NCBI RefSeq assembly: GCF_008370495.1
Contig: NZ_VTUX01000003.1
Span: forward strand, 62,001-126,000
From: Pseudohalioglobus sediminis
GTDB lineage: Bacteria > Pseudomonadota > Gammaproteobacteria > Pseudomonadales > Halieaceae
Reading direction: 5' to 3'
Length of the DNA: 64,000 nt
Part shown: piece by piece, positions 1 to 64,000 of the stretch
Numbering within the stretch: the stretch's first letter is position 1
Layout: each line of letters starts with the position of its first letter
Translations under genes and position numbers: made by a program
Notes under the pieces: generated by a model
Databases searched by the model: none
What the model saw: the letters and a program-made list of their open reading frames with translations, nothing else
Told to the model about the DNA's origin: nothing

Positions 1-1
1 G

Positions 2-496
2 TCCTGCGATGAACTGCAGGCAAAGCGGCAGCAGTGCCGGGATGATGCGGCCAGGGAAATTGCCTCACTAGAGGCGAGGATTGCCGCCATCCGCAAGCAG
101 TGCGAACAGGACGTCGACAGCATGGATCGCCTGTTGACCGAAAAAGAACAGGACATACAGGAAATCGAGCAGGGGTTCAGCGCGCGCGAGCAAGAGCTCA
201 AGGCCGAGCACCAGAGCGAATTGGAAACATTCAGCGCCCGGAGAGAAGAACATACCCGCGAATTTCGATCGGAGCAGGAACAGCTGCGCCAGCGTCAACT
301 AGAGCAGGAAATCGAGCACGAAGAAATGCTGACCGGGCTGTGGGAAGAAGAGGAAAAGCAGCAGCACCAGGCCCAGGCACGTCTGCAACAGCTGGAGATC
401 ACCCGCAAGCGACACCAGCGTTCTCTGGAGCAAAGACTGGACAGGCTGCGCAAGGAAGAGGAAAAAGTCGGCCGGGGCGAACTCTCGCTTACCTGA
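2..496 (+). CDS. coiled-coil protein of unknown function, C-terminal part
   Basis: The reading frame is open from the first full codon of the window to a TGA at 494-496, so the gene starts upstream and about 164 residues of its C-terminus are seen. The visible protein is almost entirely charged helix, rich in Glu, Gln, Arg and Lys, with leucines at heptad-like spacing, and has no Pro or Gly breaks: a long coiled coil. It ends with the basic, then polar tail KVGRGELSLT. No catalytic motif or membrane segment is visible. I do not recognise the family. It could be a structural or scaffolding protein, or the end of a larger SMC-like or ATPase-associated chain. An in-frame ATG at 122 is internal to the helix and is not the likely start. 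Confidence 0.6.
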   Translation, partial: SCDELQAKRQQCRDDAAREIASLEARIAAIRKQCEQDVDSMDRLLTEKEQDIQEIEQGFSAREQELKAEHQSELETFSARREEHTREFRSEQEQLRQRQLEQEIEHEEMLTGLWEEEEKQQHQAQARLQQLEITRKRHQRSLEQRLDRLRKEEEKVGRGELSLT

Positions 497-609
497 TCCC
501 GTTCTCGTTAGAGCTCGCAGTCACCAGCTGCCGCCGGCTGCAGAAAGGGCACGCTACAGGCTGCCCCGATTTACGCTTTTAACGGACACCGAAAGCCAGC
601 GCCCGGTGT

Positions 610-873
610 TTATTCGGCGCTGCCCGACTCCGCCTGACGCGATGCCTGCACCTGTTCCATCTGGTGACGGTAGGCATCTACAATTTTGTCTACACCCGAT
701 GGATTCAGGCCGCCGGTGTTACCCACCGCCACGTAGGTTGAGTACACAGCGGAGGCGGACATCAATGCAGCGGAGACCACGTGGGTGCCTACGCCCTCCT
801 CCTTCATCTTGTTGCCGAGTTCAATGAAGCGGTTCATGCACTCGTGATGGTTTTCTGCGTCGGACTTGGCCAT
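610..873 (-). CDS. small DUF3144-like protein
   Basis: 87 residues starting MAKSDAENHHE. This start is chosen because a GGGAGA ribosome site lies 7 nt upstream; the open frame extends to 975 but without a comparable site. The chain is a compact helical protein with a FIELGNKMKEEG segment and a VSAALMSASAVYSTYVAV segment. These resemble the DUF3144 family (F-I-x-L-A-N ... V-S-A-A-L-x-x-A), small proteins of unknown function in gammaproteobacteria. No signal peptide or metal motif is visible. It sits between a plus-strand coiled-coil gene and a same-strand lipase-like gene 117 nt upstream, so an operon is not evident. The assignment rests on remembered family sequence, not a search. Confidence 0.65.
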   Translation of the reverse strand: MAKSDAENHHECMNRFIELGNKMKEEGVGTHVVSAALMSASAVYSTYVAVGNTGGLNPSGVDKIVDAYRHQMEQVQASRQAESGSAE

Positions 874-990
874 GATAATTCTCCCTGTAAACCAATGCTG
901 ATCAAAGCCGGCGATTCTAGCATTTTCGTCAGCCTCCTGCCGAGGCCGGCAGCCCCAAGCTGGCATCACACACAAAGCATCGAGGAAACG

Positions 991-1761
991 TCAGTTTCCA
1001 GCTTCTGTCTCCCGCTGCGGCCCCGCAGGCCCCTCGCGTTCGAAGGCACCCGAGCGCAGGAAGTTCACCGCCTGCGCCATAACCGATGTGTCCCAGATCA
1101 TGAAAGTATGCAAGACCGGCATCTCCAGAAAGTCGAGCATACCTGGCACTACCGTTTCTGCTACCGAAACCGTACCGTCGCTGGGGCGATCAGGAAACCC
1201 GGGTAGCAATGTCCTGTTGCGTAAATTACCGGCAATCACTCCCAGTTGAAACGTTACTGGCCCAAGGCGCCGGCTGAGCGAGTCACTACCCGTACCCAAC
1301 TGCTCCAGCACCCTCGTCTCCAGCAGCCCGAATAGATCAAATTCGCTCCAGTACTCAGCAACCTGGCTGCCCTGATTGGGTGGCCCAAGCATGACCACGC
1401 GGGTCTCTTGAGGTAGCGCATGCATGGATGCGTACTGCCGAACCAGTATTCCCCCCATGGAATGGGCAACAAAATGCACCCGTTCAAAACCCATTGAATG
1501 ACACACTCGCAGCCCGTCGCCCACAACCTCCTCGGAGAGTTCTTCAATCGGTGTGCTGAATGAGCGGTAACTTTCGTTGACGGTAGCGTAGCCCTCGTTT
1601 TCGAGATACCACTCCAGCGGCTTCATCGCGGCCGCACTGCGAAATAGTCCGTGCAGCAAGACCACACAGGCCTGTTCACGTTCCGTTGACGGTTGCGCCC
1701 AAACCACACCAGTAACGAGCGCGCCGCAAAGGGCGACAGGTAAGAGTAAATTGCGCATCAT
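991..1761 (-). CDS. secreted alpha/beta hydrolase, lipase-like
   Basis: 256 residues with an N-terminal signal peptide (hydrophobic stretch about 4-20, likely cleavage after VWA at 20-22). The mature protein has an alpha/beta hydrolase core: oxyanion-loop HGLFR at 37-41, nucleophile elbow AHSMGG with Ser101, a plausible acid Asp195 in SDGTVSV, and His218 in LHTF. The pattern resembles periplasmic or secreted triacylglycerol lipases and PGAP1-like esterases; the substrate cannot be told. Two adjacent ATG codons make the start uncertain by one residue. The gene is transcribed away from the outer-membrane barrel gene, with a 162-bp divergent promoter region between them. No foldase gene of the kind used by class I Pseudomonas lipases is present nearby. 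Confidence 0.8.
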   Translation of the reverse strand: MMRNLLLPVALCGALVTGVVWAQPSTEREQACVVLLHGLFRSAAAMKPLEWYLENEGYATVNESYRSFSTPIEELSEEVVGDGLRVCHSMGFERVHFVAHSMGGILVRQYASMHALPQETRVVMLGPPNQGSQVAEYWSEFDLFGLLETRVLEQLGTGSDSLSRRLGPVTFQLGVIAGNLRNRTLLPGFPDRPSDGTVSVAETVVPGMLDFLEMPVLHTFMIWDTSVMAQAVNFLRSGAFEREGPAGPQRETEAGN

Positions 1762-1923
1762 AGGGAGAATAATGGACGCTTCGAGCGTCGTTGGCCAACA
1801 GTCGCACGGTGCACGGAATTTGCCATGGTACCCCCTCCCGGAACGGTAAATTTTGCTATTATGTCGCAGTTTCGTGGTTCAACACTTTAACGCCATAATC
1901 AGGCTACTCCCGGATACCGTCAG

Positions 1924-2850
1924 ATGAAATGGCCGGCATACACGGTTCACCTGTCTTGCGCTCTTATGATGGCGGGTACAACAGCACCCGCCTTTTCCGC
2001 GGCCGGCGGTTCCTCCACTGAATTCTCCGCAGAAGTGGGCATAGGCGGCGAGTACGATAGTAACGTCTCCGTCGACGAACTCGATGCGTCCAGCAGCGAG
2101 AGCGACTACGCGCTTATCATCGACGCGGAACTGCAGCTCGACCACCGTTTCAACGATACGCTGGACATGGCGGTGACCTATGATGTCAGCCAGAGCAACT
2201 ACGAACAGTTCGGTGCCCTTGACAGGCAAACGCACTTGCTGGGAGTCGATTTCGGGGCTGACCTGGGTGCCGTCAACTCCGGTCTTACGCTGTACTACAT
2301 CAATGCACGCCTGGATGGAAATGCTTTCCTCGAATACTACCGCGCATCGCCGTATGTCTCGGGCTTCCTGTCGAAAAAGTGGTTTGCCCGCGGCGCCTAC
2401 GTCTATTCAGACAAGAGCATCGAACAGAACCCGGGCAGAGATGCTGATAGTCATGCGGGAGAGATAGACCTGTATTTCTTTCGCCGCGGTCTGCGCAGCT
2501 ATTTTAATCTTGGCTACAAATTTAAAGATGAAAACGCGGTAGAAGACCGTTTTGACTACAGCGCGAGCAACCTGAAGCTGCGCTACATTCACCGTTTCGA
2601 CGCCTTTGGCGAGGTTCTGAAAACCGAATTCTCGTGGCGTTACGAATACCGTGACTACAGCTCTATCACCCCCAGCATTGGCGAAGAAAGGGAAGATAAC
2701 CGCCATCGCTGGAAGGTTGATATCGAGTACCCGATCCTGGAGAAGGCCGCGATACAACTGTACGTGGGGTACGCCGACTACGACTCCAACTTCCCTCGTT
2801 CAGACTACGACCAGCACGTTGTGGGAACCCGGTTTTCCTACCGCTGGTAG
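1924..2850 (+). CDS. outer-membrane beta-barrel protein
   Basis: 308 residues. A signal peptide (about 1-26, ending A-F-S-A-A) is followed by a chain of alternating polar and hydrophobic strands rich in Tyr, Phe and Asp, ending FSYRW. A C-terminal aromatic residue is the usual signature recognised by the Bam machinery. The strand count implied by the alternation (roughly 12-14) is compatible with a closed barrel, and the N-terminal EVGIGGEYDSNVSVDE segment resembles barrels annotated as surface-lipoprotein-assembly-modifier-like or generic outer-membrane proteins. The function is unknown. The gene converges on the subtilisin gene, 28 nt between stop codons. A TATTAT element at 1857-1862 is a possible -10 box. 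Confidence 0.75.
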   Translation: MKWPAYTVHLSCALMMAGTTAPAFSAAGGSSTEFSAEVGIGGEYDSNVSVDELDASSSESDYALIIDAELQLDHRFNDTLDMAVTYDVSQSNYEQFGALDRQTHLLGVDFGADLGAVNSGLTLYYINARLDGNAFLEYYRASPYVSGFLSKKWFARGAYVYSDKSIEQNPGRDADSHAGEIDLYFFRRGLRSYFNLGYKFKDENAVEDRFDYSASNLKLRYIHRFDAFGEVLKTEFSWRYEYRDYSSITPSIGEEREDNRHRWKVDIEYPILEKAAIQLYVGYADYDSNFPRSDYDQHVVGTRFSYRW

Positions 2851-2878
2851 CGGACCGCGTGCTGTTCAGGACGCTGCT

Positions 2879-4744
2879 TCAGGATTCCCGGATGCGTAAC
2901 AGGCCGTAACCGTAAATATCATCGCGCCCCGGCGGACCGAGGTCTTCGGCGGAGTTATACAGCAAGGCCATGACGTCGGCGCCCGGCTGTTGTTTACGCA
3001 GTCGGGCAGCAGCCGTGGCGGCAAAAGGCACGGCAAAGGATGTGCCCGAAGACGCCACATAACCGCCACCGGCGCGCGCATGCAGCAGCCCCACTCCCGG
3101 CGCAGCTATATCGAGATAATCACCACGATTGGCCAGGCGAAAGACCCTGTGGCCCTCATCGACGGCAGTCACTGCAACCACCGTGTCATAAGCCGCAGGG
3201 TACATTGGCCGCGCCACGGGACCACCGTTTCCGGCGGCAGCCATGACCAGCACATCCTGCTCCGACGCACGCTGTAGCGCAGCTTCCAACAGACGGTTGG
3301 GTGGGCCGGCAAGGCTTATATTGACCACATCAACCCTGGTTGAGATCAGCCAATCGAGTGCGCGCAGCAAACTGACCGTGGAAGCGATCTCGCCACGCTC
3401 TTCATCCACCTCGAACACGGCAGCGGCATAGACCTCAGCGCCTGGCAACAGGCCCTGATAGTCGCCATCGTTGGCCGCTATGATTGAGGCGATCGCGGTA
3501 CCGTGAAAATCCGGCAAGGTCGCCTTTGCCGATACGAATGAGCGACTCTCGATACTGGCATTTGCCAGCGAAGGGTGAGAAGTGTCCACCTTACTGTCGA
3601 TCATGCCGATCCGCACGCCATCGTTATCGGCAGACGCGGGCATGGTGATCGCGGAGCGCGGCACAATGCCCTGCTCCGCCACCGCGACTTCAGAGCCTGC
3701 GGTGTAAATATGGTTGAGGTCGACTTCCGCGCGGTCTTTGCCGACGACGTCGAGAACACCGCGGCGCACTTCTGTTATGTCAAAGCTGGAAGGGCCCGCC
3801 ACCTCGGCAAGACGCATTCCCAGCCCGGGCAGGTCAGTCACGGTGTCGAAGAGGTAGCCCTTTTCGGCCAGTTCCTCGAAGACTTCCGGCTCTGCCATCA
3901 CCAGCCACTGTTCGCGTTGAATCCGCGCTTCATCGACTTCCAGCTCACTTTCGAGGTCGTCGAGGATATCGTCTATCTCGTTCTCAAGGCGCTCTTCCAC
4001 GACCGCCGCGACCTGCACTTCAGCCGCGCTCTCTACCGACTGCTCCACGTTGTCTTCAACGGCAACTTCAACGCTGGCTTCCACCTCGCTTTCAACAGAT
4101 TGCTCGAGGTCTTCCTGCACGCTGGTCTCCACCGAGCTCTCGACGTTGTCCTCAACATTCTGCTCCACATTCTGGGCAACTTCCTGCTGCACTGACTCTT
4201 CGATCTGGTCCTCGACGGAATCTTCCACGTTGTCAGCTACGGTTTCCTCGACCTCGTCCTGCACTTCCTGCTCGACATCGTCTTCCACTTCCTCGGTAAC
4301 AGCGTCAGTGATCTGCTCCTCTACCGCGTCCTCCAGAGAATTCTCGACTTCTTCCTCGGCAACCTCTTCGACCGCGTCCTCGACAACGTCTTCCACGCTG
4401 TCTGTCACCTCGTCCTCTATCTGCTCTTCCACCTTCTCTTCTACGAAGCGATCGCCGGGGCCCAGCAGCAATTCGTCCAGGCGGTCTTCAACCGCTTCCT
4501 CCACCTGGTCTTCGGCGGCGTCAGTTACCGAATCATCGACCTGGTCCTCGACATCTTCCTCGACCTCGTCTTCCACCTGCTCCTCTATGAGGTCAGAGTC
4601 GTCCAGGCTACCGGGAACCTGCGCCGAGGCCTGCTGCGCCAGCGGCAGGCACAGGAACAGCACCAAAAATGCCGCCGAGGCGGTGGAAGACAGCCCTCGG
4701 AGGGCGAATATCTTCAATTCTTTCAAAGAGTTGCGGAAAATCAT
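2879..4744 (-). CDS. S8 (subtilisin) family serine peptidase with long acidic tetrad-repeat region
   Basis: 621 residues. The N-terminus has a basic segment then a hydrophobic stretch (about 20-40, ending AQQASAQ), a Sec signal peptide. Residues about 52-268 are a near-uninterrupted repeat of four-residue units, Val (or Ile/Leu) at every fourth position with Glu/Asp/Gln/Ser between; Val is strictly spaced from 141 to 237. Residues 270-370 look like a pro-region. The subtilisin domain follows, with Asp383 (MIDS), His414 (DFHGT), oxyanion Asn506 (AAGNGG) and Ser569 (SSGTS), so the triad is complete. No C-terminal autotransporter barrel is present. Divergent to the ECF sigma gene; an ECF-type promoter (4789-4813) lies just upstream of its ATG. 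The protease fold is sure; the role and location are inferred as periplasmic or secreted. Confidence 0.85.
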   Translation of the reverse strand: MIFRNSLKELKIFALRGLSSTASAAFLVLFLCLPLAQQASAQVPGSLDDSDLIEEQVEDEVEEDVEDQVDDSVTDAAEDQVEEAVEDRLDELLLGPGDRFVEEKVEEQIEDEVTDSVEDVVEDAVEEVAEEEVENSLEDAVEEQITDAVTEEVEDDVEQEVQDEVEETVADNVEDSVEDQIEESVQQEVAQNVEQNVEDNVESSVETSVQEDLEQSVESEVEASVEVAVEDNVEQSVESAAEVQVAAVVEERLENEIDDILDDLESELEVDEARIQREQWLVMAEPEVFEELAEKGYLFDTVTDLPGLGMRLAEVAGPSSFDITEVRRGVLDVVGKDRAEVDLNHIYTAGSEVAVAEQGIVPRSAITMPASADNDGVRIGMIDSKVDTSHPSLANASIESRSFVSAKATLPDFHGTAIASIIAANDGDYQGLLPGAEVYAAAVFEVDEERGEIASTVSLLRALDWLISTRVDVVNISLAGPPNRLLEAALQRASEQDVLVMAAAGNGGPVARPMYPAAYDTVVAVTAVDEGHRVFRLANRGDYLDIAAPGVGLLHARAGGGYVASSGTSFAVPFAATAAARLRKQQPGADVMALLYNSAEDLGPPGRDDIYGYGLLRIRES

Positions 4745-4788
4745 GATAGTATTTACCGTGAAAATAAAGCGTCACCTTCTACATAGAT

Positions 4789-4813
4789 GACGTTTAGCGC
4801 GAATAAAAATTCC
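4789..4813 (-). promoter_or_regulatory. candidate ECF-sigma promoter for the subtilisin gene
   Basis: Read on the minus strand, a GGAAT box (4813-4809) is followed 12 nt later by TAAACGTC (4796-4789), that is GGAAT-N16-CGTC, 45 nt before the protease ATG. The same two boxes occur in the opposite direction in front of the sigma-factor gene. GGAAT/CGTC-type boxes are typical of ECF sigma factors. Not tested. Confidence 0.55.
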
Positions 4814-4820
4814 GGTCTGG

Positions 4821-4846
4821 GGAATAAAATCGCATGCTTAAACGTC
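4821..4846 (+). promoter_or_regulatory. candidate ECF-sigma promoter for the sigma-factor gene (autoregulation)
   Basis: GGAAT (4821-4825) and TAAACGTC (4839-4846), giving GGAAT-N17-CGTC, 22 nt before the chosen ATG of the sigma gene at 4868. The distance fits a start of transcription near 4853 and a short leader containing AGGA. The match with the divergent box at 4789-4813 supports a shared sigma factor. Confidence 0.55.
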
Positions 4847-4867
4847 CCTTATTTTAACAGGATTCGT

Positions 4868-5371
4868 ATGCCAACGCTCAGCGATTCACAGCGTGAGGCC
4901 CTTATGGCCGAACTGGGTGGATTACGCCGCTTCTGCTACTCGCTGACCGGTAACAACGCCGATGCAGACGACCTGCTGCAGTCCACAGTTGAGAGGCTAC
5001 TGCAGAAAGGCATGCCTGAGGATGCACACGCGGCGAAATGGAGTTACCGGGTCTGCAAGAACGTGTGGATCGACGAACTCAGGTCGCGCGACGTGAGACA
5101 GCGCTACCCCGCCACGGTAACCGATTCGGAGGTGGCGTTGAGTACACAGGAAGTCGCAGCGGGCGAACAAGAACTGGACGCGGTAGCAGCCGCGCTTGAC
5201 CAGTTGCCGGAAGACCAGCGACTGGCACTGAGCCTGGTGAGCATAGAAGGCAAGACCTACGCTGAAGCGGCAGAGATACTCGAGGTACCGGTGGGAACGA
5301 TCATGAGCCGTATTGCCAGGGCAAGAAAGAATTTATTACAGCACTACAGTCCGCAACGCGATGAGGGCTGA
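4868..5371 (+). CDS. ECF-type RNA polymerase sigma factor
   Basis: 167 residues. Sigma region 2 spans about 11-80, with the DADDLLQSTVERLL segment that is typical of the core-binding helix. Region 4 spans about 105-158, with LPEDQRLALSLV and a helix-turn-helix around TYAEAAEILEVPVGTIMSR. There is no sigma region 1 or 3, so it is an ECF (group 4) factor. The start at 4868 is preferred to the upstream ATG at 4787 because it has an AGGA site at the right distance, and because the candidate promoter lies between the two. The anti-sigma gene follows after 12 nt and is surely co-transcribed. The likely regulon includes the divergent subtilisin. Confidence 0.9.
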   Translation: MPTLSDSQREALMAELGGLRRFCYSLTGNNADADDLLQSTVERLLQKGMPEDAHAAKWSYRVCKNVWIDELRSRDVRQRYPATVTDSEVALSTQEVAAGEQELDAVAAALDQLPEDQRLALSLVSIEGKTYAEAAEILEVPVGTIMSRIARARKNLLQHYSPQRDEG

Positions 5372-5383
5372 CAGGAACGAAAT

Positions 5384-6085
5384 ATGAAAGACCAGGAATA
5401 CGAACTGCTGTCACAATATGTGGACGGGGAACTGGACGAGGTCACCGCCCAGCGAGTGCGCGCGCGACTGGATGCCGAACCCGCGTTACGAGAGACCCTG
5501 GACAAGTTGCTGGCGCTGAACGCGCGTCTGCGCGAAACGTTTGCAGGTACCGACACGGTACCTGAAAGCGTCGCCGCAATGGTGCGGCCCAGCAGCAATG
5601 TCGTACCTCTCACGCGCCAGCGCCCGGCGCGCCCCGCCTGGCAGTATGCCGTGGCCGCTTCCCTGGTGGCGGCAGCGGGCTTGCTGCTGACCCCACAGTG
5701 GCAGACATCGACGCCCTCCTCCCCGACCCTGGCCACCGTGCTCGAATCAACGCCGTCTATGGCGTCTGGCTGGGCTTCACTGGCAAACGGCGAACAGGTG
5801 CGGCCGGTGTTGAGCTTCAGCCACATCGACGGTAGTTGGTGTCGTGAATACCTGCTCAAGGCGAACGCGGCCAGCACCCGCGGCGTGGCCTGTCGGCTTG
5901 ACGATGGCCAGTGGCAGGTCAGGGTCGCCGCAGCAGCTGAATTGCCTGGCAGCAGCGCCGAATTTCGCCCGGCGGGCGCCGGTGATGCGGACCAGGTGGC
6001 AGACTACCTCGCCGATTACAGTGCCGATATTGCTCTTAGCGCCAGTGAAGAACAGCGCCTGATAGAACAAGCCTGGCTGCGCTAG
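5384..6085 (+). CDS. membrane-anchored anti-sigma factor (no zinc-finger motif)
   Basis: 233 residues. The cytoplasmic part (1-80) has an RseA-like opening, YELLSQYVDGELDE, typical of anti-sigma domains, but lacks the HxxxCxxC zinc motif. A single transmembrane helix lies at about 86-103. The C-terminal part of about 130 residues would face the periplasm and contains two cysteines, Cys153 (SWCREY) and Cys170 (GVACR), in a pattern seen in other anti-sigma C-terminal domains; they could form a disulfide. It lies 12 nt behind the sigma gene and is followed by a strong terminator. Expected role: hold the sigma factor at the membrane until an envelope signal releases it. The signal is unknown. Confidence 0.85.
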   Translation: MKDQEYELLSQYVDGELDEVTAQRVRARLDAEPALRETLDKLLALNARLRETFAGTDTVPESVAAMVRPSSNVVPLTRQRPARPAWQYAVAASLVAAAGLLLTPQWQTSTPSSPTLATVLESTPSMASGWASLANGEQVRPVLSFSHIDGSWCREYLLKANAASTRGVACRLDDGQWQVRVAAAAELPGSSAEFRPAGAGDADQVADYLADYSADIALSASEEQRLIEQAWLR

Positions 6086-6106
6086 GCAAACACCAATCGT
6101 TTTCGT

Positions 6107-6143
6107 GCCCGGTCGCCTCGCAAAGGCGACCGGGCTTTTTTTT
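6107..6143 (+). terminator. intrinsic terminator of the sigma/anti-sigma operon
   Basis: A perfect 12-bp stem (6107-6118 with 6124-6135), a 5-nt loop and eight T residues, 21 nt after the anti-sigma stop codon. Confidence 0.95.
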
Positions 6144-6886
6144 GCCGATTCACGGCCCCGGCGCCAACTTTGTCAGCGAAACGGACAGGCACAGGCCTGG
6201 AACCGCATGCGGAGGCATCAGTGATGCGGATCAGCAGTCACTGCTGCGCAGTTTGTTCCAACGCAGGAAATCCAGAACCGGCAGCTTTTCACACAGCAGG
6301 GCCTGAAAACAGGGTGATAACAGTGAGGGAAGAGAAGCAGGGCCTGCCGCCCCATGTAGACGACAGACCCTGAGGTTCAGTGCGGAGGGCTAGCGGTCCC
6401 CGCTCTGGGAGGCATGAGCCACGAACAGACCGGCATTTTGTATGCCTGTCCGCCGTGGCGAAAAGGGGTGAGGGCTGCGGTGGTGCCACGCATTCTGTAT
6501 GGCCTTATGGCTCTGTGATGCGTACCCAAATGGCTTACCACCCGTTACCTCTCGTGGTGTTTCACTCCACTTTGCTAACTTGACGGCTCAGCTGGCGGGT
6601 TTATTCCATTTATCGCAAAAAAATCTGAAAAAAATCTCCTGGACGGCCCAGAGTGAAGCTAACTCACTGTTTTTGCTATATTTATTTTCTTCGCCAGGAA
6701 AAAATAAAATGCTCATATTCCGGGCGCTGAGCGGATAAGTCTGCTGCACGCTGCATTTTCCAGACAAATTCGGACGGAACCTCTGGCTGCGCGGCGGAAT
6801 TCGCACCCGCACAGGCTTGCCCCTGCTCCCCGGGGCTGCGACGATACCGCTCCCCATTTATAAGCTGAAGCCAGAGAGACATTCGA
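6144..6886. other. 743-bp intergenic stretch without a convincing gene
   Basis: Only short open frames occur here (under 100 codons, on both strands, overlapping each other), without ribosome sites or recognisable products. Two near-repeats, CATTTTGTATGCC (6433-6445) and CATTCTGTATGGCC (6490-6503), are seen. 6597-6720 is strongly AT-rich compared with the surroundings, and contains poly-A runs and a weak hairpin followed by five T residues (about 6651-6675). I do not recognise tmRNA, RNase P RNA, SRP RNA or a known riboswitch in it. An uncharacterised small RNA or a remnant of a lost gene are both possible. Confidence 0.5.
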
Positions 6887-7300
6887 ATGATCAACAACGT
6901 ACTGCAACCCACGGGTGACCAGGTGCGCGCGTTTCGCGATCGCGCCACGGGTGAACCGATTGCCATGCTGAATTTGCTCAAGTTCAGAGAGCGTGCACTC
7001 TACGAAGACGGCAGGGAGACAGACCTGAGCGGGCGCGACGCCTACAAACTCTACGCCGCAGGATTTCGGGAAGTCACGGAGCCCCGGGGCGTGAAGATTC
7101 TTTATGCCGGGGATGTCAGGGGCCTGCTGATCGGCGCCGGCGATGACCTGTGGGACGAAGTCGCGCTGATTCAATACCCCTCTGCCCAGGTCATGCTGGA
7201 TATGCTCAGGGACGAAACCTACCAGCAAGCGCAACAACACCGCGCCGCCGGACTGGAAGGCCAGCTACTGATCGAGTGTGCCAGCGGCGGCGCCTTCTGA
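6887..7300 (+). CDS. DUF1330 family protein
   Basis: 137 residues, starting MINNVLQPTGDQ, with GAGAG about 10 nt upstream. The PIAMLNLLKFRERA segment followed by a YAAGFREV helix and a DDLWDEVALIQYPSAQVMLDML block is the pattern of DUF1330, a dimeric alpha/beta ferredoxin-like fold related to NIPSNAP and EthD proteins. These are small cytoplasmic proteins of unknown activity, common in several copies in marine gammaproteobacteria. It is separate from its neighbours: convergent with the GST gene, and 743 bp after the sigma operon terminator. Confidence 0.8.
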   Translation: MINNVLQPTGDQVRAFRDRATGEPIAMLNLLKFRERALYEDGRETDLSGRDAYKLYAAGFREVTEPRGVKILYAGDVRGLLIGAGDDLWDEVALIQYPSAQVMLDMLRDETYQQAQQHRAAGLEGQLLIECASGGAF

Positions 7301-7349
7301 GTCCCGCACTTAACGGGCACCGGGCCTGACACCACACTGGCGAGGCATC

Positions 7350-8249
7350 CTATGCCGGGGTAAGAATCTGGCCCATGCGCGGGAAGTGCACGTGTACCAG
7401 GCCCGCTTTGGGGTCGTCGCGAGCGATGGAGATGCGTGCATCATCCAGCCCCACCAGGGTACCCTCCACGGCCGCCGGGTCAGGTGATTCGGTACGCACT
7501 GACACGCGTTGGCCAGCCTCCCAGCCCTGGCCCGGTGCCACTGCACAGGCATCAACAGGGGTGTTTTCCAGGGCATGCTGGATGGCCTGTTCCGCCGTCC
7601 ATGATTCCAGGTCGCCCCAACCGATTGCCTCCACCCGCTGGTACCACTCCGCAACCGCTGCACTGAGATCCGCTGGCTGGATACCTGACAACTGCACGAA
7701 GCGCACGATCATGTACAGTGTGAGATCTGCATGTCCCACCGTATCCCCGGCGATGAAATCCCTACCGTCGGCGAGAGCCGCGACCAGGTACTGCGCCCCG
7801 GCTGCGAACTGTGACTGCATGTGCGGCACAGCGGGCAGGAAAGTCTTGCGGTCCATGCCAAAGCGTTTTTCCCGGTCGAGCCAGAATTCCTCGGGAAGAC
7901 TGTCCGCATTGCCACCCAGGGCAGTACCCGCAGCGGGCATGAACCAGCAGTTCCCGGCCCACTGTGCAATGAATTTACCGGCCAGCCCAAGGGGCTGCGG
8001 GTACAGGGTCGGTTCAGGCGCGTAGGCCTCCAGAGCCGACGTGATGCAGTCAGTATCACAGTAGATATCAGCGCCGATCTGCAACACCGGTATTCTTTCA
8101 TAACCGCCGGTCAGGGCGCTGAGGTCCGGCTTGGGCGATACCATCGGCGCCTCCACGGATTTCCACGGGATACCCTTGAGCCCGAGAGCAAGGCGCATCG
8201 CCGTGCCAAAGGGAGAGAGTTCATATTGATGCAGTATGACTTCAGCCAT
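7350..8249 (-). CDS. glutathione S-transferase family protein with extra C-terminal domain
   Basis: 299 residues, longer than the usual 200-230 of bacterial GSTs. The thioredoxin-like N-terminal domain (1-80) begins ILHQYELSPFGTAMRLALGLKGI; the conserved cis-Pro lies in RIPVLQIG, followed by DTDCI. The helical domain spans about 90-215. The final 80 residues (about 220-299) form an appended segment with a strand-rich pattern (QRVSVRTESPDPAAVEGTLV ... LVHVHFPR). This looks like a small beta domain fused to the GST. A GGAA site precedes the ATG. Substrate unknown; no nearby pathway genes give a clue. Confidence 0.8.
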   Translation of the reverse strand: MAEVILHQYELSPFGTAMRLALGLKGIPWKSVEAPMVSPKPDLSALTGGYERIPVLQIGADIYCDTDCITSALEAYAPEPTLYPQPLGLAGKFIAQWAGNCWFMPAAGTALGGNADSLPEEFWLDREKRFGMDRKTFLPAVPHMQSQFAAGAQYLVAALADGRDFIAGDTVGHADLTLYMIVRFVQLSGIQPADLSAAVAEWYQRVEAIGWGDLESWTAEQAIQHALENTPVDACAVAPGQGWEAGQRVSVRTESPDPAAVEGTLVGLDDARISIARDDPKAGLVHVHFPRMGQILTPA

Positions 8250-8409
8250 GTCGTGTTTTCCTTACGCCGGACGGAGGCACGAGCTTATTGGAGTTATGCC
8301 CCGGCCGCAATCAGTGTCGCCAACGTGAGGATGGACTCAGCCCAAAATCAATGAAAACGGCCAATCAAGCCGCTAAACTCTGGCCCGACCCCCTAAAAGA
8401 ACCACTGCC

Positions 8410-10149
8410 ATGCCATATCGTGCCCTGATTGCCCTTACCTGTATCTTCTCGTGCGCCCTCGCCCATGCTGACGCTTCACTGCGATTAGAGCAGTTGCTCG
8501 CTGAGCACTGGGCCAACGCCGAGCAGGAACGGGTTTTCTTTCGCACCGACGGTGATGCTTTCCGACCCGATGGCAAATTGCCGGAGGTGAACCAGCAGGC
8601 ACGTGAGCGGCGCCGCCAATTCAACGAGGCCATGCTGCAGAAATTGGCGGCCATCGATCTGGACGCACTGACCGGGCAGGACAGGATAAGCTACCAGCTG
8701 TTCCGCTACGAACGGGAAACCGAGCGCGCAAGCTTCGCCAGCCCGGACTACCTGTTTCCCATCACCAGCCTGTTCGGCTATCACACCTACTTTGCCAACG
8801 CGCCGGCAAACATGACCTTCGACACAGCCCAGGATTACGAGACCTTCCTGACCAGCCTTGAGGATTTCCCCCGTTATAACCGCGAGCAGATGGCGTTGCT
8901 TGATGAAGCGGTGGCAAGGGGCTACACCCACTACTGTGAGTCGATGGGCGGATATGAACAAACCATCTCCGGCCTGATCGTCGACGACGCCACCGAGAGC
9001 AGCCTCTACAAGCCCTTTCAACGTATACCCTCCAGCGTCGGCGAAGCCCAGGCCCCGCAACTGCAGGCACGTGCCCGGGAACTGATCGATAAACGCGTGA
9101 TGCCCGCCTATCGCGAGCTGTTTACCTTCTTCACCACTGAGTACATGCCGGCCTGCCGACGCCAGCCCGGCATCAGCAGTCTGCCTGGAGGCGCGGCCTA
9201 CTATGCTTACCTGCTGCGCTATTTCACCACCACAGATATGACCCCGGTGGAGATACATGAGCTTGGGCTGGCGGAGACGGCACGTATCCGCCGTGAGATG
9301 GATGCCGTCATCCGCGAGACCGGCTTTGAGGGAGAGTTCAGCCAATTCCTGGACTTCCTGCGCAGCGACCCGCGCTTTTACGCCAGCGATGCACAGGACC
9401 TGCTGGAGAAAACCGCATTTATCGCCAAGCGCATGGACGGCCTGATGCCGAGATATTTCGGCCGGTTGGCGCGCAACACCTATGAAATTCGCAGCAGCAC
9501 AGGGCGCGGCGCCTACTACGTCAGCGGCGCAGAGGACGGCTCCTCCGCCGGAATCTATTTCATCAACACCAGCAACCTGCGATACCAACCCCTGTACAAC
9601 CTGGAAGCACTGACATTGCACGAGGCCGTGCCGGGCCATCACCACCAGACGGCGCTGGCACTGGAGCTCGATCTGCCCGAATTCCGGCGCACGGTTTACC
9701 ACGCAGCCTTCTCGGAAGGCTGGGGATTGTATGCTGAAAGCCTGGGTAAGGAAGCCGGCTTCTATGCTGACCCCTACAGTGACTTCGGCCGCCTGACCTA
9801 CGAGATGTGGCGCGCCAATCGACTGGTCGTCGACACCGGAATCCATGCCTTCGGCTGGTCCAGGAAAAAAGCTATCGACTACCTGTTGCAAAACTCAGCA
9901 CTGACACAAGCCGAGGTGGCAGCCGAGGTCGACCGCTATATCACCTGGCCAGGGCAAGCCACCGCCTACAAGATCGGCGAGTTACGCATCAAGGCACTGC
10001 GTCAACATGCGCAACAGGCACTGGGCAAGGACTTCGACATTCGCGCTTTTCACGATGTGATCGTTGGTAATGGTTCGGTCGCGATCGCCATTCTCGAACA
10101 AATTGTGACCGACTGGATAGCATCGCAAACGCTGCAGCCACCACCCTAG
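8410..10149 (+). CDS. DUF885 family metallopeptidase-like protein, secreted
   Basis: 579 residues with a signal peptide (about 1-20, ending ALAHA). The C-terminal half carries the HExxPGHH signature of DUF885 proteins at 404-411 (His404, Glu405) and a second cluster SEGWGLYAE at 435-443 supplying further Glu residues. This is the layout of a gluzincin-type zinc site, as in M2/M3-like dipeptidases. The long helical N-terminal region is normal for the family. Expected location is the periplasm; substrate unknown, presumably peptides. The ATG has only a poor ribosome site. It is a single-gene unit between a divergent GST gene and a transglutaminase-like gene 220 nt downstream. Confidence 0.85.
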   Translation: MPYRALIALTCIFSCALAHADASLRLEQLLAEHWANAEQERVFFRTDGDAFRPDGKLPEVNQQARERRRQFNEAMLQKLAAIDLDALTGQDRISYQLFRYERETERASFASPDYLFPITSLFGYHTYFANAPANMTFDTAQDYETFLTSLEDFPRYNREQMALLDEAVARGYTHYCESMGGYEQTISGLIVDDATESSLYKPFQRIPSSVGEAQAPQLQARARELIDKRVMPAYRELFTFFTTEYMPACRRQPGISSLPGGAAYYAYLLRYFTTTDMTPVEIHELGLAETARIRREMDAVIRETGFEGEFSQFLDFLRSDPRFYASDAQDLLEKTAFIAKRMDGLMPRYFGRLARNTYEIRSSTGRGAYYVSGAEDGSSAGIYFINTSNLRYQPLYNLEALTLHEAVPGHHHQTALALELDLPEFRRTVYHAAFSEGWGLYAESLGKEAGFYADPYSDFGRLTYEMWRANRLVVDTGIHAFGWSRKKAIDYLLQNSALTQAEVAAEVDRYITWPGQATAYKIGELRIKALRQHAQQALGKDFDIRAFHDVIVGNGSVAIAILEQIVTDWIASQTLQPPP

Positions 10150-10369
10150 GCTTATCCGCCACCCAGCCAGGCGGCGTTTGGTGACGACGGCAGACATGTT
10201 GCCGGAGATCGACTGCGCAGCCGACGCCAGCAGAAGTCGTCCGGGTTGCGCACGGCAATGTGCGTTATGCTGTGACCGGGCAGCAGCTGTCTGCACACGG
10301 CCCTGATCTCCCGGCAATGGGGAGCAGCCAGCCCCCGAGGGCCCATACGCAGCAATTCGGAGAATCACC

Positions 10370-11167
10370 ATGTGGTTACACACATCCACGCGACTGCAGT
10401 TTCACGCCGAGGTCGCCACCCCGTTCCTGCTCATGCTGCGCCCACGCAGCGGCTGGCAGCAGTGGGTCAGCCGGGAGCAATACGTGCTATCGCCCAGCGT
10501 GCCTGCCGTCGAGTTCACCGACGCATTTGGCAACTTGTGCCAGCGCCTGGTCTCACCGGTTGGCCCGTTTTCGATTCTAGCCAGTGCCGACGTTGAGTGC
10601 GCTGAATGGGCAGATGCTGCCCCCGGGGCGCACTTTGTCGAGGTCCAGTTTCTCCCGGAAAGTGTGCTGCCTTTTCTACTGCCCTCGCGCTACTGCGAAT
10701 CTGACTTCTTCTATGACATGGCTTCCGAACTGACAGCGGGCTGCGCGCCCGGCTGGGACCAGGTTAACGCGATCATAGACTACGTTGCGCGCAGCATTCG
10801 CTATACACCCGGCAGCGGGACAACCCTGCGCAGCGCGCGTGAAGTCAACGGCAGCAGTGATGCCGTCTGTCGCGATATGACGCACCTGGCGATCGCGTTG
10901 ACCAGGGCCCTGTCGATCCCGGCGCGCATGGTCGTGGGCTACCTCGAACCACTTGCGCCAATGGATCTTCACGCCTGGTTCGAAGCCTTTGTGGGCGGGC
11001 GCTGGTACACCTTTGATCCTACCCAGCAAAGCTTGCAGGGAGGACGCGTCGCGATTGCCTACGGACGCGATGCGGCAGACGTGGCCATCTTCACCCAGTT
11101 CGGCGACCCGGTTGACCTGGTATCCATGGTGGTGGACGTCCAGCGAACCACCGCCCCACCGGCCTGA
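10370..11167 (+). CDS. transglutaminase-like domain protein
   Basis: 265 residues. An N-terminal beta domain (1-110) precedes a transglutaminase-like core. The catalytic Cys167 is in [19 protein letters not shown], His201 in DLHAWFEAF and Asp216 in YTFDPT, so the Cys-His-Asp triad is complete. The arrangement is that of bacterial transglutaminase-like proteases or amidases such as those next to alpha-E and circularly permuted ATP-grasp genes, but none of those partners is in the window. GGAG lies 8 nt before the ATG. There is no signal peptide, so it is probably cytoplasmic. Confidence 0.85.
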
Positions 11168-11311
11168 GCTGAACAGCGCCCAACTGGGTCGGCAGTATTC
11201 CGGCTGCGAGACTGCGGCTGGCGCCGAGCCCGACGAAAAGCTCCGGGGCCGGGCTCTCGCGACAACGACTGCGGCAAAACCCGACGCTCAAAAACTGCTA
11301 GTATCCACAGC

Positions 11312-11500
11312 ATGCCAGACAACACGAAAAAGCCGGTCGAGCAGAGCGCGTGGCTGAAGCTTATGCTCGAAGGGCAACTCACGCGCGACCGGGTACTGAA
11401 AACCAGGACAGAGATCGCCGCAGACAGACAGCGCGCTGAGCAACTTGAGGCCAGGCGCCAGGCCCTGCTGCAGCGCGGAAAAGATGCCGATCAACCATAG
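11312..11500 (+). CDS. small hypothetical protein, helical
   Basis: 62 residues, MPDNTKKPVEQSAW..., rich in Arg, Gln, Leu and Lys, and predicted all-helical. No ribosome site of normal strength is present, and no family is recognised. The SAWLKLMLEGQLTRDRVLKTR stretch has the look of a real helix pair rather than random translation. Treat as a possible gene only. Confidence 0.35.
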   Translation: MPDNTKKPVEQSAWLKLMLEGQLTRDRVLKTRTEIAADRQRAEQLEARRQALLQRGKDADQP

Positions 11501-11657
11501 CGGCCCTCTCGTTAGGGTGTTGTCCAGCTGCGGCCAGGGCAGACGCGTTCTACGGCCGGGCTTGCGTAACAAGCGTCGCACTGCCCTGATAGCCTCTGCC
11601 GGAGCATGCCGGCGCAGAATGACGCCAGCCCGGTTGTGATGGTAAATCTACAGGCGT

Positions 11658-11689
11658 AAAAAAAGGGTCACAGCCTTATGCTGTAACCC
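11658..11689 (-). terminator. terminator of tRNA-Pro
   Basis: On the minus strand, a 10-bp stem (11689-11680 with 11674-11665, one G-T pair) is followed by seven T residues, 13 nt after the CCA end of the tRNA. Confidence 0.9.
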
Positions 11690-11701
11690 TTCTTGTCTTG
11701 T

Positions 11702-11778
11702 TGGTCGGGACGGCAGGATTTGAACCTACGACCACCACACCCCCAGTGTGGTGCGCTACCAGACTGCGCTACGCCCCG
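11702..11778 (-). tRNA. tRNA-Pro (GGG)
   Basis: 77 nt including an encoded CCA (11704-11702). The cloverleaf can be drawn: acceptor CGGGGCG pairs near the 3' end, D-arm AGCGCAGTCTGGTAGCGC, anticodon stem CCACA/TGTGG with loop CTGGGGG (anticodon GGG), and T-arm with GGTTCAAATCC. It lies downstream of the merR gene on the same strand, as in pseudomonads. Confidence 0.95.
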
Positions 11779-11804
11779 AGTATCGCGTTGCTTGCGAGGC
11801 CGGC

Positions 11805-11832
11805 ATTATACTGAAATCCTACCTGCAGACAA
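11805..11832 (-). promoter_or_regulatory. sigma-70 promoter of tRNA-Pro
   Basis: On the minus strand, TTGTCT (11832-11827), a 16-nt spacer and a perfect TATAAT (11810-11805), 26 nt before the tRNA 5' end. It sits directly behind the stop codon of merR. Confidence 0.75.
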
Positions 11833-11835
11833 ATA

Positions 11836-12201
11836 CTATTTCTGCGCGGGCGCCAGCGTTTCCAGCAGTTCTTCCAGCTCTTCGATGGTCTCTTTGATCA
11901 CCGCCTTGATGTCGACACCTGCAGGTGCGTCACCCTCATCGGTCATGCGCTGGCGGGCACCGCCGATGGTGTACCCCTGGTCGTACAGCAGGCTGCGTAT
12001 CTGGCGAATTGTCAGCACATCGTCGCGTTGATAGTAACGGCGATTGCCACGACGCTTCACCGGTTTGAGTTGGGGAAACTCCTGCTCCCAGTAGCGCAGC
12101 ACGTGCGGCTTGACCGCACAAAGTTCGCTGACCTCACCTATGGTGAAGTAGCGCTTTCCCGGAATGGCGGGGAGTTCATTGTTGTTGCTCGGTTCCAGCA
12201 T
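11836..12201 (-). CDS. MerR family transcriptional regulator
   Basis: 121 residues. The winged helix starts at [25 protein letters not shown], followed by the wing [19 protein letters not shown], then an antiparallel coiled-coil helix (about 95-118, [12 protein letters not shown]). There is no C-terminal effector domain and no cysteine cluster, so a metal sensor is unlikely. The start overlaps the end of ihfA by 26 nt, so translation is probably coupled. Genes of this type directly after ihfA are conserved in many gammaproteobacteria; the target is unknown. Confidence 0.9.
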
Positions 12202-12484
12202 ATTCTTCTACTCGGGCTTTCAGCTTCTGGCCAGGACGGAACGTCACCACACGGCGGGCGGAAATAGGGATTTCTTCACCCGTCTTCGGGTTACGACCTG
12301 GGCGCTGGCTTTTGTCACGCAGGTCGAAATTGCCGAAGCCGGAAAGCTTCACCTGTTCGTTATTCTCGAGACAGGAGCGTATCTCTTCAAAGAAGAGCTC
12401 GACAATCTCCTTGGCCTCGCGTTTGTTGAGCCCAAGCTCTTCAAACAGGCGCTCAGCCATTTCAGATTTTGTCAGCGCCGCCAT
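12176..12484 (-). CDS. ihfA: integration host factor subunit alpha
   Basis: 102 residues, the normal length. HU/IHF fold: [20 protein letters not shown] at the N-terminus, the [10 protein letters not shown] turn, and the DNA-intercalating arm with [11 protein letters not shown] ... RRVVTFRPG. Partner is IHF-beta (44403-44699). Located 9 nt after pheT, with GAGGGGAC as ribosome site; pheS-pheT-ihfA is the classical order. IHF-alpha bends DNA in the nucleoid and is needed for sigma-54 promoters and site-specific recombination. Confidence 0.98.
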
Positions 12485-12493
12485 GTCCCCTCA

Positions 12494-14869
12494 CTAGCCC
12501 CGAAGCTCGGCTTTGTAATTTTTATCCAGCGAATCAACCACTTGTTTGACCGCTTCGTTCACATCTTCGTCGCTTAGAGTGCGCGAAGAATCCCGGAATG
12601 TCAAACCAAGAGCGAGACTTTTTCTTTTAGGATCAATACCTTTGCCCTCATAGACATCAAATAAGGTTAAGTCCGTGAGGTAAGTCCCTGCCGAAGCTCG
12701 AACATTTCTCAAGAGTGCCTCTGCAGGCACCTCTTTGTCCACGATAATCGCCAGGTCGCGGCGAACTTCGGGGAATTTCGACAATTCGGCAAAGACTGGC
12801 AGCTCCGCTTCAAGCAGTGTCGACAGGGTGATTTCGGCCACATAGAGTGGCGCCTGCACGCCCAACTCACTGCAGATCGAGGGGTGCAGGGCGCCCACAT
12901 AACCGACAGTTTCCTCATCGCGGGTTATGAATGCCGTCTGACCGGGATGCAGTGCATCACGGCGAGCTGCATGAAAGCTGAAATCGTCACTGGCACGTGT
13001 CAGCGCCACCAGACTCTCCAGATCCCCTTTCAGGTCGAAGAAGTCCGCCGCACTGGCGTCCACGTTCCAGCCCTCGGCAAAACGGCTGCCGGTAATCACC
13101 ATGGCCAGTGTCGGCACCTGTTTGAGACAGTCCTCCCCCGGCAGGAATCGCAGGCCAGTCTCGAACAGGCGCACCCGGGGCTGCTGCCGCTTGGTATTGC
13201 GCAGCACTGCCGAGACCAGTCCCGGTACCAGACTGGTGCGCATAACAGCCATGTCGGCGGAGATAGGATTACTCAGCGCCACCGGTTCCAGCCCGGGGTC
13301 GAACAGTTTCTGCAACTTGGGGTCGACAAAGCTGTAGGTAATCGCCTCGCGATAGCCACGCGCCGCCAGATGGCGCCGCAGTGCCGACACCGACTGATGC
13401 TTTTCCGGCCTCGCGGGCATGACCAGGTCACCGCTCAGGCGCGTCGCCGGCAGCCGGTTGTAACCGTAAACGCGCGCCAGTTCCTCCAGTAAATCGGCTT
13501 CAATGGCGATATCGAAGCGCCAACTAGGCACCGTACACAGCCAGCCCTCGCCGGTAGCAGTAACACCCAGGCCCAGCCCACTGAGGATCCGTTCCACTTC
13601 CTCGCCATCGAGCTCGAAGCCGAGCAGCTTGGGTATGCGCGCGGCGCGCAGCGTCACGTCAGGCCGCGCTGGCAGATGGGCTGACGATACGGTCTCCTGC
13701 AGCGGCCCCGCTGCGCCGCCCACGATCTCCAGCAACAGGCCGGTGGCGCGCTCCATGGCACGCTGCTGCAGCGTGAAATCCACGCCGCGTTCAAAGCGGT
13801 GCGAGGCATCGGTGTGCAGCCCGTAAGCCCGGGCCTTGCCTGCCATCGGCGTGGGCGCAAAGAACGCCACTTCCAGAAACAGGTCTGTCGTGGCTGCGCT
13901 GACGGAGGTGCCCTGCCCGCCCATCACACCGGCCATGGCCACCGCTTTCTCGTGGTCCGCGATCACCAGGGTCTCACTATCGAGTTCAACCGTCTGCCCG
14001 TCCAGCAGTTCCAGCTTCTCGCCCCGCTCCGCCGTGCGCACGCGAATGCCACCGCGCAGTTTGGCCAGGTCGAAGGCGTGCATGGGCTGGCCCAGTTCCA
14101 TCATCACGTAGTTGGTGACATCCACCACGGCATCAATCGAACGCAGGCCGACGCGACGCAGTTTTTCCCGCAGCCAGAGCGGGCTTGGACGCGTGATATC
14201 CACTCCGCGAATCACCCGGCCCACGAAGCGCGGGCAGCGCTCGGGAGCGAGCAGTTCTACCGGCAGGCTATCGTCAACGCTGGCAGGCACCGGCTCAATC
14301 ACCGGCTCACAGACACTGAGATTATTCAGCAGTCCGACCTCGCGCGCGATACCGGCCACGCCAAGGCAATCCGCCCGGTTCGGTGTCAGGCCAATCTCTA
14401 TCGCCTTGTCTTCCAGCCCCAGGTAGTCGCGCAGGTCACGACCCACCGGCGCGTCGTCGGGGAGTTCCATCAGGCCCTCGTTGGCATCTGACAAGCCGAG
14501 TTCCTGTTCGGCGCACAACATGCCAAAGGACTCGACACCGCGAAGCTTTGCCTTCTTGATCTTGAAGTCTCCCGGCAACACGCCGCCGACGATGGCCAGG
14601 GGCGCTTTCAAGCCGGCACGCGCGTTGGGCGCGCCGCATACGATCTGCACGCTGCCATCACCGGTACTGACCTCGCACACGCGCAACTTGTCGGCATCGG
14701 GGTGCTGTTCCGCCGAGATGATCTGCGCCACGATCACGCCGCTGAAGTCTCCTGCGACCGGTTCCACGGCGTCCACTTCAAGCCCGGCCATGGTGATCTG
14801 GTGGGCCAGTTCTTCGGTAGACATCTTCGGGCTGACCCACTCGCGCAGCCACTGCTCACTGATAATCAC
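12494..14869 (-). CDS. pheT: phenylalanine--tRNA ligase beta subunit
   Basis: 791 residues, as in E. coli (795). The N-terminal EMAP/tRNA-binding domain (about 40-150), B3/B4 editing domain, B5 domain and C-terminal FDX-anticodon-binding domain (ending DKNYKAELRG) are all visible. The start codon is GTG at 14869, with GGAGAG about 7 nt upstream. The enzyme is a cytoplasmic heterotetramer with PheS charging tRNA-Phe. It lies 33 nt after pheS and 9 nt before ihfA. Confidence 0.98.
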   Translation of the reverse strand: MIISEQWLREWVSPKMSTEELAHQITMAGLEVDAVEPVAGDFSGVIVAQIISAEQHPDADKLRVCEVSTGDGSVQIVCGAPNARAGLKAPLAIVGGVLPGDFKIKKAKLRGVESFGMLCAEQELGLSDANEGLMELPDDAPVGRDLRDYLGLEDKAIEIGLTPNRADCLGVAGIAREVGLLNNLSVCEPVIEPVPASVDDSLPVELLAPERCPRFVGRVIRGVDITRPSPLWLREKLRRVGLRSIDAVVDVTNYVMMELGQPMHAFDLAKLRGGIRVRTAERGEKLELLDGQTVELDSETLVIADHEKAVAMAGVMGGQGTSVSAATTDLFLEVAFFAPTPMAGKARAYGLHTDASHRFERGVDFTLQQRAMERATGLLLEIVGGAAGPLQETVSSAHLPARPDVTLRAARIPKLLGFELDGEEVERILSGLGLGVTATGEGWLCTVPSWRFDIAIEADLLEELARVYGYNRLPATRLSGDLVMPARPEKHQSVSALRRHLAARGYREAITYSFVDPKLQKLFDPGLEPVALSNPISADMAVMRTSLVPGLVSAVLRNTKRQQPRVRLFETGLRFLPGEDCLKQVPTLAMVITGSRFAEGWNVDASAADFFDLKGDLESLVALTRASDDFSFHAARRDALHPGQTAFITRDEETVGYVGALHPSICSELGVQAPLYVAEITLSTLLEAELPVFAELSKFPEVRRDLAIIVDKEVPAEALLRNVRASAGTYLTDLTLFDVYEGKGIDPKRKSLALGLTFRDSSRTLSDEDVNEAVKQVVDSLDKNYKAELRG

Positions 14870-14902
14870 TGTCTATTCTCTCCAATACTATAAGGGTGGC
14901 GA

Positions 14903-15943
<1,041 letters not shown>

Positions 15944-15950
15944 TTACTGC

Positions 15951-16024
15951 TGTGAGAGCGGCTGCAGCCGCGCTAGGTTCCAGCATGATGCTCAAGGCCT
16001 ATCGCGGCTGTAGCCGCTCCTACG
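15951..16024. repeat. pair of inverted REP-like palindromes
   Basis: Two 27-nt arms (15951-15977 and 15998-16024) in opposite orientation, each with a GC-rich self-complementary core (GCGGCTGCAGCCGC; GCGGCTACAGCCGC on the other strand) and a flanking TAGG. This is the organisation of Pseudomonas-type REP doublets, which are mobilised by RAYT transposases; no RAYT gene is in the window. They sit between rplT and pheS. Confidence 0.7.
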
Positions 16025-16028
16025 AAAT

Positions 16029-16062
16029 AAAAAAAGGGAAAGAGCAGTGCCCTTTCCCTTTT
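16029..16062 (-). terminator. terminator between rplT and pheS
   Basis: On the minus strand, an 11-bp stem (16062-16052 with 16042-16032), a 9-nt loop and a run of T residues. It should separate infC-rpmI-rplT from pheST. No Phe-rich leader peptide precedes it, so PheM-like attenuation is not supported. Confidence 0.85.
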
Positions 16063-16117
16063 GGTTTTACAGTGTAGCCAGCGAGCCTGCGGCAGCTATC
16101 GCCGCAGCGGGGTGGGC

Positions 16118-16474
16118 TTAGGCCAGCGAGGCCTTCGCTTGCTCCACAATCGCTGCAAAAGCCGGCTTGTCATGCACCGCCAGGTCCGCCAGTACACGGC
16201 GATCCAGGGCAATATCGGCTTTCTTCAGGCCGTTGATAAGACGGCTATAGCTTAGGCCATTGGCTCGGGACTGAGCGTTGATGCGTGTGATCCACAGCGC
16301 GCGGAACTGACGCTTGCGCTGACGGCGGTCACGGTAGGCATACTGCCCGGCCTTGGTTACGGCCTGCTTGGCAACCCGAAATATCCGGCTGCGGGCTCCG
16401 TAGTAACCCTTGGCCTGCTTCAGAATTTTCTTGTGACGGCGGTGAGCCACCACACCACGTTTTACGCGAGGCAT
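16118..16474 (-). CDS. rplT: 50S ribosomal protein L20
   Basis: 118 residues, normal length. It begins [20 protein letters not shown] and has the basic extended N-terminus and the globular C-terminal helices typical of L20, which binds 23S rRNA early in 50S assembly. It lies 37 nt after rpmI. In E. coli, L20 represses rpmI-rplT translation by binding the leader; whether that happens here is not visible. Confidence 0.99.
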
Positions 16475-16511
16475 GAGTCTTCTCCTTTACCTGGTAGTTA
16501 ATGTCCGGCCG

Positions 16512-16706
16512 TTACTTGGCACGCAGCATGCGATCGATCAGAACCTCATCATTCTTGTGAATCATGGAGGTTCCGCGCAGCTGGCGCTTCCGCTTGGTCG
16601 TCATCTTGGTCAGGATGTGACTCTTGTGCGCGCTTTTACGCTTGTAGCCACCGGCGGTCTTCTTGAACCGCTTGGCAGCACCACTGTGAACTTTCGCTTT
16701 AGGCAT
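16512..16706 (-). CDS. rpmI: 50S ribosomal protein L35
   Basis: 64 residues, [20 protein letters not shown], the usual L35 start, followed by Lys/Arg-rich segments. It lies between infC and rplT in the standard order. Structural protein of the large subunit. Confidence 0.99.
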
Positions 16707-16764
16707 AATAAATTACTCCGCATTCGCAATTAAAAAATAGAGAAACCAGGGCGTCACAAAGCCG

Positions 16765-17298
16765 CTAGCTCTTCTTCTTGGGGGCAATAACCATTGTGAG
16801 CTGTCGGCCTTCCATTTTCGGGAATTGCTCAACAGCACCCAACTCGGCCAGGTCAGCTTCCACTCGTTTGAGCAGTTCCATGCCAATTTCCTGGTGAGCC
16901 ATTTCACGACCGCGAAAACGCAGCGTGACCTTGGCCTTATCGCCATTTTCAAGGAAACGTACCAGGTTGCGTAGTTTTACCCGGTAATCCCCTTCCTCCG
17001 TCCCTGGACGAAACTTCATTTCTTTGACTTGAGTCCGCTTCTGCTTCTTCTTCTGGGCAGCTTTCTGCTTCTTCGCTTCAAAGATGTGTTTCCCGTAGTC
17101 CATGATCTTGCAGACTGCGGGATCCGAATCAGCTATCAATACGAGATCCATGCTGGCGGCTTCCGCCGCCGCCTTGGCTTCACTCAGGGGTACAATACCT
17201 ACCTGCTCACCGTTGGCACCAACAAGGCGAACCGGGTCCGCCGTAATCTGGTCGTTCGTCAGCGCCTTTTTTGCGGCACCTTTACTGTCTCTCTTAAT
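16765..17298 (-). CDS. infC: translation initiation factor IF-3, AUU start codon
   Basis: 177 residues. The start is an ATT codon at 17298-17296 (reading [16 protein letters not shown]...), with GGAG 6 nt upstream and no in-frame ATG until Met50; the ATG at 17151 would remove the whole N-terminal domain. The rare AUU start is the known feature that lets IF3 repress its own synthesis. The N-domain (1-75), lysine-rich linker ([15 protein letters not shown]) and C-domain are complete. It starts 12 nt after the thrS stop codon, in the order thrS-infC-rpmI-rplT. Confidence 0.97.
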
Positions 17299-17310
17299 GC
17301 TGATTCTCCA

Positions 17311-19233
17311 TTAATCCAATGCAACGCGACCGCGGCGCGCTACGTCCTGTGCGAGGTGCGCTTCAAACGCGCCGAGATCCATGGATCCCAGGTCCTCGCC
17401 GCGACGTGCACGCACGGCCACTGTCTGTGATTCGACTTCTTTGTCCCCCACCACAAGGAGGTATGGGACCTTCTGAATCGTGTGCTCGCGGATTTTAAAG
17501 CCGATCTTTTCGTTTCTCAAGTCCGAAACGACCCGAAAGCCCTTGTTTTTTAAGGAATCTTCCACAGATTTGGCGTATTCGGACTGTTTGTCGGTGATAT
17601 TGAGCACTACCGCCTGCGTCGGCGACAACCAGGTGGGGAATACTCCCTCGTAATGTTCGATCAAAATACCGATGAAACGCTCGAAAGATCCGAGGATCGC
17701 CCGGTGCAACATCACCGGCACCTGGCGTGAACCATCTTCGGCGACATACTGCGCATCCAGGCGACCGGGCATGGAAAAATCGACCTGTATGGTGCCCAGT
17801 TGCCATACCCGCCCGATGCAATCCTTGAGTGAAAACTCGATCTTGGGGCCATAAAACGCACCCTCACCCGGCAACTCTTCCCAGGGCAGATCCTGGGCAT
17901 CGAGCGCATCTGCGAGGGCCTTTTCCGCCCGATCCCAGTCAGCATCCGAGCCCACCCGCTGCTCCGGGCGGGTAGAGAGACGGTAAATCACGTCGGAGAA
18001 ACCGAAGTCGGCATAGACCTCGTGCAGGAAGTCGATAAACGCCGACACCTCGGGCTGAATCTGCTCTTCTGTACAGAATATGTGCGCATCATCCTGCACG
18101 AAGCCCCTTACCCGCATGATGCCGTGCAGCGATCCAGAGGGCTCGTTGCGATGGCAGGAACCGAACTCTGCCAGCCGCAGCGGCAGGTCACGGTAGGATT
18201 TAAGGCCCTGGTTGAACACCTGCACATGGCAGGGGCAGTTCATTGGCTTCACCGCAAACTCGCGCTCTTCGGCCTTGAGCATGAACATGTCGTCGCCGAA
18301 TTTGTCCGCGTGCCCGGACTTCTCCCACAGGGACAGGTCCACCAGCTGGGGTGTCCTGATCTCCTGATAGCCCTGCGCAACCTGCTGCGCGCGCATGTAC
18401 TGCTCGATGGTCTGGTAGATGGTCCAGCCCGCCGGGTGCCAGAACACCATACCCGGCGCTTCCTCCTGGGTATGGAACAGGTCCAGTTTCTTGCCGATCT
18501 TGCGGTGATCCCTTTTTTCCGCCTCCTCGAGGCGGTTGAGGTACTGCTTGAGCTGCTTCTTGTTGGCCCAGGCCGTACCGTAGACGCGCTGCAACATTTC
18601 ATTGCTGGAGTCGCCGCGCCAGTAAGCGCCTGCCACCTTGGTCAGCTTGAAGGCGCCAAGCTTGCCCGTGCTGGGTACGTGAGGCCCGCGGCACAGGTCG
18701 CCCCAGTCACCTTGCTTGTAGAGGGAAATTTCCTCCCCCTCAGGCAGCTCTTCAATGATCTTTACCTTGTAGTCTTCACCGATGCCCTGGAACAGCTCTA
18801 TCGCACGCTCGCGTGAGGTAACGATGCGTTGAACCGGGATATCCTCGGCCACCAGTTCCTGCATGCGCGCCTCGATCTTTTCCAGGTCTTCCGGCGTGAA
18901 ATGATGCTCGGTGGCGAAGTCATAGTAGAAACCGTCTTCGATGACGGGACCGATAGTGACCTGCACACCCGGGAATATATCCTGGGTAGCCATGGCCAAC
19001 AGGTGCGCGGTGGAGTGACGAATAATTTCCAGGCCCGCCTCGTCACGGTCGGTAATGATCGCGATCTCGGCATCGTCTTCTATCAAGAATGAGGTATCGC
19101 GCTCGCGACCATCGACCACGCCCGCAAGGGCAGCCTTGGCCAGGCCGGGGCCGATATCGGCGGCTACATCGTGTACAGAAACAGGTTGTTCAAAAGTGCG
19201 CTGGGAGCCGTCAGGCAGCGTAACGACAGGCAT
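17311..19233 (-). CDS. thrS: threonine--tRNA ligase
   Basis: 640 residues, as in E. coli (642). TGS domain (1-62), editing domain with the [10 protein letters not shown] motif (zinc-like His/Cys site, about 73-190), class II catalytic core with [10 protein letters not shown] and [13 protein letters not shown], and a C-terminal anticodon-binding domain. GGAAAG lies before the ATG. First gene of the thrS-infC-rpmI-rplT run. The 183-bp region upstream shows no obvious tRNA-like operator of the E. coli kind. Confidence 0.99.
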
Positions 19234-19416
19234 GAGCTTTCCTTGTGTCAGTGGTGACCCCTACTAAAGGCCACGTGAGTCAGCTTCAATCCGGGATATA
19301 TGGCTGAATTACCGGTTCGGTGAACCGCGGTTAAAATTGGAGGCGCATTCTAGCACAGGTTTGCCGGCGAATCGCAGCTATCCGCCGTTGTGAAAATTGC
19401 CGGCCGTGGGGCGCAG

Positions 19417-20670
19417 TCAGCCGCTGCGCCCGGCTCGGGCACCGCCACGGGAGGCAGCCTTTTTTCGCGCTGCCTTTTTCTTCCGCCGCGCCGGCGGGCG
19501 GCCCGCAGAACGCGACGCCAGCCAATCGGCCGACTCTGCCCACACCGCGCTCTGGGCCTTGCTGCCGATAATCACCCCCATGTGGCCGCCGGGAGCTTCC
19601 CTGAACTCCTTGTCGTCTGAAGCCACCACATTGATAATGCCGCGGGCGACGTCGGGCGGCACCAGGTTGTCGGTTTTGCCGGCAAAGGCCAGCAGGTTGC
19701 AGTCTATCCGATCCAGCTCGGCGACCTCATCGCCGATGTACACCCGGCCACGGGCGAGCTGGTTTTCGTTGACCACGCCCCCGGCCATGTCCTTCACCAC
19801 GCCGCCGGGATAGCGCAGCATGTTGTTCAGGTAGTCAGACGTGGTTGAATACGACTCGACAAACTCCCGGTCCCTGAGGTGCGTCACCAGGTCCCAATAG
19901 GTGGTGACGCTGCTCACCGGGTCCGTCATTTTGAACACCAGGGTGGTTACCCAGTCCGGCAGTGACAGGCGCGCCGGATCCAGGGTGTTGAGCCGAAAGT
20001 TGGAATAGTTGCTAACCAGTTGCGCCGGCCCGTCCATCGCCTGCGCCACGCTGGCGACCATGGATATCACGCCCTTGCCGGTTTCCAGGTCGATAGGACT
20101 GGCCACCGTGACGATATTGCGGATATGCCTGTCGCGGGTGAAACCCTGGTACAGCAGGCAAAACAGGCCACCCATGCACCAGCCCATCAGTGACAGCTCC
20201 TTGCTGCCCGAGTGTCGGCGCACCTTGTCGAGCGCCACACCCATCATGTCCTGTGCGTAATCGAGCATGCCCAGGTGCGCGTGCTCCTTTTTGGGTTTAC
20301 CCCAGTCCACCAGGTAAACCTTGAAGCCGCGGGCAACCATGTATCTTACCAGGCTGCGCTGGGGCATCAGGTCAAAGGTCTCCGTGGTCACCCCCAGCGG
20401 GGGCACCAGCACCAGGGGCACGGCGTGCTGCTGGCGCTCGATCGGCATCTTGCTGCCATCGACCAGCTCGATTTCGTCGTCGTCAGGTAACTCGTAGTAG
20501 CGCACGGACATCAGGTCGCCATCGTGTACCAGCTCAAACCAGGTGCGGCCGGACTTGATCAGCGTATCGCGTTTGAACAACCAGTCGATGCTGTTGGCAG
20601 TAGAGGAGGCCAGGCGCTGGTTCAGGGCGAGGCCACGGTCCAGTGCGATGCGGGAAAGTTTATTCATCAC
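19417..20670 (-). CDS. polyhydroxyalkanoate synthase-like alpha/beta hydrolase with basic tail
   Basis: 417 residues. The core is PhaC-like: lipase-box variant GWCMGG with Cys165, Asp334 in GKTDNLV and His363 in GGHMGV, the full Cys-Asp-His triad of PHA synthases. Cys in place of the usual Ser separates it from ordinary lipases. The length is near class III PhaC (about 360) rather than class I/II (about 560), but no phaE partner is in the window. Residues 391-417 form a Lys/Arg/Ala-rich tail (PPARRKKKAARKK...), similar to tails of nucleoid- or granule-binding phasins. The start overlaps the stop of the acyltransferase gene by 4 nt, so the two are one operon. Confidence 0.85.
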   Translation of the reverse strand: MMNKLSRIALDRGLALNQRLASSTANSIDWLFKRDTLIKSGRTWFELVHDGDLMSVRYYELPDDDEIELVDGSKMPIERQQHAVPLVLVPPLGVTTETFDLMPQRSLVRYMVARGFKVYLVDWGKPKKEHAHLGMLDYAQDMMGVALDKVRRHSGSKELSLMGWCMGGLFCLLYQGFTRDRHIRNIVTVASPIDLETGKGVISMVASVAQAMDGPAQLVSNYSNFRLNTLDPARLSLPDWVTTLVFKMTDPVSSVTTYWDLVTHLRDREFVESYSTTSDYLNNMLRYPGGVVKDMAGGVVNENQLARGRVYIGDEVAELDRIDCNLLAFAGKTDNLVPPDVARGIINVVASDDKEFREAPGGHMGVIIGSKAQSAVWAESADWLASRSAGRPPARRKKKAARKKAASRGGARAGRSG

Positions 20671-22043
20671 GCTGCCTCCCCTTTGGCCACCAGTTCCTCC
20701 AGGTCGGCGAGCGCCTTACCCAGGTAAACCGCCATGCGCTGCAGGTGCGGCAGTGTATCCCTGGCCCCGGTGAAGCCAACGTTCAGGGTGCCGGCGTAAC
20801 TGACACAGTCAATGCTCAGCGCGCTGAACTGCAACAGCGGGTTCAGTGGATAGACCGCTTCCAATCGTGCGCCGTTGTAATAGCAGGTCTTTTCAGCGCC
20901 GGCGGTGTTGGATACCGCGAGATTGTATAGCGGCGGTACAAATTGCCCCAGCTTTTCGATCTGGCTGGCATATATCGGGGCCGCCCGTAAGAGCACGTAT
21001 GACGTCACTGACTCCTCCGGCAACGAGGCGCGGTCGCGGCGAACTTCCTTCATGGTCTTCTTGACGCATTGCAGTCGCTTCAGTGGATCAGCAATGTGGG
21101 TACCCAGCGGCATGCGCAGGCCGGCTATGGCATTGCCGGCGAGGTGCTGGCCGCGCTCCTGCAGTGACACCGGTATCATGCCCACCAGGGACTCATCCGG
21201 CAGCGCGTTGTACTCCTTGAAAAAACGGCGCAGGGAACTGCCGCAAAGATAGGTCAGTATCTCGTTCACCGTACTGTCCGTGGCATCCGCCACTGCCTCG
21301 ATACGCTGCTGATCAAACTGCTGGGTAGCGAAACGGCGCTGGGCATTGATACGGCGATTCAGTGTTGAACGGGGCGTACCCCGGGGCAAGAGGAAGCTGT
21401 TGCGCTCGCTCGGCCGCAGCGCACCGCTCAGCAGGCCCAGTGCCGCCCGGCCCATGGCGGCTGCGGAATCAATCGACTCCGCCAGCCCTGGCCACTGCAG
21501 GTTTTCAGCAATGTCTTCATGCTGGTCGCGGTTCACCGGAGGTTGTGCCCACAACGGTTCCACGCTCCGCGAGCGCGCACTGTGCGACAGTGTTGCCAGC
21601 AACGCGGGTACGCCGTTCACGCCTTCCACCAGCGCGTGATGCATCTTGATATAGAGGGCGAAGCGATCGCGCTCGAGGCCCTCGATCAGGTGCACTTCCC
21701 ACAGCGGCCGCCCGAGGTCCAGGGCACTGCTGTGCAGACGGGATATCATCTGTCCAAGTTCCCTTTCACCCCCCGGCTCCGGCAGGGCCGAGCGCCGAAA
21801 GTGGTAATCAATATCGAAGTCCTCGTCCACCACGGTGCGATAGCCGATGCCTTTGGCAAGACGGTAATTCCAGGGTGCTACCGGCTGCACGCTGCGCATC
21901 TGCTCGGCGAGCTGCACAAAATACTTTGCGCCACAGTTCCGCGGCTTCTGGAACACCGACAGCACACCCATGTGCATGGGTGTATCCGAGGTTTCCATCA
22001 TCAGCCAGACGGCGTCCAGCGGTTTGATGCGAGTCGTCTTCAT
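20667..22043 (-). CDS. wax ester synthase/diacylglycerol acyltransferase (WS/DGAT) family protein
   Basis: 458 residues from the ATG at 22043 (MKTTRIKPLDAVWLMMETS). The condensation-domain fold is visible: the PLWEVHLIEGL motif (113-123) and the active-site region HHALVEG (135-141). The family motif is HHxxxDG; here Glu140 replaces the Asp. Other WS/DGAT blocks such as the MHMGVLSVFQ N-terminus and the PEESVTSYVLLRAAP region are present. It would esterify acyl-CoA with alcohols or diacylglycerol for neutral lipid storage. It is coupled to the PHA-synthase-like gene (4-nt overlap) and lies 80 nt after the sortase gene. Confidence 0.88.
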   Translation of the reverse strand: MKTTRIKPLDAVWLMMETSDTPMHMGVLSVFQKPRNCGAKYFVQLAEQMRSVQPVAPWNYRLAKGIGYRTVVDEDFDIDYHFRRSALPEPGGERELGQMISRLHSSALDLGRPLWEVHLIEGLERDRFALYIKMHHALVEGVNGVPALLATLSHSARSRSVEPLWAQPPVNRDQHEDIAENLQWPGLAESIDSAAAMGRAALGLLSGALRPSERNSFLLPRGTPRSTLNRRINAQRRFATQQFDQQRIEAVADATDSTVNEILTYLCGSSLRRFFKEYNALPDESLVGMIPVSLQERGQHLAGNAIAGLRMPLGTHIADPLKRLQCVKKTMKEVRRDRASLPEESVTSYVLLRAAPIYASQIEKLGQFVPPLYNLAVSNTAGAEKTCYYNGARLEAVYPLNPLLQFSALSIDCVSYAGTLNVGFTGARDTLPHLQRMAVYLGKALADLEELVAKGEAA

Positions 22044-22123
22044 AAGTCTGTCAGGTCGATGCGGTTCGGGCCGGGAAGTATACCAAGTCCGCGGCAGCAT
22101 GAGATACCACCCGGGCGCGATCG

Positions 22124-22738
22124 TCAGCTTGAGGAGGATCCCTGCGCGACGGTACCACGGGTGCCGGGTATCGGCAGTGCCCGCACCACCCTGCGCAGCG
22201 GACCATTGGCGCGGATTGCATCAAAGGGATAGCAGGTGACCAACAGTAACTGCTCTGGCGCGGACAACAGTGGCAGCCCCTGCCAACGGCTATCCACGGT
22301 GACGGCGTCCACCACGCGATAAGCATGAACGTCGCCAGAGGGTCGCTGCAAAACCAGGCGCATCTCCGGGCGCAGGTCCCGCAGGAAAGCGAAGTGGGTG
22401 TCCCGATGCCCGCTGACCAGCGTCACGCCCTCCTCTCCCGGCAGGCCCAATCCGCTGTCCAGTCCCGGGCCAAATGCCAGGGCATGTCCGCCATCTCCGT
22501 ACAGTATATGACGCGACACCTGCAACTTTGGCACCGAGAGCTGCGCCACCGGCCAGGTATCAGCCCAGGGCCACGGCCTGTGTGGCGCCCCGTCACTCGC
22601 CAGCGTCGCCGCCCACGCCCGCTCCACCAGTATCGGCGCCAGCCAGGCCTTGGCGTGAATCAGCCCCGCGCTCATGAATTGTTGCAGTGCCACAATGAGC
22701 ACCAGTGCCGCGACGAGTTTGAGGCCGCGGTCAGGCAT
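22124..22738 (-). CDS. class GN sortase (proteobacterial dedicated sortase)
   Basis: 204 residues from the ATG at 22738, with GGAAGG as ribosome site. A single N-terminal transmembrane helix (about 6-24) anchors the enzyme, with the catalytic domain in the periplasm. The sortase triad is present: His111 in VSGHRDTH, Cys169 in LLVTCYPFD and Arg182 in GPLRR. The TCYPFD context is that of the class GN enzymes found in marine proteobacteria, which are each paired with one target. That target is encoded immediately upstream with an 8-nt overlap. Sortases are rare in Gram-negative bacteria, and what this group attaches its target to is not known. Confidence 0.92.
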   Translation of the reverse strand: MPDRGLKLVAALVLIVALQQFMSAGLIHAKAWLAPILVERAWAATLASDGAPHRPWPWADTWPVAQLSVPKLQVSRHILYGDGGHALAFGPGLDSGLGLPGEEGVTLVSGHRDTHFAFLRDLRPEMRLVLQRPSGDVHAYRVVDAVTVDSRWQGLPLLSAPEQLLLVTCYPFDAIRANGPLRRVVRALPIPGTRGTVAQGSSSS

Positions 22739-24893
22739 AGCGACCTTCCTGTCTGCAGGCGTAAACCACGACTGCAAGCAACAGCAGCAAACAGCCAAAC
22801 CAGAGCTTGGCCGCAGCCGTGGTCGCGGTGCGTGCGAACGCATAGGGCTGTGGAGATTGCCCGGCCGGCCGGGTATTGGGCACAGCAGCGCTGCCGGTAT
22901 CGGCATCGTCTGGACGGGATATCACCTGTTCCACTGCGACAAAACTGGTGTAGGGGCTGAGCAACTGGTGCTGCAGGGCCAGGGCCAACACCTCGCCACG
23001 CACTGCGTCAGAACTCTCGCCGTGGCGCAGGGTACCCAGCAGTGACTGTATTTTCTTGCGTGCCCACAGCGATGCTACACCATCGTGACTGGAACCGGCC
23101 TGCTCCTTTGTTGCCCCGGGCCAGGGCACCCGGTTCTGCCAGTGCGTATTCGCCAGGCGACCACTAACCCGCAGCGCCTGCTGCGGCGGCGCGTCGTGCA
23201 ACCTGACGGCCAGCACCAGGGGCTCGCCGAGATAAAGATCGGGCACGCGCTGGGGCCAGACTTCTGCCCCTGCCGGCCAGTCGACCTCCAGGTCAACGGC
23301 AACCGGCGACGCCAGCTGCCGGAACAGGGCCGCCATTTTGCCCGCCACCTCACTGACCTGGCCTATGGCGGTAAAACTGCCACGGCCAAAATCGGCTGCA
23401 CGGCGCATAAACCAGCTGTTGGGCGCGGAGCCAATGGCCACGGTAAACAGCCGCGACGCTCCCAGCGAACTGGCAATCTCGCTGAACAAGGCATCTTCGT
23501 TGGCGACTGCACCATCAGTGATAAATACCACCTGGCGCAATGCCGGCTGCGGCGCAAGCTCGTCCGCGCTTACCGGGGACAGCAGTGCGGCACGCAGGGC
23601 CGACAGCATTTCGGTGCCCCCGGATGCCTGCAGGTGGCGGGTAAACTCCATCGCCAGCTGCAGGTTATGCGCTGTTGCCGGTCGCGCGCGGCTGAACAGG
23701 GCGCGGTGGCTGTCATTGAATTCAATGATATTGAAGGTATCTTCAGGACGCAGCCATTGCAGTGCACTCGACACACTGGCCCGCGCCTGGCGAATGGGCT
23801 CTCCGCCCATGGAGCCCGATGTATCCACTACCAACACAAGCTCCCTGGGCGGTGGACTGGGTGCGCGCTCTAGCTGCGGCGGTAGCACCATGAGTAAGCC
23901 ATACCATGCGTTGTCGACTCGCTCGGTAAACAGCGCAGCTGTGGGCGCTGCGCCGGTCACCGGGCGCCAGACCAACTCAAAGTCGCGATCCATCTCGGCC
24001 ACGCCGTCGGCCAGTTCCAGCTCATAAATTCGCTCGCGACGGGCGAGCGCAACGTCGTGATAGGTGGCCTCCACGCTCGCCAGGGGCATGCCCGCATCAA
24101 GGCGGACGCGAATGGATAGCGGGTTAAGCGGTTTTACGTTATTGCCCGGTTGGCGATGTTGCGGTGGCGACACCGCGTTTGCCTCCGCTACCTGATCGGT
24201 CGCCAGTGCCCAGCCGTGGCTGTTCAATTCGGTTACGCCATCTGCCGGCCCCCGCTCCAGCGGAACACCTGGGATATACCGGGCAGTAATGGTGGTAGGC
24301 AGGCGCAGGGAAAAGGTTCCAGCGCGATAGTCGACCTGCTGCACAAACTCCAGTGACACCAGGACCTCCTCCCCCGGGGCAATATTGGCGACTCGCGTGG
24401 TGAACAGGTTGGGGCGCTGCTGCTCGAGCAGGGACGCCTTCTTGCCCGCTTTGAGGGCAGCCTTATAGGTTGAGCGCGCGGCGGATTTCTCCTGTATCTG
24501 GCCGATAATGCGCCGCTCCCCCAACTGCATATGCATCGCCCTCACCGCGGCATTGCCGGGCAGTGGAAAGACGTAAACGCCTTCCATCCATTTCGCTGTG
24601 TCATTGCGAAACACCTGCTGCAGCCGGACCACTGCCACCATGCCCGCGATCTCCAGGTCGATTTCACTGCGCTGCATCACCGCGGGATGCGCAGTGCCTG
24701 CCGCATCGGATAACATCAACTGGCCACTGCCCACCCCTGCCAGGCTGCCCTGCTCGGCACGGGCCGTGGCGGCGGACAGCAGCAGTAAGGTCAGCATAGT
24801 CAGGAGTAAAGTTGGCAGGCAGCGAAAGATCAGCCACCAAGATAGTCCGCCAAAACGCCGCTGGTCACGCAGCAAACTCCGGTAAATCACCAT
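22731..24893 (-). CDS. marine proteobacterial sortase target protein (VIT and vWA domains)
   Basis: 720 residues. Signal peptide about 1-46; VIT (inter-alpha-trypsin inhibitor-like) domain about 55-190; von Willebrand A domain about 350-525 with a complete metal site (DTSGS at 357-361, Thr427, Asp460); then a beta-rich segment. The C-terminus has a hydrophobic helix (about 697-713) and a short charged tail (CRQEGRYA), that is a sorting signal. The best candidate cleavage motif is VPNTR at 671-675, about 22 residues before the helix, not a strict LPxTG. GAGAGG precedes the ATG. It overlaps the sortase gene by 8 nt and is divergent from the two-component genes. Expected to be a surface or periplasmic adhesin-like protein. 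Confidence 0.92.
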   Translation of the reverse strand: MVIYRSLLRDQRRFGGLSWWLIFRCLPTLLLTMLTLLLLSAATARAEQGSLAGVGSGQLMLSDAAGTAHPAVMQRSEIDLEIAGMVAVVRLQQVFRNDTAKWMEGVYVFPLPGNAAVRAMHMQLGERRIIGQIQEKSAARSTYKAALKAGKKASLLEQQRPNLFTTRVANIAPGEEVLVSLEFVQQVDYRAGTFSLRLPTTITARYIPGVPLERGPADGVTELNSHGWALATDQVAEANAVSPPQHRQPGNNVKPLNPLSIRVRLDAGMPLASVEATYHDVALARRERIYELELADGVAEMDRDFELVWRPVTGAAPTAALFTERVDNAWYGLLMVLPPQLERAPSPPPRELVLVVDTSGSMGGEPIRQARASVSSALQWLRPEDTFNIIEFNDSHRALFSRARPATAHNLQLAMEFTRHLQASGGTEMLSALRAALLSPVSADELAPQPALRQVVFITDGAVANEDALFSEIASSLGASRLFTVAIGSAPNSWFMRRAADFGRGSFTAIGQVSEVAGKMAALFRQLASPVAVDLEVDWPAGAEVWPQRVPDLYLGEPLVLAVRLHDAPPQQALRVSGRLANTHWQNRVPWPGATKEQAGSSHDGVASLWARKKIQSLLGTLRHGESSDAVRGEVLALALQHQLLSPYTSFVAVEQVISRPDDADTGSAAVPNTRPAGQSPQPYAFARTATTAAAKLWFGCLLLLLAVVVYACRQEGRYA

Positions 24894-25065
24894 AACGCCC
24901 TCTCTCCAAAATCATCGTGTCGAGATTACAGCGCAGCTTTGTGGCTGTAGAGGAGACGAAAAATGGCAAAGCGCTGGGCAATTGTGATGAATAGTGGCAA
25001 GCGCTTGAGCTGGTGGCCGTTATCTGGAACCATGCCATGTCACCCTTAAGCCCTGCCCACACGCC
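24894..25065. promoter_or_regulatory. divergent control region of the sortase system
   Basis: 172 bp between the target gene (minus) and the response regulator gene (plus). Two similar boxes, TGGCAAAGCGCT (24964-24975) and TGGCAAGCGCTT (24995-25006), are in direct orientation 31 bp apart, about three helical turns, so they lie on the same face. They are candidate binding sites of the OmpR-type regulator encoded next door. No strong sigma-70 boxes were recognised. Confidence 0.4.
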
Positions 25066-25755
25066 ATGTCGCAACATATCGCCATTGTCGAAGACGAGGC
25101 GGCCATAGCCGAAAATTATCGTGATCACCTGCGTCGCCAGGGCTTCAGAGTGTCCCTGTATGGCGACCGCAACTCGGCCGCGACGGCGTTTCGTGACCGT
25201 TTGCCCGACCTGGTCATCGTCGATATCGGACTGGGTGAAGAAATGGAAGGCGGATTCGACCTGTGCCGTGAACTGCGGGCGCGGTCGGCCACGCTGCCCA
25301 TCGTGTTCCTGACCGCCAGGGATTCCGAGCTCGACGAAATCTCCGGGCTGCGGCTCGGTGCAGACGAGTACCTCACCAAAGGCATATCCAATGCCCAGCT
25401 GCTGGCCCGCATACATGCCCTGCTACGCCGCGTGCGCGCCCTGACCGCGCCCGAGCGTGAGGAACAGCTGTTGCAACAGGGCGAGCTGGAAATGAACCTG
25501 GAACGCATGACCACATGCTGGCGCGGCAAGCCCGTGGACCTGACCGTCACCGAATTCTGGATGGTCAACGCCCTGGCCCTGCACCCGGGACATGTGAAAA
25601 GCCGGCAGCAGTTGATGGACAGCGCCGACGTGGTCCTGGACGACAACACCATCACGTCCCACATCAAGCGTATAAGACGCAAGTTTCTCCAGCACGACGA
25701 AAGCTTTGCCGCCATTGAAACCGCCTATGGCGTGGGTTACCGATGGAAAGGCTGA
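25066..25755 (+). CDS. OmpR-type response regulator of the dedicated sortase system
   Basis: 229 residues. Receiver domain 1-120 with the acidic pocket ED at 10-11, phospho-acceptor Asp53 (VDIGLGEEMEGG), Thr83 and Lys105. Winged-helix DNA-binding domain about 130-229, ending SFAAIETAYGVGYRWKG. The long loop after Asp53 is unusual compared with PhoB/OmpR and fits the regulator family dedicated to class GN sortases. The kinase gene overlaps the end by 13 nt. Probable role: control of the divergent target-sortase operon. Confidence 0.92.
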   Translation: MSQHIAIVEDEAAIAENYRDHLRRQGFRVSLYGDRNSAATAFRDRLPDLVIVDIGLGEEMEGGFDLCRELRARSATLPIVFLTARDSELDEISGLRLGADEYLTKGISNAQLLARIHALLRRVRALTAPEREEQLLQQGELEMNLERMTTCWRGKPVDLTVTEFWMVNALALHPGHVKSRQQLMDSADVVLDDNTITSHIKRIRRKFLQHDESFAAIETAYGVGYRWKG

Positions 25756-27890
25756 ACTTCAGCCTGCGCCGTCAGCTGATAATCGTTTCCCTGTTCCTGT
25801 TGACTCTGCCCTGGGCGGGCTGCCAGTTCATCAGGGAACTGGAGGATGCACTGGGTAATGCCCAGCAGCAGGCCCTGCGCGCTACCGCGGAGACGGTGGC
25901 GGCAATGGCCGGCGAGCGCCCCGGGCTCATCTACGTCGACCCAGAGCGAATGGCGGCGACAGATGCACCCGCGGCGCCGGTTTACGCCACGCCGGCAACA
26001 CAGCGCGTGGTGGTAGATGGCTACGCGGAGGAATGGGAAGACGTTGCACAACAAGCCTGGACATCATCGCAACAAGGCAGCGACCTCGTCGTGCGCACAC
26101 AGGCGGCGACGCAGGATGACAGGCTCTACCTGCTGCTCAAGGTGCACGATAGGCAGGTCGTTTATGACAACCCGGGTTTAACACGAGCCCCTAATGGTGA
26201 CCGGCTGCTGTTGCGCCTGTGGGCCGGTGGCGAACGCCAGGACTACGTGCTCACCACCGCCGCACCGGGGCGCCTGCAGGCAAGGAAAATCGGCGCCACA
26301 GCACCCGGTAGCGACGCGGCTGGCATTTGGGGCTACTGGCAGGACGCGCTGCACGGATACACGCTGGAGCTGGAACTGCCACTGCCGCTGACCGGGGAAC
26401 GACTGGGGTTTTTGGTGATCGACAGCGACGCTGCCAACCTGGCCTTCAACGAGCGCGGCCATGCCTCCGGTGACGAGAGCAGCAATTTTGTTGACCACAA
26501 CAATGCGCTCCCTGCAGCGAGAAGCACGGCGGGCAATATCAGCCCAGGGCAAGCAGGTGCCCCACCCTGGCTGATTCGCACTCCCCCTGCCGCTGCCATG
26601 GCATTATCCCCGTTCCGGGCCCAGACCTACTCCATACAGTTGCTGGACAATGCTGGCTGGGTAGTGGCGGACTTGCCGGCACCGGACGCTGCCGCGGGCA
26701 AATCCGATACCTTCTGGTTGTTGCGCTTCATCTACAGGAATATCCTGGCAGATGACCGACTGCCCTACCCTGACCCGGCGGAGCAGCCAGGAAAACTGGC
26801 TCCCGCAGAAGTCGACATGGCCCTTGGCGGCACTGCCACCAACCTGCGTTATCGCGATCCGTCCAGCAGCAACAGGCAACTGCGCGTCGCGGCCGTCCCG
26901 GTCAGGCACGGTGGGCAGGTTATCGGCGCGGTAATCACACGCCAGAGCAGTGAACAGTACCTGTCGCTGACCGACAAGGCCTTCAGCCGATTGCTCGGCT
27001 ACAGCGCCATCGCCATCGCCGTGGGTTCACTTGGCTTACTGGGCTACGCGACGCTGTTGTCCTGGCGCATCCGCAAATTGAGTCGCTCGGCCCAGGCTGT
27101 CATCGCCGCCGACGGGTCGATACGCGGTAGCTTCCCGCACAGCTCGGCGCCCGACGAAATCGGCGATCTCTCGCGGCGATACGCTGAACTGCTGCAACGC
27201 TTGCGCGAGTACAATGATTACCTGCGAACACTCAGTCGCAAGCTGGCACACGAGTTGCGCACGCCGATCGCGGTAATAGAAACCTCTCTTGAAAACCTGG
27301 AAGAAACCACCGCGAACCCGGCACAGGCCGGCACCTACCTCAATCGCGCAAGGCAGGGGCTGCATCGCCTGAACAGCATACTGGGCGCCATGAGCGAAGC
27401 CAGCAGGCTGGAGGAAAGCCTGTCACAGAACCCACTGGTGGAAACAGACCTGGTACCACTACTGCGGGAACTGGCAGAAGCCTACGGGGCGGTCTATCAC
27501 GATCACCCCGTGAAAGTGTCACTGCCGGAACAGGGCCAGGCCCGCGTGCTGGCAGCACCGGAACTGGTGGTGCAGTTGCTGGACAAACTGATGGACAACG
27601 CCGCGTCGTTCAGCCCGCAAGGAGAGCCACTGATACTCTCGCTAGATCGCGTCGAGGAACGCTGGCATATCTCGGTCAGTAATAGTGGGCCACTACTCCC
27701 TGCCGATGTGCACAGCACCCTGTTCGAACCGATGGTGTCACAGCGACCCGCGGACGACCCGCAGTTACACCTGGGTCTGGGGCTGCATATCGCCAGACTG
27801 ATCAGCGAGTACCTGGACGCAGAGATCAGCGCCGCCAATACCAGCACGCCACCCGGCGTCCGCATCACTGTCAGCCTGCCGGTGCTGTGA
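25743..27890 (+). CDS. sensor histidine kinase of the dedicated sortase system, carbohydrate-binding-like sensor domain
   Basis: 715 residues. TM1 about 10-27; a large periplasmic part (about 30-415); TM2 about 417-439; HAMP about 440-495; HisKA with His503 in LAHELRTPIA; HATPase with Asn619 (MDNAASF) and GLGLHIARL at 677-685. The periplasmic region begins with a CBM9/DOMON-like beta sandwich (about 88-235: VVDGYAEEWED ... DDRLYLLLKVHD ... GFLVIDSD), the type that binds sugars or haem in other proteins, then a PAS-like or Cache-like segment (about 290-400). Overlaps the regulator gene by 13 nt. A terminator follows. Confidence 0.92.
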   Translation: MERLNFSLRRQLIIVSLFLLTLPWAGCQFIRELEDALGNAQQQALRATAETVAAMAGERPGLIYVDPERMAATDAPAAPVYATPATQRVVVDGYAEEWEDVAQQAWTSSQQGSDLVVRTQAATQDDRLYLLLKVHDRQVVYDNPGLTRAPNGDRLLLRLWAGGERQDYVLTTAAPGRLQARKIGATAPGSDAAGIWGYWQDALHGYTLELELPLPLTGERLGFLVIDSDAANLAFNERGHASGDESSNFVDHNNALPAARSTAGNISPGQAGAPPWLIRTPPAAAMALSPFRAQTYSIQLLDNAGWVVADLPAPDAAAGKSDTFWLLRFIYRNILADDRLPYPDPAEQPGKLAPAEVDMALGGTATNLRYRDPSSSNRQLRVAAVPVRHGGQVIGAVITRQSSEQYLSLTDKAFSRLLGYSAIAIAVGSLGLLGYATLLSWRIRKLSRSAQAVIAADGSIRGSFPHSSAPDEIGDLSRRYAELLQRLREYNDYLRTLSRKLAHELRTPIAVIETSLENLEETTANPAQAGTYLNRARQGLHRLNSILGAMSEASRLEESLSQNPLVETDLVPLLRELAEAYGAVYHDHPVKVSLPEQGQARVLAAPELVVQLLDKLMDNAASFSPQGEPLILSLDRVEERWHISVSNSGPLLPADVHSTLFEPMVSQRPADDPQLHLGLGLHIARLISEYLDAEISAANTSTPPGVRITVSLPVL

Positions 27891-27891
27891 C

Positions 27892-27918
27892 AAAAAAAAG
27901 GCCCCTTTCGGGGCCTTT
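27892..27918. terminator. bidirectional terminator between the sensor kinase and sulfatase genes
   Basis: Stem AAAGGCCCC/GGGGCCTTT with a short loop. The minus-strand copy has eight T residues after the stem, so it mainly ends the sulfatase transcript; for the plus strand the tail is short. Confidence 0.85.
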
Positions 27919-27936
27919 CGGTAGCTACTACAGACC

Positions 27937-29493
27937 TTACTGCGGACCGCCTGGCTCGGAAAGTGCTTCCATCACCTGGTCCAGCGAGAAGCTGGCCGCC
28001 TTCTGGCGCGGCGGATACTTCTTGAATGTCTCCAGGAATTCACCGACGTAAGCCTGTGCCGGTACCAGCATATAGGCGCGATCGATCATCCAGTCAAAAT
28101 ACGTGTTGGATGTGAGCGGTGCGCGCTCATACGGATCGCGACGCAGGTTGAAGATCAGCGGCACGCGCAGCGGTACAAAGGGCTCCATCCACACGCGGAA
28201 AGTACCGGCAGTCTTCTGCTCCATGAACACGAGCTTCCAGTCCCGATATCGCAGCGCTGTCAGGTCACCGTCATCGGAGAAGTAGAAGATCTCGTCGCGA
28301 GGCGCCGCATCACTTTCACCGGTCAGGAACGGCAGGAAGTTATAGCCGTCGAGGTGGACGGTGTATTTACGCCCGATGGCGCGGTGGCCCTTGAGCAGTT
28401 TTTCCTTGACGTCAGGCTCGCCGGCAGCGGCCACAAAAGTGGGCAGCCAGTCCATGTGGTGCATGATTTCATTGGACACGGAACCGGCTTCGATCTTGCC
28501 AGGCCAGCGCACCATGGCCGGCACCCGCCAGCCACCTTCCCAGTTGGTGTTTTTCTCACCGCGGAAAGGCGTCATCGCCGAATCGGGCCAGGTATTCATG
28601 TGCGGGCCGTTGTCGGTGGAATAGAAAACGATGGTGTTGTCGGCGATGCCCAGCTCATCCAGCTTGTCGAGGAACAGGCCGATGTGGGCATCGTGCTCGA
28701 GCATGCCGCAGGTATAGGGGTCCTTGCCCCGCCGCGGGTATTGCTCCTGGCACCATTTCATCTTTTCGTCAGAGACGTGGGTGCGGAAGTGCATACGCGT
28801 GCCGCTCCACCAGACGAAGAAGGGCTTGCCGGCCTGATGCGCCTTCTCGATGAATTTCAGCGCTTCAGCAGCGGTGTCATCGTCAACCACTTCCATGCGC
28901 TTTTTCGTCAGCGGACCGGTATCCTCGATTTTGCCATCCGCAGAAGAGCGAATAACGCCTCGTGGCCCGAACTTTTTACGAAACTCGGGATCCGTGGGGT
29001 AGTCCGCGTTTTCAGGCTCTTCCTCGGCATTCAGGTGATACAGGTTGCCGTAGAATTCGTCGAAACCATGGTTGGTCGGCAGGTGCTCGTCGCGATCACC
29101 CAGGTGGTTCTTGCCGAACTGCCCGGTCATGTAATCGTGATTCTTCAGCAGGCCGGCGATAGTCGGGTCTTCCTCACGCATGCCCAAATCAGCACCCGGC
29201 AGGCCAACCTTACTGAGGCCGGTCCGGAATACCGACTGGCCCATAATGAATGAGGATCGCCCCGCCGTGCAGCTCTGCTCGCCGTAGTAGTCAGTGAAGA
29301 TCATGCCTTCATTGGCGATACGGTCAATATTGGGGGTCTGGTACCCCATCATACCCATGGTGTAGGCACTGATATTGGACTGACCAACATCGTCACCCCA
29401 CACCACCAGGATATTGGGTTTATCCGCTGCTTGCGCACCCAGGGCCGCAAAGGCCAGCGTGCCGGCAACCAGCGATTTGGTGAATTTCAACAT
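27937..29493 (-). CDS. arylsulfatase, periplasmic (formylglycine-type)
   Basis: 518 residues from the ATG at 29493, with a perfect GGAG site; the frame extends upstream but a signal peptide (1-22, ALGAQA) starts here. Family motifs: the metal pair Asp34-Asp35 in VVWGDDVG, and the sulfatase signature CTAGR at 75-79, where Cys75 must be converted to formylglycine. The DNGPH region follows at about residue 300. No anaerobic maturase (AslB-type) or FGE gene is visible in the window, so it relies on a maturase elsewhere. It may hydrolyse sulfated polysaccharides or small aryl sulfates. It stands alone, convergent with the sensor kinase gene. Confidence 0.92.
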   Translation of the reverse strand: MLKFTKSLVAGTLAFAALGAQAADKPNILVVWGDDVGQSNISAYTMGMMGYQTPNIDRIANEGMIFTDYYGEQSCTAGRSSFIMGQSVFRTGLSKVGLPGADLGMREEDPTIAGLLKNHDYMTGQFGKNHLGDRDEHLPTNHGFDEFYGNLYHLNAEEEPENADYPTDPEFRKKFGPRGVIRSSADGKIEDTGPLTKKRMEVVDDDTAAEALKFIEKAHQAGKPFFVWWSGTRMHFRTHVSDEKMKWCQEQYPRRGKDPYTCGMLEHDAHIGLFLDKLDELGIADNTIVFYSTDNGPHMNTWPDSAMTPFRGEKNTNWEGGWRVPAMVRWPGKIEAGSVSNEIMHHMDWLPTFVAAAGEPDVKEKLLKGHRAIGRKYTVHLDGYNFLPFLTGESDAAPRDEIFYFSDDGDLTALRYRDWKLVFMEQKTAGTFRVWMEPFVPLRVPLIFNLRRDPYERAPLTSNTYFDWMIDRAYMLVPAQAYVGEFLETFKKYPPRQKAASFSLDQVMEALSEPGGPQ

Positions 29494-29586
29494 TAAAAAC
29501 TCCTTATATGGAAACGGGAAGCGATTCCCTGCAGCAAACATAGTCGATTCCGCGGGAAAAACAACCGTTAACGCCCGCTGTCGCCG

Positions 29587-31608
29587 TTATTTTGAGAGAA
29601 AGGCCGCCTGCTTTATTTCGGCCAACTGGTCGCGCAGGGCCGCCGCCTCCTCGAACTCGAGGTTTTTGGCGTGTTCCTGCATCTGCGACTCCAGTTGCTT
29701 GAGTTTTCTCGACAGTGCGGCCGGTGACAACTGGGCCACTTCCGCACCGAATGACAGACGCGGCTCGGCAACCTTTTTAGCCTTGGCCTTACCGCGAGTC
29801 GGCATGCGCCGCGCGCCCTCCATGATGTCCTGCACGCTCTTTTCCACGCCTTTCGGGATGATGCCGTGCTCCAGGTTAAACGCTACCTGTTTCTCCCGCC
29901 TACGCGCGGTTTCTGCCATCGCTCGCTCCATCGAGCCGGTTACCTTGTCAGCATAGAGAATGGCTCGTCCATTCAGGTTGCGTGCGGCGCGGCCAATGGT
30001 CTGGATAAGCGAGCGGTCCGAGCGCAGGAAACCCTCCTTGTCTGCGTCCAGGATCGCCACCAGGGAGACCTCCGGCATATCCAGGCCCTCCCGCAACAGG
30101 TTAATACCCACCAGCACATCGAACTCACCAAGGCGCAGGTCGCGAATAATCTCAACACGCTCGACCGTGTCGATGTCCGAGTGTAGGTAGCGCACGCGCA
30201 CGTCATGCTCCGCCAGGTATTCGGTCAGGTCCTCGGCCATACGCTTGGTCAGGGTGGTAACGAGGACACGCTCCCCACGCGCGACTGTGCTATGAATCTG
30301 CCCGAGCAGGTCATCTACCTGCGATGTGGCCGGGCGAATTTCAACCTCCGGATCCACCAGGCCGGTGGGACGCACCACCTGCTCCACCGTGCGACCCGCG
30401 TGCTCTTTCTCATAGGGACCCGGGGTGGCGGAAACGAATATCGCCTGCGGCACCAGTTTTTCCCACTCTTCAAAGCGCAGTGGACGGTTGTCCAGGGCCG
30501 AGGGCAGCCTGAAGCCGTATTCGACCAGGGTTTCCTTGCGCGAGCGGTCACCGCGATACATGCCGCCTATTTGCGGGATGGTCGCATGGGATTCGTCAAT
30601 GATGACCAGTGCGTTGTCCGGCAGGTACTCGAACAGCGTGGGCGGAGGCTCGCCAGCAGCGCGGCCGGAGAGATAGCGGGAGTAGTTCTCCACTCCCTGG
30701 CAATAGCCGAGCTCGCGAATCATTTCCACGTCATACCGGGTGCGCTGCTGCAGCCGCTGCGCCTCTACCAGCTTGTTGTTGTCCTGCAACTGCTTGACGC
30801 GTTCGGCCAGCTCCGCCTCAATCTTGTCGACGGCATCGAGCATGACATCCCGTGAGGTGACGTAATGACTCTTGGGGAAAATGGTGACCCGCGGCAGCTT
30901 GCTCTCCACGGCACCGGTCAGGGGATCGAACAGGGTGATATTGTCAATTTCCTCGTCAAACAGCTCGACGCGCACCGCTTCCCGCTCGGAATCGGCAGGG
31001 AAGATATCAATCACGTCGCCGCGCACGCGATAGGTTCCGCGGGAAAAATCCACATCGTTACGCGTGTACTGCAGTTCAGCCAATTGCCGCAGTATCTGGC
31101 GCTGGTCGATAAACTCCCCCCGGGACAGGTGCATAACCATCTTGAAATAGGACTTCGGGTCGCCAAGGCCGTAGATGGCCGAGACCGTGGCCACAACCAG
31201 GCAGTCTTCTCTCTCCATCAGCGCCTTGGTCGCAGACAGGCGCATCTGCTCAATATGGTCGTTGACCGAGGCATCCTTCTCTATGAACGTATCCGAGGAC
31301 GGCACGTAAGCTTCGGGTTGGTAATAGTCGTAATAGGAGACGAAATATTCCACCGCATTATTGGGGAAGAAGTCCTTGAACTCACCGTACAGCTGGGCCG
31401 CCAGTGTCTTGTTGTGTGCCATTACGATGGTGGGGCGCTGCAGCTGCGCCACCACCTGCGCCATGGTGAAAGTCTTGCCCGACCCGGTCACGCCCAGCAG
31501 GGTCTGGGAGGCCAGGCCCGCCTGCACGCCCTCAACCAGCTGGTGGATGGCCTGTGGCTGATCGCCGGCGGGCTGGAATTTAGAATGCACTTCAAATGGA
31601 CGCGACAC
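29587..31608 (-). CDS. uvrB: excinuclease ABC subunit B
   Basis: 673 residues, as in E. coli. Walker A GVTGSGKT near residue 40, beta-hairpin [16 protein letters not shown]-like DESHATIPQ, helicase motif [11 protein letters not shown], and a UVR domain at the C-terminus ([24 protein letters not shown]). The start codon is GTG at 31608. The protein verifies DNA damage in nucleotide excision repair with UvrA and UvrC. No SOS box was recognised upstream. Confidence 0.99.
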
Positions 31609-31723
31609 GGTGTTTTGCCTGTAACTGGGGTGAAAAATACCCCAGCATTATCATTCACATAGCGACCGATTGCAGCCCGAATTCAGGAATCGTCCACGGG
31701 CCGAAATAATCCGTTTGCGGGTG

Positions 31724-31752
31724 TTGACCCCACCTCCCCCGATCATTAATAT
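31724..31752 (+). promoter_or_regulatory. sigma-70 promoter of tRNA-Asn
   Basis: TTGACC (31724-31729), a 17-nt spacer and TATAAT-like TAATAT (31747-31752), followed by the GC-rich discriminator ACGCGGCC that is typical of stringently controlled stable-RNA promoters. The tRNA begins 26 nt downstream. Confidence 0.85.
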
Positions 31753-31777
31753 ACGCGGCCTCTGGTTAACGCTTAAT

Positions 31778-31853
31778 TCCGCCTTAGCTCAGTTGGTAGA
31801 GCAAATGACTGTTAATCATTGGGTCGCTGGTTCGAGCCCAGCAGGCGGAGCCA
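31778..31853 (+). tRNA. tRNA-Asn (GTT)
   Basis: 76 nt with encoded CCA. Acceptor stem TCCGCCT/AGGCGGA, D-loop AGCTCAGTTGGTAGAGC, anticodon loop CTGTTAA with GTT, T-loop GTTCGAG. The 5' and 3' ends are set by the acceptor pairing and the CCA. Confidence 0.98.
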
Positions 31854-31863
31854 TATAAAGAAA

Positions 31864-31897
31864 AGCCCTGATGTCGGATGACATCGGGGCTTTTTTT
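31864..31897 (+). terminator. terminator of tRNA-Asn
   Basis: A 12-bp stem (31864-31875 with 31880-31891, one G-T pair), a GGAT loop and seven T residues, starting 11 nt after the tRNA. Confidence 0.95.
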
Positions 31898-31920
31898 CGC
31901 CTGCGTAGTTGCCCGCTAAC

Positions 31921-33174
31921 CTATTCCGGGGCCCGCTTGTACCCGAACAGCCCGCGCAGGGCTTTCCAGGTGTGGCGCAGCGCATCTGACAGCAACCTGG
32001 CACCCTCCACCACCGCGGGCAGCGGGTCCTTCCACGACCACAGCGCATAGGATCGCGCCTGGAATACGCTTCGCAGCCAGGCAACAGGCGTCAGGCTTCG
32101 ATCGGCCAGACGACCCGGCAGGGTTTTCAGATCGCGTGAAAAATGTATCCAGAAAAGGTGTTGCAAACGCGGCGCCAGGTCAACTGCCGAGAGTGCGTGC
32201 CCCGACAATTCGAGGTAGTTAAGCCAGGGTAGGTTCATGCCACAGTCATACAGGTGGCCGATGGAGGAGAATGGCCTGGCATTAAAATCAACAAGTAGAA
32301 GTTCGTCGGTCTCGATATCGTGCAACCACTCGATACCGAAAATGCCATGATAGCTGCTGACCGCAAGCAGTTTCTCGGTCTCAGCAAAAAGACGACGCTC
32401 GAACTGGCTTGAACCAGATAGAGGAATCTCGCCATAGCAGGTCGCGCCGAGGTCCCGCTTCCACTGGCGTATGCGCTTGTGCGCAGCCATGGTGATCGGT
32501 CGACCGAACTTATCGCTGACCCCGTAGCAGTCGTAGATATTGCCGTCGCCCCCCTGGCGCAACTGCTGGATCACCAGTTGCGCGATACCGCTTGTTCGCG
32601 TCTGGGCCTGTAATTCGCCCACCGTTTCCAACTGAAGATTCTTGACCCCAAGCGAGCAGTTCTCAATGTTTTGATACAGGGGTTTTAGCAGGTACGGTGG
32701 ATCATTCTGTTCAGCCCAATGTGTTATCTGTTCTTGACTATCCGGCGTCAACTGAGCCGGCGCACTTACACCTGCTTTGGCCGCCAGACGCGCGAGGCCG
32801 GCCTTGAAAATTATTTCCTGTAACTGTGACTGGTCACAAAGTGAGAAGTGAGCACGCATCGACAGCTTATCCCGATTCTTTGCCAGCAGCAGTGCGAGAC
32901 CATCAGACGTGGGTATGATCACGGGTTTGTTGCTGAAACCGCCAAGGAATGCCATCAATGACGCTACCAGGTCTTGCTCGCTGTTGTTTGGCATCTTCAC
33001 CAGCTTGCAGCAGCGCGACCATCGGCCGATGTCCCGCTTCTCGAGCGAGACGCCGTATACCTCAACGCCCGCAGCCACGAGACATCGAGCGGTAGCCACG
33101 CCGGTATAGTCAAATCCTAAAATCACTGCGACGCTGGGTACCGCTGTTACCCGTGCCGTCTCTTCCTGGGGCAT
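31921..33174 (-). CDS. ATP-grasp family enzyme of unknown substrate
   Basis: 417 residues. An N-terminal Rossmann-like pre-ATP-grasp domain (ILGFDYTGVATARCLVAAGVEVYGVS, about 18-43), then an ATP-grasp core: LLKPLYQNIEN (ATP-binding lysine), QQLRQGGDGNIYDCYGV, and the metal/ATP acid pattern FGIEWLHD ... LLLVDFNARPF. The C-terminal 100 residues are not typical. The layout resembles the carboxylate-amine ligases and D-Asp ligase-like proteins of cell-surface loci. It stands alone just after tRNA-Asn on the opposite strand. It may attach amino groups or amino acids to surface sugars, given the O-antigen genes nearby, but this is inference. Confidence 0.8.
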   Translation of the reverse strand: MPQEETARVTAVPSVAVILGFDYTGVATARCLVAAGVEVYGVSLEKRDIGRWSRCCKLVKMPNNSEQDLVASLMAFLGGFSNKPVIIPTSDGLALLLAKNRDKLSMRAHFSLCDQSQLQEIIFKAGLARLAAKAGVSAPAQLTPDSQEQITHWAEQNDPPYLLKPLYQNIENCSLGVKNLQLETVGELQAQTRTSGIAQLVIQQLRQGGDGNIYDCYGVSDKFGRPITMAAHKRIRQWKRDLGATCYGEIPLSGSSQFERRLFAETEKLLAVSSYHGIFGIEWLHDIETDELLLVDFNARPFSSIGHLYDCGMNLPWLNYLELSGHALSAVDLAPRLQHLFWIHFSRDLKTLPGRLADRSLTPVAWLRSVFQARSYALWSWKDPLPAVVEGARLLSDALRHTWKALRGLFGYKRAPE

Positions 33175-33582
33175 GCAAATACTCTATTGTTGTTCAGGCT
33201 GAGCAAAGAGGCTCTTCATTGTGACAAGGACGGTGGCTTCGAGTTCGATGCCCGGGCTTTTGGTTACCTTTCGACGTCGCAGTGTGCCAAATAATGTTGC
33301 TTGCTGGTATCCACAATGGACGAAAGTGAGAACCGACACACCAGTGACTGTCACGACGCTATGCCGCTTGCAACCCGCTATCGGGCATCCCGGCTCAGGC
33401 ATCTACCGCGAAGCTGCTCATGCCAGGGCACAAAATGATCGACATCAATAATCAGGGCGGCCGTTCGCAGGAGTCCAGATTTCCATGCCTCAGGCCGCAA
33501 TTCAGCCTGAGCCCTCTCATAACCCCGGTATTTGTGAGACTATTAGTGGTCAGGCCACCAATTATTTCGCCATGGAGTCAGC
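33175..33582. other. 408-bp divergent intergenic region
   Basis: It separates the ATP-grasp gene from the fusion protein gene. Only short, mutually overlapping frames without ribosome sites occur. No tRNA, terminator hairpin or clear promoter pair was recognised. It must hold promoters for both neighbours. Confidence 0.5.
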
Positions 33583-35805
33583 ATGAAAGTGGGTAAGCCG
33601 AAGCGGCAGCGATTTGCCCTGATTCAGGAAGAGGCAGGCATCTCCATGGGCATCTCCGCCAACCTCGCCCTCGCCGGGCAACACGCTGCAATCACGCTGC
33701 ATGAGCAGTACCAGCGCTGGCTGAAACGTGACCGCTTTCACGCCTGGGGACATTACAAGCGCGAATACTTCACCGTTGCGGTCGGCGGCGGCAACACGGT
33801 TAAGGCGCAGTACCGAGCCTGGCTCGACGGGTTTTCAGGAAGCATTGACTGGTTGGCTCACGTCCGCTTCTTTTTCCTCGAAGAGACCGCCGGGGAAAGC
33901 GGCTGGGAGAGCGCCGAGCACGCCCTGATCATGCACTTCATCGTGCCGCTGACACGGAAACTCAGCAAACAGAAAGGCCGTCGCTCACTGGCCAGGACCC
34001 TCGGCCTGGACAGCGGTGCCGACGAGGACGATATCATTGATGCGGCCGTGGCGAGGTTAATTCACCCGATCAACATTGCGCCGGTTACCCAGGCCCTGGA
34101 AACCAAAGACCGGCGCAAGGCCCTGCGCCTGGCGCGCATCGAGGCGCAACGCTATGCCGACAGTATCCGCAACAAGCTCGGAGCGTCGATGGCATTCCAC
34201 TGTATCTGTAGTGGTGTCGGCAAGGACGGCACTCTGGGCGCATTTTCACCCTATACGCCAGAATTGGCTGAGCGTCAGGCCGATGCGGTGCTACTCAAAA
34301 AAGACTCCGGTTCACTGCGTATCGCACTCAGCCGTGGCGTTCTGGTCAACGCCGAGCAGATCTACCTGATTGTTTCGGGCATGCATAAACTGAAAGCGCT
34401 GGGCCGTTTCGAGATGGAGGAAGCCACCGACTTCGAGCAAACCGTGATGGAGACTCCATTGCGCATGCTGCGGGAAAATCGCGAAATTGCGGAGAAAGTG
34501 TACATATTCGCCGACGAGCAGGCACTGCACTTCAGTGAAACCCAGTTCCAGTTCAGTGAACGCGGCCAGGCAGTCACCATCAAGGCCGAGACGCGTCCGG
34601 GCGAGGAAGAAAACGGCGTTCACATACTGCTCCTGCACGGATTCATGGGCCTGTTCAGTTTCGCCAACCTGCTGATACGCCTGCCCAGCGCGTGGGAAGT
34701 CTCGGCGTTGCACAGGGGCAGCCGGGCGAAGTTCATGGATAACAAGGACATCTTCCCCCACTACGCTCGGGCGCTGCGCAAAGCGATACTGAGCAATTGG
34801 CGCAATAAGCGCCCGGTGCCCATCGCCGGGCATTCCATCGCCGGTGTCATCTCTGACCACCTGCTACTGTCGATACTCGGCGACTATGAAGCGGAGATTC
34901 CACGCTACGAGGATCTCAACAAGGAGAATCGCGCCCTGGTGGATGCGTTGCGCGCGTCCGGAATCATCCACCTCGCCACCTGGTCGCCCACAGATGGGCC
35001 GAATACCGGTGCCAACATAGGCTCCCTGGTTTCTCACCTGCGCAACGCTACTGACCTGGACTACAGTGGCCTGGAGCGCACCTACACGGTTGGCGAGGAT
35101 GGCAGGCTACAGCCCGCCCACGGGGACAAGCTCGCCAGTAGCGCTGACAATCTGTCCGGCCTCGACAACTTCCTCAAGCGCCGCATATCACGCCCGCTGA
35201 TCAACGGCATGACCGTGGGACTCCGGAGTCTGCTGAACAACCAGACCGTGCAGCAACGTATGTTGAATTCAGACATGCCCTACGTGATGAGGCTGGTCGG
35301 CGGCCGGCTTCTGAAAACGGCGTCGCTCTATGGCCTGGCCAAGGAGGTCAACGCCGCCCTGCATGATCCCGTCACCTACCAGGCGCGACACCTCAAGGCA
35401 CTGGACATACTGCTGGCCTACGACATACCGTTTCTCAGTATCATTCACCAGGACGACTTCCTGGTGTCTGCCCGCCGACACCGAGAGGAGCATCGCTACC
35501 TGCTGAATGCGCGCTTGCGCAAGGAAGGGGTCTCGCGTGAATCAGATTTACGTGTTCCCGCGCGCCTGGTCATCCTGCCCCGCGAACACGAGCAACTCTC
35601 GGTAGACCCGCTCAACCCCCATCTTCTGGTCATGTCTACCTCCCCCGAGGGCAACAGCATGGCCCGTCAGATAACAGCAGCGATGACCCGCTTCGTCAAC
35701 GAGAACGTCGCCAGGGCTGTTCGCAACAAGGTGCTGCCACCGCTAGCCAGCGTCAGTTCCTGGCAACGCAAACAGAAAAAACCGCGGCGTAGCAGGGTAG
35801 CCTAG
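33583..35805 (+). CDS. fusion of a NagB/6-phosphogluconolactonase-like domain and an alpha/beta hydrolase
   Basis: 740 residues. Residues about 40-275 follow the sugar-isomerase/lactonase pattern: FTVAVGGGNTVKAQYRAW (the GGSTP-loop position), SIDWLAHVRFFFLEET (the VxFFxDER/DEY position), SGVGKDGTLGAFSP (the GIGxDGH position, 210-223) and YLIVSGMHKLKAL (the TGxHKxxA helix). The catalytic His of DGH is Thr217, and the DER/DEY acid is replaced by LEE, so the isomerase site looks degraded. Residues about 345-690 form an alpha/beta hydrolase: oxyanion HGFMG (352-356), nucleophile elbow GHSIAG with Ser418, and a plausible acid in HQDDF (622-626). The C-terminal tail is basic. GGAG precedes the ATG. 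Function unknown. Confidence 0.78.
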   Translation: MKVGKPKRQRFALIQEEAGISMGISANLALAGQHAAITLHEQYQRWLKRDRFHAWGHYKREYFTVAVGGGNTVKAQYRAWLDGFSGSIDWLAHVRFFFLEETAGESGWESAEHALIMHFIVPLTRKLSKQKGRRSLARTLGLDSGADEDDIIDAAVARLIHPINIAPVTQALETKDRRKALRLARIEAQRYADSIRNKLGASMAFHCICSGVGKDGTLGAFSPYTPELAERQADAVLLKKDSGSLRIALSRGVLVNAEQIYLIVSGMHKLKALGRFEMEEATDFEQTVMETPLRMLRENREIAEKVYIFADEQALHFSETQFQFSERGQAVTIKAETRPGEEENGVHILLLHGFMGLFSFANLLIRLPSAWEVSALHRGSRAKFMDNKDIFPHYARALRKAILSNWRNKRPVPIAGHSIAGVISDHLLLSILGDYEAEIPRYEDLNKENRALVDALRASGIIHLATWSPTDGPNTGANIGSLVSHLRNATDLDYSGLERTYTVGEDGRLQPAHGDKLASSADNLSGLDNFLKRRISRPLINGMTVGLRSLLNNQTVQQRMLNSDMPYVMRLVGGRLLKTASLYGLAKEVNAALHDPVTYQARHLKALDILLAYDIPFLSIIHQDDFLVSARRHREEHRYLLNARLRKEGVSRESDLRVPARLVILPREHEQLSVDPLNPHLLVMSTSPEGNSMARQITAAMTRFVNENVARAVRNKVLPPLASVSSWQRKQKKPRRSRVA

Positions 35806-35858
35806 AGCCAGTCCCGGGCGTATTATTGTGCGCTTCAGCTGATTCGAGGGTTCCACCA

Positions 35859-37061
35859 ATGAAAATGCTTTATTTTAGATTCAGGGCCTTTGTTGTTACC
35901 TGGCTGCTGCGCCTGATTCCGCGCAATGCACCCGTGGTATACAAAGGACAGGGATCGTCCATTACCTTGACGGAACAGGTAGCCATCCTGGGCCTGAAGA
36001 AGGTATTGATCGTTACCGACAGCTTTCTCGGCGGCTCTGGCATACTCGATGGCATCAAGGCGCAGCTTGATAAAGATGGCATACCCTACTCTGTTTTTGA
36101 CGGCGTCCTGCCCGATCCGGCTTTCGACCAGGTTCAGGCTGGCGAGGCACAGATGCGCACCGAGAGTTGCGACACTGTCATGGCAGTGGGTGGCGGGTCC
36201 GTACTGGATGCCGCCAAACTGATTTCCCTGCTGCACACCAACCCCGGCGACCTGGCCTCTTTCGATGGTATCCAGAAAGCAAATAATCCCGGTGCGCCGC
36301 TATTCGCCATACCGACCACGGCGGGTACAGGTTCTGAAATAACCCTGGCTGCAGTGATTACCGACCCGCAAACGCACCGCAAGGTCCCGGTGGTCGACAG
36401 CAAGCTGATACCGGGCTACGTGGCGCTCGACGCCGACATTATGAAGGGGATGCCGCCCGGCATCACCGCCGCTACCGGCATGGACGCGCTGACCCACGCA
36501 GTCGAGTCGTACCTTTCGCGAGCCTCTACCGCTTCGACTGAACTGCAGGCGACGGCGGCCATTCGCCTGATTTTCAAGTACCTGACCCGGGCCTGGCACG
36601 ATGGGAACGATATGGAAGCGCGCGACGCCATGGCAATCGCATCGTTCTATGCCGGCGCCGCCTTCGGCCGCACGTCAGTCGGTTACGTCCACGGTGTGGC
36701 CCATCAACTGGGCCGTGTTTGCCATACCCCACACGGCAATGCCAACGCCATGGTGCTGCCAGAGGTACTGGCCGCCTACGGCAACTGCGTTCATTCGCGT
36801 CTGGCGGATCTGGCGATACTGGTGGAGCTTGGCGACAAGGGCGAGAGCGAAGCGGCGCTGGCGCAGAAGTTCATACAGGCGATTATCGCCATGCGCGCTG
36901 AAATGGAGCTGCCTTTGAAGCCAAAAGATCTACAGGCCAGTGATATCCCCGGCATCGTTGAGGAGGCCTTGAAGGAAGCCGGCGACCTCTACCCTGTGCC
37001 CCGCTACATGTCAGAAACCGAAATAACTACTATTGTCAGGGCGCTGTTGCCAGCAGCCTGA
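35859..37061 (+). CDS. iron-containing alcohol dehydrogenase family protein
   Basis: 400 residues from the ATG at 35859 (GAGG upstream). Family III ADH: the NAD-binding GGGSVLDAAKL segment (about 110-120), IPTTAGTGSE, and the metal ligands in MDALTHAVESYLS, GYVHGVAHQLG and HTPHGNANA are all visible. The substrate is not set by sequence; relatives oxidise butanol, propanediol, lactaldehyde or 4-hydroxybutyrate. The N-terminal 25 residues (MKMLYFRFRAFVVTWLLRLI) are hydrophobic, which is unusual for this soluble family and could be an amphipathic membrane anchor. It lies 53 nt after the fusion gene and 44 nt before a membrane protein gene, so it is probably one operon. Confidence 0.93.
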   Translation: MKMLYFRFRAFVVTWLLRLIPRNAPVVYKGQGSSITLTEQVAILGLKKVLIVTDSFLGGSGILDGIKAQLDKDGIPYSVFDGVLPDPAFDQVQAGEAQMRTESCDTVMAVGGGSVLDAAKLISLLHTNPGDLASFDGIQKANNPGAPLFAIPTTAGTGSEITLAAVITDPQTHRKVPVVDSKLIPGYVALDADIMKGMPPGITAATGMDALTHAVESYLSRASTASTELQATAAIRLIFKYLTRAWHDGNDMEARDAMAIASFYAGAAFGRTSVGYVHGVAHQLGRVCHTPHGNANAMVLPEVLAAYGNCVHSRLADLAILVELGDKGESEAALAQKFIQAIIAMRAEMELPLKPKDLQASDIPGIVEEALKEAGDLYPVPRYMSETEITTIVRALLPAA

Positions 37062-37105
37062 ACCCAATAACACGGCAGCACCAGTCAACCTAGAAGGATT
37101 AGACC

Positions 37106-37522
37106 ATGGCCAGGGAATTCACCGCCTTCAGCTTTATCAGCCGGCTTGTATTCGCACTTGTCCTTGTTTTTGGCACCTACAACCCTACCGACTATTCCTA
37201 TGTCAGCTGGGTTATGAACGAAACTACCACTTTCGGTCCTGTCACCGCGCTGGTGGGCGTGGCGCTGCTGATCGCCTGGATCGTGTTTCTGCGCGCCACC
37301 TTCATGTCCATGGGCTGGCTCGGCATCATCCTCGGCGCGGCGCTGTTTGGCTGTGTAGTGTGGTTGTTCGTGGACCTCGGATGGCTGGCGCTGGATTCCA
37401 GCGGCGCCATTACCTGGGTAGCCCTGGTACTGGTCGCATTCCTGCTGGCTGTAGGGATGTCGTGGTCACACATCCGTCGCCGCCTGACCGGGCAATTTGA
37501 CGTCGATGACGTTGAAGACTAG
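37106..37522 (+). CDS. small membrane protein, DUF6524-like
   Basis: 138 residues with four transmembrane helices (about 8-24, 42-62, 67-88, 98-118) and an acidic C-terminus (DVDDVED). The FGTYNPTDYSYVSWV motif between helices 1 and 2 resembles DUF6524 proteins, inner-membrane proteins of unknown function. GAAGGA lies before the ATG. Follows the alcohol dehydrogenase gene by 44 nt and converges on the capD-like gene. Confidence 0.75.
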   Translation: MAREFTAFSFISRLVFALVLVFGTYNPTDYSYVSWVMNETTTFGPVTALVGVALLIAWIVFLRATFMSMGWLGIILGAALFGCVVWLFVDLGWLALDSSGAITWVALVLVAFLLAVGMSWSHIRRRLTGQFDVDDVED

Positions 37523-37546
37523 CGTTGCCCGGCACTGACGCGCGGG

Positions 37547-39571
37547 TCAGGAAGACTTTTCCGGGAACAGTTCCTTCACGTTTGAGGAAACGACGGGAAC
37601 CTTTGGCTGGCTGCCCTGATCGGCCTGCTTGTTCCAGATATAGTCGTGACGCACTTCCTGTTCGCTGAACCCGCTGACAGCCTTGCGCAAGACCTCGGTA
37701 ATGCCGGCACAATCCAGCCCGTCGCAATAGCGCATCAGCTCGGAAACATAACCATGCATCTGCCCGTAGGACAGGCATTCCTCTTCGGCACGCATGATCA
37801 TCGGGTGCCCGGTACCCGCCACGTTACTGCCCAGCAGCAACTCTTCATAGAGCTTCTCACCGGGGCGCAAACCAATGAATTCGATGTCGATATGATGACC
37901 GACATGGTTGTCGTGATTCATCTCGTACCCGCTCAGGCGGATCATGCGTCGGGCGAGGTCGACAATGCGCACCGGTTCGCCCATGTCGAGTACGAACACA
38001 TCGCCACCCGTGCCCATGGCACTGGCCTGCAACACCAGCTGTGCGGCCTCGGCAATGCTCATGAAATAGCGGGTGACTTCCGGATGGGTGACGGTCACCG
38101 GCCCACCGCTTTCAATTTGCTCTCGAAACAGTGGTACTACCGAACCTGAAGACCCCAGGACATTGCCGAAACGCACCATACAGAAGCGCGTCTTGGTCTC
38201 TTTCTGGGCAAGACCCTGCAAAATCATCTCGGCAAAACGCTTTGATGCGCCCATGATATTGGTCGGACGCACAGCCTTATCCGTTGACACCAGCACAAAG
38301 GTATCGACACCCGCCTTGCGCGCCGCCTCGGCGGCATACCAGGTCCCAAACACATTGTTGGCAACGCCCTCGGCGACGTTGTACTCCACCATCGGCACGT
38401 GCTTGTAGGCAGCCGCATGGTAGACCGTCTCTACCTTGAAGGTGCGATAGATGTTCTCCAGGCGCCGGCTGTCCTGCACCGTGCCCAGCAGGGACACCAG
38501 TTCGAAGTCACAGTCGACCGAATCCATCATGGCGCGCAACTCGCGCTCGATGTTGTAGAGCGCATACTCGGAGTTGTCCAGCAGCACCAGTTCACGCGGC
38601 CCTGACTTGACGATCTGTCGACACAATTCGGAACCGATCGAGCCACCTGCCCCGGTCACCATGACGACCTTGTCGGTTATACAGCGATCAATAAGTTCAG
38701 GATGGGGGGGCACCGGATCGCGCCCGAGCAGGTCGTCCAGGTCCACGTCCTGAATCTGGTTCACGCTGGCCTCGCCTGCAACCAGCGCGGCAATGCGCGG
38801 CACGGTGCGCACATAGACAGGCAGGCCAACCAGCGAATTGATGATTTCCTTGCGGCGATCTGCGGTAGCCGAGGGGATCGCCAACAGTACCTGGGTGATG
38901 TCGTATTCAGTGATCAGTCGTTCAATTTCTTCCGGGCGCACGACCTGCAAGCCGTTGATTACCGAGTTATGCAGTCGGGGGTCGTCGTCAACGAATACCA
39001 CCGGTCGATACTGGTCGCCATGATTCAGTGCGGTCAGCAACTGCCGGCCGGACTCACCGGCGCCGTATATGACCACGTTCTCTGATAAAGAGCGCAGTTT
39101 GGCCTGGTAGTAGGCGCGCACGCTCAGGCGGGTACCGCCGATGCCCAGCATCGCCAGCACCCAGTAGATGAACGGCATGGACCGGGGCACGTCGGCCTGG
39201 GTGAAAAACACTGTCGCCCCGAGGATAAGCGAGGAGTAGCTGACGGCGGTAATAACAGCCCAGATGGCCTGCTGTCCCATAAAGCGGATAACCGCCCGGT
39301 ACAGCCCCAGTCGCAGGAAGATGATGGCACTGGCAAGGACGGTAAAGCCAGCGCAGAAGTACTCTACCGGGCCGAGTGAGAAATTGAGGTGTCCGTAGCG
39401 AAAAACCACCGCTGCCCACATGGCCAGGGTGACGAAGCCCATGTCCAGGGCCAGCAGGCAGGCCTGCTTGATATTGCGCGGAAGTTCGATCAGTTTCTCA
39501 AGGCCGCCCTTGAGGCCCCCGAGAACTCCGGAAACCGACTGCGTAAATATACGACCAAGGTAATTCAGCAA
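37547..39571 (-). CDS. UDP-sugar 4,6-dehydratase, WbpM/CapD-like membrane protein
   Basis: 674 residues. Four transmembrane helices at the N-terminus (about 35-140), a first nucleotide-binding domain (VVIYGAGESGRQLL), and a C-terminal SDR domain with VTGAGGSIGSELCRQI and the family-typical STDKAVRPTNIMGASKR, where Met replaces the catalytic Tyr. This is the architecture of WbpM, CapD and PglF, which dehydrate UDP-GlcNAc as the first step to QuiNAc, FucNAc or bacillosamine. The start is TTG at 39571 with a strong GGAAGGGG site; family proteins agree. It lies next to a WbpL-like transferase and an epimerase, as at the end of the Pseudomonas O-antigen cluster. Confidence 0.93.
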   Translation of the reverse strand: MLNYLGRIFTQSVSGVLGGLKGGLEKLIELPRNIKQACLLALDMGFVTLAMWAAVVFRYGHLNFSLGPVEYFCAGFTVLASAIIFLRLGLYRAVIRFMGQQAIWAVITAVSYSSLILGATVFFTQADVPRSMPFIYWVLAMLGIGGTRLSVRAYYQAKLRSLSENVVIYGAGESGRQLLTALNHGDQYRPVVFVDDDPRLHNSVINGLQVVRPEEIERLITEYDITQVLLAIPSATADRRKEIINSLVGLPVYVRTVPRIAALVAGEASVNQIQDVDLDDLLGRDPVPPHPELIDRCITDKVVMVTGAGGSIGSELCRQIVKSGPRELVLLDNSEYALYNIERELRAMMDSVDCDFELVSLLGTVQDSRRLENIYRTFKVETVYHAAAYKHVPMVEYNVAEGVANNVFGTWYAAEAARKAGVDTFVLVSTDKAVRPTNIMGASKRFAEMILQGLAQKETKTRFCMVRFGNVLGSSGSVVPLFREQIESGGPVTVTHPEVTRYFMSIAEAAQLVLQASAMGTGGDVFVLDMGEPVRIVDLARRMIRLSGYEMNHDNHVGHHIDIEFIGLRPGEKLYEELLLGSNVAGTGHPMIMRAEEECLSYGQMHGYVSELMRYCDGLDCAGITEVLRKAVSGFSEQEVRHDYIWNKQADQGSQPKVPVVSSNVKELFPEKSS

Positions 39572-39660
39572 GCCCCTTCCTCACTCTCTAAGATAATGGT
39601 CTAACGGTCTTGTGCGGCTGCTGTAGTAGTTTTTAGAAAGGCGCCGACGCAGTAAGGATA

Positions 39661-40644
39661 TTAGCCCAATTTGGCCACTTTAGCCACGCCTGCAAGCAGC
39701 GGAACATACGCCAAAATTACCAATAAAAATACGTACTTGGATTGAACTGTTGCGAACCAGGCTAAAGGAAACAACCACAGGGTGTTGACGGCCAGGAGGA
39801 TAAAGACCACGGGCAGGTGCCCGCCCAGGTAGCGACTCAGGCGCTGGTAGGCGTGCAGCCGGTGGGGCTGGGTAAAGGGCTGGCCACTGGCGATGCGCCA
39901 GGCCAGGGTCACCGATGCGTCGACGATGAACCAGCCGAGCAGGATCAACCAGGCCGCCAGCGGGAGGTAACCCCGTGACGCCCCCAGCAATGCCATGGCC
40001 CCCAGCAGGAAGCCGGTGGGCACACTACCGGCGTCGCCCAGGAATAACCGCGCAGGTGGCCAGTTCCAGAACAGGAATCCGGCATGCGCGGCCGCGAGTA
40101 ACAGGCACATCTGCAGGTAGGCCGGGTCGGCGCCCTGCTGCCAGGCCAGCAACACGGCACCGCCGCAGGCGAGGATGCACTGCATGGCAGCAAAGGCATC
40201 AATACCATCCATGAAATTGTAAAGGTTCACCAGCCACAACAGCCCGAGGGCAAGCAGCAGGCCGACCAACAGCTGCAGGGATATTCCCGCTGCGAGGAAA
40301 GGCTGCACCGCGTCCACCGCGACCAGGCAACACACCGCGTAGAGCACCAGGCGCCGACCTGACGACAGCTCCATCATGTCATCTACCACGCCGATCACCA
40401 CCAGCGCAGCGGTCACCCCCAGAACGGCCAGGTATTCATGTGTCCAGACGATACCGCCAAGTGACGCCAGCCAGGCACCCGCAAAAACAGCGAGAAAAAG
40501 CGGCACGCCGCCGCCGTGAGGTGTCGCCACCTGGTGCGAGCTGCGTTCGTTGGGCTGCGCCACAAGACGCCAACGACGGGCCAGTAGCAGATACGCAAGG
40601 CACATAAGCGCAGAGAGTGCCATGGTCATTAATGACGCGGTCAT
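39661..40644 (-). CDS. undecaprenyl-phosphate sugar-1-phosphate transferase, WbpL/WecA family
   Basis: 327 residues from the ATG at 40644; the longer frame upstream is rejected. About ten transmembrane helices. MraY/WecA signatures: VVDDMMELSS, NLYNFMDGIDAFA and LFLGDAGSVPTGF, the Asp-rich catalytic loops. It transfers a HexNAc-1-phosphate to the lipid carrier and starts O-antigen synthesis. It overlaps the epimerase stop by 4 nt (ATGA). Confidence 0.93.
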   Translation of the reverse strand: MTASLMTMALSALMCLAYLLLARRWRLVAQPNERSSHQVATPHGGGVPLFLAVFAGAWLASLGGIVWTHEYLAVLGVTAALVVIGVVDDMMELSSGRRLVLYAVCCLVAVDAVQPFLAAGISLQLLVGLLLALGLLWLVNLYNFMDGIDAFAAMQCILACGGAVLLAWQQGADPAYLQMCLLLAAAHAGFLFWNWPPARLFLGDAGSVPTGFLLGAMALLGASRGYLPLAAWLILLGWFIVDASVTLAWRIASGQPFTQPHRLHAYQRLSRYLGGHLPVVFILLAVNTLWLFPLAWFATVQSKYVFLLVILAYVPLLAGVAKVAKLG

Positions 40645-41570
40645 GGCCTGATGCCCTGACCGACCAGTATGTCTTCCAACTGGTCGGCCGGCCGCCAGCT
40701 GGTGGAGCGCAGCACCTGCGTATTGCTGTACAGCTCGCTGCCAAACAATTTGTCCCAGGTCGACTGGGCGGCGCCGGAGTCGCGCACATCCAGCACGGCA
40801 CTGCCCGCTCGCCACACCCAGCGCGGGCACCAGTGTCGGGCCGGGGGCCGGCCCTGCGTACGGCGTATTGCCCGGTAGATACGCTGCGTGCTGTAACGCT
40901 CTCCGTCGGTGGCAATATAGGTGCTCACGCCGGCGTGCCCCTCTGCCGCCAGCACCAGCATCAGCCTGCAGAGATCATTGACACCGATCATTGAGCGGGC
41001 GCCGATCTCCGGGGGTTCAGGCAAGCCGAGGGCCACCGCTCGCGCCAGTGTAGCCAGGTTACCCTTGGGTTGCTGGCCATAGACCAGTGCCGGACGAATG
41101 ATGCAGATACTGTTCGCCGCATCCCCCAGATCCCGGTTGATGGCAGCTTCCGCCTGCCATTTGGAGAGGCCGTAAGCGTCCTGCGGGAGGCTGCAATCGC
41201 TCTCGGCACGTTCCTGCCCGGCACTGCCCTCCCCCATCGCCTTGACACTGCTGAGGAACAAAAATTTTTGCACCCCCGCGCTGCACGCCCGCCGCGCCAG
41301 TTCGACGCTTGCGCGATAGTTGACGGTCTCGTAATCGGCAGCGAGCGCATTCTGGTGGGCAATACCGGCAAGGTGGAAAACCACGTCGGCGGCCGCTAGT
41401 GCCGTCTCGCTGATACTTTCATGGCGAAAATCAACAGGCTGCGTGGCAGAGCCGTCATCAAGCGGTTGGCCAGCGCGGCTGTAGGCAAGCACCTGGTGTC
41501 CGTGTTCAGCCAGCAGGTGGCAAAGCTGCCGGCCAATAAAACCGGTAGCGCCGGTTACCAGGCACTTCAT
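40641..41570 (-). CDS. NAD-dependent epimerase/dehydratase, UDP-sugar type
   Basis: 309 residues. Extended SDR: GATGFIGRQL at residues 7-16, LSSVKAMGE, and the catalytic YGLSK. The length and partners suggest WbpK/WbpV-like 4-reductases that complete QuiNAc or FucNAc synthesis after WbpM. Cotranscribed with the WbpL-like gene (4-nt overlap). The exact product sugar cannot be told. Confidence 0.88.
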   Translation of the reverse strand: MKCLVTGATGFIGRQLCHLLAEHGHQVLAYSRAGQPLDDGSATQPVDFRHESISETALAAADVVFHLAGIAHQNALAADYETVNYRASVELARRACSAGVQKFLFLSSVKAMGEGSAGQERAESDCSLPQDAYGLSKWQAEAAINRDLGDAANSICIIRPALVYGQQPKGNLATLARAVALGLPEPPEIGARSMIGVNDLCRLMLVLAAEGHAGVSTYIATDGERYSTQRIYRAIRRTQGRPPARHWCPRWVWRAGSAVLDVRDSGAAQSTWDKLFGSELYSNTQVLRSTSWRPADQLEDILVGQGIRP

Positions 41571-41626
41571 GCAGCGATGTAGAGAAAAGGGGGCATAAGC
41601 CCCCTCATGATACGGATGCAGCCGCC

Positions 41627-41986
41627 TTAATCCAGTTTTATCCGCGCTCGATTCTTGTCGAGCGTGGCCGTGCCTATCCCCTTCACCTCGGCGAGTTGCT
41701 CCACCGTGGTAAAGGGCCCGAATTGCTCCCGATAGCGAACGATATCTTCCGCCCGCGTGAGGCCGACACCGGTCAACCCTGCAGCCATTTCCGTCGCATT
41801 ATCGGCATTGATGTTCACCGTTTGCACACTGCCCTGGCCGGCAACGCCGTCTTGCGCATGCACGGGAGATATTCCCGGCAACAGGCAGAGCAGCGTAACC
41901 GCGATAGCAGCAAGCGCTGCTGGCAACGATGAACGCGAATAGGCGGCAGCGGCCGCCGGTGGTAATCCAGTCAATTGAAGTTTCAT
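41627..41986 (-). CDS. ComEA-like helix-hairpin-helix protein
   Basis: 119 residues with a signal peptide or anchor (about 22-44, ending HAQ). The mature part has tandem helix-hairpin-helix motifs: VNINADNATEMAAGLTGVG and FTTVEQLAEVKGIGTATLDKNR. This is the ComEA type of periplasmic DNA-binding protein used in DNA uptake. A perfect AAGGAG site precedes the ATG. Pseudomonas has an equivalent gene next to wbpM; here it lies between the epimerase and pyrF. Confidence 0.92.
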   Translation of the reverse strand: MKLQLTGLPPAAAAAYSRSSLPAALAAIAVTLLCLLPGISPVHAQDGVAGQGSVQTVNINADNATEMAAGLTGVGLTRAEDIVRYREQFGPFTTVEQLAEVKGIGTATLDKNRARIKLD

Positions 41987-42089
41987 AGTGTGATCTCCTT
42001 GATCAGTTCTGCGTCCGTGCAGGCACCCGTATCAAGGAGCAGGCTAGCAGGCCGATGCCGCGATCGCGACACCGCCGCCGAATTTGATG

Positions 42090-42791
42090 TTATTCGCTGG
42101 CCGCCAGTTCCCGGTGAACCCGTTCCAGCGCCGCCAGGGGCTCATCTGCACCGGTGATGGAACGGCCGATCACCAGGTAATCAGAGCCACTGGCAAGCGC
42201 TGCGGCGGGCGTAAGTACACGCCGCTGATCGCCAGCGTCATCTCCCTGCAGGCGAATACCCGGGGTGACCAGGCAGAAGTCGGCGCCCATCTGCCGCCGC
42301 AATGCTGGTGCCTCCATGGCGGAGCAGACCACCCCGTCCAGCCCGCTATCGCGGGTCAGGGCTGCGAGTCGCATAACACGATCACCGGCGGATTCCGTAT
42401 AGCCGAGTTCGCGCAGGTCTTCATCGGACATACTGGTCAGTATCGTCACCGCGATCAGCAGCGGCGGTGTGGAGAACGACTGCAGCGCTTCCTTCGCCGC
42501 TTCCATCATGCGCCGGCCACCCCCGGCGTGCACATTCACCATCCACACGCCCAATTCGGCCGCCGAACGCACCGCTCCGGCAACCGTATTGGGTATATCG
42601 TGAAACTTGAGATCCAGGAAGATTTCAAAGCCGCGGTCCTGCAGGGACTCAACCAGTTGCGGACCAGCACGGGTGAACAGCTCCTTGCCCACCTTCAGCC
42701 GGCAGAGCTCAGGCGACAGGCGCGCGGCCAATTCGAGGGCGGGTTCCGCCGCCGGGAAGTCCAGCGCCACAATCACGGGTTTGTCATTCAT
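42090..42791 (-). CDS. pyrF: orotidine 5'-phosphate decarboxylase
   Basis: 233 residues from the ATG at 42791 ([13 protein letters not shown]); the GTG one codon upstream is less likely. The catalytic cluster [11 protein letters not shown] (Asp-Lys-x-x-Asp) and the TPGIR phosphate loop are present. Final step of UMP synthesis, in the cytoplasm. It lies downstream of lapAB in the same direction, as in E. coli and Pseudomonas. Confidence 0.99.
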
Positions 42792-42819
42792 CACATCTTA
42801 TCTCTTACGGTGTGCCGTG

Positions 42820-44028
42820 TTATTCCAGGCTGGTGCCGCGAATAGGTGTTACCGTACCCCAGTACTTGCAGCCCGGGCAGAACCAGTGCAGGTGTCGACC
42901 GGAAAATCCACAGTGGCTGCAGCGGTACGAGGGGCGTTCCTCGATCAGCCGCTGGACCAGGTTCTGGACCAGCCCCAGTTTATCGCCGGACTGCCCCTCA
43001 CTGACATCGGCTTGCAGATCCAGCAGTTGTTCCAGCCCGCGCAGCGAGGGCATTTTTTCCAACTGCGCTACCAGGAACGCCTCGGCGACCTCACTGCCCT
43101 CGGAGGCACGAATATCCTCGACTGTCGCCAGCAGCAAGGGCGGCGAGGGGTGGCTGTCGAGGCACTCTTTGAGATAGGCGCGCAGGGCTTTCTCATCGCC
43201 AAGTTGCCGATAGCAATCACGCAAGGTGGGCACCGACTCGCTGATATACAGGGGATCCTGCTGGCGCACCCGACGCAGGGCTTTGATGGCCTGCTTGGCA
43301 CGACCGGCATCCAGTTCCACGGCACCGAGCATGATCGAGGCGCGCACGCACTGCTTGTCTCGTGCCAGCGCTTCAAGCAGCAGGTTCTGGGCAGCCGTCA
43401 ACTCACCCGCTCGGTGGCGCTCCTCCGCCAGCTCACAGTAGAAGTGTGCCAGCACCGTCGGCACCGACTGACCCGGCTCCTCGGGGTCTTCCGCGCTGGA
43501 ACCACCGAGCAGGGACTTGCGCGGCAACAGGTCCAGGGCAATATCGATCGCGCGCTGCCACTCGCGCTCACTCTGGTATATATCCAGGAGGTGCCACTGG
43601 CTGGCGCGGCGCTTTGCCGGCGACTCCGCCACCAGATCCATAAGCAGGCGCTCTGCCCGATCGAGCAGGCCCGCGCTGATATAGTCGCGCGCCAGTTCCA
43701 GGTGGGCCTGGTGCACCTGTACCCGGGGCAGACTCGGCCTGGCGAGCAGGTTCTGGTGTATGCGAATAGCGCGGTCGACCTCGCCGCGCTTGCGCAGCAG
43801 GTTCCCCAGCGCGATATGGGTCTCCAGCGTTTCACTGTTGACTTCCAGCGCGTTAATAAAGGCATCGACGGCGCCGTCAGGGCGGCCGTCAAGGAGGTAA
43901 TTCAGTCCTTTGTAGTATTGCCCCGGGAGGTCGCGGGCATTGACCGAACCACGCTGGCTGCGGCGACCGAGAAACCAGCCTATGGCGATTGCGACAAACA
44001 GCAGGGAGAAGACGAGATAATCATTCAC
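42820..44028 (-). CDS. lapB: LPS assembly protein B (YciM), TPR and rubredoxin-like
   Basis: 402 residues, close to E. coli (389). An N-terminal transmembrane helix (about 3-18), nine or so TPR repeats (about 35-350), and a C-terminal metal-binding knuckle CSHCGFSG ... FCPGCKYWG. LapB controls LpxC turnover through FtsH and so LPS amount. It overlaps lapA by 8 nt. Confidence 0.97.
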   Translation of the reverse strand: MNDYLVFSLLFVAIAIGWFLGRRSQRGSVNARDLPGQYYKGLNYLLDGRPDGAVDAFINALEVNSETLETHIALGNLLRKRGEVDRAIRIHQNLLARPSLPRVQVHQAHLELARDYISAGLLDRAERLLMDLVAESPAKRRASQWHLLDIYQSEREWQRAIDIALDLLPRKSLLGGSSAEDPEEPGQSVPTVLAHFYCELAEERHRAGELTAAQNLLLEALARDKQCVRASIMLGAVELDAGRAKQAIKALRRVRQQDPLYISESVPTLRDCYRQLGDEKALRAYLKECLDSHPSPPLLLATVEDIRASEGSEVAEAFLVAQLEKMPSLRGLEQLLDLQADVSEGQSGDKLGLVQNLVQRLIEERPSYRCSHCGFSGRHLHWFCPGCKYWGTVTPIRGTSLE

Positions 44029-44326
44029 CGTCTTTCAGGCCTGCCGTGCGCAGCGTATCCACCTCCGCCCGGGTCTTGGCCAACTGGCGATTTGCCGAGG
44101 CCAGGGCAGCGCGCTTGCGCAGCAGCAGAGCCGACGACACCAGCAGGCCAAGTACGCCCCCGATCGCGAAAGCCAGCAACAACCAAAGCGCCAGGCTGCG
44201 CGGTGCAAATGTGTACACCAGCATATCCAGGGGCACCGGCGTCGCGTTCTGCAGGGCAAAGAGCACACCGATGGCGGCCATGGCCAGGACAATAGCGATA
44301 TACAAAATGTTGCGAAGCAGTTTCAT
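44021..44326 (-). CDS. lapA: LPS assembly protein A (YciS)
   Basis: 101 residues from the ATG at 44326 (MKLLRNILYIAIVLAMAAIG), with GGAAGG upstream. Two transmembrane helices (about 5-25 and 44-66) joined by a short periplasmic loop, then a coiled-coil cytoplasmic tail (KRAALASANRQLAKTRAEVDTL). Operates with LapB, whose gene overlaps by 8 nt. Confidence 0.95.
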   Translation of the reverse strand: MKLLRNILYIAIVLAMAAIGVLFALQNATPVPLDMLVYTFAPRSLALWLLLAFAIGGVLGLLVSSALLLRKRAALASANRQLAKTRAEVDTLRTAGLKDGE

Positions 44327-44402
44327 CGGGCCTTCCGGTTGCTGGCGATCAAAAAAGCGGTATGACCTCGCGATCATACCGCCTGTATTAACAAGGGCAA
44401 GT

Positions 44403-44699
44403 TTACAGCCCCATTTGTAATCCCTGGTTCACGCGTTCGCGCAGTTCCTTTCCCGGCTTGAAGTGGGGTACGTACTTACCGGTCAGTTCAACCGCATCAC
44501 CGGTCTTGGGGTTGCGTCCGCGCCGGGGCTCGCGATAGTGCAGGGAAAAACTGCCGAAACCGCGGATCTCGATCCGCTCGCCATCGGCGAGGGACTGGGA
44601 CATGTGCTCGAGGATGGTCTTGACGGCCAACTCCACGTCCTTGGCGGACAACTGCGCCTGCTTTGCGGCGATGGACTCAATCAGTTCACTTTTCGTCAT
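44403..44699 (-). CDS. ihfB: integration host factor subunit beta
   Basis: 98 residues, normal length. [17 protein letters not shown] at the N-terminus, [13 protein letters not shown], and the RNPKTGDAV ... [14 protein letters not shown] arm. Partner of IhfA (12176-12484). The order rpsA-ihfB-lapA-lapB-pyrF is the usual one. The gap from rpsA is 211 nt and holds the rpsA terminator, so ihfB has its own promoter. Confidence 0.98.
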
Positions 44700-44842
44700 C
44701 GGTCTTATACGGCCGTTTTTTTAACCAGATGGTATTGTGGACCCAGTTTAGAAATTACGCAACTCCTTATTTTATATAGGAAAAGTTACCAAATCCCGCC
44801 CAGGGCACAGGAATTCGGGTTCGCCGGGCGATAAAGCGCGGG

Positions 44843-44872
44843 CAAAAAAAAGGGCCCACAACGTGAGCCCTT
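44843..44872 (-). terminator. terminator of rpsA
   Basis: On the minus strand, a 10-bp stem (44872-44863 with 44859-44850, one G-T pair), a 3-nt loop and a run of eight T residues, starting 39 nt after the rpsA stop codon. Confidence 0.9.
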
Positions 44873-44910
44873 CCGCTTCCCCGGGCCAGGGCCCGGGTTG
44901 ATGTCGTCGC

Positions 44911-46587
44911 TTACTTGTCGCCCATCTGCGCCTTGATCAGGTCGCCGATGGTGCCCGGAGAGGCAGCTTCCTGCTCCTGCTCTTTGAGCGACTTCACAGC
45001 TTCCTTCTCGTCGTCGTAGTCCTTGGCCTTGATGGACAGGACCACGCCGCGGTTCTTGCGATCAACGGAAACGATCTTCGCTTCCACTTCATCGCCAACC
45101 TTGAACGAGTTCCGCGCGTCTTCGACGCGATCACGAGAAATATCGGACGCCTTGAGAATGCCCTCTACTTCGTCTGCCAGCTTGACGATCACTTCCTTGG
45201 CATCTACCTCGATCACTTCACCGGTAACGATGGTGCCGCGATCATTGACCGCAACGTAGTTACCGAAGGGGTCGTCCTCGAGCTGCTTGATGCCCAGGGA
45301 AATACGCTCGCGCTCGGGGTCGATAGACAGGATGACTGTCTCGATTTCATCGCCCTTCTTGTAGTTGCGCACAGCTTCTTCACCGGCTTCGTTCCAGCTG
45401 ATGTCAGACAGATGCACCAGGCCATCGATATTGCCTTCGAGGCCAATGAAGATGCCGAAGTCAGTGATTGACTTGATGGTGCCAGCGATTTTGTCGCCCT
45501 TGCTGTAGCTTGATGCGAAGGCATCCCACGGGTTCTGCATGCACTGCTTGATACCCAGGGAGATACGACGACGCTCCTCGTCGATATCCAGTACCATCAC
45601 CTCGACCTCGTCGCCCAGCTGGACAATCTTGGACGGGTGAACGTTCTTGTTGGTCCAGTCCATCTCGGAAACGTGCACCAGACCTTCGACGCCCTCTTCC
45701 AACTCGGCGAAACAACCGTAGTCGGTGAGGTTGGTGATCTTCGCCTTGACGCGGCTGCCCTCGGGGTAGCGACCGGTGATTTCCACCCAGGGATCCTCGC
45801 CCAGTTGCTTGAGGCCAAGAGATACACGGTTGCGCTCGCGATCGAACTTGAGAATCTTGACATCGATTTCCTGGCCAACTTCCACAATCTCGGACGGATG
45901 CTTGATGCGCTTCCAGGCCATGTCGGTAATGTGCAGCAGTCCATCCACACCGCCCAGGTCGACAAACGCGCCGTAGTCGGTCAGGTTCTTGACGATACCC
46001 TTGACGGACATGCCTTCCTGCAGCGTCTCCATCAGCGCCTCGCGCTCTTCAGAGTTGGCTGCTTCCATGACTGCGCGACGGGAAACGACCACGTTGTTGC
46101 GCTTCTGGTCCAGCTTGATGACCTTGAATTCCAGTTCCTTGCCTTCGAGGTTCACGGTGTCACGCACGGGACGCACATCGACGAGTGAGCCGGGCAGGAA
46201 TGCGCGGATGCCATTCACGTCAACGGTAAAGCCACCTTTGACCTTGCCATTGATCACGCCCTTGACCACTTCTTCGGCCTCGTGGGCGGCTTCCAGTTCT
46301 TTCCAGGCTTCGGCGCGCTTGGCTTTTTCACGGGACAGCTTGGTTTCACCAAAGCCGTCTTCGACTGATTCCAGCGCTACCTGCACCTCGTCACCGATAT
46401 TCAGCGAGCACTCGCCTGCTGCGTCGGTGAACTGGGAACGGGGTATTACTCCTTCAGACTTGAGTCCCGCATGCACGGTTACCCAGTCGCTGTCGATATC
46501 GATCACAACGCCGGTGACGATGGCACCCGGCTGCATATCGACGGTCTTAAGGCTTTCTTCAAATAGTTCAGCGAAAGATTCGCTCAT
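44911..46587 (-). CDS. rpsA: 30S ribosomal protein S1
   Basis: 558 residues, as in E. coli (557). Six S1 repeats can be followed, with recurrent blocks such as [27 protein letters not shown] and SLGIKQ. It binds mRNA leaders and recruits them to the ribosome. The 5' leader of about 140 nt after cmk (46588-46728) contains an AGGT site 10 nt before the ATG; autogenous control by S1 is known in E. coli but a matching structure was not drawn here. Confidence 0.99.
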
Positions 46588-46728
46588 TACACATTACCTG
46601 TTGGTTTGTCATCCGTCCCTCCAGCCGGGTACGGGGTTCGTTAGTCAGCACTGCCAACAGCGACCATGACTGGATTCGATCGCCACTACAGTGATTGCCA
46701 TTTATAAGGAGATGGCGGCATTTGGCCG

Positions 46729-47409
46729 CTATAAAAGCCCCTTTTCCGTCACTTTCTGCATAACCAGATCAAACACCTGTTCGATGCCCTGGCCGCTGCT
46801 GTCGATGACAATGGCGTCCTCTGCCGGCACCAGCGGGGCGACTTTGCGGCTTGAATCGCGCGCGTCACGCTCCCTGATGTCGTCCAGAAGGCGCGCGAGA
46901 CTAACACTTTCCCCCTTTGATATCAACTGCTTATAGCGCCGCTCGGCGCGCTCTTCCGCAGAGGCAGTGAGGAAGAACTTCACCGGGGCGTCGGGGAACA
47001 CCACCGTGCCCATGTCGCGACCATCGGCCACCAGCCCCGGTGCACGGCAAAAGTCGCGCTGCCTGGCCAGCAGGGCCTGGCGCACCTCCGGAATCGCGGC
47101 CACTTTGGAAGCGCCGCGACCACCCTCTTCCGTACGTATGGCAGCCGAAACATCACGGCCTTTATATGCCACCAGGATCTCGCCGCTCTCGGCAGCCGTG
47201 AAGGTGACATCCAGGTGCCGGGCGATATCGGTCACCGCGGCGTGATCGTCCCAGCTGACACCCTCGATCAGGCAGGCCTGCCCGGTGACGCGGTACAGCG
47301 CACCACTGTCCAGCAAGTGCCAGCCGAGAGTTGCCGCCAGCATGTGGCTGATGGTGCCCTTGCCGGCACCACTGGGGCCGTCTACGGTGATGACCGGCGC
47401 TGCCTGCAT
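46729..47409 (-). CDS. cmk: cytidylate kinase
   Basis: 226 residues from the ATG at 47409. P-loop GPSGAGKGT at the N-terminus, DSGALYR for nucleotide binding and [14 protein letters not shown]. Phosphorylates CMP and dCMP. The ATG starts one nucleotide after the TGA of aroA, so translation is coupled; aroA-cmk-rpsA is the conserved order. Confidence 0.98.
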
Positions 47410-47410
47410 C

Positions 47411-48715
47411 TCAACCCCGCTCGGTACGGATTTGCAGGCCGAGAGCGCCGGCGAGGGCATCGAACCCCGGAAAGGACGTGGCCACGTGGTCACAATCGCG
47501 CACCACAATCTCTCCCTGCGCCCGCAGCGCGGCGATGGAGAAAGCCATGGCGATGCGGTGGTCCATGTGTGTGTGGATCTCACCTCCGCCGAGGGTGCCG
47601 CCTTCGATAACGATGCCGTCTTCCAGCACCTCGTTGGTAACCCCGAGGGTGTCCAGCCCCTCGGCCATTGCGGCAATGCGGTCGCTTTCCTTCACCCGCA
47701 GCTCCTCTGCGCCGCGCAGCACAGTGCGCCCCTCGGCACAGGCCGCGGCGATGAACAGGGCGGGAAATTCGTCTATGGCCAGCGGCACCTGGTCTTCCGG
47801 GATGTCGATGCCGTGCAGCGGCGCGTATCGCACTTGGATATCGGCGACCGGTTCGCCGCCCACTTCTCGCTCATTGAGCAGTTCGATGTCCGCCCCCATC
47901 AGCAGGAGAATATTGATCACGCCGATGCGGGTCGGGTTCACCCCGACATGCGTGAGCAAGAGCTCTGATCCAGGCGCAATGCTCGCGGCAACAAGGAAAA
48001 ACGCAGCCGAGGAAATGTCCGCGGGCACGTCGATATCGGTAGCCTGCAACGCCCCACCACCCTGCAGGCTGATCACCCCGTTTACGGAGCTCACCGGATA
48101 GCCAAAACCGCGCAACATACGCTCGGTGTGATCCCGGGTCGGTGCGGGCTCGGTGACCGAGGTACAGCCCTCCGCGTAAAGTCCCGCGAGCAGCACACAG
48201 GACTTGACCTGGGCGCTGGCCATGGGCAGATCGTAATGTATGCCGCGCAGCGCCGTGCCGCCCTGAATGTTAAGCGGCGGCCGCCCGCCAGGCTGCGCAC
48301 TGATCCGGGCACCCATCAACGCCAGCGGATCCATGATGCGCCCCATCGGGCGCGAGCACAGCGAGGCATCGCCAGTGAGTTCGGTATCGAATGCCTGACC
48401 GGCCATGAGGCCGGCCAACAGGCGCATACCGGTGCCGGCGTTCCCCAGGTCGAGTGGATCAGAGGGTGCCTTCAGGCCATGCAGGCCAACCCCGTGCACC
48501 AGTACATGTCCGTCCTCCGGGCGCTCGATACTGACCCCCATCGCGCTGAAGGCGTTCAGTGTGGCCAGCGCGTCCTCGCCCTCGAGAAAGCCACTGACGC
48601 GAGTTGTGCCCCGCGCCAGTGCACCGAGCATGATGGAGCGGTGTGACATGGATTTGTCGCCGGGGACGCGGGCTTCACCGCTTAAACTGCCACCTGGCTG
48701 TAGTATGAATTGCAT
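47411..48715 (-). CDS. aroA: 3-phosphoshikimate 1-carboxyvinyltransferase (EPSP synthase)
   Basis: 434 residues. [12 protein letters not shown] at the N-terminus, [11 protein letters not shown], and the C-terminal [13 protein letters not shown] block. Step six of the shikimate pathway. In Pseudomonas this enzyme is fused to prephenate dehydrogenase; here the two genes are separate, 49 nt apart. The sequence G-N-A-G-T-G around the PEP site is that of the glyphosate-sensitive class, by analogy only. Confidence 0.98.
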
Positions 48716-48764
48716 AGTAAAGAACTTCCGTATTACCCGCCGGCGCCCGGGGGCAATTTAATGA

Positions 48765-49673
48765 TTACGATGTTTTCGCCTGTTCACGTTCGGCGAGAAT
48801 GGCGGCAAATTCATCCCGGGCCTGCTTGGCACGGGTAAATGTCTCATGCATGCCCGCTGCATCCTCTTCCACCACCGCACGACGCAACTGCTGCAAATGC
48901 TCATTGAACTGATCTATCGCCTGCAACAGGGCAGCCTTGTTGGCGATGGCGATATCGCGCCACATCACCGGGTCTGACGACGCTATGCGCGTGAAATCGC
49001 GAAAGCCACCTGCCGCACAGCGGAAAATCTCGTCGCTTTCGTCAGATTCGGCCAGCGCATCGACCAGCGCATAGGCCAGGACATGGGGCAAATGACTGGT
49101 AGCAGCCAACACAGCGTCATGCCTCGCTACCGTCATCTGCACCACTGTCGCGCCGGCGGCAGCCCACATGTCGCTCACCAGGGCCAGGGCCTCGCTGCTG
49201 TTTTCCGCCACCGGGGTCAGGATCACCCGGTGATTGACGTACAGGTCAGACCTGGCCGCCTCAACGCCGCTGCGCTCGGACCCCGCTATCGGGTGACCCA
49301 ATACAAGATACGGCGGAAATTCCTTACAGGCGCTGCGCGCAGCGCGCTCCAGGTTGCCCTTGACGCTGGCGCCGTCTGTGATCACCGGTGGCTGCTCCAG
49401 CGCCTCGGTTCGAGCCAGAATATCAACCAGGATCTCCGCCGCTACCAGCGTCGGGGTGCAGATGACCACGATATCGGCGGCCGACAGCGCCGCGTCCAGA
49501 TCCAGCGTGAAGGAGTCGATCACCCCGAGCTCAAGACCGCGGCGCAGCGATGGCTCACGATGTCCGTAGCCGATGACCTCACGGCAAAAGCCATTGTCTT
49601 TCAGCGCCTTTGCCAGCGAGCCACCAATCAGGCCAAGCCCGATGATCGCCACCGTTTCCACGCGAGTTTTCAT
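48765..49673 (-). CDS. tyrA: prephenate dehydrogenase
   Basis: 302 residues from the ATG at 49673. NAD-binding GLGLIGGSLAKAL, the conserved GHPIAGSERSGVEAA with substrate-binding residues, and the helical C-terminal half. No ACT domain. Makes 4-hydroxyphenylpyruvate for tyrosine. It follows pheA after 12 nt. A hisC aminotransferase gene, which sits between pheA and tyrA in Pseudomonas, is absent here. Confidence 0.96.
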   Translation of the reverse strand: MKTRVETVAIIGLGLIGGSLAKALKDNGFCREVIGYGHREPSLRRGLELGVIDSFTLDLDAALSAADIVVICTPTLVAAEILVDILARTEALEQPPVITDGASVKGNLERAARSACKEFPPYLVLGHPIAGSERSGVEAARSDLYVNHRVILTPVAENSSEALALVSDMWAAAGATVVQMTVARHDAVLAATSHLPHVLAYALVDALAESDESDEIFRCAAGGFRDFTRIASSDPVMWRDIAIANKAALLQAIDQFNEHLQQLRRAVVEEDAAGMHETFTRAKQARDEFAAILAEREQAKTS

Positions 49674-49685
49674 GTGCAAGCCGAT

Positions 49686-50813
49686 TTACATCACCGCCTG
49701 GGGATAGGACCCCAGCGGTTTCAGCAGTATGGACTGCTCTTCCAGCTCGGCGACAATGCCAGCGATTTTTTCATCCTGGAGGTGGCCTTCAAACTCAATG
49801 AAAAAGACATATGCCCACTTTTCGGTGCGCGACGGGCGCGTATCGATGCGCGTCAGGCTCACCCCGGCCTTGCGGAAAGGATCCAGCAGCAGGAACAGGG
49901 CGCCGGGTTTATTGCGACTGGAAACGATGATCGAGGTCTTGTCGCAGCCGGAGGGCGGCACCTCCTCGCGACCGATGACCAGGAAGCGGGTAGTATTGTC
50001 GGCGTAGTCTTCGATGTGCTGTGCCTGTTTTTCCAGGCCGTAAAGCTCTGCGGCGATATCGCCGGCGATGGCGGCAACCCCGGGCGTGGAGGCGGCGATG
50101 CGGGCAGCCTCCCCGTTGCTGCTGACCGCTTGCCTTTCAATGCCGGGACAATGCTGGTCCAGCCAGTTTCGACACTGGGCCAGGGCCTGCTGATGCGCGC
50201 AGATGCGCTGAATCCCGTCAAGCCCGGTGTGCTCGGCAGCGAGCAGGTGGTGCGTGATCGGCATCTCCACCTCGCCCGAGATCTTCAGGCTGGAATCCAT
50301 GAAACTGTCGAGCGTGTGGCTGACCATGCCCTCGGTGGAATTTTCCACCGGTACCACACCGTAATTGCACTCCCCCGACTCAACCTGCGCAAACACGTTG
50401 TCGATAGTGCCCTGGGGCACACAGATCGCTGCGTGGCCGAAGTGCTTGAGTGCGGCAGCCTGGGTGAAGGTGCCCTCGGGACCAAGGTATGCGACCTGCA
50501 GGGGCTTTTCGAGTGCCAGGCAGGCAGACATGACCTCGCGAAAGATATGTGCCACGGTCTCGCCGGCCAGCGGCCCGGTATTGCGATCGATTATCCGCCG
50601 GAGCACCTGGGCTTCGCGTTCCGGACGGTAGTAGACCACCTCGGCCTCGCCCTGCCCGGCTGCTTGAGCCGCCTGCACTTCCGCCAGCTTGATATCCGCC
50701 ACGCGCTGGGCGCAGCGGGCGCGACGGTTGATCAGCTGCTGGATTTCCTGGTCAATGGCATCAATGTCTGCCCTGACCTCCTCCAGGCTTCTGTTGTCGG
50801 GTTTGTCCGCCAT
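49686..50813 (-). CDS. pheA: bifunctional chorismate mutase/prephenate dehydratase
   Basis: 375 residues from the ATG at 50813, 4 nt after the serC stop. Chorismate mutase AroQ domain (about 8-95, LEEVRADIDAIDQEIQQLIN), prephenate dehydratase domain (about 105-285, with AYLGPEGTFTQAA and VPVENSTEGMV), and a C-terminal ACT domain (about 295-370, KTSIIVSSRNKPGALF) for phenylalanine feedback. All catalytic blocks are present. Confidence 0.98.
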   Translation of the reverse strand: MADKPDNRSLEEVRADIDAIDQEIQQLINRRARCAQRVADIKLAEVQAAQAAGQGEAEVVYYRPEREAQVLRRIIDRNTGPLAGETVAHIFREVMSACLALEKPLQVAYLGPEGTFTQAAALKHFGHAAICVPQGTIDNVFAQVESGECNYGVVPVENSTEGMVSHTLDSFMDSSLKISGEVEMPITHHLLAAEHTGLDGIQRICAHQQALAQCRNWLDQHCPGIERQAVSSNGEAARIAASTPGVAAIAGDIAAELYGLEKQAQHIEDYADNTTRFLVIGREEVPPSGCDKTSIIVSSRNKPGALFLLLDPFRKAGVSLTRIDTRPSRTEKWAYVFFIEFEGHLQDEKIAGIVAELEEQSILLKPLGSYPQAVM

Positions 50814-50817
50814 GGGC

Positions 50818-51900
50818 TCAGCCGTTACGTTGTTCGAAATCCTGCATGAAGGCGATGAGTGCGTCGACCGCATCTTCGCCAACCGCATTATAGATGCTCG
50901 CGCGCATGCCACCCACAGAGCGGTGACCCTTGAGGTTGAGCAGGCCGGCCTGCTCCGCTTCCGCCAGGAACACCTTGTCGAGGCTGTCGTCCGCCAGCGT
51001 GAACGGGACATTCATCAACGAGCGGCTGGGCACTTCGACAGGGTTGGCATAAAACGCGGAGTTATCGATTGCGGCGTAGAGCTTTTCAGCCTTGCGACGG
51101 TTGATCGCGCCGATCGCCTCGAGGCCACCCTGCGCCTTGAGCCACTCAAACACCAGGCCGGCGAGGTAGAGGGCATACGTCGGCGGGGTGTTATACATCG
51201 AGTCATTATCAGCCGCAGTCTTCCAGTTGAGCATTGCGGGACACTGCGACACGGCACGACCGAGAAGGTCCCGACGCACGATGACCAGGGTCAGTCCCGC
51301 TGGACCAATATTCTTCTGTGCACCCGCGTAGATAACGCCGTAGTCCGCCACGTTGATCGGGCGCGAGAGGATGGTCGACGACATATCCACGACCAGCGGT
51401 GCCGTTGCCTCGGGCACCCAGAAATACTCCACACCACCGATGGTCTCGTTGGGCGTGTAGTGCAGGTAGGCGGCGTCTGCGGACAGCTTCCAGGTATCCC
51501 GGGGCGGGATAGTCGTGAAATTAGTGTCCTCGGAACTGGCAGCCACATTGACACTGCCAAAGCGCTTGCCTTCCGCAATCGCTTTCTTTGACCACTGCCC
51601 CGTATTTACGTAATCGGCCGTGCCATTCTCGCCCAGCAGGTTGAGTGGTACCGCGGCAAACTGGGTGCTGGCGCCTCCTTGCAGGAACAGCACCGCATAC
51701 TCATCGCCTATGCCCATCAGCTCGCGCAGGGTCGCTTCGGCACGTTCGGCGATACCGACGATTTCGGCGCTGCGATGGCTCATTTCCATGATGGACAAAC
51801 CGGCACCATGCCAGTCGAGCAGTTCATCGCGCGCCTGTTCCAGCACCGCCTGGGGCAGCGCCGCAGGGCCGGCGCAGAAATTGTAACAACGGGTCATCAT
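50818..51900 (-). CDS. serC: phosphoserine aminotransferase
   Basis: 360 residues, start at 51900 or at the next ATG (51897), both behind an AAGGGA site. Class V aminotransferase with the PLP lysine in GVIYAGAQKNIGPAG. Used for serine and for pyridoxal phosphate synthesis. First of the serC-pheA-tyrA-aroA-cmk-rpsA run on this strand. Its promoter must lie in the repeat-rich region 51901-52119. Confidence 0.98.
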   Translation of the reverse strand: MMTRCYNFCAGPAALPQAVLEQARDELLDWHGAGLSIMEMSHRSAEIVGIAERAEATLRELMGIGDEYAVLFLQGGASTQFAAVPLNLLGENGTADYVNTGQWSKKAIAEGKRFGSVNVAASSEDTNFTTIPPRDTWKLSADAAYLHYTPNETIGGVEYFWVPEATAPLVVDMSSTILSRPINVADYGVIYAGAQKNIGPAGLTLVIVRRDLLGRAVSQCPAMLNWKTAADNDSMYNTPPTYALYLAGLVFEWLKAQGGLEAIGAINRRKAEKLYAAIDNSAFYANPVEVPSRSLMNVPFTLADDSLDKVFLAEAEQAGLLNLKGHRSVGGMRASIYNAVGEDAVDALIAFMQDFEQRNG

Positions 51901-51930
51901 CTATCCCTTAATCAATCGTCCCCCGCCATC

Positions 51931-52112
51931 GTCATTCCCGCGCAGATGGGAAATGAGTGAAGCTTGGGGAACATCCTCATATTTCACTGGCTTCCCGCCT
52001 GCGCGGGAATAACAGTTCCAGGCCCTTGTAGAACCGGATTCCCGCCTCGGCAATTGCTTCTGCATTGCTCTACCTCCTGCATCCATGCAGTCGTGCGCGG
52101 GAATGACGGTTC
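51931..52112. repeat. cluster of palindromic GTCATTCCCGCG-type elements
   Basis: Three imperfect inverted-repeat units occur in 180 bp between gyrA and serC: 51933-51955 (ATTCCCGCGCAGATGGGAAAT), about 51992-52010 (TTCCCGCCTGCGCGGGAA), and 52038-52106 as a longer pair (GATTCCCGCC ... GCGCGGGAATGAC). This CATTCCCGCGMAGGCGGGAATC pattern is a widespread short interspersed repeat in proteobacteria. It may also act as a terminator for gyrA. Confidence 0.55.
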
Positions 52113-52119
52113 CGGGTCC

Positions 52120-54702
52120 TTAGTCTTCGCTCTCCGGGCTTTCGGATTCTGGCGCACCTTCCACCTCAACCTCCTCCGGCTCGTCGATACGCTCTACACT
52201 CACCAGCGACTCCCCGTCCTTGGTGCGAATCACGCGCACGCCCTGGGTGTTGCGGCCCAACACGGACACCTCGTCGGCACGCGTGCGCACCAGGGTGCCC
52301 TGGTTGGAAATCAGCATCAGCTCGTCACCATCGAAGACCTGCACCGCGCCGACCAGGCGGCCGTTGCGATCACTCGTCTGCATCGCTATCACGCCCTTGG
52401 TACCGCGACCCTTGGTGGGGAACTCAGTGATCTCGGTGCGTTTGCCGTAGCCATTCTCGGACACGGTGAGGAGACGCCCGTCCTCCTGCGGAATAATCAG
52501 CGAGATCATGGTGTGGCCGCTACCCAGCTTGATGCCGCGCACGCCCTTGGCGGTACGACCCATGGCCCGCACATCCTCCTCACGGAAACGCACTGCCTTG
52601 CCTTCACTGGATAACAGCATGACGTCACAATCGCCGTCGGTTACCGCGGTACCAACCAGCACGTCGCCCTCTTCCAGCTCCAGTGCTCGCAGACCCACGC
52701 TGCGCTGGCGGGAAAAGTTTGTCAGTGCCGTCTTCTTCACTGTTCCGCTGGCAGTGGCCATAAAGATGTAATGCCCTTCCGTGTACTCCTCAACCGGGAG
52801 GATCGAGGTGACGCGCTCGCCCTCTTCCAGCGGCAACAGGTTGACCATGGGCCGCCCGCGGGAGTTACGCCCGGCCAGCGGAATCTGGTACACCTTGAGC
52901 CAGTAAACCTTACCGAGGTTGGAAAAACAGAGAATGGTCGCGTGGGTGCTGGCGATAAGCAGGTGCTCCACGAAATCCTCATCTTTGACCGCGGTGGCGG
53001 ATTTACCCATGCCGCCGCGACGCTGGGCCTGGTAATCGGACAAGGGCTGGGTCTTGGCGTAGCCGCCATGGGAGATGGTCACCACCCGGTCTTCCTCGGT
53101 GATGAGGTCTTCCACGGTCAGGTCGTGCTGGGATGCGGTAATCTCAGTCAGGCGCTCGTCGCCGAACTCGGTAACGATCTCTTCCAGTTCTTCGCGGATA
53201 ACCGCCTTCAGGCGCTCCGGATCGGAAAGTATTTCCAGGTAACCGCCGATTTCGCGCAGCTTTTCCTCGTATTCCTGCAGCAGTTTTTCATGCTCCAGTC
53301 CTGTCAGGCGGTGCAGGCGCAATTCGAGGATGGCCTGTGCCTGGGCCGGGGACAGGTGATACTGGCCGTCGCGCAGGCCGTACTGCGGTTCGAGACCGTC
53401 GGGACGACAGGCATTTTCACCGGCACGTTCAAGCATCCCGATCACATCACCCGGATTCCAGGGGCGGGCTATCAGTTTTTCCCTGGCTTCGGCCGAACTC
53501 GGCGAGGCCTTGATCAGCTCGATCACCGGATCGATATTCGCCAGCGCAATCGCCAGCCCTTCCAGCAGATGCCCACGCTCGCGCGCCTTGCGCAACAGGT
53601 ACACGGTGCGGCGGGTAACGACCTCACGGCGATGGCGGATAAACGCCTCGATAATCTCCTTGAGATTGAGAATCTTCGGCTGCCCGTCAACCAGGGCCAC
53701 CATGTTGATACCGAATACTGATTGCAGCTGTGTCTGCGCGTACAGGTTATTCAGTACCACATCGCCGACTTCGCCGCGCCGCAGCTCTATCACTACCCGC
53801 AACCCGTCCTTGTCGGACTCGTCGCGCAACTCGGTGATGCCCTCGATTTTCTTTTCCTTTACCAGCTCGGCGATGCGCTCGATCAGGCGCGCCTTGTTCA
53901 GCTGGTAGGGGATCTCGTGGATGATGATCGTATCCTTGCCCTTTTTCTCATCGGTAATCACCTCCGCGCGGGCACGCACGTAGATGCGACCGCGTCCGGT
54001 GCGGTAGGCCTGGATAATGCCGGCACGGCCGTTGATGATCGCGCCGGTCGGGAAATCAGGGCCCGGGATATGCTCCATCAACTCGTCGACAGTGAGCTCG
54101 GGGTTACCCAGCAAAGCCAGGCAGCCACTGACCACCTCGGTCAGGTTGTGCGGCGGAATGTTGGTCGCCATGCCCACAGCGATACCGGAAGAGCCATTGA
54201 CCAGCAGGTTGGGCACCCGGGTAGGCAGTACCGCGGGAATGCGCTCGGTGCCGTCGTAGTTGTCGACGAAGTCCACCGTCTCCTTGTCCAGGTCGGCCAG
54301 CATCTGGTGGGAGATCTTCTGCATGCGTATTTCGGTGTAACGCATGGCTGCGGCGTTGTCGCCGTCGATAGAGCCGAAGTTGCCCTGGCCATCTACCAGC
54401 ATGTAACGCATGGAAAACGGCTGCGCCATACGCACAATGGTGTCGTAAACGGCGGAGTCACCGTGGGGATGGTATTTACCGATCACGTCCCCCACCACGC
54501 GCGCCGACTTCTTATAGGCCTTGTTCCAGTCGTTGTTGAGCTCGTTCATCGCGAACAGGACTCGCCGGTGTACCGGTTTCAGGCCGTCGCGTACGTCCGG
54601 CAGGGCCCTGCCCACGATCACGCTCATCGCGTAATCAAGGTAGGACTGTTTCATCTCGTCTTCGATATTGACGGGAAGAATTTCTTTGGCTAAATCACCC
54701 AT
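52120..54702 (-). CDS. gyrA: DNA gyrase subunit A
   Basis: 860 residues. Breakage-reunion domain (about 1-500) with [21 protein letters not shown], catalytic Tyr in MRYTEIRM, and a wild-type quinolone region GDSAVYD with Ser83 and Asp87. A C-terminal beta-pinwheel with the GyrA box QRRGGMG, then an acidic tail ([18 protein letters not shown]). Partner GyrB is not in the window. Divergent from mtaD. Confidence 0.99.
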
Positions 54703-55002
54703 GTTCAGAAGGTATCCTTCAGGTCCAGCTACAAGGCTTTATTATGTCTGCAGCGCTCCCTGGAAAGGCCTGTGGGCAAGCCCCGGGAGAACAGCAAAGA
54801 AAACGTTTCGCGCCCCAAAATTCAAACCGCCGATTATACGGAAGATGGCGCGTAACTACCATGTTTTTAAAGAATTTAACCGACAATCCCGGCCTGCTGC
54901 GGTTATACTCTGGCCTGCCCTGCCGAATGACCCGGCAGACCCTCGCCAGCGGCGAGCGGCGAAACCGTTTACACCACTTTTTCGAGCCACCGGCAGCAGA
55001 GA
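54703..55002. other. 300-bp divergent region between gyrA and mtaD
   Basis: It carries promoters for both genes. On the plus strand CCGACA (54880-54885) and TATACT (54904-54909) form a possible sigma-70 promoter with an 18-nt spacer. No open frame with a ribosome site or RNA gene was recognised. Confidence 0.4.
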
Positions 55003-56340
55003 ATGAGCACTAAAGAAACCGACGTTGACACGCTCTTGCACCCCGACTGGATCATACCGGTGCTACCTCGTGGCGCGGTCATGCGTGAACACAGCCTGGC
55101 CATAAACCACGGACGCATAAGCCACCTGTTGCCCCGGGCCGAGGCGCAGAACCTCACCGCCAGGCAGGAACTGTCCCTGCCCGGGCAAGCGCTAATGCCG
55201 GGGCTGGTTAATGCGCACGGGCATGCCGCCATGAGCCTGCTGCGTGGTTACGCCGATGACCTGCCGCTGACTCCCTGGCTGGAACAGCACATCTGGCCCG
55301 CAGAAGCCGCACATGTGAGCCCCGATTTCGTCCGCGACGGCACCGAACTGGCGATAACAGAAATGCTGCTGTCCGGCACCACGACCTTCAGCGACATGTA
55401 TTTTTTCCCGGATGCTGCGGCGGGCGCGGCGCTGGCCACCGGCATCCGCTGCCAGCTGGTATTCCCGATACTGGACTTTCCCACCGCCTGGGCCCGCGAT
55501 GCCGACGACTACATCAACAAGGGCCTGCGCCTGCGCGATGAACTGAAACACCAGGCACTGGTGAGCATTGGTTTTGGACCACATGCAACCTACACCGTAT
55601 CCCGTGACAACCTGCACAAGGTCGCCACCTTCGCAGCGGAACTGGACACGCCGGTGCAGATACACCTGCATGAGACCGCGGCCGAGGTCCTCGCCGCTGT
55701 GGAAGAGACCGGTGAGCGCCCACTGGACACGCTCAATGCGATCGGGCTGCTCGGGCCGCGCACCCAGTGCGTGCACATGACCGATCTCGGCGACCAGGAC
55801 ATCGCACTGCTGGCGGCCACCGGGGCTCACGTGGTGCACTGCCCGCAGTCGAACATGAAGCTGGCATCCGGCACCTGTCCGGTGAGCAAACTGCTGGCAA
55901 GCGGCGTAAACGTGGCGCTGGGCACAGACAGCGCTGCAAGCAACAATGACCTCAACCTGTTCGCGGAAATGCAGACCGCAGCCCTGCTGGGTAAGCTCTC
56001 CGCCGGGGATGCGACGGTGATGGGCTCATCGGACGCGCTGTATATGGCCACCATGGGCGGAGCTCGCGCACTGGGACTCGAGCAGGAGATCGGCAGCCTG
56101 GAAATCGGCAAGCAGGCAGACGTGATTGCAGTAGATCTCTCAGACCCCGCCTGCCAGCCACTGTACAACCCCCTGTCGCAGCTTGTGTATACCTGCAACG
56201 GTAGCCAGGTCAGGCACAGCTGGGTGGCCGGAGAGCAGCTGATCTGCGATCGCACGCCCACCCGTATTAACGTCGAAGACGTGTTGCAGCGGAGCCGCGT
56301 CTGGCAGGAAACCATCAGCGTGAAGAGCAGCCACTCATGA
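55003..56340 (+). CDS. mtaD: 5'-methylthioadenosine/S-adenosylhomocysteine deaminase-like amidohydrolase (TRZ/ATZ family)
   Basis: 445 residues. Metal ligands in [25 protein letters not shown], and [14 protein letters not shown]; conserved PWLEQHIWP substrate region. The family deaminates 5'-methylthioadenosine and S-adenosylhomocysteine; the Pseudomonas ortholog has this activity. It is the first gene of mtaD-ubiG-mupP-yciK, the Pseudomonas order. Its stop overlaps the ubiG start by 4 nt. Confidence 0.9.
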
Positions 56341-57047
56341 ACAGCAAAAGTAATGTAGATCCCGGGGAAATCGCCAAATTCGAGGCACTGGCATCACGCT
56401 GGTGGGACCGCAACAGCGAATTCAAACCACTGCACGATATCAACCCCCTGCGCGCCAACTATATTGATGAGCGCTCACCGGTGGCGGGCACGCAACTCGT
56501 CGATGTGGGCTGCGGCGGAGGCATCCTCGCCGAATCGATGGCGCAGCGCGGCGCCTCGGTGACAGGTATCGACATGGGTGAAGCGCCCCTGTCCGTGGCG
56601 CGACTGCACCAGCTGGAATCGGGTGTAGAGGTCGAATACCTGCACAGCACCGCCGAGGACCTGGCCGCGCAGCGCCCGGCAAGCTATGACGTGGTCTGCT
56701 GCCTGGAGATGCTGGAACACGTGCCGGACCCCGGCGCAGTGATCAAGGCCTGCGCGGATCTCGCCACAGCCGGCGCGAACCTGTATTTTTCCACCATCAA
56801 CCGCAACCCGAAAGCTTTCCTGTTTGCGATTGTCGGCGCCGAGCACATCCTGAAGCTGCTGCCAGCGGGCACCCACGAATACGACAAGTTCATCAAGCCC
56901 TCGGAACTGGGTGGCTGGCTGCGCGATGCGGGCCTGGTGCTGAAAGACATGACCGGGCTCACCTACAATCCCATTACCAGGACCTATCGCCTCAACCCCC
57001 GCGATGTCAGCGTCAATTACATGGTGCATGCGGTGAAACCCGCATGA
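56337..57047 (+). CDS. ubiG: bifunctional ubiquinone O-methyltransferase
   Basis: 236 residues. SAM-binding [27 protein letters not shown] and the family blocks [22 protein letters not shown] and [12 protein letters not shown]. Performs both O-methylations in ubiquinone synthesis. ATGA overlaps with both neighbours. Confidence 0.98.
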
Positions 57048-57745
57048 GCGGCAGACAAACACAAGCGGTACTTTTCGACCTGGACGGCACACTGATCGAC
57101 ACTGCCGACGAGTTCGTAGTGGTAGTGCAGCGGCTGCGGGCAGAACACGACCTGGACGAGATGGACCCGCAGCGTATACGCGCCTCGGTGTCCAACGGTG
57201 CACGGGCACTGGTGGCACTGGGACTGGATCTCTCCGAGGACGACCCCCGCTTCGAAAGTAAACGCCTGCGCCTGCTGGAGCTGTACAGCGAGGTACTCGG
57301 CAGCGCGGCCAGGCCCTACCCCGGCATTCCCCCGCTGCTGCAGGAACTCGCCGACCGCGGCATCGCATGGGGAGTCGCTACCAACAAACCACGCGCCTAC
57401 GCGGAACCCCTGCTGCAGGCGCTGGGCATGCTGCCCGGCCCCGACAGCGAACCCGACGCTGCGATGCTCTGCGGCAGCCTGGTCTGCCCCGATGACGTGC
57501 GTGAACGCAAACCACATCCCGAGTCCCTGTACCGGAATTGCCGCGAGCTGGATTGCGCGCCGCACAGCACGGTTTACGTCGGCGATCACCTGCGCGACAT
57601 TGAGGCCGGTCGCCGGGCCGGCATGTACACGGTGGCGGCCGCCTACGGCTACATCGAACCGGGCGACGACCCCGCCAGCTGGGGCGCGGACGCACTGGTT
57701 GACTGCAGCACGGCACTCAGCGACCTGATTCTGAATCCCCAGTAA
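57044..57745 (+). CDS. mupP: HAD family phosphatase, MupP-type (N-acetylmuramic acid 6-phosphate phosphatase)
   Basis: 233 residues. HAD motif [11 protein letters not shown] (nucleophile Asp12), motif II ATNKP, motif III KPHPESL and motif [13 protein letters not shown]. The sequence resembles phosphoglycolate phosphatases, but the position between ubiG and yciK is that of Pseudomonas mupP, which recycles cell-wall MurNAc-6-P through the AmgK/MurU route. Assignment leans on synteny. Confidence 0.85.
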
Positions 57746-57756
57746 GGACCGAAGCG

Positions 57757-58515
57757 ATGAACATCCAACCGGCACCCACCGACTACCAGGCCAAACCCGA
57801 CCTGCTAAAGGGCAAGACCATCCTGGTCACCGGAGCGGGCGATGGCATCGGCAAGGCCGCCGCCATGACCTATGCCGAACACGGCGCGACAGTGATTCTC
57901 CTGGGCCGCACGGAAGAAAAACTGGAAGCCGTGTACGATGACATTGAACGCGCGGGCCTGGCCAAGCCCGCATTGGTGGTCATGGACCTGGCCACGGTCA
58001 CGGACGAACAGTGCCTGCACCTCGCCCAGGGTCTGGCCGAAGAGTTCGGCCACCTCGACGGCTTGCTGCACAACGCCAGCCTGCTCGGTGAGCGACGCCC
58101 AATCGAAAGCGCAACCTACGCCGCGTGGCAGGAAGTCATACAGGTGAATGTGAACGCGCAATTTGTACTGACGCGTCACCTGCTGCCGTTGTTACAGGCC
58201 GCGCCCGCCGCCTCTATTGTCTTTACCTCATCCGGGGTGGGACGCACAGGTCGCGCCTACTGGGGTGCTTATGCCGTATCCAAGTTCGCCACCGAGGGCT
58301 TCATGCAGGTACTCTCTGCGGAACTGGAGAACACCTCGAAGATTCGCGTCAACTGCATCAATCCCGGCGCCACCAACACCAGCATGCGCCGCACCGCCTA
58401 TCCCGCGGAGCAGCCCACGGACAATCCCTCGCCGGAAGACATTATGGGTGTCTATCTTTACTTGATGGGGGATGACTGCAAAGGGGTCACCGGGATCTCG
58501 TTTGATGCGCAATAG
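57757..58515 (+). CDS. yciK: short-chain dehydrogenase, YciK family
   Basis: 252 residues. TGAGDGIGKAAAMTYAEHGA cofactor motif, HNASLLGERRPIES, FTSSGVGRTGRAYWGAYAVSK with Tyr and Lys of the active site, and the C-terminal DCKGVTGISFDAQ. It has GGACCGAAG as ribosome site, 11 nt after mupP. Substrate unknown; conserved neighbour of ubiG/mupP. Confidence 0.93.
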   Translation: MNIQPAPTDYQAKPDLLKGKTILVTGAGDGIGKAAAMTYAEHGATVILLGRTEEKLEAVYDDIERAGLAKPALVVMDLATVTDEQCLHLAQGLAEEFGHLDGLLHNASLLGERRPIESATYAAWQEVIQVNVNAQFVLTRHLLPLLQAAPAASIVFTSSGVGRTGRAYWGAYAVSKFATEGFMQVLSAELENTSKIRVNCINPGATNTSMRRTAYPAEQPTDNPSPEDIMGVYLYLMGDDCKGVTGISFDAQ

Positions 58516-58586
58516 ATAGTGTCGAAGCGGCCACGCACGCCATGCGTCGGAAATGCTCGCCTTGAGTCGTGATTTTTTGAAGCGCC

Positions 58587-58703
58587 GCCCCCAAGGCTGA
58601 CCTGCCGCGCAGAGAATCGCCAAAAAGCGTCATCCCTGACAGGCTCGAGCTGCGCCTTCCATGGCTCCGCACGTTCTCTGCGCGGCAGGTCAGCCTCGGG
58701 GGC
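58587..58703. repeat. large inverted repeat, 30-nt arms, convergent intergenic region
   Basis: Arms 58587-58616 and 58674-58703 are complementary over 30 nt with a single mismatch that is a G-T pair in RNA. The 57-nt spacer contains further small palindromes. It lies between yciK (plus) and rluB (minus), so transcripts from both sides would form a very stable hairpin. No T-run follows, so it is not a standard terminator. Alternatives are a MITE-like element or a stable RNA 3' end. Confidence 0.75.
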
Positions 58704-58753
58704 TGGTTCGTAGAATCTACAGGTGCCGCAGTTCCGGCGAGGCATTCCTACCG

Positions 58754-59641
58754 TTACTTTTTCCGGGATTTCCCGCGCGCCGGAGCGGCGCCGCGTCGCT
58801 TGGCAAACTGGCGCTGCATCTGCTCGCGCTCTTTCATTGTGCCGCGCTTCTGCTGCTTCAGCGGCAGGTCGGCCATGCGATACAGGGACTTCACTTCCTT
58901 GGGTTCAAGTTCCACCCACTGCCCCTGTTTGACCCTGGAAGGAATGAATACCTCACCGTAACGCACGCGCTTGAGCCGCGACACCGTGAGGCCCTGTGAT
59001 TCCCACAGACGGCGCACCTCGCGGTTACGACCTTCCATGATGACCACGTAGAACCAGTGATTGATGCCGTCACCGCCACCGTCCTGGATATCAGTGAAGC
59101 GCGCCATGCCGTCTTCCAGCATGACCCCTTCGAGCAGGCGCTGCAGGGTAGCCTCGTCCCACTCGCCCATCACCCGCACCATATACTCGCGTTCGATGTT
59201 CGATGAGGGATGCATGAGCTTGTTGGCCAGCTCGCCGTCGGTGGTGAACAGCAGCAGGCCCGAGGTGTTGAAATCGAGTCGGCCTATGGATATCCAGCGA
59301 CCGGCCTTGAGTTTGGGCAAACGCTCGTACACGGTGCGTCGGCCCTGCGGATCCTTGCGCGAGCAGACTTCGCCGGTGGGCTTGTGATAGAGGATGCAAC
59401 GCGTCTCTTGCGCCGGGGCGGTATTCAGGGCTTTGCCGTCGACGGCTATCCTGGCGGTGCCGGACACGCGGTCGCCCAGGGCAGCCGGCTTGCCGTCTAC
59501 ACTGATACGGCCCTGCTCGATCCAGCGCTCCATTTCCCGGCGCGAGCCAAGCCCGGTGCGCGCAAGTACTTTCTGCAGTTTCTCGCCAGCGGGTGCTTTG
59601 CCGGAAGCCTGTTCAGCGCCGGGTCGGTTATCGTCAGTCAT
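58754..59641 (-). CDS. rluB: 23S rRNA pseudouridine synthase RluB
   Basis: 295 residues. S4 RNA-binding domain (about 20-75, KLQKVLARTGLGSRREMERWIEQG), catalytic GRLDFNTSGLLLFTTDGELAN with the active Asp, and a basic C-terminal extension (KKRGTMKEREQMQRQFAKRRG). It makes pseudouridine 2605 in 23S rRNA. It follows scpB after 9 nt; scpA-scpB-rluB is the common order. Confidence 0.95.
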   Translation of the reverse strand: MTDDNRPGAEQASGKAPAGEKLQKVLARTGLGSRREMERWIEQGRISVDGKPAALGDRVSGTARIAVDGKALNTAPAQETRCILYHKPTGEVCSRKDPQGRRTVYERLPKLKAGRWISIGRLDFNTSGLLLFTTDGELANKLMHPSSNIEREYMVRVMGEWDEATLQRLLEGVMLEDGMARFTDIQDGGGDGINHWFYVVIMEGRNREVRRLWESQGLTVSRLKRVRYGEVFIPSRVKQGQWVELEPKEVKSLYRMADLPLKQQKRGTMKEREQMQRQFAKRRGAAPARGKSRKK

Positions 59642-59650
59642 GGGAATGCG

Positions 59651-60544
59651 TCAGGCCTGGTTCTCGGGCTTGGCAGGGTTGATCGCCTCACCGTCGCCCG
59701 CATCCGCGCCGTCTGTCACGGTAGGGGGCATATCGGCAGCCTGGTCGCTGCTGCCCTGCATGGAGTCGACGGCGGCGGCCAGGTCACTGGCGGTTTCCGG
59801 TTCCAGCTGGCCGGAGGTTTCAACCGGGCCAGCTGTATCGTCTTCCCCGCCCGCAGCGGGTTCGCCGCCCTCGGACTCAGCGGCGACGGTTTCGGGCTTG
59901 TGATCAATGCCACCGACCACGGTCAATTCCGGGCTGGCGTTTTCACCCGCTGCCGCGTCACCGGCTTTCTGCTCTTCTGCCAGCGGCTCAGAGAATCCGA
60001 GTTCAGCGTTCAGGGTCTCCAGATCACGAATTTCCGCCAGCGCCGGGAGTTGGTCGAGATTCTTCAGGTTGAAATAGTCGAGAAACTGACGGGTGGTGGC
60101 GTACATCGCCGGGCGCCCGGGTACATCGCGGTGGCCTACTACACGAATCCACTCGCGCTCATGCAGCGTCTTGATAATGTTGGAGCTTACGGCAACGCCG
60201 CGTATCTCCTCGATCTCGCCACGAGTAATCGGCTGTCGGTAGGCGATCAGCGCCAGGGTCTCCAGCAGGGCGCGGGAATACTTTGCCGGGCGCTCCTGCC
60301 ACAGGCGCGCCACCCAGGGACTGAGACTCTGGCGCACCTGGAAACGAAAGCCGCTGGCAACCTCGGTGAGCTCAAACCCCCGCCCCTCACAACGCTCTGC
60401 AACTTCTTGCAAAGCCTCCCGAATCTGCGCGTTTTCGGGCCGCTCATGCTCTTCGAAAAGCTCTGCCATCTGCACCACGGTAAGTGGTTTGCCCGCTGCC
60501 AGCAGCGCGCCCTCGAGTATCTGCACCAGGCCTGTATCCGACAT
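59651..60544 (-). CDS. scpB: segregation and condensation protein B
   Basis: 297 residues. Tandem winged-helix core about 1-170 (LEGALLAAGKPLTVVQMAELFEE ... ALIAYRQPITRGEIEEIRGV), then a long acidic Ala/Glu/Gly-rich tail from about 190, which is longer than in most ScpB. Works with ScpA and SMC in chromosome compaction. One nucleotide separates the scpA stop from its ATG. Confidence 0.95.
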   Translation of the reverse strand: MSDTGLVQILEGALLAAGKPLTVVQMAELFEEHERPENAQIREALQEVAERCEGRGFELTEVASGFRFQVRQSLSPWVARLWQERPAKYSRALLETLALIAYRQPITRGEIEEIRGVAVSSNIIKTLHEREWIRVVGHRDVPGRPAMYATTRQFLDYFNLKNLDQLPALAEIRDLETLNAELGFSEPLAEEQKAGDAAAGENASPELTVVGGIDHKPETVAAESEGGEPAAGGEDDTAGPVETSGQLEPETASDLAAAVDSMQGSSDQAADMPPTVTDGADAGDGEAINPAKPENQA

Positions 60545-60545
60545 G

Positions 60546-61442
60546 CTATTCCGACCTTGCCTTAACGTGAATCGGACCGAATGAATCGGTCTGCACTATT
60601 TCCACCAATGATTCCTTGATCAATTCCATCACCGCGAGGAATGTCACCACCACGCCCAGGCGTCCTTCTTCCGCGCTGAACAGGGCCACGAAAGGCACGA
60701 ACTGCTGGCCAGCCAGGTGCTCCAGCACATCTGACATGCGTTCCCGGGTGGACAGCGCCTCACGCTGGATATGGTGACTTTCGTACATGTCTGCACGGCG
60801 CAACACCTCGGACAGCGCCACCAGCAGTTCACGCATATCCACATCCGGGTCAGGCCGGGCGCGGTTGATATCCGGGGGATTGGCACTCCCTATCCAGGTG
60901 TCACGCTCTACGCGCGGCAACTCCTCGATGTCTTCCGCCGCTTTCTTGAAGCGCTCGTACTCCTGCAGGCGGCGTATCAGCTGGGCCCGCGGATCTTCCT
61001 CGTCTTCTTCCACGTCGCTGGAGCGAGGCAGCAGCATGCGCGACTTGATTTCAGCCAGCATGGCCGCCATCAACAGGTACTCCGCCGCCAATTCAAACTG
61101 CATGGCGTCCATCAGGTCCACGTAGTGCATGTACTGCTCGGTGATCTTGGAGACGTCGATCTCGAGAATATCGAGGTTCTGGCGCTTGATAAGGTAAAGC
61201 AGAAGATCCAACGGGCCTTCAAATGCCTCCAGGAACACTTCCAGTGCCTGTGGCGGGATATACAGGTCCTTGGGCAGCTCGGTCATGGCCTGGCCCATCA
61301 CCACCGCAAACGGCATCTCGCCCTGCTGGGGCGGGGTCGCGGGTGCTGACGGGGAGTTTTCGCTGGCGGCCGCCACGGGGTCTGCAGGCTTGTTCTCCTG
61401 CGATCCGGCGGGCGCTTCGGAATTGGGTTCGTTGACTGCCAC
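60546..61442 (-). CDS. scpA: segregation and condensation protein A
   Basis: 298 residues if started at the GTG of 61442 (VAVNEPNSEAPAG...), which follows an AGGT box; the frame extends to 61610 but that would overlap yciO. A disordered N-terminal 50 residues precede the kleisin: FEGPLDLLLYLIKRQNLDILEIDVSKIT and the C-terminal winged helix (VVVTFLAVMELIKESLVEI). Bridges SMC heads. Start uncertain. Confidence 0.92.
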   Translation of the reverse strand: MAVNEPNSEAPAGSQENKPADPVAAASENSPSAPATPPQQGEMPFAVVMGQAMTELPKDLYIPPQALEVFLEAFEGPLDLLLYLIKRQNLDILEIDVSKITEQYMHYVDLMDAMQFELAAEYLLMAAMLAEIKSRMLLPRSSDVEEDEEDPRAQLIRRLQEYERFKKAAEDIEELPRVERDTWIGSANPPDINRARPDPDVDMRELLVALSEVLRRADMYESHHIQREALSTRERMSDVLEHLAGQQFVPFVALFSAEEGRLGVVVTFLAVMELIKESLVEIVQTDSFGPIHVKARSE

Positions 61443-61513
61443 GGGCGTACCTGTTGTTATCGAGTGAGCACTGACGCTGCCTGCGTCCGCGGTCCTGTCG
61501 CCAGTATACCTGA

Positions 61514-62136
61514 TCAATCCTCGAATGGGGCAATATCTCCCTTGCCGGCACGCAATACCAGCGGGGTATCCTCCACCAGGTCGACCACGGTAGTGGCCTC
61601 CATCCCGCAATAGCCACCATCGATCACCAGGTCGACATCGTGCTGCAGGGTTTCGCGGATATCGTAGGGGTCGATCAGGGGGTATTCATCACCGGGCATG
61701 ATCAGGGTCACGCTCATCATCGGTTCCGCCAGGTCTGCCAGCAGCGCCTGGGCGATGTTGTTCTCCGGCACCCTCAGTCCCACGGTTTTCCGTTTCGGGT
61801 GCATCAGCCGACGCGGCACTTCGGAAGTGGCGCGCAGTATGAAGGTATAGGGCCCGGGCGTGCAGTGTTTCAGCAACCGGTAAACCGCGTTGTCCACCCG
61901 CGCATAGGTGGCAATCTCCGACAGGTCGCGACAGACCAGGGTGAAGTTGTGTCGATCATCGAGTTTGCGGATGCGGCGGATGCGGTCGAGGGCATTCTTG
62001 TCGCCGATATGACAACCGATAGCGTAGGCCGAGTCGGTGGGATAGACCACCACGCCGCCACCGCGAATAATATCCGCGGCCTGGCGCACCAGGCGGGCCT
62101 GGGGATTGTCTGGATGTATCTGGAAAAACTGGCTCA

Positions 62137-62137
<1 letters not shown>
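61514..62137 (-). CDS. yciO: L-threonylcarbamoyladenylate synthase-like protein, YciO type
   Basis: 207 residues from the GTG at 62137 (VSQFFQIHPDNPQ), whose G is the last base of the upstream TAG stop (TAGTG). YrdC-like fold: VVVYPTDSAYAIGC and KHCTPGPYTFILRAT. The YciO branch is close to TsaC/Sua5 but its own function is not settled. Next to the PHP gene as in many gammaproteobacteria. Confidence 0.93.
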
Positions 62138-62985
<848 letters not shown>

Positions 62986-63006
62986 AATCTTTACACTACT
63001 CGGCCC

Positions 63007-63024
63007 GGCAGCGTATACACTGCC
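63007..63024. promoter_or_regulatory. 18-bp palindrome in the yciV-yciB divergent region
   Basis: GGCAGCGTATACACTGCC: eight of nine base pairs match around the centre GTATAC. It lies 22 bp from the start of the PHP gene and 59 bp from yciB. It could be an operator, or simply overlap a -10 box (TATACA/TATACG on either strand). Confidence 0.35.
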
Positions 63025-63053
63025 AGCATCCACCAGAAACAAGGGAAGTCCCC

Positions 63054-63086
63054 ATGGTAACAGCCAAGGCAGCCGTCACACCATGA
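63054..63086 (+). CDS. possible 10-codon leader peptide coupled to yciB
   Basis: An ATG behind GGGAAG opens a frame MVTAKAAVTP whose TGA overlaps the yciB ATG (ATGA at 63083-63086). yciB itself has no good ribosome site, so re-initiation after this short frame would explain its translation. Speculative. Confidence 0.3.
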   Translation: MVTAKAAVTP

Positions 63087-63667
63087 AGCAGTTGGCCGAA
63101 TTCGTACCCATCGCTCTGTTCTTCATCGTCTACCAGCTCAATGGTGAGACCGTGTCACTGGGCAGCTGGGTGTATACCTTTGACGGCATCTACACCGCCA
63201 CCGCGGTACTGATGGCCGCCACGCTGGTGCAGGTGGTGCTGACCTATGCCCTGACCGGCGAATTCGAGAAGCGGGCCATGTGGATGTTACTGGCCGTGCT
63301 CGCTTTCGGCGGTGCCACGCTGATGCTGCGCAACGAGCTGTTCATCCAGTGGAAACCGACCATTTTCAACTGGGCGCTGGCGATCGCCTTCGGCGCCTCA
63401 CAGTTCATCGGCGACAAAAACCTGATGGAACGCACCCTGGGCAGCCAGATTCGACTGCCGAAACCCGTGTGGACCCGACTCAACCTGCTCTGGGTGAGTA
63501 ATTTTGCCATCGTCGGCGCGCTCAACCTGGTGGTGGCCTACGGCTTTTCAGAGGCCACCTGGGTCAGCTACAAGCTTTACTCCGCCATTGGCTTCACAGT
63601 GGCACTGACGATCCTGACAGCGATGATGATCAGTCCGCACCTGAAAGAAGAGAATACACAGCCGTGA
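63083..63667 (+). CDS. yciB: inner-membrane septation/intracellular spread protein YciB
   Basis: 194 residues from the ATG at 63083 (MKQLAEFVPIALFFIVYQLNG); the longer frame upstream overlaps the PHP gene and is rejected. Five transmembrane helices, with the family block QWKPTIFNWALAIAFGASQFIGDKNLMERTLG. It affects envelope integrity and cell division with YciA/ZipA in E. coli; mechanism unclear. Confidence 0.95.
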   Translation: MKQLAEFVPIALFFIVYQLNGETVSLGSWVYTFDGIYTATAVLMAATLVQVVLTYALTGEFEKRAMWMLLAVLAFGGATLMLRNELFIQWKPTIFNWALAIAFGASQFIGDKNLMERTLGSQIRLPKPVWTRLNLLWVSNFAIVGALNLVVAYGFSEATWVSYKLYSAIGFTVALTILTAMMISPHLKEENTQP

Positions 63668-63743
63668 TGGCGCCGGGCGCGCCTACAATTCTCGCTACAT
63701 CGGCGTTACACTAGCGCCGCTCAAAATCACGCCAACAAGGAAA

Positions 63744-64000
63744 ATGATTGTGTTGCGTTCCATTACCACCGCCCTGTTCGCCCTGTGCATCGCCCTCCCC
63801 GCCCTCGCACAGGAAGTGCGCTACATCAGTGACGAGGTGTTCGTCGTGCTGCACACAGGCCCCGGCAAGGAGTACCGCTGGGCAGCCAAGCTGACACCGG
63901 GCACGCGCCTCACCGTGGCGCGCACCAGCAGCGATGGCAAGTGGGCCGAGGTCACCACCTCCCGCGGCACCACGGGCTGGGTTACCACCGAATTCCTGAC
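63744..64000 (+). CDS. SH3-domain protein, TIGR04211-like, N-terminal part
   Basis: Begins at ATG 63744 behind AAGGAAA and runs off the window (85 complete codons seen). Signal peptide about 1-22 (ALPALA|Q), then a bacterial SH3 domain (EVRYISDEVFVVLHTGPGKEY ... GWVTTEFL). TIGR04211 proteins have this domain followed by a coiled coil and a C-terminal membrane helix, all beyond the window end. Such proteins are envelope-bound and of unknown role. Confidence 0.85.
   Translation, partial: MIVLRSITTALFALCIALPALAQEVRYISDEVFVVLHTGPGKEYRWAAKLTPGTRLTVARTSSDGKWAEVTTSRGTTGWVTTEFL

Follow-up and report, generated by a model that had tools for sequence, protein, structure and literature searches.

A class GN sortase cassette of Pseudohalioglobus sediminis as a possible periplasmic protein-anchoring system with a CreBC-related two-component pair

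Judged by analogy, the closest functional parallel to the cassette described here is the basI-srtC-sctR-sctS operon of B. anthracis, which comprises an LPNTA target, a sortase, and a two-component pair, with attachment of the target to m-Dpm (PMC3297441). The families themselves are known from NCBI as the dedicated sortase system, which consists of a sortase (TIGR03784), a target (TIGR03788), a response regulator (TIGR03787), a sensor kinase (TIGR03785), and the OmpA-like partner pdsO (TIGR03789). Two further systems are relevant. Rhombosortase, an unrelated rhomboid enzyme with a different motif (GlyGly-CTERM), likewise processes a C-terminal signal of motif, helix, and basic tail, and does so on homologues of the target family discussed below. 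CreBC is a two-component system which is activated by loss of PBP4 (PMC2654508), and whose regulon is induced by colicin M, a destroyer of lipid II (PMC3599342). A 2023 paper termed the role of sortases in cells with an outer membrane unknown (PMC10581121). Family names and accessions returned passing mentions alone from open-licence full text (PMC10581121, PMC3237569, PMC6637203), and searches of the same literature for the accessions and names of the kinase, regulator, and pdsO, and for CBM9 in combination with a histidine kinase and a sensor domain, found none; nor were the operator, sensor fold, and xTAT consensus reported here found in print there. This agrees with the view of a first-pass annotation that the four-gene set was known by families only.

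We analyzed a 64-kb stretch of DNA from the marine bacterium P. sediminis (64,000 nucleotides, hereafter the window). The first-pass annotation had placed four genes of a sortase cassette at 22124-27890, and all four reading frames are present there (Table 1), with overlaps of 8 bases between target and sortase and 13 bases between regulator and kinase. The cassette belongs to NCBI's “proteobacterial dedicated sortase system” and is a further example of an already known kind. Using NCBIfam models, the sortase passes the class GN cut-off (176.8 versus 158.25 bits), as do the target (733.9 versus 551.65 bits, with VIT and vWA domains found by Pfam) and the regulator (369.7 versus 335.7 bits). 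The kinase scores 534.7 bits against a cut-off of 612.2; it is homologous to TIGR03785 yet no strict member of it, and the same cut-off is missed by 24 of 51 genomes which match at E ≤ 1e-90. The system had also been called complete. This is so for the four genes; for pdsO, the P. sediminis genome contains no match over the cut-off and none at E ≤ 1e-30, and its six OmpA-type matches to the model all fall under the cut-off. Thus, the window has four protein families in common with the dedicated sortase system and differs from it in the sub-cut-off kinase, the lack of an over-cut-off pdsO, and the motif FARTAT. Genes for a WS/DGAT-type acyltransferase, a PhaC-like protein, and a sulfatase flank the cassette.

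Table 1. Positions in the window of the genes, domains, residues, and candidate sites of the sortase cassette.
Feature	Position	Strand	Remarks
Class GN sortase, 204 aa	22124..22738	-	Start is Met57 of the longest ORF
Sortase layout	22124..22738	-	N-terminal hydrophobic helix, then sortase barrel
Sortase catalytic His111	22406-22408	-	
Sortase catalytic Cys169	22232-22234	-	
Sortase catalytic Arg182	22193-22195	-	
Target, VIT/vWA protein, 720 aa	22731..24893	-	
Target domains			VIT residues 74-183, vWA residues 351-505 (Pfam)
Target signal peptide			Residues ~1-46, judged by eye
Sorting motif F686-A-R-T-A-T691	22821..22838	-	By comparison with relatives
Divergent promoter region	24894..25065	.	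Target/regulator intergenic region
Candidate operator CCACTATTCATCACAATT	24980..24997	-	Direct repeat YCAYWATT, 10-bp step, oriented toward target gene
OmpR-type response regulator	25066..25755	+	Receiver residues 5-116, winged-helix domain 154-226
Sensor histidine kinase, 715 aa	25743..27890	+	
CBM9-like beta-sandwich	25974..26582	+	Kinase residues 78-280, inserted in sensor domain (predicted structure)
CitA/WalK-like Cache domain, larger part	26586..26960	+	Kinase residues 282-406 (predicted structure)
Cache domain, first helix			Kinase residues ~32-60 (predicted structure)
HisKA phospho-acceptor domain	27225..27416	+	Kinase residues 495-558 (Pfam)
HATPase_c domain	27561..27884	+	Kinase residues 607-714 (Pfam)

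Comparison across 274 genomes of the class shows that sortase and target are paired. A sortase match was present in 40 genomes, including all 37 which encode an over-cut-off target. The three sortase genomes without such a target are G211, whose sortase is above its cut-off, and G032 and G177, whose sortases are below; G032 encodes a target-like protein of 525.7 bits, just below the cut-off, on a different contig. The sortase lies immediately downstream of the target in 30/30 target loci, window included, and was found in 75 of 80 named loci, with the contig stopping within ~420 bases of the match in the remaining five. Microbulbifer and Gilvimarinus are among the carriers of such a locus. All eight genomes of the window's genus contain the target. 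We scored the two-component pair as present when the kinase matched at E ≤ 1e-90 or the regulator at E ≤ 1e-75. By these thresholds, and bearing in mind that absence from a draft genome may reflect a gap, the pair occurs in 53 genomes, 31 with a sortase and 22 without, and is absent from 9 of the 40 sortase genomes. pdsO (E ≤ 1e-30) occurs in 19/274 genomes, in five of them over its cut-off; 18 of the 19 hold the pair and 12 hold the sortase. Of the 40 loci surveyed, 11 have a pdsO-type gene close to the pair. The regulator adjoins the target in 25 of the 79 named loci examined. On these counts, sortase and target behave as a single unit, which is frequently joined by a second one made up of the pair and, in many cases, pdsO. 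The expectation that all four genes are co-inherited thus held strictly for sortase and target (37/37) and failed for the set as a whole; joint inheritance of the four was rejected because 22 of 53 pair genomes lack a sortase. The pair is therefore no dedicated partner of the sortase.

The sortase has the catalytic residues of its family. Counted from the start at 22738, they are the ones picked in the first-pass annotation; across an alignment of 74 sequences His111 never varies, while Cys169 and Arg182 each reach at least 90% conservation. Its structure is predicted with confidence (pLDDT 94) and finds matches among the solved structures of several sortase classes. Foldseek ranked classes E, C, and A above class D; as this search did not separate the classes, we did not use it as evidence for class D. 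By NCBIfam, the next-best models after the sortase's own family are class D (59 and 57 bits, versus 26.5 for class E), among them one specific for LPxTATN. Membership in class D was rejected by score, since the sortase falls far under both cut-offs (NF033746, 59 versus 165 bits; NF058671, 56.6 versus 140). Class D models match all 74 sortase homologues, although class E models also match 70/74 and class C models 68/74. A profile of the 74 homologues found 2ln7 as its best structure, at 87 bits versus 57 for the next; 2ln7 is the B. anthracis class D sortase, which prefers LPNTA (PMC4498605).

The target ends in FARTATTAAAKLWFGCLLLLLAVVVYACRQEGRYA, in which FARTAT is followed by a hydrophobic stretch and then a short tail with Arg. 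An LPXTG domain has been described on three members of the target family in a passage of PMC3237569, but LPXTG was rejected as the sorting signal in the window, where the motif is FARTAT. Strict LPxTG occurs in 3/103 targets and xxxTAT in 71/103; as relatives also lack it, LPXTG is a reported rather than a defining feature of TIGR03788. We compiled 104 distinct targets, window included, of which 103 yielded a motif and one (L058) none by the rule used; three targets truncated where their contig stops (L040, L092, L114) were left out, and entries were merged only if their last 60 residues were identical, with some species present twice via two collections. The rule takes the best-scoring hexamer ahead of the hydrophobic stretch and favors the consensus, which over the 103 targets, window included, reads (L/Y/F)PxTAT, the main residues being Pro (81 targets) and Ala (20) at position 2, Thr (90) and Gly (13) at position 4, Ala (95) and Gly (6) at position 5, right after the presumed scissile Thr, and Thr (87) at position 6. 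Six genus relatives keep YPxTATT (the target of the seventh, G276, ends short of the signal), so the Phe-Ala at positions 1 and 2 is a deviation of the window's own, although many members of the wider family likewise have Ala at position 2. The motif agrees with the class D substrate pattern xxxTA, cut between T and A, and from the LPNTA precedent we predict a cut between Thr689 and Ala690. In both its sorting signal and its best sequence matches, the system resembles class D sortases.

The divergent promoter contains a candidate operator, the direct repeat CCACTATT-CA-TCACAATT on the minus strand, pointing at the target gene. Direct repeats with a 10-11 bp step are the form of sites for OmpR/PhoB-type regulators. 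YCAYWATTNNYCAYWATT has one perfect match in the 4.43-Mb genome, namely at the cassette. The repeat is perfect in all seven genus loci which hold the region, window included, amid many variable flanking bases; one of the seven, L241, coincides with the training locus L039. The region also contains other conserved blocks. Scanning it for consensus promoters gave no hit.

We searched for this operator in the 250 bases ahead of the regulator, comparing the strand which reads away from the regulator with the other strand. Loci with fewer than 120 bases there were dropped, which left 71. The pattern was drawn from the window, L039, L040, L086, and L043; its fourth position and an 11-bp form were set after viewing the best matches in other regions. 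Among the 66 held-out loci, from which these five were excluded and which are related by descent and so not independent, at least 13 of 16 positions matched in 45 (other strand, 3), at least 14 in 28 (other strand, 0), and at least 15 in 16 (other strand, 0). Dinucleotide shuffles gave means of 7.1, 1.0, and 0.1 at these levels, the largest count at 13 being 14 in 15 rounds. The remaining 21 of 66 held-out loci had no match at 13/16. The operator was also carried, at 13/16 or better, by 13 of 21 testable regulator upstream regions from pair genomes that lack a sortase (other strand, 1).

Target promoters gave a related picture. We examined 36 of the 37 target-bearing genomes (30 + 6), leaving out G145, with G088 uncounted. 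At 14/16 or better, the operator precedes the target in 8 of the 16 genomes whose regulator is adjacent, window included, in 7 of the 12 that encode it on another contig, and in 0 of 7 without the pair (one-sided Fisher p 0.012); the control without the pair comprises seven genomes, an eighth (G088) having too little sequence, and “another contig” refers to draft assemblies, in which the regulator is not adjacent in the stretch read and is possibly distant on one chromosome. At 13/16, the operator is missing from 6 of the 16 target promoters with an adjacent regulator. Among named loci, 13/25 target promoters with an adjacent regulator and 10/54 without one reach 14/16, versus 1/54 on the other strand in the latter group. 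These comparisons point to control in trans of targets whose regulator is encoded elsewhere. The earlier claim that the regulator controls target and sortase thereby gains support twice, from a conserved putative operator in the shared promoter and from its recurrence ahead of targets with the regulator on another contig.

A stricter form of the operator, sought in 49 of the 53 pair genomes (G001, G032, G177, and G270 left out), gave seven sites in six genomes and none in a reversed control. Five of the seven precede a target, a regulator, or an OmpA-domain gene that follows the kinase (the last in G036); the other two, in G167, lie ahead of an alpha-2-macroglobulin gene and creD. In L120 an OmpA-domain gene that is not of the pdsO type follows the kinase and has a perfect operator ahead of it. 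Scanning the P. sediminis genome with up to two mismatches found 25 operator-like sites, versus 27 in the reversed control, a chance result, so we claim no wider regulon in this genome; in the 64-kb window, three sites with up to three mismatches were within chance, and the perfect match alone stands out.

We also compared the pair with known two-component systems. The best other NCBIfam match of the regulator is CreB (176.1 bits versus a cut-off of 273), and the kinase matches ChvG (138.5 bits) slightly above CreC (131.5 bits, cut-off 356). Membership in CreBC was rejected on these scores; the pair further differs from CreBC in its sensor with a CBM9-like module and in a genome with no match to CreD. 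As CreBC answers peptidoglycan damage, the relationship fits a peptidoglycan theme for the sortase cassette. The kinase ectodomain matches no Pfam family over its cut-off, and no CBM9 Pfam match was listed up to E 10. In a structural model built from 28 sequences (pLDDT 85), residues 78-280 superimpose on the CBM9 modules 7nwn (VIA Z 15.8, rmsd 2.9, 162 residues) and 1i82 (Z 14.9, rmsd 3.0, 163 residues), and CBM9 modules take Foldseek ranks 1-3 for this beta-sandwich. The Cache part matches CitA 2j80 (Z 14.0, rmsd 2.6, 118 residues) and WalK (Z 13.5, rmsd 3.6, 137 residues). By fold comparison, then, the modeled ectodomain of the sensor is a Cache domain into which a CBM9-like module has been inserted. 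The CBM9-like part is also matched by the ethylbenzene dehydrogenase subunit 2ivf_C (Z 12.4), which we take to be haem-binding, so a sugar is just the favored candidate for the ligand of the sensor.

We give an even chance to the cassette being a periplasmic protein-anchoring system controlled by a CreBC-related two-component pair. The target would be exported by Sec, leaving its C-terminal hydrophobic segment in the inner membrane and its VIT/vWA part in the periplasm, as its sequence suggests. The class GN sortase, held by its N-terminal helix, would cut FARTAT at the predicted site and pass the threonine to an amine; by analogy, the likeliest acceptor is meso-diaminopimelate, through its side-chain amine, either in lipid II or in a peptidoglycan stem. 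The kinase may sense a periplasmic signal, perhaps a glycan or wall fragment, via the CBM9-like module in its Cache domain, and the phosphorylated regulator would bind the putative direct-repeat operator, recognized by comparison, between the divergent gene pairs and switch on target and sortase in addition to its own operon. The full scheme, in which a glycan-sensing CBM9-in-Cache kinase, a CreB-like regulator, and the operator drive a sortase that fixes a VIT/vWA protein to peptidoglycan diaminopimelate, as a diderm counterpart of the class D operon, we hold tentatively and at somewhat less than even confidence. Similar to basI-srtC-sctR-sctS, the cassette has one xxxTA target, one sortase whose nearest class is that of the B. 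anthracis enzyme, and a two-component pair in a single cluster. In contrast, the B. anthracis operon belongs to a monoderm spore former, and the window sortase lies far under the class D cut-offs. That shortfall (59 of 165 bits), and the fact that its homologues also match classes E and C, count against the class D analogy. The window motif's lack of a proline kept by six genus mates, the 22 pair genomes without a sortase, and the missing pdsO likewise tell against our explanation, as do the Foldseek ranking of the sortase model and the lipid-type tails of target homologues discussed below. For the operator, the counter-evidence consists of the 21 held-out loci and 6 target promoters which lack it at 13/16, the small control of seven genomes without the pair, and the chance-level number of imperfect sites in the P. 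sediminis genome.

The acceptor could be of another kind. An amine-bearing lipid such as phosphatidylethanolamine would leave the target lipid-anchored, possibly on the outer surface. The VIT/vWA family of the target includes homologues whose C-terminal tail is GlyGly-CTERM-like or PEP-CTERM-like instead of the sortase type (cf. PMC3237569), and different tails on one protein family suggest a single common destination; VesB, a GlyGly-CTERM protein, is modified with a glycerophosphoethanolamine group (PMC6219818). However, sortase-tailed and GlyGly-tailed homologues occur together in some genomes (e.g., G043, G126, and G137), which suggests different fates, and the characterized sortase from the nearest class has a peptidoglycan amine as its acceptor (PMC3297441). 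The nearest other relative of the regulator, CreB, likewise belongs to a system which answers peptidoglycan damage (PMC2654508, PMC3599342), and we consider a lipid acceptor unlikely. We regard it as quite unlikely that the sortase mainly hydrolyzes the signal and frees the target into the periplasm with no lasting covalent attachment: no acceptor can be read from the sequence, and the genome lacks the OmpA-like partner pdsO, but the full His-Cys-Arg triad and the sortase barrel are those of transpeptidases. Transfer to diaminopimelate is the reading we favor.

On the side of control, the chances stand level that the pair is a general envelope system independent of the sortase, with sortase and target as one optional output and OmpA-like proteins as another. 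The pair genomes without a sortase, the operator in regulator upstream regions of such genomes, the pdsO-type genes near the pair, the operator ahead of the OmpA-domain gene in L120, and the two G167 sites all speak for such a system, while the sole perfect operator of the window's own genome sits in the cassette, and the creD site in G167 may be another regulator's. This reading is compatible with anchoring controlled by the pair, restricting just the word “dedicated.” Rather than being the regulator's site, the repeat might be some other conserved feature of the promoter, given that the operator was assigned by sequence comparison, that the genus promoter holds other conserved blocks, and that operator-bearing target promoters occur at named loci without an adjacent regulator. 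We think this improbable, as the operator keeps one orientation with respect to the regulator gene in the held-out loci, the repeat has the form of OmpR/PhoB-type sites, and target promoters in the seven genomes without the pair never reach 14/16.

For a family of sortases in outer-membrane cells, this analysis narrows the acceptor to one favorite and predicts the cut site, and it names a plausible class of ligand for the sensor. Two assumptions are corrected, namely that the sorting signal is LPXTG and that the two-component pair serves the sortase exclusively. The likely switch is an 18-base operator, which could be used to turn the genes on in a mutant or reporter strain.

Alignment across the genus showed that the direct-repeat operator is not all that is conserved in the divergent promoter between target and regulator (window 24894-25065): ATGGTTTCAAATA and CTCAAGCG are two blocks that vary little there, and further GCCAY half-sites are retained as well. 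Stringent matches to the operator additionally precede an alpha-2-macroglobulin gene and creD in genome G167.

In the genus mate G276, the target frame stops early, upstream of the sorting signal; the frames for sortase, regulator and kinase are all open. Homologues of the VIT/vWA target carry GlyGly-CTERM-like or PEP-CTERM-like tails, as called by eye (loci L168-L174 and L176; L162 and L164), and one with a GlyGly-CTERM-like tail sometimes shares its genome with a sortase-tailed homologue.

A gene judged by eye to be penicillin-binding protein 1b-like lies near the two-component pair in five loci (L126, L146, L148, L149 and L150), and in three of these pdsO, the OmpA-like partner, stands between them.

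Features in the compared genomes and their coordinates
Feature	Coordinates	Genome	Strand
Shortened target frame	L237:2922-4814	G276 (genus mate)	
Sortase-like proteins, no recognised target in the stretch read	L177:4898-5542; L178:4063-4713	G032; G177	
Stringent operator matches (alpha-2-macroglobulin gene; creD)	L217:2394-5999; L218:2390-3739	G167	
Second sortase-target pair (class D-like sortase, then small target)	L157:6124-7497	G000:C11 (own genome)	-

Two genomes, G032 and G177, encode sortase-like proteins with no recognised target within the stretch read. That of G032 has lost the catalytic-histidine motif, VRREG replacing xxHRD, and retains the Cys.

Besides the window cassette, the organism's own genome holds a further sortase-target pair. 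Its 265-aa sortase scored 122 bits against the LPxTATN-specific model, below the cut-off of 140. The 188-aa target that follows has a signal-like start and a C-terminus running from MPATASP through a hydrophobic stretch to RRRFS. This small target is present in 23 of 58 genomes, counting the organism's own, and in 7 of 8 within its genus.
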